From Berkelbacteria bacterium GW2011_GWA2_35_9 (GTDB lineage: Bacteria > Patescibacteriota > UBA1384 > GWA2-35-9): a stretch of 45,810 nt of DNA. The stretch is taken from NCBI GenBank assembly GCA_000991185.1, contig LBRB01000005.1:1-45810 (forward strand), given 5' to 3'. Shown piece by piece: positions 1-45,810 of the stretch. The translations under genes were made by a program, and so were the position numbers. The notes below the pieces were generated by a model. It was given only the letters and a program-made list of their open reading frames with translations. It was not told where the DNA came from and did not search any database. Position 1 is the stretch's first letter. The number at the start of each line of letters is the position of its first letter.

Positions 1-233
1 TGGCGAAGTGAATAATTTTTTTGGGTTAAAATTGTGTATAAATCTATAAAATCCCTTTTTGTTCCTCTCGATTGCAAAGCGTCTACCTTCATCGCCACCA
101 AGTCTTGGAGCGAAGCAATCTTGATATTGTGATAATTTGCAAACTCACCGATACTGGGATAATGATAATAGAAAAAACTAATTTTTACTTTGTCAAAAAC
201 ACCCAAAAAAGTATCGTCTGCGAAAAAAACCAT
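1..233 (-). pseudogene. C-terminal fragment of AbiEii/AbiGii-type nucleotidyltransferase (runs off the left edge)
   Basis: Minus-strand reading from 233: MVFFADDTFLGVFDKVKISFFYYHYPSIGEFANYHNIKIASLQDLVAMKVDALQSRGTKRDFIDLYTILTQKNYSLR; 'IASLxDLxAMKxDALxSRGTKRDFIDLY' is typical of AbiEii/DUF1814. Only ~38 nt separate it from the lemA stop, so the N-terminal catalytic part is missing. Confidence 0.6.
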
Positions 234-271
234 ACATAGTGAAGGTTTTTCTATCTGCTGATTGCTATCGG

Positions 272-835
272 CTAAAACTCAACTTTCGGTGGTGTTTTGG
301 ATTTTTCCGCCTCTTCGCCTTCCATCTCAAAAAACGGCTGGCTTTCGAACTTAAGCTGGCGACCGATGGTATTAGTCGGAAATGTTTCTAGTTTTGTGTT
401 AAAGTCCCGCACCTGACCGTTGTAAAACCGACGACTGGCTTCTATTTTATTTTCCGTGTCGCTTAATTCATCTTGCAAATCCAAAAAGTTTTGGCTGGCT
501 TTTAAATCCGGATAGCTTTCCGAAACCGCAAACAAGCTTTTCAGCGCCCCGGTTAACATATTCTCCGCCTGCCCCTTTTGTTCTATGCCAGTAGCCCCCA
601 TCGCTTCGGTTCTGGCTTTGGTAACATCCGTTAAAACCGATTTTTCAAACTTAGAATACCCCTTAACCGTTTCAATCAAATTAGGAATCAAATCGTAACG
701 CCGTTTCAACTGAACCGAAATATCGCTCCACGCTTCTTTTACCCGATTTCTCAAGGTTATTAAACCATTATAAACCGCAATTATCCAAAGAATAATTACC
801 CCAAAAACTATCAAAACAATTGTGCCAATTCCCAT
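272..835 (-). CDS. lemA: LemA family protein
   Basis: N-terminal TM then 'YNGLITLRNRVKEAWSDISVQLKRRYDLIPNLIETVKGY', the LemA signature. Confidence 0.93.
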   Translation of the reverse strand: MGIGTIVLIVFGVIILWIIAVYNGLITLRNRVKEAWSDISVQLKRRYDLIPNLIETVKGYSKFEKSVLTDVTKARTEAMGATGIEQKGQAENMLTGALKSLFAVSESYPDLKASQNFLDLQDELSDTENKIEASRRFYNGQVRDFNTKLETFPTNTIGRQLKFESQPFFEMEGEEAEKSKTPPKVEF

Positions 836-860
836 AAATGCTCCTTTTTTTTATTATTAT

Positions 861-897
861 TGGTTATTAGCTATTAATTATTAGTTATTAGCTAATT
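861..897. repeat. AT-rich inverted repeat at the gene 3' end
   Basis: attagctattaattattagttattagctaat; the outer arms ATTAGCT/AGCTAAT are inverted copies; overlaps the stop of the 881..1888 ORF. Confidence 0.5.
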
Positions 898-1888
898 TGT
901 AGTATATCAGACCGTTTTCTTTAATACCAGCTGGGTCTTCACCGTTTTCAAGTCGGGCTTTTAGCTCATAATTAATTCCATCTTCTGATTTGTAGGTATA
1001 GTTAAATTCTTCGCCGACTCTCGGATCAAATGCAATTGAGTCAATATATGTCGAAACTAGTTTTAGCCCCGTATCCGATCCATTTGAAATTTTTTCTTCC
1101 CCACTGCTGGTTGGATAACTATTATTCACTGAAAAATAGGCATCAAGACCTTTTTTTACCATCTCTAAATCTCTTTTCCTCTGAGCATCTCGAGTCAATT
1201 CAGTACTTAACTCCTCTGATTCTGGAACACTTGTCGCCCCAAACTCAAAACTTTTTTCACTATTTCCTGGACTATAACTATAAACCGTTGTTGTTGTTTC
1301 TGAATTACCTGGAATCAAACCAACATACATCCCTAATGGAGTCAATATTAATCCATACGATAGAGCCGATAAAACAATAATTATTATCAACCCAAACAAG
1401 AAAAATTTGCTCACTCCAACTTTGGCTATCGTTTCTTTCGGATTATCATTTACTGTTTTCTCGATATTTTCCAATTTTTTATTCTCAGGCTCTTTTGCCT
1501 GTTTTGGTTCCTCATCAATTTGTTCAGCATTATTCGCTACAATACTTTCAATATCATCTTTTTTTTCTTCAATTTTTTCATTCGTTTTTTCTATTTCTGA
1601 TTGATTCTCCCCAATTGCCGGAATATCAATCGGCTCGTCGGGAAATTGAGTATTTGCCTCCGGTGATGGTTGAGCTGTATTTGAATTTTCAATTTTTTCT
1701 GAAAGGTTAACCGATTTTTCACTTTTAACCGGAATAATTTTTTGAGGATTGCTTTCAGGATTTGTTTCGGGTTGAATTGGAGCCACAGTTGGATTTGTAG
1801 CTAAATCAATATTTTCCGTATTCAAAGTCGCCACTTTCTGCAAGTCGCTTTTCGGTTTAACTAATTCATCTCCAAACTGCAGTTTCAT
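881..1888 (-). CDS. Single-pass membrane protein with Pro/Glu/Lys-rich N-terminus and pseudopilin-like C-terminal domain
   Basis: Low-complexity N-terminus, TM 'FFLFGLIIIIVLSALSYGLIL', C-terminus 'TRDAQRKRDLEMVKKGLDAYFSVNNSYPTS' resembles type IV pilin/pseudopilin helix-loop segments. Confidence 0.55.
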   Translation of the reverse strand: MKLQFGDELVKPKSDLQKVATLNTENIDLATNPTVAPIQPETNPESNPQKIIPVKSEKSVNLSEKIENSNTAQPSPEANTQFPDEPIDIPAIGENQSEIEKTNEKIEEKKDDIESIVANNAEQIDEEPKQAKEPENKKLENIEKTVNDNPKETIAKVGVSKFFLFGLIIIIVLSALSYGLILTPLGMYVGLIPGNSETTTTVYSYSPGNSEKSFEFGATSVPESEELSTELTRDAQRKRDLEMVKKGLDAYFSVNNSYPTSSGEEKISNGSDTGLKLVSTYIDSIAFDPRVGEEFNYTYKSEDGINYELKARLENGEDPAGIKENGLIYYKLANN

Positions 1889-1923
1889 CGTCCCCGCCTT
1901 TTTATAATTTATAGTTTACTGTA

Positions 1924-3093
1924 TTATAACTCAATTTCTAAAGCTTTCTCAAGTTGATTATCAACATTTTCTTGTTTTATAACCTCAATATCAGGTTTAA
2001 TACCGTTTTTATCTATTTCTTGATCCTTAGGTGTCAACCACTTAGCGATCGTTAATCTTAACGATCCGCCATTCGATAATTCTTCCAATTTTTGAACCGA
2101 ACCTTTGCCGTAAGTTTTTTCACCAATTATTTTAGCTTTCTGATTATCTTGCAAGGAACCAGCCACAATTTCAGAAGCACTGGCTGACCCGCCATTAACC
2201 AAAACGACTGTTTTAATTTCAGTTAAAATATTTTTCCGATTCGATTTCAATTCCTCAATTTCACCTTTTTTATTTTTTTCCTTGACAATCACTCCATCTA
2301 TCCAATGTGATCCGATGTCAACCGAACTATCTAAATACCCTCCGGGATTACCACGAAGATCTAGCACAATTCGATCGATATTTTTCAAATCGTTATTTTT
2401 AACTACTTTTTCAAACAATTCGGTCGTATCACTCCCAAACTGAATTATTTCAATATAAAGTATTTTTTTACCGTTTTTTTCAATAATTTTACTACTAACC
2501 GAATCGTATTTAATCGTGTCTCTAACTATTTCATACTCTTTAGCTTGATGATCGCTTTTTTCAACTAACAATTTAACTTTCGAACCCTTTGGTCCACGAA
2601 TTAATGATATTGCTTCCGGTAAAGAAACTTCTTGGCTGTTTTTGTCATCAATCTTTAAAATAATATCTTTTGTCTCAAGACCAGCTTTTTCAGCTGGAGA
2701 ATTTTTAAGTGGGCTGACGACAGTCAACTTCCCATCATCAAGTGAAATTTCAACCCCGATTCCATCAAATTTCCCATCTAACTCTGAGATTAAATCCTTT
2801 GATTCTTCTTGGCTTAAATAAGACGAATGGGGGTCGCCTAAACCTTGAACAATTCCCGCCAACAAGCCGTCAATTATTTTATTTCGATCTATTTCACCTA
2901 CGAAATCATTTTCAATTTCCGACAGCTCTTCGTTGATTAAATTAATTTCGTCTTGTGCTAATTTTCCTGACTGTTGATTTGTTTGCTCAAGAATTATTTT
3001 TTTTGAATAATCCTGCCAATTATAACCAAGATAAAATGACAGCAAGACTAACAAAATAACTGCGACGATTTTAGGTCGTTGATTAAGTTCCAT
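1924..3093 (-). CDS. S41 family C-terminal processing peptidase (PDZ + S41)
   Basis: PDZ 'SPAEKAGLETKDIILKID', catalytic 'NGGSASASEIVAGSLQD' and 'GEKTYGKGSVQ'. Confidence 0.93.
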   Translation of the reverse strand: MELNQRPKIVAVILLVLLSFYLGYNWQDYSKKIILEQTNQQSGKLAQDEINLINEELSEIENDFVGEIDRNKIIDGLLAGIVQGLGDPHSSYLSQEESKDLISELDGKFDGIGVEISLDDGKLTVVSPLKNSPAEKAGLETKDIILKIDDKNSQEVSLPEAISLIRGPKGSKVKLLVEKSDHQAKEYEIVRDTIKYDSVSSKIIEKNGKKILYIEIIQFGSDTTELFEKVVKNNDLKNIDRIVLDLRGNPGGYLDSSVDIGSHWIDGVIVKEKNKKGEIEELKSNRKNILTEIKTVVLVNGGSASASEIVAGSLQDNQKAKIIGEKTYGKGSVQKLEELSNGGSLRLTIAKWLTPKDQEIDKNGIKPDIEVIKQENVDNQLEKALEIEL

Positions 3094-3107
3094 ATAAATT
3101 CATTATA

Positions 3108-4199
3108 TCAGTTTGAAATTATTGCGCCACCTAGCACTTCATCGCCTCGATAAAAAACTACGTGCTGACCAGGAGTAATTGCTCGAACTGTCTCATTAAG
3201 CTGAATTTTGAACTTTGGATTTTGAAATTTATTTGGACTTTGGATTTTGAAATTTGAAATTTCCGAAATCTGTGTTTCATCAAAATCAACCACCAATTTA
3301 TTGTTCTCAATATCCTTGTAAATTACATATAATGCCTTCCTTGAGTCAGATAGTAATTTTGAATTTTGAAATTTATTATGAACTTTGAACTTTGAACTTT
3401 GAACTTCGGAAGCACTAATGCGCTCTCCGATTGTATAATAAAACGCCCCATCATGCTCCCCGACTTTAGTATTGTTGCTCAATACAACATCTCCAATTTT
3501 TGGTTTAATCATCATTTTCAAAAACTCTTTCAGTGGTAATTTTCCAACAAAACAAATCCCTTGTGAATCTTTTTTGGTCGCATTCGGCAACCTATTTTTT
3601 TTAGCAATTTCTCGCACTTCAGTTTTCATCATCCCACCGATCGGAAAAATAACTTTTTCAAGTTGTTTTTGCCCAAGCTGCCAAAGGAAATAAGCTTGAT
3701 CTTTTGAAGGGTCAACACCACGCAAAAGATAAAAATATTTTGCTAAATTTGAAATTTGAAATTTTAAATTCGCTCGGCGAAGCCGAGCGTAGTGTCCCGT
3801 CGCTAAATAAGCGTTTGGTGAAATTTTTTCAACGAATTTTAATAACGCTCCAAACTTAATAAATGTATTACACCAAACATCCGGATTGGGCGTAATGCCT
3901 TTTTCATAACCTTTAATAAATTTTGAAAATACATTTTTTGCATACTCTTTTTCAAAATTTAAAACATAAAAAGGAATGTCGAGAAAATTTGCCACTCGTT
4001 CCGCCATTTTTTGATCAGCTAAATCTGAACAACTGTCGGTAAATTTTTCATTTTTATTATTTTCGGTTAGCCAACTTTTTATATCAAAGTTTTTCAAAAA
4101 AACGGCGGTCAGATCAAAACCGGCTTTTTTTAAAAGCAATGCCGAAACTGCGCTATCTACTCCGCCTGAAAGAGCAATAACAGCTTTTTTAGATTTCAT
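3108..4199 (-). CDS. mnmA: tRNA-specific 2-thiouridylase MnmA with three repeat-derived insertions
   Basis: 'ALSGGVDSAVSALLL', 'TPNPDVWCNTFIKFGALL', 'TGHYARL', 'DSQGICFVGK', 'TIGER'; interrupted by KFQ/NSK-type peptides. Confidence 0.93.
   Translation of the reverse strand: MKSKKAVIALSGGVDSAVSALLLKKAGFDLTAVFLKNFDIKSWLTENNKNEKFTDSCSDLADQKMAERVANFLDIPFYVLNFEKEYAKNVFSKFIKGYEKGITPNPDVWCNTFIKFGALLKFVEKISPNAYLATGHYARLRRANLKFQISNLAKYFYLLRGVDPSKDQAYFLWQLGQKQLEKVIFPIGGMMKTEVREIAKKNRLPNATKKDSQGICFVGKLPLKEFLKMMIKPKIGDVVLSNNTKVGEHDGAFYYTIGERISASEVQSSKFKVHNKFQNSKLLSDSRKALYVIYKDIENNKLVVDFDETQISEISNFKIQSPNKFQNPKFKIQLNETVRAITPGQHVVFYRGDEVLGGAIISN
3201..3270. repeat. AT-rich interspersed repeat (TTTGAAATTT-type), coding inside mnmA
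   Basis: ctgaattttgaactttggattttgaaatttatttggactttggattttgaaatttgaaatttccga; encodes SEISNFKIQSPNKFQNPKFKIQLNE. Confidence 0.75.
3355..3408. repeat. AT-rich interspersed repeat, coding inside mnmA
   Basis: tttgaattttgaaatttattatgaactttgaactttgaactttgaacttc; encodes EVQSSKFKVHNKFQNSKL. Confidence 0.75.
3741..3791. repeat. AT-rich repeat plus GC-rich hairpin, coding inside mnmA
   Basis: aaatttgaaatttgaaattttaaatt followed by CGCTCGGCGAAGCCGAGCG hairpin (3771-3789); encodes ARLRRANLKFQISNLA between the conserved TGHYARL and YFLLRG-like segments. Confidence 0.75.
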
Positions 4200-4971
4200 T
4201 TTGAATATTATAAGCTTTGATTAAATTTGAAAATAGATTAGCTACCGTTAGTGGTCCAATTCCGCCAATTGGCGGTACAATCGCTCTGACCAAGCTTTTT
4301 ATTTTTTCAAAATCGGTATCTACCCCACTTGCATCAATGACAATTTGATTTTTAGAAACTAAATTTGGTTGAATAAATTTATGACTGCCGGAGGCTCCAA
4401 TAACAATCTCCGCCTCTAATATTTTACTCCGATAATCACGGTCATTTTTTTCAGTAATATTGACAAAGGCACCTTGTTTTTTAAGCAAAGTTGCTAACGG
4501 TCTGCCAATTAAAAAACCATAACCGACAATCACAAACTTTTTATGATATATATCAATTTTATTATGAAGTAAAAGATTAATTATTGCCATTGGTGTTGGC
4601 GGGCGAAACAGATGCATCCGGAAACCATCAACATCTTTTTTAGGATCGATCGCCCATATTATTTTTAAGCGATCAAGATTGTTTGGAATTGGCATTTGGA
4701 CAATTATCCCATTGACACTTTTGTTTTTGTTTAACTCATCTATTAAATAAACAATATTTGATATTTCAATATTTTCTGGAAATTCAAATAGTTTGAAATT
4801 AACGCCAATTTTTTCAGCGATTTTTTGTTTAATTTCGATATATTTTCGGCTTTGTTTGTCGTCGCCAATTAAAATTACTGCCAATCCCGGGTCACTCGGT
4901 AACATTTTGACTTCAACAGTTAGCTCTTTGATTATTTCATTAGCAATTTTATCGCCCTTGATAATCTTCAT
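4189..4971 (-). CDS. folD: Bifunctional methylenetetrahydrofolate dehydrogenase/cyclohydrolase FolD
   Basis: 'KYIEIKQKIAEKIGVNF', 'VNGIIVQMPIPNNLD', 'KDVDGF', 'IVGYGFLIGRPLATLL', 'VPPIGGIGPLTVANLF'. Confidence 0.93.
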   Translation of the reverse strand: MKIIKGDKIANEIIKELTVEVKMLPSDPGLAVILIGDDKQSRKYIEIKQKIAEKIGVNFKLFEFPENIEISNIVYLIDELNKNKSVNGIIVQMPIPNNLDRLKIIWAIDPKKDVDGFRMHLFRPPTPMAIINLLLHNKIDIYHKKFVIVGYGFLIGRPLATLLKKQGAFVNITEKNDRDYRSKILEAEIVIGASGSHKFIQPNLVSKNQIVIDASGVDTDFEKIKSLVRAIVPPIGGIGPLTVANLFSNLIKAYNIQNEI

Positions 4972-6124
4972 AAACTTCAGTTAATATTTTTAAAAATGTT
5001 TCGATTTCAGTATTACTAGTTGCAAGTGCAATACTTATCCGCAATGTTTCTCTAATTGTCTTTTCGTCAACCTGCATATTTTCTAATACATAAGAAAGCT
5101 TTTGGCTTTTACTGGAACAAGCGCTTCCAATAGAAACTGAAATATTTTGCTTGTCTAAAAGAACAAATAGATTTTGGTGTTCAATATTTTTTAGAGCAAT
5201 TAAACTTATATGTGGCGATCTAGAGCTAGTCTTGAACAATATTTTTGCATCTGCAATTTTTTCAATTCCATTTTCTAATTTGGTTTTTTTGAACTGCAAA
5301 ATTTTTGTATTTTTAATTCTTTTTTGCACAATATTTTCTAAAACTTTAGTCATATAATATATTCCATAAACATTCACTGTTCCTGATCGCTTATCCATTT
5401 CTTGCCCACCCCCGCAAATTAATGGGAAAAATTTCTCCGTCTTAGAAATCATCACTCCAGTTCCTGGCAATGACCCAAATTTATGACCAGAAAAAGTGAC
5501 AATATCGATTAAATCTCTTTCTAAATTGATCGAATAATATTCAACTGCCTGAGTTATATCGGTATGTAAATATGGATATTTTGTATCGTTAGTCAATTTA
5601 TATTTTTTTAATTCCCGACCGATTTTTTTAATATCTTGCACAACACCAGTTTCGTTATTTACAAAACCAACCGAAATTAATACTGTTTCTGGCTTGATTA
5701 GTTCAATAATTTTTTCGGAAATAAAAAGTCCATCTTTTTCTGGATAAATAAATGTTACTTCCGCCCGCTTAAGATTGTTAAGAATTTTAGCGGTTTCAAT
5801 TATAGATGGGTGTTCAATCGAGCTAATAATTAAATGAGGCAATTTTTCACCGGTAGTATTATAATACAATGCATAATCCACCATACCTTTTAAAATTGTA
5901 TTATTGCCTTCGCTAGCCCCACTATTAAAATAGACCATCTCTGGTTCGACTGAAAATATATGGGCAATTTTTTCTCGACATTTTTCCAAAATTTTTGACA
6001 TTTCTCTGCCATGCGAGTGGAGCGAAGAACTATTGCCATAAGATTTTTTAATTAAACTAAAATACTCTTCGGCAATTTTTTCATCCGGTTTTTTTGTCCC
6101 TGCATTGTCTAAATAAATTTTCAT
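4949..6124 (-). CDS. Cysteine desulfurase (NifS/IscS family)
   Basis: 'YLDNAGTKKP', 'NSGASEGNNTILKG', 'HTDITQAVEYY', 'SGHKFGSLPGTGVM', 'SIGSACSSKSQKLSYVL'. Confidence 0.93.
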   Translation of the reverse strand: MKIYLDNAGTKKPDEKIAEEYFSLIKKSYGNSSSLHSHGREMSKILEKCREKIAHIFSVEPEMVYFNSGASEGNNTILKGMVDYALYYNTTGEKLPHLIISSIEHPSIIETAKILNNLKRAEVTFIYPEKDGLFISEKIIELIKPETVLISVGFVNNETGVVQDIKKIGRELKKYKLTNDTKYPYLHTDITQAVEYYSINLERDLIDIVTFSGHKFGSLPGTGVMISKTEKFFPLICGGGQEMDKRSGTVNVYGIYYMTKVLENIVQKRIKNTKILQFKKTKLENGIEKIADAKILFKTSSRSPHISLIALKNIEHQNLFVLLDKQNISVSIGSACSSKSQKLSYVLENMQVDEKTIRETLRISIALATSNTEIETFLKILTEVYEDYQGR

Positions 6125-6205
6125 TTTTTATTATTTGCAGGTTAATTTTATAAGAATAACTTTTATAAGTCAAGAATCAAAATTACACTTTCTTACAGGA
6201 GCACA

Positions 6206-6376
6206 TTATTCTTTTGAATAATATTTATACTCGGTAATCATATTTTTTTCAAGTTGTCTCAGGTGATTGTCATATTTTTTAATTAATAAATATTTAATTA
6301 AAATAGCACTTAGATAAAATATTAAAATAACAACAATAAATATATTTATCAAAAATAATGCATTTTTTTTATTCAT
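6206..6376 (-). CDS. 56-aa small single-TM protein, start overlaps the stop of the upstream metallopeptidase
   Basis: Read from sequence (below the ORF-track cutoff): MNKKNALFLINIFIVVILIFYLSAILIKYLLIKKYDNHLRQLEKNMITEYKYYSKE; its ATG overlaps the end of the 6369..7448 ORF. Confidence 0.5.
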   Translation of the reverse strand: MNKKNALFLINIFIVVILIFYLSAILIKYLLIKKYDNHLRQLEKNMITEYKYYSKE

Positions 6377-7448
6377 TAATCCACCCCATTTCTTTTGCGG
6401 TTCTTTTATTAATTAAAGAGGAGTAATTTGAATCTAGATCAACGCTTCCACTATTACACATTAAACTATAATGGTTACCTGTAATAGTTTCGTCAAATGT
6501 ACCATCCTGACATGGCTTATTAATATCTCCACCTATAATGTATTGGTCTGACGCTCCTAAAGAATGAGCCATTTCGTGAACTAAAGTACCAATATGTATC
6601 CCCCATTGATTAGGAAACAACCATGTTAAGCTTGATCTGACCGAACTAAGTGAATGAGAGACTAAAAGAGCGCCAATGTCATTTGGAGCATAAACAACTA
6701 CTCCAATTGCATCATAATCTCTTATGTCGATATTTTGTTTTTTAAAATTTTTAATCATAAAATTATCAGAAATTCCCCATTCTCCAATAGCTTCATCTCG
6801 ATTGCTAGCTGTTAGTTGAGGAAGCTTTTCATCAATCTTGATGGGTTCCTTAACGGTTAAATTTACAGTTAAATCTGCATTAAAACGCTTTGCTTGAGCT
6901 TCATAATAAGTTTTAATATACCTAAAAGTTGGATTAGAAATTTCTGAACCAGGAAGTTTTATTTTTTCTTGTTCACTATTTAAAGCTTCTATATATTTTT
7001 TAATAATTTCATTTTCTTGATCAACATCCTGAGGTATCAGTTGCACAATTAAAAAATTAAGGTCTCCGACTGCTTTTGTTAAAACATATGCACAAGTCGA
7101 ATGGTCAGTAATTTTCCTCCATGGTTTTTCATATTCCTGACAGTTGTTATTATCTTCAACTATTTTAGAGCCATTCTCGCCACTGTTTAAATATTTGTAT
7201 ATTCTATTGGTTGTATCTTCACTAAATTTTATTTCTGATGTCTCTTTAGTTATTAAATCTTCATTTTTTTGTAACGCTAGATTAATAATATCTTCATATT
7301 TATCGTGTATTGCTAGAACTTTACTAAGATATTCTTGATAATATTTATGATTATAACGATAGTATATAATATTAATAAATACTATTAGCAATGCCAAAAA
7401 CCAGAATAAACATATTTTTAAATCTTCTTTTTCAATCTTGATTGACAT
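6369..7448 (-). CDS. Membrane-anchored zinc metallopeptidase-like protein
   Basis: N-terminal TM; zinc-binding 'GTLVHEMAHSLGASDQY' (HExxHxxGxxD). Confidence 0.7.
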   Translation of the reverse strand: MSIKIEKEDLKICLFWFLALLIVFINIIYYRYNHKYYQEYLSKVLAIHDKYEDIINLALQKNEDLITKETSEIKFSEDTTNRIYKYLNSGENGSKIVEDNNNCQEYEKPWRKITDHSTCAYVLTKAVGDLNFLIVQLIPQDVDQENEIIKKYIEALNSEQEKIKLPGSEISNPTFRYIKTYYEAQAKRFNADLTVNLTVKEPIKIDEKLPQLTASNRDEAIGEWGISDNFMIKNFKKQNIDIRDYDAIGVVVYAPNDIGALLVSHSLSSVRSSLTWLFPNQWGIHIGTLVHEMAHSLGASDQYIIGGDINKPCQDGTFDETITGNHYSLMCNSGSVDLDSNYSSLINKRTAKEMGWINE

Positions 7449-7456
7449 TTTTGTGT

Positions 7457-9082
7457 CTAATATCCTTCAGGATAGAAATAATTTTGGGTTAAAAATACAT
7501 CAACTATTTTTTTAGGAATAGATGAACCTGTGCTAGTAATGTAGTTTGCTGTTTCAGCTGTTTTTACAGAACTAAAGATAATATAATTTTCGTTGTTTAC
7601 AAAATAAAAATCTCCCGAAACAGTTCCAAGATTAGTAATGTTCTTTTCAACGTTTGTACTTTTTTCTTTTAAGAAAAGATCAGTCTTCCCATCTCGTGTT
7701 TCTTTAAATATTTCTATATTTCCGTCTTGAGTAAATATCCTCTCTCTTCTACTGTTAGCTGAGTCCGGTGTATAATTACTAATATTACCGGTTTCTATAT
7801 TATATTGTTTATACAGCGTTTTACTTTCTTCAGTGTCATAGTATGAATATAGCAAATACTGATTATCTTGCGAGTACTTTAAATCACTGACAGAGCTATC
7901 TGTAATTTTTTTTGTTGAATTGTTAGAAAATCTATATATATATGTTCCCTTTTCAGAATTAATATCTCCATAAATAGTATTTTGTATCCAACTTATTGTT
8001 TTTCCTGAAAAACTAAATGCAAAACTATTCAAACCTCCATTTTCTGCTAATTTAATTGTGCTCTCGCTCGTCACATTATAAATATATAATTTATTACTGA
8101 AATCATCTTGACCTTCTTTTCCGATCCACGCAATATATTTATTATCAGAAGACCACCTTACTCCATTTATGCTATATTGATTTCCAATTTTCTTCAAACT
8201 CTCTCCTGAACTTTTAATTAAATAGATATAATCACGAAAAGTTCCGTCTGCCTTTTTTTCTTGATCTCGTGTTGACATAAATACAACCCAGTTTTTATCA
8301 GGACTAGATTGAGCATTATAATCCTCACCCTCTCCAAGTCTTTTTACCAGCTGACTTAATTCCGTACCATCATAATTTGCTAAATAAACTCCTTTTTTCC
8401 CACCATCTCTATTTGAAACAAAATATAATTTTCCAGATGGAACTATTTCAATGACTTGATCTTTGTTGTCGGAAAAAATAATATTTTTTTCTATTTTATT
8501 ATATCCTTCTTTTTCTATAGTTACTTTATGGTCGTCAATTGCAATTTTTTCAAATAGAGCAATTCCCTTTTCGTCGGTTTCTCGTTCTTCCCCTAAAATT
8601 TTTATTTTTACACCTTTTATTGTTTGACCATTAATATAATTTTTAGTTGTAATAGAAACATTATCGGTAACAATTGTTTTTCTCAACTGTACCAGCTTGT
8701 TATTTACTCCTTTTTTCAATTTTATTTTTTCTTCGTAATTGTCAAATCCGCTTGTGGTAATTAATAGTTTGTACGTTCCTGCATGTAGATTATTAATAAT
8801 TAGCAACCCTTGATTGTCACTTATTTTATCAATCCCATTGATATTTCCTTTAGCACCAATAACGGTTTCGTTGTTTTCATCAGTTATTTTAACCTCGAGT
8901 TTGGCAGGAAATATTTTCAATAATAAAAAACTATAACTATCAGTCTGCCATATCAATACTAAAATAGCTATTAGCAATACAAACAACGAACTAATTCTAA
9001 GAAAATTTTTCGATATTACAAAATAACGGCTCTTCTCAGTATTTAATGTATTTCCTGAAACGGTTTCTTGATATTTTTTTAT
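7457..9082 (-). CDS. Membrane-anchored carboxypeptidase-regulatory/PEGA-like plus TolB-like beta-propeller protein; start likely an ATA at 9082
   Basis: Beta-sandwich repeats 'LEVKITDENNETVIGAKGNINGI...', propeller motifs 'LYFVSNRDGGKKGVYLANYDG', 'WVVFMSTRD'. The ORF-track start (TTG at 8986) falls inside the TM segment; the frame stays open to 9082, where ATA follows AAGGAGG by 5 nt. Confidence 0.7.
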   Translation of the reverse strand: MKKYQETVSGNTLNTEKSRYFVISKNFLRISSLFVLLIAILVLIWQTDSYSFLLLKIFPAKLEVKITDENNETVIGAKGNINGIDKISDNQGLLIINNLHAGTYKLLITTSGFDNYEEKIKLKKGVNNKLVQLRKTIVTDNVSITTKNYINGQTIKGVKIKILGEERETDEKGIALFEKIAIDDHKVTIEKEGYNKIEKNIIFSDNKDQVIEIVPSGKLYFVSNRDGGKKGVYLANYDGTELSQLVKRLGEGEDYNAQSSPDKNWVVFMSTRDQEKKADGTFRDYIYLIKSSGESLKKIGNQYSINGVRWSSDNKYIAWIGKEGQDDFSNKLYIYNVTSESTIKLAENGGLNSFAFSFSGKTISWIQNTIYGDINSEKGTYIYRFSNNSTKKITDSSVSDLKYSQDNQYLLYSYYDTEESKTLYKQYNIETGNISNYTPDSANSRRERIFTQDGNIEIFKETRDGKTDLFLKEKSTNVEKNITNLGTVSGDFYFVNNENYIIFSSVKTAETANYITSTGSSIPKKIVDVFLTQNYFYPEGY

Positions 9083-9087
9083 AAACT

Positions 9088-9094
9088 CCTCCTT
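9088..9094 (-). promoter_or_regulatory. Shine-Dalgarno AAGGAGG
   Basis: + strand cctcctt; minus AAGGAGG-AGTTT-ATA. Confidence 0.7.
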
Positions 9095-9112
9095 ATTTAT
9101 ATGTTATTATTT

Positions 9113-9121
9113 ATTATAACA
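9113..9121 (-). promoter_or_regulatory. Extended -10 promoter element TGTTATAAT
   Basis: Minus strand ...ATTTGTTATAATAA..., ~20 nt upstream of the SD for the 7457..9082 gene. Confidence 0.45.
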
Positions 9122-9134
9122 AATAATTTACATT

Positions 9135-9917
9135 CTACCTATCAAAATTAAAAAGATTAACGCTGTTTTGATTGATAATTAATTTAGTTTCCTCAATCTT
9201 TACATTTTTTATTTCGGCAATTTTTTTATAAACAAATTTGACATCGCTTGGCAGACTGTAATTTCTTCCAGTCTTTTTATTCGGAATAAATGGTGCATCG
9301 GTTTCACATAGAATTTTATTAATATCAATTTCGCTTATTATTTTGTCAAAATCTTTGCAATTGCAAATTATATTGGTTAAACCGATGTAAAATCCCAAAT
9401 TAATTATCTTTTGAGCTTGTTTAAAATTACCGGTAAAACAATGAAATACACCAGACAATTTTTCTTTTTGCGCTTTTCTTTTTTCTATATTTTCAATAAT
9501 TTTATTGATTGCGTTTTTTCCACGAGCGTGGATAATTATTGGTATATTGTTTGCAACTGCAATGTCTATAAATTTATCTAAATATTTTTCTTGATCCTCT
9601 GATGAAATATTTTCTATTTTTTCATCCAGCCCAATCTCTCCAACCGCCACAATATTATCTTTTTCTTTTATTACTAACTCCTCCAAAACCGTTTGCACAC
9701 CTACGATGTGTGTAAACGGTTTTATCTCACTGGGATGTATCCCAACCGATGCAAAAACATGTGTGTTTTTTTTAGCTAGTGCGATATTTTTCCGTGAATC
9801 ATCTAAATTTGTTCCAACCGAAACCATCAGCAAATCTTTTTGCTCAACAATTTCTTTCACCATTTTATTTAATGGATTGTATGTTAGATGGCAATGAGTA
9901 TCAATCAGTCGGCTCAT
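9135..9917 (-). CDS. TatD family hydrolase (annotated start trimmed to MSRLIDTHCHL)
   Basis: 'LIDTHCHLTY', 'SVGIHPSEIK', 'GEIGLDE', 'PIIIHARGKNA', 'HCFTGNFKQAQ', 'ETDAPFIP'. The ORF-track start (9935) extends toward repeat sequence (MTRKNI). Confidence 0.92.
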   Translation of the reverse strand: MSRLIDTHCHLTYNPLNKMVKEIVEQKDLLMVSVGTNLDDSRKNIALAKKNTHVFASVGIHPSEIKPFTHIVGVQTVLEELVIKEKDNIVAVGEIGLDEKIENISSEDQEKYLDKFIDIAVANNIPIIIHARGKNAINKIIENIEKRKAQKEKLSGVFHCFTGNFKQAQKIINLGFYIGLTNIICNCKDFDKIISEIDINKILCETDAPFIPNKKTGRNYSLPSDVKFVYKKIAEIKNVKIEETKLIINQNSVNLFNFDR

Positions 9918-9929
9918 AATATTTTTTCG

Positions 9930-9970
9930 TGTCATCCTCGACCGAATAAAATTCGAGACCGGGGATCCAT
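9930..9970. repeat. Partial copy of the TGTCATCC... palindromic repeat family
   Basis: tgtcatcctcgaccgaataaaattcgagaccggggatccat between metG and tatD. Confidence 0.7.
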
Positions 9971-10527
9971 AAATTACGATCTTGGAAATAGTGGTTTGGC
10001 TTTTCCACTTTTAAGCTGTCTAAGAGTTTTCTCTGAAGTATCAGGTATAAACGGTGCTAAATCGTATGCAATCAGCTCCACTTTACGCAAAAGTAATTTA
10101 ATTGTTTTTTTATCACCCGTTTCTACAATAATCGGGGTTCTCAGGATTAAATTTAATAGTAAATTTTTTTGCTAAAACGACAGTCCGTTGCACCAAATTT
10201 CCAAGCTCGTTAGCTAATTCACTTTCATACCTGCGATCTAATTCTTCAAAACTAAAGTCGCCGTCGTTACCAAACGGAAAACTTGAAATGAGTAAATAGC
10301 GAGTCGCATCCAAACCATACTTATTTATTAATTCTTGAATAGATATTATATTTCCCAAACTTTTCGACATCTTTTGCTTATTGATCGTAAAAAACCCGTG
10401 CGCAAAAAGCTCTTTTGGTAATTCTAGCTCGGCTGATAATAATAATCCAAGCCAGGTAACTCCATGAAAACGCAAAATATCTTTACCAATCAACTGCAAA
10501 TCCGGACTCCAAAATTCCTTATGTTTC

Positions 10528-10562
10528 GGGTTTCGGATTTCGGATTTCGGGTTTTGAATTAC
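10528..10562. repeat. Interspersed repeat coding inside metG
   Basis: tcgggtttcggatttcggatttcgggttttgaatt; encodes QNPKSEIRNPKH. Confidence 0.65.
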
Positions 10563-11070
10563 AGACAGGTAATTCAAAAGTGCATCTACCCAAACATAAA
10601 TTGTTTGCTCTTTGTCCCACGGCACCGGAATTCCCCACTCTACTTTGCTTCTTGAAATCGCCGTATCTTCTAGTTTGTTTTGTAAAAATCCCAAAACTTC
10701 GTTTTTGCGTTCAAGTGGTCTAATTTTAACTTCATCCGATTCAATTAATTGAATAATTTTATCTTGATATTGTGATAACTTGAAAAAATAGACTGCTTCT
10801 TTAACATTTTCAACCGGTTTTTTGTGAATTGGACAGTTGCCATTTTCTAAATCTTCAGCTTTTTTATACTCTTCGCAACCAACACAATACAAACCCTCGT
10901 ATATTCCCTGATATATATCACCTTTACTGTAAAGTTTAGTCAAAAATTCCTGAACGAATCTTTCATGGTTTTCATCCGTCGTTCTAACAAAATAATCGTA
11001 ATTAATATTTAAAAGCTTCCACGCATTTTTAAACTCATGCGATATTTTGTCTGTATAATTTTGGATTTTT

Positions 11071-11123
11071 TCCGACGATCCAATTGTATCGGATGTCGGA
11101 ATCCCGACCGAAGCGTCGGGAAA
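11071..11123. repeat. Palindromic repeat inserted in frame in metG
   Basis: TCCGAC...GTCGGA and TCCCGACcgaagcGTCGGGA hairpins; related copy at 18261-18307. Confidence 0.75.
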
Positions 11124-11444
11124 ATTGTGTTTTTTATCTTTTATTTTTAATCTTTGCTCTCCAAAATCCAGCGCCGAGCGCTGTATTTTGGCGCCGTGTT
11201 CATCCGTTCCCGTCAAAAAGAAAACTTTTTCACCCCAACTTTTGTGCGCACGACAAAGAATATCAGCCGCTATGGTTGTATAAGCATGACCAATATGCGG
11301 ACTGGCATTAACATAGTAAATCGGGGTTGTAATATAAAACTTGTTCATAATATATAGCTATATTACCCTAATCCTTGACATTTTGCAATTTACAGTTCGA
11401 AGTTCGAAAGGAGCTTGAAAATACGGAAAGTCACTCAAACAGCT

Positions 11445-11469
11445 ACCGTGCACTGCGAGGGTGCACGGT
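11445..11469. other. Hairpin with 9-bp perfect stem between the Nramp-like gene and metG
   Basis: ACCGTGCAC-tgcgagg-GTGCACGGT; no downstream T tract on the minus strand. Confidence 0.55.
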
Positions 11470-11475
11470 TGGTTC

Positions 11476-12834
11476 TTATAGATATATAAACATTGCTATG
11501 ACTGCAATCAACATAATCGCAAATGTTAACCAACCTAATACTTTTGAGATTGGCTTGTTAGTATATTTTCCCATAACATCTTTTCTCGAACTAATTAAAA
11601 CGATCATCGCAATCAACGGCACCGCCACAATGCCGTTTAATACTGCCGAATAAAACAACCCCTTGATCGGGTCAATGCCGATAAAATTGATCCCTAAACC
11701 ACACAATGTCGAAATAATAATTATGCCATAAAACCCACTCGCTTCTTTAAACTTATGAAACAAACCCTCTTTCCAACCAAATGCCTCGCTCAAAGCGTAG
11801 GCTGCCGATCCAGCTAATATTGGGATTCCCAATAACCCTGCTGCAATAATTCCAATCATAAAAAACAGACCTGCCATATCGCCGACTAACGGCTGTAAAG
11901 CTAAGGCGGCATCTTGAGCTGATGAAATATTATTAATTCCATTTTTATTCAAAACTGTTGCACAAGTTACTACAATCGAAAAAGCAATTAATTGCGATAG
12001 AACCATCCCTAAAACTGTATCAACCCGCATCTTTTTTAACATTTTAGGATGAACATATTTACTACTAGCATCATCGTTAAGTGCTTTTTCTTCAACTTCT
12101 TCAGACGCTTGCCAGAAAAAAAGATAAGGTGAGATTGTTGTCCCCAAAAAAGCTACTGTCGTCATAATATATTCACCATTAAATTGCCAATTGCTATAGG
12201 TAAATAATGACTTGCCTATGTCTGTCCAGTTTTGAGGCACAGCAAAAAGAGTTAACAAATAAGTTAATAAAAATATTGTCAACCATTTCAAAATATTGGC
12301 ATAGATACGATAGGATATAAAAACTTCAAGAAAAATAATAATTAGTGTAGTGATGATTGCCCAAAAACTGATTTTACCACCCAATATTAAACTTAATGTG
12401 GCTGACATAGCTGAAATATCGGCTCCAATATTGAAAATATTAGCGCCAACTAAAACGAAAACAACTAAAAAGAGAAGATACTTTGAATAATGTTTCTTAA
12501 TATTTCCAGCCAAACCATGACCAGTTACAATTCCAATTCGAGCACAAATTTCTTGAATTGCGATCATCAAAGGAATCTGAATTGGCATCAACCAGTTCAA
12601 TCCCAAACCATACTTTGCTCCCGTAATCGAGTAAGTTCCAATTCCGCTTGGATCATCATCTGAAAAACCAGTAATCACTCCTGGTCCAACGACTTTTGAT
12701 GCTTTTTTTACATTGTCTGAAATTTTTTTCTGATCTTTTTTAATTTCATCTGAAATTTCCCCCAAATGGACGCTCGAAGCTTTTTCAAACTCTTCAATAA
12801 AATCTTCAGTTTTTTCAATTGTTTTCTTTTTCAA
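11476..12834 (-). CDS. Divergent Nramp-family divalent metal transporter
   Basis: Multi-TM; 'ITGFSDDDPSGIGTYSITGAKYG', 'IQEICARIGIVTGHGLA', 'GTTISPYLFFWQASEEVEE'. TTG start overlaps the rsmA stop. Confidence 0.85.
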   Translation of the reverse strand: MKKKTIEKTEDFIEEFEKASSVHLGEISDEIKKDQKKISDNVKKASKVVGPGVITGFSDDDPSGIGTYSITGAKYGLGLNWLMPIQIPLMIAIQEICARIGIVTGHGLAGNIKKHYSKYLLFLVVFVLVGANIFNIGADISAMSATLSLILGGKISFWAIITTLIIIFLEVFISYRIYANILKWLTIFLLTYLLTLFAVPQNWTDIGKSLFTYSNWQFNGEYIMTTVAFLGTTISPYLFFWQASEEVEEKALNDDASSKYVHPKMLKKMRVDTVLGMVLSQLIAFSIVVTCATVLNKNGINNISSAQDAALALQPLVGDMAGLFFMIGIIAAGLLGIPILAGSAAYALSEAFGWKEGLFHKFKEASGFYGIIIISTLCGLGINFIGIDPIKGLFYSAVLNGIVAVPLIAMIVLISSRKDVMGKYTNKPISKVLGWLTFAIMLIAVIAMFIYL

Positions 12835-13628
12835 TTGTCCAAATTATTTTTTAGAATCGTATACAAATTTTGCCAATCTAAAACCGTTAGATCTTCAGCT
12901 CGATACCCCTCTTTGATCTGACTTTTCTCCATTATATCAAATAAATCCGTTTTATCGAAATTCAAAATCGGAAAGAGGGAATTGATCAGTTTTCGTCTTT
13001 TTTGGGAAAAACCAGCTTTAATTAAACGCATCATTCCCACCTCAAGTGGAGTAATATTATTTTTTTTGCTTAATTTAATGACCGCCGAATCAACTTGAGG
13101 AATTGGTTGAAAATTTTCTTTTGAAACCTCAAATAATATTTCTATTGCGTAATAATACTGCAAAAAAACGGACAAAATCCCACGATTTTTTTCACCCGCT
13201 TTTGAAGCTAATCTTTCAGCCACTTCTTTTTGAACCATCAAAACCGCCATTGTTGGTTTTTCAATTTCACCGGTTACAAAATATTTATTAATTATTGGCG
13301 AAGTAACTGCATAGGGTAAGTTGGAAATTAGCTTATAATCATTTTTAGTAAATCTTGCTAGATCAGTTGAATTAAATTCTAATGCATCTCGATTGACCAC
13401 TTTAATATTTTTGCGATTTTTATAAACTTTTTTAAGTTTTTCCGCTATCCCAAAATCTTTTTCCAAGGCTAAAATGTCAATCGGTTTTTCAATCAATAAA
13501 TCCGTCAAAGCGCCTCTACCCGGACCAATCTCAATTATCTTATCACCAGTTTGCGATTCAATTGCTTCAACAATTTGTTGAGCAATAATTTGGTTAGTTA
13601 AAAAATTTTGACTGAGTTTTGTTTTCAT
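12831..13628 (-). CDS. rsmA: 16S rRNA dimethyladenosine transferase RsmA/KsgA
   Basis: 'LSQNFLTNQIIAQQIV', 'IEIGPGRGALTDLLI', 'ISNLPYAVTSPII'. Confidence 0.92.
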   Translation of the reverse strand: MKTKLSQNFLTNQIIAQQIVEAIESQTGDKIIEIGPGRGALTDLLIEKPIDILALEKDFGIAEKLKKVYKNRKNIKVVNRDALEFNSTDLARFTKNDYKLISNLPYAVTSPIINKYFVTGEIEKPTMAVLMVQKEVAERLASKAGEKNRGILSVFLQYYYAIEILFEVSKENFQPIPQVDSAVIKLSKKNNITPLEVGMMRLIKAGFSQKRRKLINSLFPILNFDKTDLFDIMEKSQIKEGYRAEDLTVLDWQNLYTILKNNLDN

Positions 13629-13644
13629 AACTCAAATTATACTT

Positions 13645-13674
13645 TGGAAAACAAAGGAGTACAAGGGAGAACAA
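13645..13674 (+). repeat. Inverted repeat arm A flanking the four-helix-bundle gene
   Basis: TGGAAAACAAAGGAGTACAAGGGAGAACAA; 26/30 identical to the minus-strand arm at 14203-14174. Confidence 0.75.
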
Positions 13675-13679
13675 ATAAA

Positions 13680-14204
13680 TTAATATGGTAAATTCCCTAT
13701 TATTTTTCTTTTAATATTTTGTTTTCGTTTGAATATCAGATCTTCTTTCTGATCTCCGGAATTGATATATTTATTTTCCAAACCTTCAATTTGCCTCAAA
13801 AGCATCATTTTCTCACCCATTAACAATTTGATGGTTTTTGATATTTCATCTAATTCTTGCCCCTTTGTTTTCCTTAGTCTTCCTCTATATTCCCTTTCGA
13901 GCTCAAAATAATCCTCTAATAATTCTATTAGTGACGCTAAACTAAATTTCAAAAACTCAATGTAATTTTTCGTTTGGTTACGGCTCCAACCCTCTGAAAT
14001 ATTGGCAGTAATAGACCGTCCGCATAATTGCATTTGTTCTATTAACCGACGATCTCTATAAGAATCTAAATAACTCCGACAAAATTCCTTAGTCAATACT
14101 TCGATTTCTTTTCCTTGTTGAAAAGTCCTCAATGCTTTATACCCCAATGGATTGAATGTGTTACTTTGCCGCATTGCCCTCCTTTGTACTCCATTGTTTT
14201 CCAT
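13680..14204 (-). CDS. Four-helix bundle protein (S23/Avd-like)
   Basis: 'YKALRTFQQGKEIEVLTKEFC...RRLIEQMQLCGRSITANISEGWSRNQTKNYIEFLKFSLASLIELLEDYFE', characteristic of 23S IVS-type four-helix bundle proteins. Confidence 0.88.
   Translation of the reverse strand: MENNGVQRRAMRQSNTFNPLGYKALRTFQQGKEIEVLTKEFCRSYLDSYRDRRLIEQMQLCGRSITANISEGWSRNQTKNYIEFLKFSLASLIELLEDYFELEREYRGRLRKTKGQELDEISKTIKLLMGEKMMLLRQIEGLENKYINSGDQKEDLIFKRKQNIKRKIIGNLPY
14174..14203 (-). repeat. Inverted repeat arm B, overlaps the start codon of the four-helix-bundle gene
   Basis: Minus strand TGGAAAACAATGGAGTACAAAGGAGGGCAA. Confidence 0.75.
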
Positions 14205-14209
14205 CTTAT

Positions 14210-15151
14210 TTATGGTTTAGTAAGCTTAACTTGTATTGTTCCAGCACCAAGCGGAGCTAGTTGGGAAAAAGCGTCGGGTGAAAGATCGATAATTGCATTA
14301 GACTGAATTCCGGGACCGACAATTTTAACCATCACCTGTTTACCATTTGAAATGTTAGTCACTAAAACCATAGTTCCACGAGGCAATGTGTTATGTGCCG
14401 CACTCATAGCTGGAGCACTATACCAAGTTGCTTTTCCAACTCCGTATACCACCTCTTTTGTACCGTAATAAATTATTTCCTCAACCGCCTCTTTGGTTGT
14501 CTCAGTTTTAATTAGTTTACGGCTTTTTTCAATTCCGTTTTCCCGAGTTACTTCATAAGTTAATTTTTTCTCGCCATTTTGTCCTTTTTGAGTGACTTTT
14601 TCTTCGCCTTTCCACATTTCCGGATCCTCTTTTCTGATAGTTGTGTAAGCAATTTTTTCTTTTTCATCAATATTTGTTTTTTCAACTCTAATTATCTCTA
14701 TCTCGAGACCAGCATCAATTTCATGTGCTAAAACCGGGTCGATTTTGTCTAACCCCCCAAGCTCAATCGATTTTTCCTTTAAAAATTCATCAACGTTTTT
14801 TGCAAAAGTTCGATGTTCTCTTGAATATTTTGCGTCAAGAACGGTAACATTTAAAGATCGTTTAATCGAAATTTTTGCGCCTAACCCCAATCCTAAATCA
14901 GGAAAAATCGTAATTTTATCTTGTGGATAAATTGTTAATTCATTTTTCTTAACAAAATCTTTAAAATTATTAATTGATGAATCGGCAAAGTAATTTTCGA
15001 TTTTGATCCGTGAATCTTCTTTATCTTGCTCAGCTTTGGCTACACTGACACCTAAAACTTGTCCTTCAGTATTACTCTCTTCCGGGACAATATTGATAAC
15101 AAATACAAATAACACCGGTAATAAAACTAATGCCAATAATTTTTTCAACAT
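14210..15151 (-). CDS. Secreted G5-domain plus RlpA-like/3D beta-barrel protein
   Basis: Signal/TM N-terminus; G5-like 'EKIAYTTIRKEDPEMWKGEEKVTQKGQNGEKKLTYEVTRENGIE'; C-terminal 'GKATWYSAPAMSAAHNTLPRGTMVLVTNISNGKQVMVKIVGPG'. Confidence 0.8.
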   Translation of the reverse strand: MLKKLLALVLLPVLFVFVINIVPEESNTEGQVLGVSVAKAEQDKEDSRIKIENYFADSSINNFKDFVKKNELTIYPQDKITIFPDLGLGLGAKISIKRSLNVTVLDAKYSREHRTFAKNVDEFLKEKSIELGGLDKIDPVLAHEIDAGLEIEIIRVEKTNIDEKEKIAYTTIRKEDPEMWKGEEKVTQKGQNGEKKLTYEVTRENGIEKSRKLIKTETTKEAVEEIIYYGTKEVVYGVGKATWYSAPAMSAAHNTLPRGTMVLVTNISNGKQVMVKIVGPGIQSNAIIDLSPDAFSQLAPLGAGTIQVKLTKP

Positions 15152-15170
15152 ATTCTTTATTATTTACTAA

Positions 15171-18100
15171 CTAGACAATAAATTCAACCGCTTCGCCGTC
15201 AAGATGTGAAATTTCATCAATAAATCGAGAACGGCTTTGATATTGAAACGATCCGAAAATAAAACGATTTCTGGAGTAGATTAAATAGAGACGGTTTTTG
15301 GCTCTTGTCATACCGACATAACACAACCGTCGCTCTTCTTCTAACTCACTTTCATCCTGTAAACTTCGACCATGAGGCAATAGCCCTTCTTCAAGACCGA
15401 CGACAAAAACCGTCTCGAATTCCAATCCCTTGGCTGAATGTAAAGTCATTAAAGTAACTGCTTGATCGTCGCTATTAATTTTGTCTGTGTCCTGGACCAA
15501 CGCCACTTTTTCTAAAAATCCATCAATTGTTTGGTATTGGCTAGCAACAGTTTTTAACTCTAAAATATTTTCCAAACGACTTTCATTTTCAATCGTTCCA
15601 TCGTCGAGCCATTTTTTATAACCGGTTTTATACATAATTAAATCAATTATTTCCGCCGGTGTTTTAAACTCGATTTTTTCTCGCATACCATCAATCATCT
15701 TCAAAAAATCTTGCACCTTGATTGGTATTTTTTCATTTTGAATTTTAAATTGTGATTTTGAATTTTGCATTTTGAATTTTGCATTCGAAAAACTTTCATA
15801 AGTTTTTCGTCCTATTCCTCTTGTCGGTGTATTGATTATTCTCTCCATTGACACGCTATCATTTGGGTTAACTAAATATCTTAAATAAGCAATTATATCT
15901 TTAACTTCTTTCCGTTCATAAAATCTAATTCCACCAATTAAACGGTACAAAATATTGGCTTTTATTAATCCTTCTTCCAAACTTCGGGATTGAGCATTAG
16001 TACGGTATAAAATTACAATCTCGTTCAGTTTTTGTTGCAAGGCTTTTATCTCACGAATTATAAAATCGATCTCTTCATTTTCGTCTTCAACTTCAAGCAC
16101 CGTAACTGGTAAGTTAGATTTTATTTCAGTCCACAATTTTTTTTCACTGCGAACTCGATTATTTTTTATCAATGCTTGAGCGCCGGTTAAAATATTTTCT
16201 GTCGAGCGATAATTTTGTTCAAGCTTAAAAGTTTTAGCATTCGGATAATCCCGCTCAAAATTCAAAATATTGCGAAAATTTGCGCCTCGCCACGAGTAAA
16301 TTGAATTATGCACTACCACTCCATTCGCTACATAATTATGTAACTTATCTATTTCTAAATCATAAACAAAACCTTGATAATCGATCATTTTAATATCAAC
16401 AATTTCGTCTTCAACAATATTATTATTTTCAATAATCGCAATTTTCATTGATTTTCGAAGATGAGACGCCGGTGTAAAATGCATTCTTTTGCCCTCAACC
16501 AAACAAGCAGTTTTAACTATATTAAAACCTCCTCTGATGCTCGATACTATTTTATTTAATATAATTTCGATTTCACCATAGTCAAGCCTCGTTATTTCCG
16601 TTCGCCAGTCGGATGATTTTCCTTTTCTCGTCATAATTCCTAATTTTTCAATATGTGATTTTAATTCAATATCGCTAGAATTGATTGATAAACGACTCAT
16701 CCCCCAAGGATTGAGAATGCTCTTTCTGCGATCATCAAACAATGCCAACCTTATATTTATCCTCTTGGTGCTATTTCGAATAGTAGCTTGTGGTGTCCAG
16801 TGTGAATATTCTTCAAATAAATATTGATCTGCCATTAATATCTTGGCTTTTTCAACAGTATCGATATTTTTATAAAGGTCGTCTATTTGTTTCTGATCCA
16901 TTATTGTACTTCTTCCTGCTGTAAAAAATATTACTGTCGGTATTCCATATTTAAACGCAAAAAATGATTCCCAATAAATTGCTTCCGCTGAACCATCACA
17001 AACCCTCAATATCCACATTTTATCTGCCTTTTCTTGATTGCCTCTGACTAGTAATCCATTTTGTGGTTTATGTTTTGTTATTCTTGTCCCTTTTGCAATA
17101 CCGACCCTAAATCCTTTATCCTTCCTAAACATTAAATAGACATAAAATATATTTGAATTAATCCCTAATCTTGAAAATACAATATGATTTGGAGTTAATA
17201 ATAATATTTTATTTTTTTTAGTTTTTACCCTAATTAATTTTCCTTTATATGAATATTTTTTTATTTTTTCAATTCCCTTAAAGACTGAACTACCATTGCC
17301 GGAAGCAACTCGAATATTATCTTTCAGTGTAATATTGCAAATATTCTTTAATCCTTTTTGAGTTATTAATTTTGTTAATGGATGGAAGCATTGAAAATCG
17401 TCTCCGACGACGCAGATGTTTTTTGTCTTTTGGCTTAGTAATTTTATTAGCTGATATTGCGGTTCGTTAGTATCTTGATACTCATCAACCATAATGTATT
17501 GAAACTGGTTTTGATAACGATCCAATATTTCCTGAGTGGTTTTAAAAAGCTTAACCACATTGATTAATAAATCATCAAAATCCATGGCGTTATTTTCAAC
17601 CAATCTTTTTTCATAGAGCGTATAAATTTCTGAAATAATTCGAGTAAAATAATCATTTGCAATTTTTTTATATCCAGCACTATCGATCAGTTCAGATTTT
17701 GCGGATGAAATTAATGCCGAGACTAAACCAGGATTAAATTTTTTTGGATCGTATTTGAGATCTTTGACAATTCTTTTAATTAACTGCTTTTGATCATCGC
17801 TATCATAAATTGAGAAATTATTGGTATATTTTAACAACGATTGATCGACTTCTCGACGCAAAATCTTAGCACAAATCGAATGAAAAGTCCCAGCCCATGG
17901 CAATTTATTATTTTGATATTTGGAATTTGAATTTTGTTTAATATTTGAAATTTGAATTTTGGAATTTGAGATGATTAAAAGATTTTCGATTCTTTTAATC
18001 ATCTCTTGCGCTGCTTTATTGGTAAAAGTGACCGCTAAAATCCGAAATGGGCTGACTTTTTTTTCTAAAATCAGATAGGCGAGTCGATGAGTCAAAGTTT

Positions 18101-18206
18101 TTGTTTTCCCACTTCCAGCACCAGCAAAAATCAAAACCGGTCCTTCAGTCTGAAGCACCGCATTTGCTTGTTCTTTATTAAGCCCGTCTAGTATTGAAAT
18201 CGACAT
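15171..18206 (-). CDS. pcrA: UvrD/PcrA-family DNA helicase containing an intein and two repeat-derived insertions
   Basis: 'AGAGSGKTKTLTHRLAYLI', 'VDEYQDTNEPQY', 'CVVGDDFQ | intein | SIYSWRGANFRNIL', 'LEQNYRSTENIL', 'VTLMTLHSAKGLEF', 'EEERRLCYVGMTRAK'. Confidence 0.94.
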   Translation of the reverse strand: MSISILDGLNKEQANAVLQTEGPVLIFAGAGSGKTKTLTHRLAYLILEKKVSPFRILAVTFTNKAAQEMIKRIENLLIISNSKIQISNIKQNSNSKYQNNKLPWAGTFHSICAKILRREVDQSLLKYTNNFSIYDSDDQKQLIKRIVKDLKYDPKKFNPGLVSALISSAKSELIDSAGYKKIANDYFTRIISEIYTLYEKRLVENNAMDFDDLLINVVKLFKTTQEILDRYQNQFQYIMVDEYQDTNEPQYQLIKLLSQKTKNICVVGDDFQCFHPLTKLITQKGLKNICNITLKDNIRVASGNGSSVFKGIEKIKKYSYKGKLIRVKTKKNKILLLTPNHIVFSRLGINSNIFYVYLMFRKDKGFRVGIAKGTRITKHKPQNGLLVRGNQEKADKMWILRVCDGSAEAIYWESFFAFKYGIPTVIFFTAGRSTIMDQKQIDDLYKNIDTVEKAKILMADQYLFEEYSHWTPQATIRNSTKRINIRLALFDDRRKSILNPWGMSRLSINSSDIELKSHIEKLGIMTRKGKSSDWRTEITRLDYGEIEIILNKIVSSIRGGFNIVKTACLVEGKRMHFTPASHLRKSMKIAIIENNNIVEDEIVDIKMIDYQGFVYDLEIDKLHNYVANGVVVHNSIYSWRGANFRNILNFERDYPNAKTFKLEQNYRSTENILTGAQALIKNNRVRSEKKLWTEIKSNLPVTVLEVEDENEEIDFIIREIKALQQKLNEIVILYRTNAQSRSLEEGLIKANILYRLIGGIRFYERKEVKDIIAYLRYLVNPNDSVSMERIINTPTRGIGRKTYESFSNAKFKMQNSKSQFKIQNEKIPIKVQDFLKMIDGMREKIEFKTPAEIIDLIMYKTGYKKWLDDGTIENESRLENILELKTVASQYQTIDGFLEKVALVQDTDKINSDDQAVTLMTLHSAKGLEFETVFVVGLEEGLLPHGRSLQDESELEEERRLCYVGMTRAKNRLYLIYSRNRFIFGSFQYQSRSRFIDEISHLDGEAVEFIV
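15735..15786. repeat. AT-rich interspersed repeat coding inside pcrA
   Basis: attttgaattttaaattgtgattttgaattttgcattttgaattttgcatt; encodes NAKFKMQNSKSQFKIQNE. Confidence 0.75.
16305..17390 (-). other. Intein (362 aa) in the PcrA helicase core
   Basis: Begins Cys after VVGDDFQ (CFHPLTKLITQ), block B 'LLLTPNHIVFS', block F 'VYDLEIDKLHNYVANGVVVHN', ends His-Asn followed by Ser (+1). Confidence 0.93.
17907..17971. repeat. AT-rich interspersed repeat coding inside pcrA
   Basis: attattttgatatttggaatttgaattttgtttaatatttgaaatttgaattttggaatttgag; encodes NSKIQISNIKQNSNSKYQNN. Confidence 0.75.
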
Positions 18207-18260
18207 AGAATTAGTATAACACTCAAAATTTGTAATTAATAATTAATATCTCAGAATTAA

Positions 18261-18307
18261 GTCCCGACGATTAATAAATGTCGGGATCCCGATCGAAGCA
18301 TCGGGAA
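18261..18307. repeat. Double-hairpin palindromic repeat
   Basis: TCCCGAC...GTCGGGA then TCCCGATcgaagcATCGGGA; related to 11071-11123. Confidence 0.75.
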
Positions 18308-18338
18308 ATCTAATTTAAAATTAATAATCATTGTTTTA

Positions 18339-18428
18339 TGTCATCCTCGAGCCGGTGTGAGTATATCGAACACCGACATCGGGTATCCAGTGATTAATAC
18401 TGGATTCCGGATCAAGTCCGGGATGACA
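18339..18428. repeat. Full-length palindromic repeat TGTCATCC...GGATGACA (90 bp)
   Basis: tgtcatcctcgagccggtgtgagtatatcgaacaccgacatcgggtatccagtgattaatactggattccggatcaagtccgggatgaca. Confidence 0.85.
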
Positions 18429-18436
18429 CAGGGATC

Positions 18437-19330
18437 TTAATTCTTAACTTTATTTATCACCCTCAACTTAGCACTCCGTGCTCGTGGGTTTTGAGCAATT
18501 TCTTCCGCACTTGGTGTAATTAATTTTTCGCCTAAATATTCAAACTCACCACTTTCAACCAGTTTTCTAAAATAATTTTTAACTAAACGATCTTCAAGCG
18601 AATGAAAAGAAATTATTGCCACAATCCCGCCGGGATTAAGAATGTTTTTTATCGATTTTAGAAAATTTTCTAAATTTTTCAATTCATTGTTAACTTCAAT
18701 TCGCAATGCTTGAAAAACCAATGTGGCTGGATTAATCTTGCCTTTTCGAGTTTGGTAATTTTGTTCCAATATTTTTTTCAACTCAAGCGCCGTTTTGATC
18801 GGTCTGGCTTCAACTATTTTCTTTGCCAAACTGAATGCGCCTCTAATTTCTCCATATTTGGCTAAAATATTTCCCAACTCTTTTTCGGAATAATGGTTGA
18901 CAACGCTTCGAGCAGTCAAATTTTGCGATTCATCAAATCGCATATCCAGTTTTTCTGCATTAAACGAAAAACCTCTTTCAAGATCACCAAACTGAGCAGA
19001 ATTAACACCTAAATCCAACAATATTCCATCTGCGCCTGTTAATTGATAATTTTTTAAAACTAAATACAATTCAGCATAATTTTCTTTTTTTAGATAAATT
19101 TCACATTTAGTTTTATTTTTTTTAATATTTTCCAACGCCAAAGTCAACATTTTTAAATCTTGATCAATCCCAATAATTATGACTTTCTTTTTTTGTCTAT
19201 CAAAAGTTTTTGCCAATTCGATTGTATGCCCCGCTAATCCAACTGTTCCATCTACAAAAACCGACTTATCGGACAGATGTTTGCTAAATATTTGGCTAAT
19301 TTCTTTGGCTAATACTGGCAAGTGTTGCAT
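18437..19330 (-). CDS. rsmH: 16S rRNA (cytosine(1402)-N(4))-methyltransferase RsmH
   Basis: 'HLPVLAKEI', 'FVDGTVGLAGHTIEL', 'GILLDLGVNSAQFGDLERGFSF', 'LDMRFD', 'IISFHSLEDRLVKNYFR'. Confidence 0.95.
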   Translation of the reverse strand: MQHLPVLAKEISQIFSKHLSDKSVFVDGTVGLAGHTIELAKTFDRQKKKVIIIGIDQDLKMLTLALENIKKNKTKCEIYLKKENYAELYLVLKNYQLTGADGILLDLGVNSAQFGDLERGFSFNAEKLDMRFDESQNLTARSVVNHYSEKELGNILAKYGEIRGAFSLAKKIVEARPIKTALELKKILEQNYQTRKGKINPATLVFQALRIEVNNELKNLENFLKSIKNILNPGGIVAIISFHSLEDRLVKNYFRKLVESGEFEYLGEKLITPSAEEIAQNPRARSAKLRVINKVKN

Positions 19331-19377
19331 ATTACTTTAGTTTATCTTAATTCAGAATGGGTGTAAAATTAAGTAAG

Positions 19378-19430
19378 ACATTAGACATTAGATTTAAGAC
19401 ATTAGAATGAATAAAGAATTTAGAATAAAG
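19378..19430. repeat. AT-rich simple repeat overlapping the DUF2207 start
   Basis: gacattagacattagatttaagacattagaatgaataaagaatttagaataaag; the last part recurs at ~21971-21990 (aataagaatttagaataaag). Confidence 0.6.
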
Positions 19431-21064
19431 ATACCATATATTACAAATTTAATTTTATCTGTATCTTTGATTTTTGCTCTTTTATCTTTTATTTCACCAG
19501 ATATAATCTCGGCACGAGATTTTTCTGGCGAGTGGTATGTGAAAAATCTTGAAAGCGAGATAATCGTTAACAAAGATTCATCTTTGAACATCACCGAAAA
19601 AATCACCGCCGATTGTCCGCAATGTTTTGACAAGCACGGAATTTTTCGAACTCTCGCTACTTACTATATAACCGATAATAATAAAAAAATTAATTTGCCG
19701 ATCAAGCTGGAATCGATTACTGATTTTAAAGGCAAATCACATAAATTTGAAGCCAGCAAAGATCCATTTTCGAAAAATATTACTTGGAAAATAGGCGACG
19801 CTGGCAAAACCGTCAGTGGAGAAAATTATTATCAAATTAAATACAAAGTAAAAAATGCTGTTCGCTCAAATAATGATTTTGACGAACTGTATTGGAATGT
19901 TGTCGGAACTAGTTGGGATATTGAGATTGAAAATTCGCAAACTAAAATAATATTTCCTAACGGCATTGATCAATTAACAACTAAAATTAATCTATATTCC
20001 GGCGCTCTGCTTGAAAAAAGTAATCTTTTTGCCAATTATGAATGGGATAAAAATAGTTTAATAATTAATCAAACCCAAACCCTACCAGCCTACACCGGCA
20101 TCACCGCATCAATTACTTTTCCAAAGAATATTGTTCAGCCCTATACCCCAAGTTGGTGGGAAACAAATCAAAATAATTTTTGGTACTTTTTGCCAATAAT
20201 CGTTTTTATAATCTGTTTTTCTCTCTGGAAAAAATACGGTATTGACCCAAAAATTCGGGCTGGTCGAGTGCCAGAATTTGGACCACCCAACAATTTTAGC
20301 CCTTTATATTTAGGACTAATTCAATCCGGCTGGAGCGTTGACAACCGCTCCATTACCGCTGAAATAATCAAGGACAAAACGAACTAATAAAAGCTTTGTT
20401 TAATAGATTAGAAAACAGGAATTCAGTTATTCTATCAAGCTTAAAAAATAAATTATACCTTGAAGTACCAAAAATTCTTGATGCGGTAAAAAATGATTTA
20501 GCTCAACAAAATTTGCTTAATCAACCAATAAATAGATATATTGCTGTGCCAATTTTGTTATCAATTTTCAGTTTTAGTTTGATTTTTATAGCTATTTTCA
20601 GTTTCGGGTCACTTTTGGGCATGGGAATGTCGATGGTTGCAATGCTTTTTTCAATCTGTTTCGCTATCTTAATGCCAAGACGAACCGAAAAAAGTGAACA
20701 AATGTTGTTTAAAATTCGTGGTTTTAAATACTATATGCAAACTGCCGAAAAGTTTCGTCAAAAATTTAATGAAAAAGAAAATATTTTAGAACGCTTTTTA
20801 CCTTACGCTGTATATTTTGGAATAACTGGTTTGTGGCTTAAAAAAATGAAAGATATTTACGGCGAGCAGTATGTGAATAATTATCTACCGGCGTGGTATG
20901 TTGGGAGTTCGATGAGTAATTTTAATATTGATAATTTTACAACCAGTTTAAACAGCGTTTCTTCGGCAGTGACTAGCGCATCCGCTTCGCCTTCCAGCTC
21001 TGGGTCAGGAGGAGGTGGATTTTCCGGTGGTGGCGGAGGCGGAGGGGGAGGCGGAGGTTGGTAA
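19407..21064 (+). pseudogene. DUF2207 predicted membrane protein, split into two ORFs with apparent internal deletion
   Basis: ORF 19407..20387 ends ...GWSVDNRSITAEIIKDKTN*; the other frame resumes GQNELIKALFNRLENRN... in ORF 20396..21064, which carries the DUF2207 C-terminus with Gly-rich tail. The usual stretch after 'ITAEIIDLAVRGYL' is missing. Confidence 0.75.
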
Positions 21065-21086
21065 AAATATAATATAAAGGAAAACA

Positions 21087-21968
21087 ATGAAAACATACTT
21101 ATGGATCGTGGTAATTATTTTGGTTTTAGGTTTAGTTGGGGGAGGAGTTTATGTATTTGGATTTCGTAGTAGAAATAGTGATAACAACCCTACGAATTTA
21201 GCTAGTGAACCTTCGAATGGGACAGTGACAAAATTTATCCAAGCAGATTTTATAGATTTGGATAAAATATTTTCCGTTTCTAAATTCCGCTCCGGTAGTG
21301 GACATGACTTTTCCGGCAATGGCGAGACATGCCGGAGTATGAAGCACTACTTTGCACCAAATTGGAGTCAAGCCGGTGAGAATTTACGTCAAGCAAATAA
21401 TGGAATGCCACCAGCACCAAATGGCACAAACGACATTAATATTTATAGTCCTGTGGACGGGACGATAACTGGAATTAAAACTGAGAAATCTCCGATTGGG
21501 GAACAAATTTACATTCAACCCGATTCGCAAAAAGATTATACAATCAGACTTTTTCATGTTTACAAAAACACGGGAATCGAAAAAGGATCTAAGCTTACAG
21601 CCGGACAAAAAATTGGTGTCATAGGTCAGTATTCAACAACTGATATCGCCGTTCAAAAAGGTCGTAACAATTTTATCTCATATTTTGATGTCATGCCGGA
21701 CAGCATTTTTGCCAAATATATCGCCCGTGGGATCAAAAGCAAAAACGAGTTAATTATTTCTAAAGCCGAGCGGGATGCTAATCCCTTGCAATGCAACGGT
21801 GAAAACTTTACCAAAAACTACGACAGCGACCCCAGCTTCGGCAACTATGTATTTTTAAGCGGTTACACCGGCGACACCGCTAGTCCGTCTAGTAATTCAT
21901 CAAATCCGTCCAGCCAAAACCCAGCAGAAACTGGAGGTAACGGTATTTCTCGTGAAGGTGGTGGTTAG
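21087..21968 (+). CDS. Membrane-anchored protein with M23-like/lipoyl-like beta fold, lacking obvious zinc ligands
   Basis: N-terminal TM; 'INIYSPVDGTITGIKTEKSPIGEQIYIQPDS...IRLFHVYKNTGIEKGSKLTAGQKIGVIG'. Confidence 0.55.
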   Translation: MKTYLWIVVIILVLGLVGGGVYVFGFRSRNSDNNPTNLASEPSNGTVTKFIQADFIDLDKIFSVSKFRSGSGHDFSGNGETCRSMKHYFAPNWSQAGENLRQANNGMPPAPNGTNDINIYSPVDGTITGIKTEKSPIGEQIYIQPDSQKDYTIRLFHVYKNTGIEKGSKLTAGQKIGVIGQYSTTDIAVQKGRNNFISYFDVMPDSIFAKYIARGIKSKNELIISKAERDANPLQCNGENFTKNYDSDPSFGNYVFLSGYTGDTASPSSNSSNPSSQNPAETGGNGISREGGG

Positions 21969-22038
21969 TAAATAAGAATTTAGAATAAAGCGTTAAGGTT
22001 GAAGAATAAAGGATATAATGCTACAATAATTCAATCGT

Positions 22039-22114
22039 GGCGCCATCGTCTAGTGGACTAGGACATGAGATTCTCATTCTTAAAACCGGGGTTCAATTCC
22101 CCGTGGCGCTGCCA
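22039..22114 (+). tRNA. tRNA-Glu (anticodon CTC), CCA encoded
   Basis: GGCGCCATCGTCTAGTGGACTAGGACATGAGATTCTCATTCTTAAAACCGGGGTTCAATTCCCCGTGGCGCTGCCA; anticodon stem TGAGA/TCTTA, loop TTCTCAT; closed acceptor and T arms. Confidence 0.9.
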
Positions 22115-22118
22115 AATT

Positions 22119-22249
22119 ATTCACCAATAATTTCTATCAGCACTGCTTCGGCGAGGTTTTTTTGTCGTTTTTCTTTCATATCCTCGCTCATTAATTCAAA
22201 ATATAATTTATCTCCGGTTTGAATACTTTTAGGCAAACTAAATTGGATA
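22119..22249 (-). pseudogene. Short start-less reading frame, possible C-terminal gene remnant
   Basis: YDHIQFSLPKSIQTGDKLYFELMSEDMKEKRQKNLAEAVLIEIIGE*, bounded upstream by an in-frame stop and repeat sequence; no ATG at its N-terminus. Confidence 0.35.
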
Positions 22250-22301
22250 TGATCATATTAAATAATTTATAATCAAATTAAGAATTAAGAAACTTAGATT
22301 A

Positions 22302-22347
22302 TTAATTTTGGATTAGGTTCTTAATTCTGAGATATTAATTTTGAATT
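22302..22347. repeat. 46-bp exact repeat, copy 1
   Basis: ttaattttggattaggttcttaattctgagatattaattttgaatt; identical at 31951-31996. Confidence 0.9.
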
Positions 22348-22350
22348 TTA

Positions 22351-24375
22351 TTATATTATCAGCTTTACGATCAACAACGCCACAATGTTCAGAATTTTGA
22401 TCATCGGATTGATAGCTGGACCGGCAGTATCTTTATAAGGATCGCCGACCGTGTCGCCAGTAACTGCCGCTTTGTGCGCTTCACTTCCTTTTCCACCATA
22501 TTTGCCATCTTCAATTAATTTTTTGGCATTATCCCAAGCTGCTCCACCGGTTGTCATCGAAATAGCAATAAATATTCCAGTTACAATCGAACCAACTAAC
22601 ATGCCCCCTAAAGCTTCGGCACCGAGTAAAAATCCGACTAAAATTGGAGCTACCACTGGAATTAATGCTGGAACAATCATCTGCTTCAAAGCCGATTTAG
22701 TCACAATGTCAACTGCTTTCTGATAGTCTGGTTTAGATTCTCCAGTCATAATTCCTGGAATTGCTTTAAACTGTCTTCTCACTTCTTCAACAACTGCCGA
22801 AGCAGCTTTTCCTACCGCTTCCATTGCTTTTGCGCCAAAAAGATAGGGAAGCATTCCACCAATAAATAAGCCAATGATAACTAAATGGTTAGATAAATCA
22901 AAGCTCATTTTTTCACCCAATAAATCAATTTCTGCAGTATAAGACGCAAACAAAACTAAAGCCGCCAACCCAGCAGAAGCGATCGCAAAACCTTTGGTTA
23001 CCGCTTTGGTAGTATTGCCAACCGCATCAAGCGCATCGGTTACATTTCTCGTTTTTTGTGGCAATCCAGCCATCTCGGCTAAACCACCTGCATTGTCAGT
23101 AATTGGACCAAAAGCATCAATCGCTACCACAATTCCAGTTAATGATAACATTGCAAATGCCGCTAAAGCGACACCATACAAATCTGCCCAAAAGTAGGAT
23201 AGAAAGATACCAATCGCAATTAAAATAACTGGCAGAGCAGTTGATTTCATCGAAAGTGCCAAACCGGAAATAATATTTGTTCCGTGCCCGGTCGTTGAAG
23301 CTAATGCAATTGATTTTACTGGACCAAATTCTTTTGAAGTATAATAATCGGTCAAAGCAAAAATTCCAGCTGTCACAAGAATTCCAACTATCATTGGATA
23401 AAATATTTCTAATCTGCCGTATTCAACAATTATTTGTTGATTGCTTAAATAACTGGCAAAAAACCAAAAACCAATCGCTGAAATCAAACCCGCCACAGCT
23501 AATCCCCGGTACATTCCGCTCATAATTTTAGCTTTGCTTTTGACCGTTACGAACCAACTACCAATAATTGAACCAACAACCGCAATTGACCCTAAAAATA
23601 ATGGAATAACAATAACTTCTTCGTTGCCACCAAAAATCAGTCCACCCAAAAGCATTGTTGCCACCGCTGTTACGCCATAAGTTTCAAAAAGATCAGCTGC
23701 CATACCAGCACAATCACCAACATTATCACCAACATTATCGGCGATTGTGGCTGGATTTCGTGGATCGTCTTCCGGGATATTGGCTTCAACTTTACCAACT
23801 AAATCTGCGCCAACATCTGCCGCTTTAGTATAAATTCCTCCACCAAGACGAGCAAAAATTGAAATTAACGATCCGCCTAACCCAAAACCAATCATCGGTG
23901 CTAAATCTCGAGTAAAATAGTAAAATATTGAAACTCCAAAAAGTGCTAACCCAACCACTAACAAACCCGTAACTGAGCCTCCCTTAAAAGCTAATGCAAA
24001 TGCTTGAGGTAAACCTTTTGAAGCAATATGAGCCACTCGCAAATTGGTCCTAACTGAAATAAACATACCAGCAATACCAGCTAGGGCAGATAAAATAGCG
24101 CCAAGTAAAAAACCAATTCCGCTGATTAAACTAATCTGCCACCAAATCAGAGCAAAAACAATCAGTGCTACAATCGCTAAAGTCTGAGTTTGTCTTTTCA
24201 TATACGCATTGGCGCCAACTTGAATTGCTTGAGCAATTTCCTGTAACTTTTGACTACCCCGATCTTTTTTTAAAATCTGCCAACCTAATCCAATCCCATA
24301 TAAAATTGAGATAAGACCGGTAATTATCCCCGAATAAATTGAAAAATCTACAAAATTCATAAACAAGACCTCCAA
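22351..24375 (-). CDS. hppA: Membrane-bound proton-translocating pyrophosphatase, probably K+-independent
   Basis: '[54 protein letters not shown]'; '[16 protein letters not shown]' (Lys and Thr at the K+-independence positions). Confidence 0.95.
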
Positions 24376-24448
24376 AAATTTAATATTTTTCTACTCTAAA
24401 TTTAGTACAAAACGAGAGAAAAGTAAAGAGAAGACAAGCAATTAAGAA

Positions 24449-24555
24449 TGTCATCCCCGATCTAGTTGGGGATCCAGTATGATAAATCCTGGATTCCCAA
24501 CGTCGAAGCACTCCGCCTGCCTACCGTCAGGCAGGTTTTCGACTTGAGAATGACA
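24449..24555. repeat. Palindromic repeat family member with nested hairpin
   Basis: tgtcatccccgatctagttggggatcc...cctgcctaccgtcaggcagg...gagaatgaca. Confidence 0.8.
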
Positions 24556-24589
24556 AAAAATAATATTTTAATTATTTGTTTTAGTTTTT

Positions 24590-24647
24590 TCCGCCATAGG
24601 CGGATCAGCCTTTGGCTGAGAGTTCTAAATTTTGAATTTTGCATTCA
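24590..24647. repeat. Hairpins CCGCCATAGGCGG / CAGCCTTTGGCTG followed by AT-rich TTTTGAATTTTGCATT repeat
   Basis: tccgccataggcggatcagcctttggctgagagttctaaattttgaattttgcattcat. Confidence 0.7.
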
Positions 24648-24660
24648 TAAACCGTGAGGT

Positions 24661-25086
24661 TTATGCTCTGTACACCCAGAATTTATTCATAATAAAGTTC
24701 CAAATAGTTGAGAAGAAAGTGGCAATCAATAATGCCATTATTTCATGGTAGCCAATTAGATCATAGAATAGATATAGTCCGCTGGCATTAATAGTTGCGC
24801 CAACGCATTGAACTATGTAAGATTTGATCAATAACTTTGCGCCTCGCAATTCTTTGCGTCGAAACGACCAACGAGAATTCATTTCGTAACTGTAATACGA
24901 TGCAACAAAAAAAGACATCACTTTAGCGACAATATGGTGGATGAAAAAATATCGAGTAAATAGAGCATAACCAAACATATCAATCACAAAAGCGGTAGCG
25001 CCAACAATCGCAAATTTAACAAATTGGCGAACAACTTTTCGCTCTTTTACTTTATTGACTTTTTCTGAGGATAATAATTTTTTCAT
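24661..25086 (-). CDS. GtrA family protein
   Basis: 'VRQFVKFAIVGATAFVIDMFGYALF', 'NFIMNKFWVYRA'; four TMs. Confidence 0.85.
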   Translation of the reverse strand: MKKLLSSEKVNKVKERKVVRQFVKFAIVGATAFVIDMFGYALFTRYFFIHHIVAKVMSFFVASYYSYEMNSRWSFRRKELRGAKLLIKSYIVQCVGATINASGLYLFYDLIGYHEIMALLIATFFSTIWNFIMNKFWVYRA

Positions 25087-26950
25087 TGCGTATAACTATT
25101 TTATAATTATCTCCGCCATTTAGATAGCCATTACTAATCGTTTGATACTCGTCGTCAGTTAATGGGTAACGACTTAATTGTGGCACCAAAACAATATATT
25201 CAGCGCCATCAACTCTAGGAAAAAGATAGATAGTATCTCGACCACTCAATATTGGAGCCAGAGTATTTTGAGCTGAAACTGATGCTTGAGCTGGAATAAT
25301 TTTAAGTGGTTCTATAATTTCTCGATCTAAAACTAATTGAGACAATCTAAAATTTTTTAATCCAATAAATGGACTGCGTAAAAATAGAGAAGTCAATAAT
25401 GAAGCCGAAAGTAAATAGACTGCACCAAAAATAATAATTTTTGGTTTTTGGTAACGCTTAAACAAATAATAAATCGATAAAATTGCGGATAAAGCTAGGA
25501 TAGCTGAAAATTGAGCTTGGTAATGAAAATTCCAATTGTACTGCACAAAACGACTCGACAAAAAATTTTCTCCAAACATCGGAAAGGCAATAATTGAAAT
25601 TGGAACCAAAATTAAACCGCCAAAAGAAATTATTATTTTAAGCAGAGTGTACAATTTCAGATCAGGATGAAAAAAAACATAAAATGTATGTAGGGGATTG
25701 GTCAATATTGATTTAGCGATTTGCGGAAATGAACTACCGAAATCTTGATAATTGTTGGCATAAATATAATTACTAGCTGAAGTTTTTGCCCATGGATAAA
25801 AATCTTGCGCATGGGCTGGAATAATAATTTTAGTCGCAAGTAAAAACCAAACTATCGAAATAATAATAGTTGCAATTGCAGTCAGTTTATAGCGTTTAAT
25901 ATTTAAATTAAATCTTAAATCTTTCCCCCAAAAATAGATAAATATTCCCAGCATAAATGCGTGAAGCGGAATGCTCTCTTTCAATCCAATCCACAATATT
26001 AAGAATAAAAAGTATTTCCATATATTATTATTTATCAAAAACCAAAACGCCCAAAGAAATAATGCCGGTGCCATATTTTCAGGGTAAAATCCAAAACTTA
26101 ATGCCATCTGCAAACCTGGATAGAGAACGAAAACCAACATTGCTGTTAGCGACAACCAATAATTTTTTGTCAATTTATTAATCACTAAATAGAGCGGAAT
26201 TATACCAGAAACAGCAATTAAAGCTTGTAAGATTAGTAAAGTGATTGGACTTTTAAATAACCAGTAAAATGGCACTAATAGCATAATCGTCGGGTGAAAA
26301 TGGTCCGCCCAAATATGAGTCACTCCTCGAATTGTGCTGTAGGGCGTAATGAAACGACTGTAATTGTAAAATACTTGATTAAAGAGACCAACATCCGAAG
26401 CCGGCGCATTAAAAGTTGTTAATGGCAAGCAAGAAATTAGCAAAAATATTAAAACACCAATAATTACTACCAGCCACCAAACAATTTTTTTAATTTTTGA
26501 TGATATTTCAATACTTGAAAAATTAATAACGCTCGTTAAATATAACGAACAGGAAAACGCTAAAATTAAAACAACTATTTCTTCACTGCCAATTATTTGT
26601 GAAAAAGAAAAAAACTGACTATCAAGCAAAAATATTAAATTACTTTTTCTAAAAATAAAATAAATAAAAATCAATAAACCAGCTTTTAATATGCGTGTCC
26701 AATTTGGGAAATTCATTGATAATTTTTTATCATTATTAAAATAGGCAATAATATTTACCCCTAGGATAATCGCTAAAACAACTAGAAAAACAATAATCTG
26801 AAAACTTGTTTTAGGGTGTGGATTATTGATTACCCAATCCATAAAATCGCCCTTATTTAAAAGAGCCATCATCCCCAAACTGAAAAAATAACCAAATATT
26901 AAATTGGTTAACCAATATTTTAAACCTAATATTTTTTCCTTATTTAACAT
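25052..26950 (-). CDS. DUF2079-like polytopic membrane protein
   Basis: 'PASDVGLFNQVFYNYSRFITPYSTIRGVTHIWADHFHPTIMLLVPFYWLF' resembles DUF2079; C-terminal soluble part. Confidence 0.75.
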   Translation of the reverse strand: MLNKEKILGLKYWLTNLIFGYFFSLGMMALLNKGDFMDWVINNPHPKTSFQIIVFLVVLAIILGVNIIAYFNNDKKLSMNFPNWTRILKAGLLIFIYFIFRKSNLIFLLDSQFFSFSQIIGSEEIVVLILAFSCSLYLTSVINFSSIEISSKIKKIVWWLVVIIGVLIFLLISCLPLTTFNAPASDVGLFNQVFYNYSRFITPYSTIRGVTHIWADHFHPTIMLLVPFYWLFKSPITLLILQALIAVSGIIPLYLVINKLTKNYWLSLTAMLVFVLYPGLQMALSFGFYPENMAPALFLWAFWFLINNNIWKYFLFLILWIGLKESIPLHAFMLGIFIYFWGKDLRFNLNIKRYKLTAIATIIISIVWFLLATKIIIPAHAQDFYPWAKTSASNYIYANNYQDFGSSFPQIAKSILTNPLHTFYVFFHPDLKLYTLLKIIISFGGLILVPISIIAFPMFGENFLSSRFVQYNWNFHYQAQFSAILALSAILSIYYLFKRYQKPKIIIFGAVYLLSASLLTSLFLRSPFIGLKNFRLSQLVLDREIIEPLKIIPAQASVSAQNTLAPILSGRDTIYLFPRVDGAEYIVLVPQLSRYPLTDDEYQTISNGYLNGGDNYKIVIRNEKIIILRKSQ

Positions 26951-27669
26951 TACAAATGCTTAAATCTTTCTAATGCTAAGCGTAAAACTATTTTGGCAGA
27001 TTTTTTCAGTTCACCGCTAATTTTTGATTCGCCAGCTCGGCGATCAAAAAACACAATTGGAAATTCGGCAATTCTGTATTTTTTTCTTTTTGCAAAATAG
27101 ACTGTTTCAACCAACATAGCATAGCCACTCGATTTAATTCCAAAATTAATAATTTCTGCTAATAATTTTCGACTAAATCGTTTAAAACCAGAAGTAACAT
27201 CGTGAGTTTTTATACCCAACATAATTCGGGTCGCTAAATTTGCTCCTCTTGAATTTAATTGCCTTTTCCAATCCCAGCCGACCACACCCCCATCCTTTAT
27301 ATAGCGAGAACCAACCAATAAATCGATCTTTTTATCCCCGTCCAACATATTTTGCAAATATTTTGGCTGGTGCGATAGATCAGCATCCATCGAAATAATA
27401 TAATCATAATTCTTCTCAAGCGCCCACTTAAAACCGGCTTCATACGCTTTACCCAGACCCTCTTTATTCATCCGATGAAGAAGATTGACTCTATTATCTT
27501 TTATTGAAAATTTTTTGACCACATCATAAGTTTTATCCGGACTATTGTCATCCACCACCAAAATATCTAAAACTTTTTCATTTGTATCTGAAATTACCAA
27601 AACCTGCGGAATTATTTCAGCAATATTTTTCCGTTCGTTATAAGTTGGAACAATAACTAAATATTTCAT
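26950..27669 (-). CDS. Polyprenol-phosphate mannosyltransferase-like GT2 (DPM1-like)
   Basis: 'VIVPTYNERKNIAEIIPQVL', 'VVDDNSPDKTYDVV', 'YIISMDADLSHQPKYLQNML', 'HDVTSGFKRFSRK'. Confidence 0.92.
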   Translation of the reverse strand: MKYLVIVPTYNERKNIAEIIPQVLVISDTNEKVLDILVVDDNSPDKTYDVVKKFSIKDNRVNLLHRMNKEGLGKAYEAGFKWALEKNYDYIISMDADLSHQPKYLQNMLDGDKKIDLLVGSRYIKDGGVVGWDWKRQLNSRGANLATRIMLGIKTHDVTSGFKRFSRKLLAEIINFGIKSSGYAMLVETVYFAKRKKYRIAEFPIVFFDRRAGESKISGELKKSAKIVLRLALERFKHL

Positions 27670-29162
27670 TCTATTTGATTATTTTTAAATAAATAAGTTG
27701 AATAACTTTCTTGCTCGTCTTTATAGACTAACTCATAATACCCCCATCCTTCAAGTGTCCCTTTTGTAATTAACTCATCAATTAATGGTTTAATGTTAGC
27801 TAGCTCTTTCGGTGCAAAACTCGAACCATAGCGGGTATCTAGCAAAACATAATTATAAATTCGGTTACTAGGCGCATTACAAAATGGGCATTGCAATAGA
27901 TAAATTGATTTTCGATTAGTCAAATGCGGTACAATATTATTTTGGGTAACAACTGATGCCTTTTTCGGAATTAAATTTATTGCTTGATTTATTCCCGAAT
28001 AATCATTAATCGTTTTCCAGCGAGAGGGGCTTATTCCATCCCAAAAAGTTGTTTTGGCTTTATAAAAATTTATATAACTAGTATAAATCAAAAAAAAGAT
28101 TGACCAAACTATGACTATGATATTTCTATATTTTTTATTAGTTATTAATGCTGATAAACGAGCTATTGTGTAGATTGTCGCTAGAGATAAAATAAACATT
28201 CCAATTACTCCATATTGAGCTGATAGTGTCCATAAAACATCTCGGTCGGAAACAAATTTAGTTAATAGAAATGGGACTGAAAAAATTAAAATATCTGGAC
28301 TAAAAAAAGGCAAGTACCAAAAACTACCGAAATATGTTTTAAATGTATTAACTTTAACGAGATTATTAATGAAAGAATCCCAAATTTTTTGCATAGTACT
28401 AATTGGAAATTTAATAGTATTGTAAATCACGTCTATGTAACTATTACCTAAATAGTGATAGTCAAAATAATTTTGCTTGAAAGAACTAAAGGATAAAACA
28501 GGCATGATTTTATAAATTGCTAAAAATGACATTAACGATAAAATCAATAACTTAAAATTATTTTTAACCTCATCTTTCTTTTGACAACTATTTATCATTA
28601 ATCCTAGTGCCGTAAACCCGATATAAATAGGCATATCTTCTTTAGTTAGCACAGCTAAAAAAGCAAAAGCAATTGACCACCAATATTTTTTTTCTAGCCA
28701 AAAATAGACAAAATAAGCATAGAAAAAAACAGCAATTGTGGCTAAATGAAAATCAAAATCAATTGCCGATCTTATCCCGATGGATGATAAATAGGCAATA
28801 ATAATTACCCAACTAATTAAATTATTATTTAATTTTTTTTTAGAGATCAAATAAAGTGGGTAAGCACTCAAAACAACCAATAACGCTTGAATAATTAATA
28901 ATGTTTCAGCGTGAGGATAAATTAAATAGATCAAGCCAATTGGATAGAGGATTAAGCCAAAATGATCACTCAACAAATTTAATCCTCTAACAGTATTAAA
29001 AATTGATTGGAAATGACTATAAAGCCAAGTTTGTTGATCGTAAATTCCCAAATCCCAAGCATGAGTACTAAAATTCCAATGGTTCAATAAACTATGCAAA
29101 GAAAATAGGACAAAAAAAATAAGGATTACTACCCAAACCAAATAATTCTTAATAAAATTCAT
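27666..29162 (-). CDS. DUF2079 polytopic membrane protein
   Basis: 'AWDLGIYDQQTWLYSHFQSIFNTVRGLNLLSDHFGLILYPIGLIYLIYPHAETLLIIQALLV'. Confidence 0.82.
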   Translation of the reverse strand: MNFIKNYLVWVVILIFFVLFSLHSLLNHWNFSTHAWDLGIYDQQTWLYSHFQSIFNTVRGLNLLSDHFGLILYPIGLIYLIYPHAETLLIIQALLVVLSAYPLYLISKKKLNNNLISWVIIIAYLSSIGIRSAIDFDFHLATIAVFFYAYFVYFWLEKKYWWSIAFAFLAVLTKEDMPIYIGFTALGLMINSCQKKDEVKNNFKLLILSLMSFLAIYKIMPVLSFSSFKQNYFDYHYLGNSYIDVIYNTIKFPISTMQKIWDSFINNLVKVNTFKTYFGSFWYLPFFSPDILIFSVPFLLTKFVSDRDVLWTLSAQYGVIGMFILSLATIYTIARLSALITNKKYRNIIVIVWSIFFLIYTSYINFYKAKTTFWDGISPSRWKTINDYSGINQAINLIPKKASVVTQNNIVPHLTNRKSIYLLQCPFCNAPSNRIYNYVLLDTRYGSSFAPKELANIKPLIDELITKGTLEGWGYYELVYKDEQESYSTYLFKNNQIE

Positions 29163-29180
29163 TTTTTCAGCTGATTAATT

Positions 29181-29277
29181 TGTCATCCTCGAGCTGATGT
29201 GAGCTTGTCGAACATCAACATCGGGGATCCAAGATAAAATGCTTAATACTGGATTCCCGATCAAGTCGGGAATGACA
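29181..29277. repeat. Full-length palindromic repeat (97 bp)
   Basis: tgtcatcctcgagctgatgtgagcttgtcgaacatcaacatcggggatcc...actggattcccgatcaagtcgggaatgaca; same architecture as 18339-18428. Confidence 0.85.
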
Positions 29278-29303
29278 TTTTGTAATTACGAATAAAATAG
29301 TTT

Positions 29304-30866
29304 CTATTTTATTCTCTCGTATTTATCCACCCCAACACTAACCATATCCTGACTTGAAATCAGTTTTAAATTTGGGTCATTTGGCTGACAATTACCAACG
29401 TCTTTTGGATTGCGGATAAAATAAATTATATCAGCCGATTCTCTCCAATCTAATTTTTCGTTCCACTTAAACAAAAAATCATAAGCTGGTTGGTAAGAAA
29501 AACAGCCTGGATAAAAAAACTTATAGCAAACATTAATCTGAACCGGTTGACCTTGCGCATCGTCCACAATATAATTAGCTAAATTTCTTAAATCAATATA
29601 GAGCAAATCGGAAGGTTGAACCGGGTTGTGAGTGGCACGAATCTCTCCTTGATAAATTTCGTTAAAAATTGGCTGACTATTTGAATAAATATAGTAACCG
29701 CCAACGATAATCAATATGATCGTTCCCCAAATTTTAGTTTTTGAAATTAAATATCCTAAAATATCAGCCAGTGCAATAAATAACATTGGATAAATTGCGA
29801 TAAAATAGTAATCCCACAAGGGGAATCGAAATAGTCCAGCTGAAATTAAAAAGAAAAACACCCAAAGCGCAGAAAACAGATACCAATCTTTGAGTTTTTT
29901 TCGACCAAAACATGCAAAAATAATTGTTGCTACCAGTGCTACAACCCACCCAATCGTAATGCTCAATTTTCTTTCCCCGTTTCCCCATCGAATAAAACTC
30001 TGCATTGAGACATCTAAACTGGTGATTACTCGCTCAATCGAAGTTACCAAACCAAGATTATTGACTGCGTTTGGGTCCTCCGCTTTAACCAAAGCGCCAT
30101 AATATTGACGAATATCAGCCAGATTATGGGTAGCTTGATAATAAATGTAAGGGGAATAAAGTGCTAAAAATATTACTAACGCAATTAACCAATTTTTGAC
30201 CCCTTGGCGATAAGATTTTTTCCAAAAAAGATAAATAAAAATTGGCAAAATTAGTAGAAAACAAGAAGAGTGAATTTGTAAAGTTGCCGACAAACTAAAA
30301 CCAAAAAACGCCCACCAGCCCCAATGAGCTTTTTTATTTTGACTGATTGTCCAAACGCTATCCATAAGCATCAACAAAAACGGTAATAAATAAAACGGGT
30401 TAGTGAAACCACGACCCATGGCGGTAAATTTATAAGTAAAAGCTAAAAGAAAAGCGACAATTATGCCTTTAATTGAAGAATCAAATATTTTTCTAACTAA
30501 ATAATAACTATAAACTACTGATATCAAAGCTAAAATACCGGAAAAATAACTAGCTGACAAAGCATTTAAATTAGTTAATAATAACGGAATTGCTAATAAG
30601 TAGTAATAAAACGGACCTAAATAAGCTTTGTAGCCACCTTTTTCCAAAGCTGCCGGTCCTTGATACAAAATATTTTTATTTCGAATTGAATCTGCAACTG
30701 GGTTTAAATGATTACCTTGATCAAAACCAACGATGGCTGTCATGTTTACTTTATAAAACATCAGAAAAGCTGAACCAATTAAAATTACGGTCAGTACAAT
30801 ATTTTGCCAACTTAAAAATTGTTTTTTCTGAAATTTTTTTATTTTTTCCATCTCAATTATTAGCAA
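29304..30866 (-). CDS. ArnT/GT39-like membrane glycosyltransferase
   Basis: Polytopic; 'GFDQGNHLNPVADSIRNKNILYQGPAALEKGGYKAYLGPFYYYLLAIPLL'. Confidence 0.72.
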   Translation of the reverse strand: MLIIEMEKIKKFQKKQFLSWQNIVLTVILIGSAFLMFYKVNMTAIVGFDQGNHLNPVADSIRNKNILYQGPAALEKGGYKAYLGPFYYYLLAIPLLLTNLNALSASYFSGILALISVVYSYYLVRKIFDSSIKGIIVAFLLAFTYKFTAMGRGFTNPFYLLPFLLMLMDSVWTISQNKKAHWGWWAFFGFSLSATLQIHSSCFLLILPIFIYLFWKKSYRQGVKNWLIALVIFLALYSPYIYYQATHNLADIRQYYGALVKAEDPNAVNNLGLVTSIERVITSLDVSMQSFIRWGNGERKLSITIGWVVALVATIIFACFGRKKLKDWYLFSALWVFFFLISAGLFRFPLWDYYFIAIYPMLFIALADILGYLISKTKIWGTIILIIVGGYYIYSNSQPIFNEIYQGEIRATHNPVQPSDLLYIDLRNLANYIVDDAQGQPVQINVCYKFFYPGCFSYQPAYDFLFKWNEKLDWRESADIIYFIRNPKDVGNCQPNDPNLKLISSQDMVSVGVDKYERIK

Positions 30867-31890
30867 TAAATTCTTTTAAAATATTATATGCCGGTCTTGG
30901 CTCACCTAACTCAAATTCACCAGCGCTATTTTTCTTTAGATTCAGAATTCCATTAAATTGATTTGGTCCACCGAGTAAAAAAGCTTGATCGTAAAGATTG
31001 AGGTTTATAATCCCTTTGACCTTGCCACTCTTAGCAATTTCGTCTAAGCGAATTTGATAATATTCAGCTTGTGCTTTTTCGTCATCACCTCTTTCTCCAA
31101 ATTCCATTATCCAAACATCTTTACCAAGCGATGCAATTCTATCAAGAACTTTTACCTCCCCCTTATCCGTTTCAACACTCAAAATATTACTCTTTTCGGC
31201 GAACCAATCCCAGCCAATAATATCAAATTGAATTCCGTCATTAATTAACATATCTACAAAAGCAATATGGAGCCAATGCCCAGTAATAATTTTTTTTGCT
31301 TGACTATTTCCTATCTTGACTCCCTCGCTAGCACCTTTTAGCCAAGTCGAAACTTTTTGATAACGATCCGGCTCATAAGCACTGCCGACAATACCAGACC
31401 AGCCCGGCTTAATCGCATCGGTGGCTGGCTCATTGCCTAATTGAAAATAATTTATGTAATAATAGTGTTTAGAAATTTTTTGAGCAATATCAAAACCATC
31501 TTGATAAGGGTCGCTGATTTCGTTATAGGCTTTTTTGGGTTGAATTAGTAGAATCACTTCAAAACCAGCATCGAAAACTTTTTTGATTGTTGGTTCATGT
31601 ATTGCCGGTTCTTGACCATCGTTTGGATATTCAAGACGAACATATTTAACCCCTAAATCTTTAAGTGACGCAATTACTCCATCAAGCTCTTTTTGATCAA
31701 TTTTTCCCGTTGGGAAAGGATTAATACTTGTTCCCCAAATGAAATCATTCTTTTTTTTATCCTCTTTCGAAGTATCTTTATTACTAATTTGGGTATAATA
31801 GTCAGCGATTTTGACACGATTAACAATTATTAAATACGAAAGCCCGAAAATAATGATAAAAAATAGAATGTACTTCATGATAACAAACAT
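30853..31890 (-). CDS. Membrane-anchored GH-A clan glycoside hydrolase-like protein
   Basis: TM N-terminus; 'GVKYVRLEYPNDGQEP', 'YFQLGNEPAT' (acid/base Asn-Glu), 'DVWIMEFGERGD' (nucleophile Glu region). Confidence 0.72.
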   Translation of the reverse strand: MFVIMKYILFFIIIFGLSYLIIVNRVKIADYYTQISNKDTSKEDKKKNDFIWGTSINPFPTGKIDQKELDGVIASLKDLGVKYVRLEYPNDGQEPAIHEPTIKKVFDAGFEVILLIQPKKAYNEISDPYQDGFDIAQKISKHYYYINYFQLGNEPATDAIKPGWSGIVGSAYEPDRYQKVSTWLKGASEGVKIGNSQAKKIITGHWLHIAFVDMLINDGIQFDIIGWDWFAEKSNILSVETDKGEVKVLDRIASLGKDVWIMEFGERGDDEKAQAEYYQIRLDEIAKSGKVKGIINLNLYDQAFLLGGPNQFNGILNLKKNSAGEFELGEPRPAYNILKEFIANN

Positions 31891-31950
31891 TAATTAAGAA
31901 TTAAGATCTCATAATTCATAATCAAATTTAGAGTTTATAAACTATAATTT

Positions 31951-31996
31951 TTAATTTTGGATTAGGTTCTTAATTCTGAGATATTAATTTTGAATT
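31951..31996. repeat. 46-bp exact repeat, copy 2; supplies the C-terminus/stop of the adjacent O-antigen ligase
   Basis: Identical to 22302-22347; encodes part of ...NNSKLISQN*. Confidence 0.9.
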
Positions 31997-33184
31997 ATTG
32001 TCTGGTTTACTAACAATCCCCAATGTCAAAAATATCCAAAAGATTATCACCAAATCGTTTTTCCAGTATGGTGTGTCAACTAATCCAATAATGATTATTG
32101 TCAACAAACCAGCTAAAATCGGATATTTTTGATTTTTATAACTCTTAATAAATGCCAAAATGATTAAGTAAATAAAAACACACAGCATTAATAACCCGCC
32201 CTGGACCCAAAATGACAAGAAAAGATTGTGGGGCATTAAGGCTCGAGGAGAAATAAATTCAGGATAATTGCCTTGATCAGCGGTATAATTAGTAAAATAA
32301 TTTTGATAATTTCCAAGCCCAACTCCCAAGAAAAAGTTTTTGGTATTTTCTGTTTCAATCTTTAAAGTAGTTTTCCAAATTTCATACCGAATATTGTTAG
32401 AATTTGATACCCTGCCACTACCTTCTTTTGCCGATAAATTAACCCGTGCTAAGTAGGTAGCAATTAATAGTAATAGTGCTAAACCAATGCTCATTCCAAT
32501 TTTGTAAACTTTTGAAATCTTATTTTTATCAGCTATATATTGCCATAAAACTATGAAAACGGCGATTATATCAGCTAAAATTGCTCCCCTGGAACCAGTT
32601 AAATAAACTCCAATAATAATTAAAATAGAGGCAATTAAATAATAAATTTTATATCTTTTTGAACAGACAAATCTAAGGGTTGAAAGCGCAAAAGCGGGTG
32701 CTAAATACATCGCTAAATAATTGGCGCTGGCATTGGCTTCGAATGAAAATATGCCAACAATTCTGCCATCGTTAGTTGTAATGTCGAGACATTTTTGACT
32801 AATTGCCAATATTGCCATCAAGGTGGATGAAACAATTAGGCTATCACAAATAATTGTTGGACGTACTTTAGAAACTCTTGGTTGGGTTCGCCAAATTAAC
32901 CATGCAAAAATAATCGGATCAATAATAAATGCCTTCAACTGACCAAGGGCAATGTTTTTATCTGGTGCAATTAAAGTTGAAATAGTACCAGCCAAAATGA
33001 TTAGCCCCAAACTAAGATAAATTTTAATATTTTTTGGTAAAATTAACTTTTTATCTAGAACGATTTGGATTAGAAAAGCTAACCAAATCAAAACTTCTAA
33101 CAAAGTTGTTGGAATATTAAGTACTTCAAAACGCACCATATAGACCGGAAGAAAGATAATGATTAAAGAAAGTAAATAAAGCAT
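31970..33184 (-). CDS. O-antigen ligase/polymerase family protein (Wzy_C-like)
   Basis: Polytopic; 'SRGAILADIIAVFIVLW', 'FFLGVGLGNYQNYF', 'MPHNLFLSFWVQGGLLML'. Confidence 0.85.
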   Translation of the reverse strand: MLYLLSLIIIFLPVYMVRFEVLNIPTTLLEVLIWLAFLIQIVLDKKLILPKNIKIYLSLGLIILAGTISTLIAPDKNIALGQLKAFIIDPIIFAWLIWRTQPRVSKVRPTIICDSLIVSSTLMAILAISQKCLDITTNDGRIVGIFSFEANASANYLAMYLAPAFALSTLRFVCSKRYKIYYLIASILIIIGVYLTGSRGAILADIIAVFIVLWQYIADKNKISKVYKIGMSIGLALLLLIATYLARVNLSAKEGSGRVSNSNNIRYEIWKTTLKIETENTKNFFLGVGLGNYQNYFTNYTADQGNYPEFISPRALMPHNLFLSFWVQGGLLMLCVFIYLIILAFIKSYKNQKYPILAGLLTIIIIGLVDTPYWKNDLVIIFWIFLTLGIVSKPDNNSKLISQN

Positions 33185-33189
33185 AATAT

Positions 33190-33276
33190 ATAAATTAAGA
33201 ATTCAGATCTCAGAATTAATAATCTAATTTTTAATTTTTAAATGTGATTCTGAATTCTTAATTCTTAACTTTGAAT
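33190..33276. repeat. AT-rich repeat cluster at the 3' end of the O-antigen ligase gene
   Basis: aattaagaattcagatctcagaattaataatc...tgattctgaattcttaattcttaactttgaatt; encodes C-terminal NSKLRIKNSESHLKIKN. Confidence 0.7.
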
Positions 33277-34633
33277 TATCATCTGCAATAATACCGTACA
33301 ACGCCACCAATATCCCAGCATACACCCATATCCCAATAATCGCTAGGGTTGAGAAGAAATTGTACTGCACCAACACCGCTACAAAACCAATCGTTAAAAT
33401 AGCTAAATAACTGCCTATTTCACTCTCTTTTGCTAATTTTACTCCCCGAAACCCAGCATAGATTATTAGTAAAATTATGCCTACAAAAAGAATCAATCCA
33501 AACATTCCAATTTCTGCCAATATCTCTAAATATTCATTATTAACAATTTGCTGGACAAAAGGATTTTCTAAATCATAACCGGTCGCATACGGTCCATAAT
33601 TGAATACTCCAATTCCAGTTAACGGTTTTTCTTTGAAGGCTTGCCAAGCGACTTCGTAAGTATTTAATCGCCCCATTACCGATTCGGTAATTTGGTAATC
33701 TTTCAAAGTTAATTGATTATAAAAACTGGCTCTTTTATCAGCTCCTAAAACTGAAAGAATTATTACAACTAAAATGATTGCCGTTGATAAAATCGAACTA
33801 AATAAAGTTAAATTTTTTACCGTCAGGGTTTTTTTAGGGTAGAAAAAGAAAAGCAATAAAACAAAAACTAAATAAGCTAAAATTGCTCCTCGTGACAAAG
33901 TCATAAAAATTACCATTGAGGTTAACACAAACCCGACTAAATTAATCCAGTTTTTTTTACCCTGAAAAATCTCCGCAACAAAAATTGATAACGGTAAAAA
34001 AAGATAATTACCTAAATAGAGCGGTTCTAGAGAAAAAGCGTGTACTCTTGGAAAACCAAAAACTTTTTGCGTATAAAGATCTCTCAGCCCAGTTAGCCAA
34101 ATTGGCAAATTAAGCATATCGCCAACAAATTGCCAACCAGTAAAAAGTATCACGATAAAGGCTGATATTTTAATTATGTGAACAATTTTGACAAATTTTT
34201 GGATCGAGTCAATTTGGCTAGTTATGATTTGAAAAAGTAAAAAAGTAAAACCTATTTGAAAAAAAGTTACTAGACTCATAAATGGTCGAATTGTTTGAAA
34301 TAGAGATAATGAGATAAAAAATAACAATCCAAGCAAGGGGATTGTTAAATAATTAATTTTAAATTTTTCTCGTTTCTTAAGCAAACGAATTGCGTAGAAC
34401 AAAATTAATAATAATCCCAAAATATGATTTACTTTAAGCGTGAAACCAGCGATCGGCAAGGACGGAATTCGTTCAAATGGTAAAGCAAAAATTATTGCTA
34501 AAACAAGCCAAAAATAATCACGGCAGGTCTTTTTAATTACCCAAAAAAGAGTCGCTAATCCTGCAACACAGCCAACGAAAAAACCTAACATTTGGATAGT
34601 TTCGTTCATTAAACTTCTCTTATAATAGCACAC
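33224..34633 (-). CDS. O-antigen ligase/polymerase family protein
   Basis: Polytopic; 'TLSRGAILAYLVFVLLLF', 'LTGIGVFNYGPYA', 'NEYLEILAEIGMFGLILFV'. Confidence 0.85.
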   Translation of the reverse strand: MCYYKRSLMNETIQMLGFFVGCVAGLATLFWVIKKTCRDYFWLVLAIIFALPFERIPSLPIAGFTLKVNHILGLLLILFYAIRLLKKREKFKINYLTIPLLGLLFFISLSLFQTIRPFMSLVTFFQIGFTFLLFQIITSQIDSIQKFVKIVHIIKISAFIVILFTGWQFVGDMLNLPIWLTGLRDLYTQKVFGFPRVHAFSLEPLYLGNYLFLPLSIFVAEIFQGKKNWINLVGFVLTSMVIFMTLSRGAILAYLVFVLLLFFFYPKKTLTVKNLTLFSSILSTAIILVVIILSVLGADKRASFYNQLTLKDYQITESVMGRLNTYEVAWQAFKEKPLTGIGVFNYGPYATGYDLENPFVQQIVNNEYLEILAEIGMFGLILFVGIILLIIYAGFRGVKLAKESEIGSYLAILTIGFVAVLVQYNFFSTLAIIGIWVYAGILVALYGIIADDNSKLRIKNSESHLKIKN

Positions 34634-34651
34634 TTATCTTCTTTTGGTAAA

Positions 34652-35740
34652 TCACCGTTCAGCTACTCGTCTAAAAAGCGCTATTGTTTCGGTTACCGTT
34701 TTATCCCAACTAAATTTTTTAGCCTGTTTGAGGGAAGCATCAGATAATTTTTCTTGCAATTTAGTATCAGCTAAAACCATTGCTATTTTTTGGGCTAATT
34801 CTTCTTTATCTCGTGGATTTTTTAAATAGAGGGCGCCATCACCACCGGCTTCGGGTAGCGATGAATTAGCGGAAGTAATTACTGGTGCACCACAACTCAT
34901 TGCCTCTAAAATTGGTAACCCAAAACCTTCAAATAAACTTGGGTAAACAAACAGCGCCGTTTGATTGTAAAGTTCAATCAATTTGTTGTCCTCAACCCGA
35001 CCAAGCAAATCAATTTGATTATGCAAATTCGCCTTTCTCAATTCTTCTTCAAATTCGTGATTATTCCACCCTAAATTGCCGGCAATTTTTAACCGGTGCT
35101 GATTTTTCAAATCTTCAGGCAAAATTTGGTAAGCCCTGAGTAGAGTAATAAAATTTTTTCTCGGTTCTAGGGTCGAAACTGAAAGAATAAATTTTTCTCG
35201 TTTCAATTTCAGATTAATAAATTCATCGCCCATTGCGTACTGAGTTAGATTAATTTTTTGAGCTAAATATTGACCAAAGCGACACAAAATATCATTTTTG
35301 GTCGATTTTGACGGAACAATAATAGCGGTGCTTTTTTTGACTGTCCAAGGCAATAACATTTTTTCGATTAATTTAGTTTTTAGTTTTGGTTGTGTGTCTT
35401 CTCGGTAAACAGCTAGGTCGTGAATTGCCACAACTGTTTTGACAGGTGAAAATATGACTGGCAAAAAACCGGTTGGCGCAAAAAAGAGATCGTATTTTTC
35501 CCGTTTCAATTTTTTTCTGAGCCAAATATTAGTTGAAAATGGATAGCGTGTTTTAGGTAATTGACAAAATTCAATTTTGGAATTAATTTCAAATTCAAGA
35601 GGTGATTTAGCCAAAATAGTTATTTGAAAGTCGTCTGGTAAACACCGGCTTAATCCTTTGATAATTTCCCGAATATAGCGAGCTTTTCCATCGCTACCAT
35701 TGGCTTCTCGCCCATCAATTGCTATTTTCATTATTTTCAT
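34652..35740 (-). CDS. Glycosyltransferase family 4 (GT1 domain)
   Basis: 'AIDGREANGSDGKARYIREII', 'VSTLEPRKNFITLLRAY', 'FVYPSLFEGFGLPILEAMSCGAPVITSANSSLPEAGGDGALY'. Confidence 0.93.
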   Translation of the reverse strand: MKIMKIAIDGREANGSDGKARYIREIIKGLSRCLPDDFQITILAKSPLEFEINSKIEFCQLPKTRYPFSTNIWLRKKLKREKYDLFFAPTGFLPVIFSPVKTVVAIHDLAVYREDTQPKLKTKLIEKMLLPWTVKKSTAIIVPSKSTKNDILCRFGQYLAQKINLTQYAMGDEFINLKLKREKFILSVSTLEPRKNFITLLRAYQILPEDLKNQHRLKIAGNLGWNNHEFEEELRKANLHNQIDLLGRVEDNKLIELYNQTALFVYPSLFEGFGLPILEAMSCGAPVITSANSSLPEAGGDGALYLKNPRDKEELAQKIAMVLADTKLQEKLSDASLKQAKKFSWDKTVTETIALFRRVAER

Positions 35741-35748
35741 TTTATTTT

Positions 35749-35795
35749 TGTCATTCTCGAGCCGGAAGCGAAGCGTTACGACATCGGGAATCCAG
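35749..35795. repeat. Partial palindromic repeat overlapping the 3' end of the GT2 gene
   Basis: tgtcattctcgagccggaagcgaagcgttacgacatcgggaatccag; encodes LDSRCRNASLPARE* at the GT2 C-terminus. Confidence 0.8.
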
Positions 35796-36554
35796 TTTTT
35801 TAATTTTTAACGCCGTTCTAAATCGATAATAACTCGCCATTAAAGCAAATCTCAAACCGTGAAAACCATCTCGATAACCTTTTAATTGAACAAAGCGCCA
35901 AAAAAATTCTTTTAATGGTTTGCCAATTAAATATGTAAGAGAAAACTGTCTACCTTTTTTGATTAAAAAGTTAGCTTCTAAATCGGTATAAAGAGGAATT
36001 TTCTTCAACCATTGGCTAAAATAAGTAACCGAATAATGTTCAATATGACCATCAATCTCTCCAATTTTTCCATCTACGAATAATAATTCATGAATAGTAT
36101 GGCGATATTTTGCTTTTCGTTTGTCAAATAATCGAATGTGCAAATCAGGATAAGTGCCACCGTATCTGAGCCAATGGTTGAAGAAATAGGTTTTAAATTT
36201 GATATTGTAGCCAAAATCTAAAACTTTATCGTTCTGGCGAAATTTTTCTAAAGCATCAGTCAGTTGACCATCAACAATTTCATCAGCGTCTAACAGTAAC
36301 ACCCAATTATTTTTCGCCTGTGCTATTCCAAAATTTTTATGATCCCGAAAATTTTGCAGTTTTTTTATCACAATATCGGCTTGAAATTCTTGTGCTAAAT
36401 CTTTAATTTCAGGCAAAAATCCTTCATCTAAGACCACTAATAATTGATCGCAAAATTTCGGATTGGAAGCATGCTCTAAAACCCGTTTAAAAGTTATTGT
36501 CTCGTTTTTCGCAAAAATTAAAACGGTAATTTTGTTCATTATACTCGACTCCAA
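35751..36554 (-). CDS. Glycosyltransferase family 2 (WaaE/KdtX-like)
   Basis: 'ITVLIFAKNETITFKRVLEHA', 'VLLLDADEIVDGQL', 'IRLFDKRKAKYRHTIHELLFVDGKIGEIDGHIEHYS'. Confidence 0.9.
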   Translation of the reverse strand: MESSIMNKITVLIFAKNETITFKRVLEHASNPKFCDQLLVVLDEGFLPEIKDLAQEFQADIVIKKLQNFRDHKNFGIAQAKNNWVLLLDADEIVDGQLTDALEKFRQNDKVLDFGYNIKFKTYFFNHWLRYGGTYPDLHIRLFDKRKAKYRHTIHELLFVDGKIGEIDGHIEHYSVTYFSQWLKKIPLYTDLEANFLIKKGRQFSLTYLIGKPLKEFFWRFVQLKGYRDGFHGLRFALMASYYRFRTALKIKKLDSRCRNASLPARE

Positions 36555-37228
36555 TCAATTAATGGAGCTAAAAATTTTGGTTCAGCGTGAGTGCTCAATG
36601 ATGGAATAGGAGTAATTAATTTGCGTCCTCGACGACGCAAATCCCGGAAAGCTTTAAAATCATAAGGGTAAGTATCAACTAAACGCCTCTCCCAAAGTTT
36701 ATAGTCAGCTTTGAGAGTTTTAACTTGTGACGCAAATGTCATTGTGCTTGAATTAGTAAATTTCCAGTGAGACGACTGAGTCAAAATCACTTTTGTTTTT
36801 TCTCCGCCATCTTTAACAAAAGGATTGAGCCCGTCTTGATATTTGTCCGGATGATCGTAAAGACTGACATAATCAGCTCGCCCTAAACCTTCTTTGAGCA
36901 CTTGGTCGGAGTTGGGTAAATATAAATAATCATCTTCGGCAAAAAATATCATTTCGTCTAAATCGTCAAGTTGGCAAGCTTTCTTTAAAACATATTTAAA
37001 AGATTGAGTATTGCCAAGAGCCGTTTCTTCGATTGAAAGATTTTTTTTCTGTTGGGAAAAAATAAAATCTTTCAGTTTTTTTTCAGTCACATTGTCGGCA
37101 ACAATTTCAATTTGATTGTCTTCACGATCAAATTCTCGCAAAAAAATTGTCAAACAATGCTCTTTAGTAGCGTTAGACAACCTTTCTTTTTTTTCAGAAT
37201 TATTGCTGATTCGATAATAAATTTTCAT
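36539..37228 (-). CDS. Glycosyltransferase-like protein (GT-A type, EDDY motif)
   Basis: 'MKIYYRISNNSEKKERLSNATKEHCL', 'EMIFFAEDDYLYLPNSDQVLKEGLGRADYVSLYDHPDKY'. Confidence 0.65.
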   Translation of the reverse strand: MKIYYRISNNSEKKERLSNATKEHCLTIFLREFDREDNQIEIVADNVTEKKLKDFIFSQQKKNLSIEETALGNTQSFKYVLKKACQLDDLDEMIFFAEDDYLYLPNSDQVLKEGLGRADYVSLYDHPDKYQDGLNPFVKDGGEKTKVILTQSSHWKFTNSSTMTFASQVKTLKADYKLWERRLVDTYPYDFKAFRDLRRRGRKLITPIPSLSTHAEPKFLAPLIDWSRV

Positions 37229-37274
37229 ATATTCAACCGATGTTTTAACCTCAATTTATATGCAAAAAACAGTT

Positions 37275-38369
37275 TTATGTATTTTTACAAACCACATAAT
37301 GTAAATATTCAATCGTTTTTTTTGCCTTATAATACCTATTTTCAGGTTTATCAGCCATAAAACGATTATATTTTTTTGTAAAATAACCATATCTGCCCTT
37401 TAGCGCCATTATTTCCCTAATATCTTTCAAGGTCATTAAACCTTCGTTACTATAGCTCAAAAAGATATATTTAGTTTTAGCTTTTAATATTAAATCTTTA
37501 AATACCTTTTTTATATGGGTTCTTGAGCAATAAAGCGATTTCTGATTTTGGTATTCTCGCAAGCCAGTTTTCCCGTATATTTTGGGATTATCATATTTTG
37601 CAATTGTTTCGAGTAAGTGATAATTTGTCGCATATTGCCGATGATTATATGGCGGATCTAAATATAAAATATCGCTCTTAATTTTTCCAACTATATCGTT
37701 TATATCCTCATTAAAAACACTATGTTCTCTATCATTTATAATCAACTCAGCTGGCTTCAAAATTAAATTATTTTGAGCTGTTTTTTTTAATTTTTTCAAA
37801 AAAGCACCATAAACAGAAGCTGTGTTTGCGTATTTATCAATAGATTCAACTAAACTAGTAATTAAAAAATAGTATTCATCATCGGAAATTAAATTTTGCT
37901 CTTTCCAGTTTTCAATTTTTTGACGGATAGCATCGCATCGCATTCCATTTTCATCAGAAAAATATTGTCGTTGTTCTTCTTCGTCTTTGGTTCCACTAAG
38001 ACAATAATTTTTATAAATAAACCCCTTTACTCCTCTTAAGTTTGACAAATAATCACAAACAAATTTTTTACGGTTTTTCACCCCGATATTAATTAAATCA
38101 GGAATTTCTTTTGTTAATTTCGCAAAATATAATTCTTTATGATTCCCGATATAATGCCTATTTAAAACATAACTATAATATTGAATATCGTTGGCAATTA
38201 TTTTGTAACCTTTTTTTTTAAAATAACTTCCGACAATTCCAGTTCCTGCAAATAAGTCGCAAAAAATATCACAGTTTCTATCAGCTCTGTTTTTTTCCGG
38301 GTCGACTACTTTATTGATTGATTCTTCCAAAAATTTCAACAATGATAATTTACTGCCGATATAATTCAT
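37275..38369 (-). CDS. D12-class DNA adenine N6-methyltransferase
   Basis: 'MNYIGSKLSLLKFLEESI', 'FCDLFAGTGIVGSYFKKKGYKIIANDIQ', 'DILYLDPPYNHRQYATNYHLLETIAKYD'. Confidence 0.9.
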   Translation of the reverse strand: MNYIGSKLSLLKFLEESINKVVDPEKNRADRNCDIFCDLFAGTGIVGSYFKKKGYKIIANDIQYYSYVLNRHYIGNHKELYFAKLTKEIPDLINIGVKNRKKFVCDYLSNLRGVKGFIYKNYCLSGTKDEEEQRQYFSDENGMRCDAIRQKIENWKEQNLISDDEYYFLITSLVESIDKYANTASVYGAFLKKLKKTAQNNLILKPAELIINDREHSVFNEDINDIVGKIKSDILYLDPPYNHRQYATNYHLLETIAKYDNPKIYGKTGLREYQNQKSLYCSRTHIKKVFKDLILKAKTKYIFLSYSNEGLMTLKDIREIMALKGRYGYFTKKYNRFMADKPENRYYKAKKTIEYLHYVVCKNT

Positions 38370-38392
38370 AATTTTTTAGTTATGCAATAAAA

Positions 38393-39001
38393 TCACAAAG
38401 GTATCCATTTGCCAGCTGTATATTTATCGCCGATGACGATTGCCAAGTATCTGCCATTTTCTAAAATTTTAATTGTATTTATTAAAACTTCGGCAAATTG
38501 CCCTAAAAATTCTTTTAGAGATTTGGCATTTGATAAATCATTTTTTAAATCACTAAATTTAATTATATCGGCATATGGCGGATGTAAAATTGCCAGTTGG
38601 ACATTTTTCTTTCTGTGATCTTTTAAAATTTCTTTTACTTTTTCAAATGTTTCAAATTTTGCGCTATCACCAGCAATCAAATCAGAGAAATTGTTTTTTG
38701 GCTCAATATTTTTTTTAACATAATCAACTAGTTTTGTTTGAATATCTATGCCAATAAAATTTCTGTTTAAACTTTCCGCTTCATAAGCAGTCGTTCCGCT
38801 CCCTAAAAATGGATCAAAAACAATTTCATTTTTCTTTGTATATCTCAAAATAAATCGGTGTGGAATTTGCGGGATAAAATTTCCATGGTAAAAGCCATTA
38901 TGCTTTCCCGTTTTATCTCTTTCGAGAATAATCCAAAGGCTATCAGTTAAAATTTCTGACTCTTTCCAATTTTCTAATATTAAATCATTAAATATTGGCA
39001 T
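38393..39001 (-). CDS. DNA (N4/N6) methyltransferase, probably truncated at the C-terminus
   Basis: 'GNFIPQIPHRFILRYTKKNEIVFDPFLGSGTTAYEAESLNRNFIGIDI', 'LAILHPPYADIIKFS', ends 'VIGDKYTAGKWIPL*'; the frame after the UGA reads FYCITKKL*. Confidence 0.82.
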   Translation of the reverse strand: MPIFNDLILENWKESEILTDSLWIILERDKTGKHNGFYHGNFIPQIPHRFILRYTKKNEIVFDPFLGSGTTAYEAESLNRNFIGIDIQTKLVDYVKKNIEPKNNFSDLIAGDSAKFETFEKVKEILKDHRKKNVQLAILHPPYADIIKFSDLKNDLSNAKSLKEFLGQFAEVLINTIKILENGRYLAIVIGDKYTAGKWIPL

Positions 39002-39016
39002 AATTAATTAAATTGT

Positions 39017-40351
39017 TTATGTTTTTGTTGGAATTAGTTCCTTGATAGTATCACGAGAATATATTTTTAACCAAAAAACCATTAAGAAATAGAGAGCGCC
39101 TCCAGTTAAAATCAAAAATAGTAAATTTTCGTCTTTAAAAATAAGCAGAAACAATGCTAATGGCAGAGTAGCCAAAATTATTTTTCCAATAATGGCAAAT
39201 GAAATTTTCATACCGGTTGTTTTAACAAAAATTGAATAGGCGATAACAAAGATTAACAATTCGGTTAATGAAGTTGAAGCACTCGTCGCAATATAACTAA
39301 AACGGGGGATAAATATTAGATTAAAACCAATATTAAAAATTGCGTAAATAATTGTCGGCAAAACTAATTTTCTCTGTGCGCCAGCGATCACGACTGTGGT
39401 TGAAATAATGGCATAAATTGATTTGGCTAAAATCATACCTGAAATTCCCAACGGAATTGAAATTGAAAGCAAAACTGTAAATATTTTCTGCACCACTCTC
39501 TGACAGCGGGCTTTATCAGTTTTATACAATAAACCAACAACTGGAAAAGCGGCGCCAACCAAAAATGACGGCACGGTGATTAGAATTTCAAAAATTTTAT
39601 AGGTCGGACCATAGATTCCCACATCATAACTATCTTTCATAAACGAGAGCAATAATACATCCGATTTGAAATAAAAATATCCAAAAACTCCCATCAAACC
39701 AATTGGCACCGCTTCCGACAATATTTTTTTCCAAACTTTAAAATCAAAAGCTAAATGAACTTTCACGATCGCATTGGCATATAAATAACTCAAGTAAATA
39801 TTTATCAAATTACCAGCCACATAAGCCGTTATCAATGTATAAAAACTGGCTTCCAAATTGACAGTTAAAATTATTAACCCTAAAATTGTCGCTTTTCCAA
39901 TCGCATCTGTTATCACCCCTTTGTACATTTGAAAACTATTTTGAAAAACAGAGACAAAAGTCATATTCAAAGTTTGCAACAAAAATGCCAAACTCATAAT
40001 CGCAATGCCATTTTTTGTTTCGATGTCGTAACCGAGAAATCGGGAAATAACAACTGAAAGCAAAATAACCAAAATCGATAAAATAATTCGAAAAGTCCAG
40101 ACATTGTTAAGAATTTTTTCTTTTGCTTGTTGGTTTTGAGCTAATTCACGGTTTAAAATAGTCAAAATTCCAAAATCTGTCAAAATAGTCCAAAATCCGA
40201 CATAGGCAAAAATAATTGTGTAGCGCCCGTATCCTTCAACTCCAAGATAGCGAGTTAATAGATTTACTGAAATGATAGAAAATATCGTCGCAATAATTCT
40301 GCCAATGACTTGAATAAAAGTATTATATGCAACTTTTTTTGTGTAAGACAT
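39017..40351 (-). CDS. Polysaccharide flippase (MATE/Wzx family), apparent in-frame internal deletion
   Basis: 'GRIIATIFSIISVNLLTRYLGVEGYGRYTIIFAYVGFWTILTDFGILTILNRELAQ'; ~40 aa shorter than the paralog at 42423..43889, loss localised near 'SIYAIIS|TTVVIAGAQRKL'. Confidence 0.88.
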   Translation of the reverse strand: MSYTKKVAYNTFIQVIGRIIATIFSIISVNLLTRYLGVEGYGRYTIIFAYVGFWTILTDFGILTILNRELAQNQQAKEKILNNVWTFRIILSILVILLSVVISRFLGYDIETKNGIAIMSLAFLLQTLNMTFVSVFQNSFQMYKGVITDAIGKATILGLIILTVNLEASFYTLITAYVAGNLINIYLSYLYANAIVKVHLAFDFKVWKKILSEAVPIGLMGVFGYFYFKSDVLLLSFMKDSYDVGIYGPTYKIFEILITVPSFLVGAAFPVVGLLYKTDKARCQRVVQKIFTVLLSISIPLGISGMILAKSIYAIISTTVVIAGAQRKLVLPTIIYAIFNIGFNLIFIPRFSYIATSASTSLTELLIFVIAYSIFVKTTGMKISFAIIGKIILATLPLALFLLIFKDENLLFLILTGGALYFLMVFWLKIYSRDTIKELIPTKT

Positions 40352-40398
40352 ATATAAAAATTTAATTTAAATTTTTTATCAATTTCAAATTTTTAATT

Positions 40399-41331
40399 TT
40401 AAATTATCTTATGTTGACATTTACCAAAATTTCCTAAAATAAAATCGCTTAATCCGAGCCAAGCGCCCATTACTCTTTTCCATTTGCCTTTTTGAGGCTT
40501 AATTAATGCCCCCATAATGTTCCAAAGAAAATCTTTGTAAAGAGTATAGAGAATTACTGTTGGAAAGTGGTACCACCTGCCATTTTTTGAAAGAAATAAC
40601 AATTTGTTTCTAATATGGTAATAGATTTGCAACGGATTTCGAGAACCGAGTGTCGCATTAACTTTATGATAGACAACTGCCTCCGGTTCGAAATAGAGTA
40701 AATTACCCGCTTTTTTTATCCTTTCGGAAAGATCACTATCTTCATTGTAGGCAAAAAAGCGTTTATCAAATCCGCCTAATTTTTTGTACAGTGAATTATC
40801 AATTAGCATACACCCTCCGGAACAAAATTGAGTTGGTTGCAAGTGCAAATTATTTGGCAATTTTTCATAGCTATAGCTGGTCCCAGTTATAAACCAATTA
40901 GTTTGCCCGCCAGCATACCAAATCCGCTTTTTGTCCATATAGTAAATTAAAGGTGAAACGGCTCCAAATTTGTCAGTTTTTTCAGTCGCTTTTATCAATT
41001 TATCCACCATGTCTGGCTCGATTGTCATATCATTATTGATCAATAGTAAATAATCACAACCATCTTTATCGGCGACTTTGGCTAAATAATTATTGCCTTC
41101 GGCAAAACCCAAATTTTCCTCCGAGCGAATAACAATTTCGTTTTGATTGACAATTTTTTGCAATTTTTCAAAACTATTATCGCCCGAGCCATTGTCTAAA
41201 ATGTAGGTTGTAAAAACAGAGCTAGATTTCCTGAGACTTTTCAAACATAAAACGGTATCATCATACCCGTTGTAATTTAAAATTATAATTGAAAGTTTTT
41301 TATTCATTAACAACTTTTTCATAAACTCCAA
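40399..41331 (-). CDS. Glycosyltransferase family 2 (rhamnosyltransferase-like)
   Basis: 'LSIIILNYNGYDDTVLCLKSL', 'LDNGSGDNSFEKL', 'LLINNDMTIEPDMVDKLI', 'FFAYNEDSDLSERIKKAG'. Confidence 0.92.
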   Translation of the reverse strand: MEFMKKLLMNKKLSIIILNYNGYDDTVLCLKSLRKSSSVFTTYILDNGSGDNSFEKLQKIVNQNEIVIRSEENLGFAEGNNYLAKVADKDGCDYLLLINNDMTIEPDMVDKLIKATEKTDKFGAVSPLIYYMDKKRIWYAGGQTNWFITGTSYSYEKLPNNLHLQPTQFCSGGCMLIDNSLYKKLGGFDKRFFAYNEDSDLSERIKKAGNLLYFEPEAVVYHKVNATLGSRNPLQIYYHIRNKLLFLSKNGRWYHFPTVILYTLYKDFLWNIMGALIKPQKGKWKRVMGAWLGLSDFILGNFGKCQHKII

Positions 41332-42373
41332 TAGTTTGTCGAGCCGTTTCTTCCCAACTAAATTTTTTTGCTTGCTGTAAACCCAACACTGAAAACTTAC
41401 GCCTTAAATCGCTCAATCTCGTAAATTCTAACATTGTTTTACTCCAGCTTTCTTCGTCGTGTGGGTCAAGCAGAATTCCCGCATCACCAACCACTTCTGG
41501 CATCGAAGAAACGCTCGATGAAATTACTGGTACCCCAGCCGACATTGCTTCCAGTGGTGGCAATCCAAAACCTTCATAGACCGAAGGAAATACCAGTGCT
41601 CCCGCTCCCCAATAGAGTTGATGTTTTTCATCGTCATTAATATAGCTAGTAAAAATAACTCGTTTTTCAAGTCCCCTTTCTTTAACTAATTTAAATAGAT
41701 TATCGTAATACCAGCCCTTTTTGCCGGTGATAACTAAATTCCAATTATCATTTTCGTGAACAATATTTGAAAATGCTTTAACTAAAAATTCCAAATTTTT
41801 TCGTGGATTAATCGTTCCAACATGGATAAAGTAATTTTTTCCGGTTTGAAATTTTTTCTTGACCGCTTCAATTTTGGCTTTTTCCGGCTGAATAAAATAC
41901 TTTTTGTCTGCGCCTAGATAAATTACCGTAATTTTTTCTTCAGGAAAAGCTAAAAGTTTGACAATATCTTTTTTGGTTTGTTCTGAAATTGCGATAATAT
42001 GATCAGCTTTACGGTAAGTAAACGGCATCCATTTACCAAAATATTGCCTGGAAACAAACGGAATATCTTGACCAAAAAAAACCGAAATTAAATCGCAGAC
42101 TGTTACAACTAATTTTCCGGAATAAAAAATTGGAGCTGAAAAAGCTGGTTGGTGTAGAAGATCAACTCTGTTCTTATTAGCATACAACGGCACTTTCACT
42201 TGGTCCCAATAGAATCGTTTTAAGGTCGAAAAATCTTCTTCTGTTTTCGGTTTAATTAACAAATAGTCTGAATTTTTATCAATTTTTTCTAAATTCTCGA
42301 CTAAATTTTTAACATAATAACCGAAACCTGTTTTTTGACCAAGGGCGGTCTGATAGTCAATAGCTACTTTCAT
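41300..42373 (-). CDS. Glycosyltransferase family 4
   Basis: 'HVGTINPRKNLEFLVKAF', 'LVFPSVYEGFGLPPLEAMSAGVPVISSSVSSMPEVVGDAGILLDPHD'. Confidence 0.93.
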   Translation of the reverse strand: MKVAIDYQTALGQKTGFGYYVKNLVENLEKIDKNSDYLLIKPKTEEDFSTLKRFYWDQVKVPLYANKNRVDLLHQPAFSAPIFYSGKLVVTVCDLISVFFGQDIPFVSRQYFGKWMPFTYRKADHIIAISEQTKKDIVKLLAFPEEKITVIYLGADKKYFIQPEKAKIEAVKKKFQTGKNYFIHVGTINPRKNLEFLVKAFSNIVHENDNWNLVITGKKGWYYDNLFKLVKERGLEKRVIFTSYINDDEKHQLYWGAGALVFPSVYEGFGLPPLEAMSAGVPVISSSVSSMPEVVGDAGILLDPHDEESWSKTMLEFTRLSDLRRKFSVLGLQQAKKFSWEETARQTIGVYEKVVNE

Positions 42374-42422
42374 ATACTGAGTTTAGCAAAAAATCTTCCT
42401 TTTTCCAAATAATTTAGAATTA

Positions 42423-43889
42423 TCAAACCAATTTTTTAAGATTTTTTAGATTAAATACTTTAAACCAATAGAGCATTACTAAATAAATTATCAGAGCTAA
42501 AAATAGTTGCCAGATAACCGAATAAATTGTGCCATAAAATAATTGATTGGTTGCTAATAAAAATAGCGTTGAAGGCAATAATGAAATTATGCTAACCAAC
42601 AATATTTTAAAGTTTATTCGATGCTCAAATATTTTTTTCGACAAATTATAAACTACGATTAGCACAATTATTTCATTTAATAATGTAATAACGCTACTCG
42701 CAAAGTAACTATATGCCGGCACAAATATAATGTTTAAAAATACATTTAGTAATACATATAAAATCACCGGAATTAACAAAATATTTTGCTTACCACTAGC
42801 AATTAACATATAGTAAAAAACTTGATGCAAGAAAACAAAAAATACTGCTATCAACAGTATTGAAAGGATGGTTGGAGTAGTAATATTGTTACCTAAAAAA
42901 ATTACTGTTGAAGAATTAACAAAATCATAACCGGCAACGATGCGAATAATTTGACTGCTTTTTATAATCCCAAAAATAACAATTGGTGTTGCCGACAATA
43001 ACATAAAATTGATAATTTTTTGTAGGTTCTGATTAAAATACAGTCGGTCTTTCTTAGTTATTATTGCCATAATTGGATAGGTAACCGCTAAAAAAACAAC
43101 TGGAAAAGAAAGAATAATATCAATAATTTTCACACTAGCACCATAAATTCCAACATCAAAATCCGGTTTTAATAAGGACAAAACTACAATGTCAGAACGA
43201 AAATAGATGGTCGTCAAAATCATAACTATTCCAAGCGGAAAGCTCTCTTTAACAATCGAAATAAAATGATTCCAACTAAAGTCAGTTTTGAAATTAAACG
43301 GAATTATTTTTTTTAACCAAATAAAAGACAAAATATAAGTAAAAATATCACCTGCTACATAACCGCTAATAATTCCAAGCAAACCGAGATCGTTTTTTAT
43401 TGAAAAATAGACCCCAATTAAAATAATTAGTCTGCCAATCACATCTGCCAAAACAAATTGCTTAACTTTTAATTTTCCGTGGTAGAGCGCTGAGTTGAAG
43501 GCAAAGAGAGCGGTTGAAATTCCTGCTACTGAGAAAATTGTGATACCGATTTTAATAATATTTTCATACCCCAGAGTCCAGGCTATCACTACTGAAGTTG
43601 AGTAAACAATCAGTGATAAAATAATTTTAAAAATATAGAAACGGGAAATTTGATCCCTGTCCTCAGTTTCACTAGTGGCAATTTTACGAGTTACGGTATT
43701 GTGCAAACCAAAATCAGACAAAACTCCAAAAAGCAAAATGTAAGATAAAATTGTTGAATACTGTCCAAAACCAGCTACGCCTAAATACCGTGTGATTAAT
43801 GCAATTAAAACTGCCGTAATAATCAAATTTATCACCCGACCGGATAACATAATTAGTGTATTGTGGCTAATAATTTTTGAATACAACAT
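42423..43889 (-). CDS. Polysaccharide flippase (MATE/Wzx family)
   Basis: 'LITRYLGVAGFGQYSTILSYILLFGVLSDFGLHNTVTRKIA'; 12-14 predicted TMs. Confidence 0.9.
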   Translation of the reverse strand: MLYSKIISHNTLIMLSGRVINLIITAVLIALITRYLGVAGFGQYSTILSYILLFGVLSDFGLHNTVTRKIATSETEDRDQISRFYIFKIILSLIVYSTSVVIAWTLGYENIIKIGITIFSVAGISTALFAFNSALYHGKLKVKQFVLADVIGRLIILIGVYFSIKNDLGLLGIISGYVAGDIFTYILSFIWLKKIIPFNFKTDFSWNHFISIVKESFPLGIVMILTTIYFRSDIVVLSLLKPDFDVGIYGASVKIIDIILSFPVVFLAVTYPIMAIITKKDRLYFNQNLQKIINFMLLSATPIVIFGIIKSSQIIRIVAGYDFVNSSTVIFLGNNITTPTILSILLIAVFFVFLHQVFYYMLIASGKQNILLIPVILYVLLNVFLNIIFVPAYSYFASSVITLLNEIIVLIVVYNLSKKIFEHRINFKILLVSIISLLPSTLFLLATNQLFYGTIYSVIWQLFLALIIYLVMLYWFKVFNLKNLKKLV

Positions 43890-43901
43890 TACAATAATTC
43901 A

Positions 43902-44450
43902 TTATTTGAATCCAGAATCTAAGTTCAATTTTTTATAATAGAGTTCTCTCTCCTGTGCTTGACCCTCAGCTAGAATTTTGTCAATTTCATTATAAGCTTT
44001 TTGGAAATCTTTATTTTCAGTCTCAATTTTTTTGCCTGCCATATTAGCAAATCTAACTATTTGATATGTTTTAACCAATGTTGATTCTAAAATCATTTCT
44101 GTTGAAAGTGGTAATAATTTAATTAATGGTGTGATTATCCCGCTTTCTTTTTTGATCATAATCGGCAATTGCATTTCATTTTCGTTTAGCATTTCTCTTT
44201 GTTGATTAATTATTTCAAGGCTAATCCCAGCCACTTCAGCATAAGTTCTGTTAGGGAAGAATGCTAAACCATAAGTCGTACTGCCAAAAATTTTGTGTTC
44301 TGATGGTGTATAAATTAAACCTGGGCTCAATCTTCCTTCTTGCTCTCGAGCACTGTAATCATCAAGACTTTTTTTAATTAAAGAAAGCTCATACGCTTTC
44401 GCTTGTTCAATCTTTGGATCAATTTCCAAATTATTTGTTTCATTTAACAT
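43902..44450 (-). CDS. Hypothetical protein
   Basis: Intact 182-aa ORF (MLNETNNLEIDPKIEQAKAYELSLIKKSLDDYS...); no family recognised. Confidence 0.6.
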   Translation of the reverse strand: MLNETNNLEIDPKIEQAKAYELSLIKKSLDDYSAREQEGRLSPGLIYTPSEHKIFGSTTYGLAFFPNRTYAEVAGISLEIINQQREMLNENEMQLPIMIKKESGIITPLIKLLPLSTEMILESTLVKTYQIVRFANMAGKKIETENKDFQKAYNEIDKILAEGQAQERELYYKKLNLDSGFK

Positions 44451-44567
44451 AATTCTATATTAGCACAGAATTTATAGCTTTAAGCACAGGATCGAAAAAA
44501 TAACTAGATTATTTTCTACTAAATAGTAGATCGTACAATGCAACCACAGTAAAAACTAACTTCAAAA

Positions 44568-44909
44568 TCAAGAATATTGATTAAAATAATCTTTTATCCT
44601 CTCGTAATTTTCATTTTCTTTCTCTCCTTTAAAATAAAGCTCTATAAACTCAATTTTACAATCTTGATAATGAAAAGCATAAATAATTCGAAGCGACGAG
44701 CCTTTTAAGTAACAACAAAATAATCGTGCTTTAACAATGACACATTGCTCATTTTTTGTAATAATATTAAAGTGTTTACTATTGCCTAAAGGTACAACAT
44801 CAACTACATGCTTAAATTCTTCTAAGTCTTTGGATAGTGATTTATATTTTTTTGAAAACCGCTTGAATTCCTTAGAAAATTCAGTTAATTCATTAAAGTT
44901 CATCTTCAT
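44568..44909 (-). CDS. RelE/ParE-superfamily-like toxin
   Basis: 'FSKEFKRFSKKYKSLSKDLEEFKHVV...IITKNEQCVIVKARLFCCYLKGSSLRIIYAFHYQDCKIEFIELYFKGEKENE'; overlaps the upstream HTH-Panacea ORF. Confidence 0.75.
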   Translation of the reverse strand: MKMNFNELTEFSKEFKRFSKKYKSLSKDLEEFKHVVDVVPLGNSKHFNIITKNEQCVIVKARLFCCYLKGSSLRIIYAFHYQDCKIEFIELYFKGEKENENYERIKDYFNQYS

Positions 44910-45666
44910 AATTTCTTACAGAGTAATGTTCATCACGATAAAAAACACTCTCATAAGAAAGTGGTTTACCGTTTTCGGCCGATTTCCAAGGGATGTCCTC
45001 ATGTGAATAATTTTCCATCTCTTTGGCATTTTTATCAGAAAGCCGTGCTAAAACATCGTCAATATGCTCTATCTCACGACCAGTTAAAATGTTAAGATTT
45101 GGTCGCCTGACTGCTAAATATTTTCTTTGTGGATAATTAAAATATTTTCCTTCAACCTTTATTACCTCTTCGCTTTTTATCATATCGTCAACAACAGCTT
45201 TAAATTCAATAGGAGTGGGACCATAATAATTTTTAATGTAAGTCGCACCAACTAACTGTTCCTCAAATTTTTCGTAATAATCAAAATCAATAAAATAAAG
45301 CAATTTGTAAATCACTGCTTCGCCTACATTTGACTTACCACCAACTTTTGACAATAGATAAAGTAGAACCTCTTTAAATTTATTAAGGTTTTTTTGCGGA
45401 ATGCTAATTCTTATTTCGTGTTTTTTTATATTTGATTTCATTTTTTTTTCAATCCCAGCAATAATAGAAGAGTCTTTTCCTCGCCTAAAATCATCAAATG
45501 GAATACCAAAAATAGAGGCTAGCTTTTCCGCTTCAGTAATAGTTAGATCTCGTTCACCCCGTTCTATTTGCATATAGGTTGGGCGGGAAATACAAATTTC
45601 AGACGCTAAAAATTCTTGCGATAGATTATGTCTTTTTCTTAATTGTAAAATAAATTTTGCAAGCAT
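44893..45666 (-). CDS. XRE-HTH plus Panacea (DUF4065/SocA-like) antitoxin
   Basis: HTH 'LRKRHNLSQEFLASEICISRPTYMQIERGERDLTITEAEKLASIFGI'; Panacea 'VGEAVIYKLLYFIDFDYYEKFEEQLVGATYIKNYYGPTPIEFKAVVDDMIKSEEV'. Confidence 0.85.
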   Translation of the reverse strand: MLAKFILQLRKRHNLSQEFLASEICISRPTYMQIERGERDLTITEAEKLASIFGIPFDDFRRGKDSSIIAGIEKKMKSNIKKHEIRISIPQKNLNKFKEVLLYLLSKVGGKSNVGEAVIYKLLYFIDFDYYEKFEEQLVGATYIKNYYGPTPIEFKAVVDDMIKSEEVIKVEGKYFNYPQRKYLAVRRPNLNILTGREIEHIDDVLARLSDKNAKEMENYSHEDIPWKSAENGKPLSYESVFYRDEHYSVRNYEDEL

Positions 45667-45691
45667 AATAATTACTATTCAACTAACTCCA

Positions 45692-45720
45692 ATTATAAGC
45701 AATGTAATATTATTTGTCAA
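45692..45720 (-). promoter_or_regulatory. Consensus sigma70-type promoter (TTGACA-17 bp-TATAAT)
   Basis: Minus strand TTGACA AATAATATTACATTGCT TATAAT; -35 at 45715-45720, -10 at 45692-45697, ~25 nt before the ATG at 45666. Confidence 0.85.
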
Positions 45721-45810
45721 GTTCTATGTCAAATAGTTATACTTATAGCTGAATGTAAAAATTGGCGGTGTTTCTTGGACGAAGTTCGAACATTCTTTGA
45801 GCAAAATCCC

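Follow-up and report, generated by a model that had tools for sequence, protein, structure and literature searches.

An S23-family gene between inverted repeat arrays in a Berkelbacteria genome, probably a copy of a small, widespread mobile element

The S23 locus

The window, i.e. the whole 45,810-nt stretch analysed here, is contig C5 of the 619-kb, 86% complete genome of Berkelbacteria bacterium GW2011_GWA2_35_9. Between a gene for an RlpA-like protein and rsmA, it encodes an S23-family protein bracketed by a pair of inverted repeats, and the features of this locus are as follows.

13645..14203, minus strand: whole element, inverted arm - S23 gene - inverted arm (repeat search; unique pair in the window; a same-genus genome lacks it between the same neighbours)
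14174..14203, minus strand: upstream (5') arm, TGGAAAACAA TGGAGTACAA AGGAGGGCAA on the gene strand, abutting the start codon and with a likely Shine-Dalgarno sequence inside
13645..13674, plus strand: downstream (3') arm, the inverted copy, TGGAAAACAA AGGAGTACAA GGGAGAACAA on the plus strand (repeat search)
13680..14174, minus strand: S23 (23S rRNA-intervening-sequence-protein) gene, 164 aa (PF05635, TIGR02436, helical model; 174 aa if started from the in-frame ATG further upstream, at 14204)
14210..14212, minus strand: stop codon at the end of the G5/RlpA-like gene upstream, lying 6 nt outside the 5' arm and presumably close to where insertion took place
14210..15151, minus strand: upstream neighbour, gene for a G5 and double-psi-beta-barrel (RlpA-like) protein (open reading frame list, profile search)
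12831..13628, minus strand: downstream neighbour, rsmA, rRNA adenine dimethylase (open reading frame list, profile search)

An inverted-repeat search of the window paired the two 30-nt arms over 26 of 30 positions (87% complementary) across an intervening 499 nt. This was the only inverted pair in the window of at least 26/30 with an inner spacing of 30-740 nt, and five dinucleotide-shuffled windows contained none. Comparison of the 150-nt flanks of the gene in inverted orientation gave a z-score of 10.3 with a period of 10, and each arm was made up of three 10-nt units of the form NGGARNACAA. Both the arms and their units of about 10 nt had been described in the original prediction and were confirmed here, as was the assignment of the enclosed reading frame to the S23/Avd-like family.

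The protein matched PF05635 with an E-value of 2.9e-12 (47.2 bits, relative to a curated cut-off of 33.8) and TIGR02436 with 47.5 bits (cut-off 24), whilst its AlphaFold model was all-helical (pLDDT 78), with the solved S23 proteins 2GSC (probability 1.00, TMt about 0.7) and 2RLD as best structural matches. In the profile searches (PF05635, TIGR02436) the S23 domain alone was found, with no transposase or nuclease signature. A profile scan of the genome contigs with the single window protein as query returned no relatives, and no S23 matches were found among the phages of INPHARED.

Homologues of the window protein begin M(R)NPLGYK in the alignment, hence the ATG at 14174-14172, giving 164 aa, is the most likely start. 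The original prediction had placed the start codon within one arm, at 14204, a position that the homologue alignment disfavours. The upstream arm, like the downstream arm, would therefore likely lie outside the reading frame; it would abut the start codon and carry the likely Shine-Dalgarno sequence, AAAGGAGG (14185-14178).

An Rfam search of the window recovered one tRNA and no rRNA, and no known RNA family was found at the S23 locus. The Avd proteins of diversity-generating retroelements belong to the same four-helix pentamer family as S23; unlike Avd loci, however, the 86%-complete window genome was found to encode no reverse transcriptase (RVT_1), and a retroelement of this kind was rejected. 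The prediction that neither rRNA nor reverse transcriptase lies nearby was thus upheld.

Two further observations were made in this region. On the minus strand, at 13629-13670, the downstream arm contains TTGTAC, followed 17 nt on by TATAAT, directly before rsmA; judged by eye, this could be a promoter that the element provides for rsmA. Beyond the G5 gene, a UvrD/Rep-type helicase gene (15171-18206, minus strand) is split by an intein (Pfam Intein_splicing), and its coding sequence holds a heptamer-like low-complexity insert at 15740-15790, KFKMQNSKSQFKIQN. Other such inserts occur in metG and tsaD, and these coding-region inserts resemble the dispersed arrays found near S23 genes.

Comparison with a same-genus genome

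An empty site between rsmA and the G5 gene, which the original prediction had proposed to look for, was found in a genome of the same genus, in which the two genes (84% and 82% DNA identity, respectively) are adjacent across a 52-nt spacer that contains neither the S23 gene nor the arms. Conserved synteny of rsmA, the four-helix gene and the G5 gene was not found. As the site is empty in the sister genome, we infer that the window copy was acquired by insertion; with two genomes compared, the absence may instead reflect loss in the sister genome. The G5-rsmA spacers of both genomes were too diverged to align, and no junction was readable at the window locus.

Two further S23 genes of the window genome, one beside tsaD and one on contig C4, are common to both genomes, which argues that S23 movement is not frequent. 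S23 presence across the two genomes is partly stable and partly variable. The tsaD-side S23 gene of the same-genus genome is apparently frameshifted near its start (L013, 1434-1570), whilst the copy in the window genome is intact, and in both genomes 9-nt units of a GTAGG type lie upstream of it. The genome to which the window belongs has dispersed arrays as well, almost all with a period of 7 in the DNA that was sampled, and no clear match of these to the units of resident S23 arms was established.

Inverted flanks of S23 genes

For each S23 gene, the upstream 150 nt were matched to the reverse-complemented downstream 150 nt, and the similarity was scored against dinucleotide shuffles. For the PF05635 genes with usable flanks from 55 genomes of the class, 72/105 exceeded z=3, relative to 8/239 control genes drawn from the same loci, and 53/105 exceeded z=5, relative to 5/239 (p=6e-27). 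At the latter threshold, an independent set of named genomes from many phyla gave 45/79 S23 loci and 6/197 controls (p=1e-23), and viral contigs gave 18/28 and 1/71 (p=9e-12). The original prediction had held that a lack of repeats around homologous genes would count against it, and these counts are the opposite of that. Similarity of the flanks in direct orientation was barely enriched at S23 genes, and about 30-45% of S23 genes had no clear inverted flanks. One exception was seen at L292 (1870-2470), where AAAAGCT/AAAAGCC arrays flank the S23 gene in direct, not inverted, orientation.

The arms were found to be arrays of mostly 7-nt units, with units of 8-11 nt in others, and the unit differed from gene to gene. 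Unit length was nonetheless shared with the nearest protein relative (at most 90% identical) in 99/120 cases, compared with 72.6±4.8 after shuffling, a correlation which supports the view that an S23 protein and its own arrays go together. Of 108 upstream arms, 97 had more G than C when read on the gene strand.

Insertion sites and solo arms

Pairs of near-identical sequences with and without an element were drawn from S23 genes on cyanobacterial plasmids, and two of these allowed exact ends to be read. In set A, plasmids of Trichormus and Scytonema carry the element whilst those of Nostoc carneum and Fremyella do not, with flanks that are 97% identical. The empty site AAAAAGTAATTAAC (longer reading AAAAAGTAATTAACAAATAA) corresponds to AAAAAGTAAT and GTAATTAAC on either side of the element, or in full AAAAAGTAAT / AAATCAGAATTCAG...S23...CTCCTGAGTTCTTCTTT / GTAATTAACAAATAA, with a 5-bp duplication, GTAAT. 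In set C, the empty Nostoc site TTCTAGGTTATGC is occupied as TTCTA / AATCAGGAGTCAG...S23...CTGACTTCTGGA / TTCTAGTTATGC, the 5-bp duplication being TTCTA. In each case the target includes, or overlaps with, the codon at which the upstream gene stops. In another Nostoc plasmid (L285), the next gene junction of the same operon is occupied by an element that is not the same and has arms of its own. Sets A and C were the only two sites with clean duplications, and both belong to relatives of the window element; sets B, D, E, F, G and H were too diverged, or changed at the junctions, for exact ends. A bulk search for duplications of at least 5 nt beside 115 elements with imprecise ends revealed no clear excess (26% vs 22%).

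The elements of set A, set C and an Aulosira locus comprise four homologous copies at three unrelated sites, with a mean column identity of 83%, and their homology stops at the outer ends of the arms. A decayed copy has been left at the set A site in the plasmid of L280. Additional occupied and empty pairs, in which exact ends were not readable, demonstrate presence and absence; for instance, an element lies between cas10 and cmr3 in Picosynechococcus 7003 and is absent from 7002. S23 genes were observed within CRISPR-Cas operons of cyanobacterial plasmids whose relatives lack them (L275 3992-4348, L292 and L322), the junctions that hold them being cas10-cmr3 and, in two genera, cas6-cas4.

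Of 98 elements with clear arms, 75 had a co-directional upstream reading frame whose end fell between -60 and +30 nt from the outer edge of their 5' arm, with a sharp peak at 0, relative to 33% of control genes at a comparable position. At L027 (1492-2619), a 376-aa open frame joins an S23 domain in frame with a pilin-like protein, apparently through insertion at the start of the pilin-like gene.

When the Trichormus element was used as a query against the Sphaerospermopsis genome that holds L203, one related and one decayed element were retrieved, together with about 58 scattered arm-only matches on the chromosome, the number of separate arrays being lower since one array can match both arms. 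These solo arms are short tandem heptamer repeats of a kind known from cyanobacteria.

Relation to known systems

In systems of REP sequences and RAYTs (REP-associated tyrosine transposases) a gene is flanked by inverted repeat sequences, of which many gene-less copies occur elsewhere in the genome; the protein family differs from S23, however, and REP sequences are palindromic, whereas S23 arms are arrays of 7-11-nt units. The ends of Tn7, Mu and the plant element En/Spm likewise carry arrays of short protein-binding motifs on both sides, but these elements encode a recognised transposase, whereas the S23 element does not.

A closer likeness is to the intervening sequences (IVSs) of 23S rRNA in Coxiella and Leptospira, in which, as in the window element, an S23-family reading frame lies between terminal inverted repeats with a total length of about 0.4-0.7 kb. 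The Coxiella IVS has an S23 reading frame, a 28-bp terminal inverted repeat that forms a stem, and two to three tandem heptamers (GACAGAT) directly upstream of the reading frame, and mobility of IVSs was proposed long ago (PMC4990558). Unlike an IVS, the window element lies between the G5 gene and rsmA and has 10-nt units, and RNA excision, by RNase III in the case of an IVS, is not implied; its relatives have inserted where protein-coding genes end, and 5-bp duplications were seen there. Because location in rRNA was tested and the window element lies elsewhere, it was classed as IVS-like and not as an IVS. The original prediction that the element was neither an IVS nor a diversity-generating retroelement thus stood with respect to location, but not anatomy, which is close to that of the 23S IVS, and the elements are probably related to IVSs. 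From the published IVS anatomy, we suggest that the 23S IVS is probably an element of this kind that resides in rRNA.

The STRR or heptamer repeats of cyanobacteria and Xanthomonas consist of the same type of short G-rich units as the S23 arms, but have been described as gene-less. In Xanthomonas, heptamer repeats of origin not known form many inverted pairs, with a bias of position towards stop codons and a matching strand bias (PMC4692102); S23 is not mentioned in that paper. Amongst open-access papers, no tie between S23 genes and short repeats was found beyond the Coxiella IVS paper.

Discussion

The window probably contains a copy of a small mobile element that is widespread and inserts as a unit, with a single S23 gene between inverted, gene-specific arrays. 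Relatives of the window element were observed to have inserted as complete units, to be flanked by 5-bp duplications in two places and to occur as the same element at unrelated sites, and solo arms were found dispersed. The suggestion in the original prediction of a small mobile cassette with its own ends gains support from the occupied and empty plasmid sites.

As envisaged here, the array-gene-inverted array unit, about 0.4-0.6 kb in size, would insert in one piece, with a preference for the stop codons of co-directional genes and with duplication of approximately 5 bp of the target. S23 proteins are described as homopentameric toroids in PMC4990558, which cites Lin et al. 2006, and such a pentameric ring may bind several units of each of its own arms and so pair the ends, analogous to the end-binding transposase subunits of Tn7 or Mu. 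Cutting and joining could be carried out by the S23 protein itself or, in trans, by an enzyme of the host. A bolder reading, which we consider possible though rather doubtful, is that S23 proteins themselves serve as recombinases, or bring the ends together, in a new pan-bacterial mobile class, with IVSs as its rRNA-resident members and scattered heptamer (STRR-type) arrays as its solo ends.

Several other explanations of these data were weighed. The unit could be a non-autonomous element that is moved in trans by an ordinary transposase, with S23 as cargo without a role in movement; no catalytic domain was recognised in the S23 protein, and DDE transposases usually duplicate about 5 bp. However, arm sequences vary from one element to another, also inside a single genome, no shared transposase-type end was seen, and unit length tracks the S23 protein, so that this explanation appears improbable. 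We regard as quite unlikely that the arrays are instead operator or mRNA sites at which the S23 protein regulates its own gene, an ordinary and often lost accessory gene, with the inverted arms forming a hairpin in the transcript. The position of the arms against the start codon, the Shine-Dalgarno sequence within them, the G-richness of upstream arms on the gene strand and the link between unit length and protein all fit autoregulation, which is also compatible with mobility, but it leaves unexplained the insertion with target duplication, the same element at unrelated sites, the solo arms and the placement on the stop codons of neighbours.

Alternatively, the repeats themselves could be the driving force, with slippage making the arrays, an unrelated activity spreading them and S23 genes being passengers caught between two arrays. 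Heptamer arrays do occur away from S23 genes, and polymerase slippage has been put forward to explain why heptamers are abundant (PMC4692102, PMC4679880). Against this, inverted pairs were 10-20 times more frequent around S23 genes than around other genes, the arms matched at 0.85 in register relative to 0.70 off register (the in-register value being biased somewhat upward by the choice of best diagonals) and unit length followed protein relatedness, hence we consider a repeat-driven origin very improbable.

S23 genes, annotated as ‘four helix bundle protein’, are very common in bacterial genomes, and their function is not known. The over-representation of heptamer repeats in many genomes lacks an accepted cause, and suspicions that 23S IVSs are mobile go back three decades, still without a mechanism. 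A single kind of element, in which protein and terminal arrays go together, would join these three questions, and would make each of them testable in a laboratory strain by means of a 0.4-kb construct.
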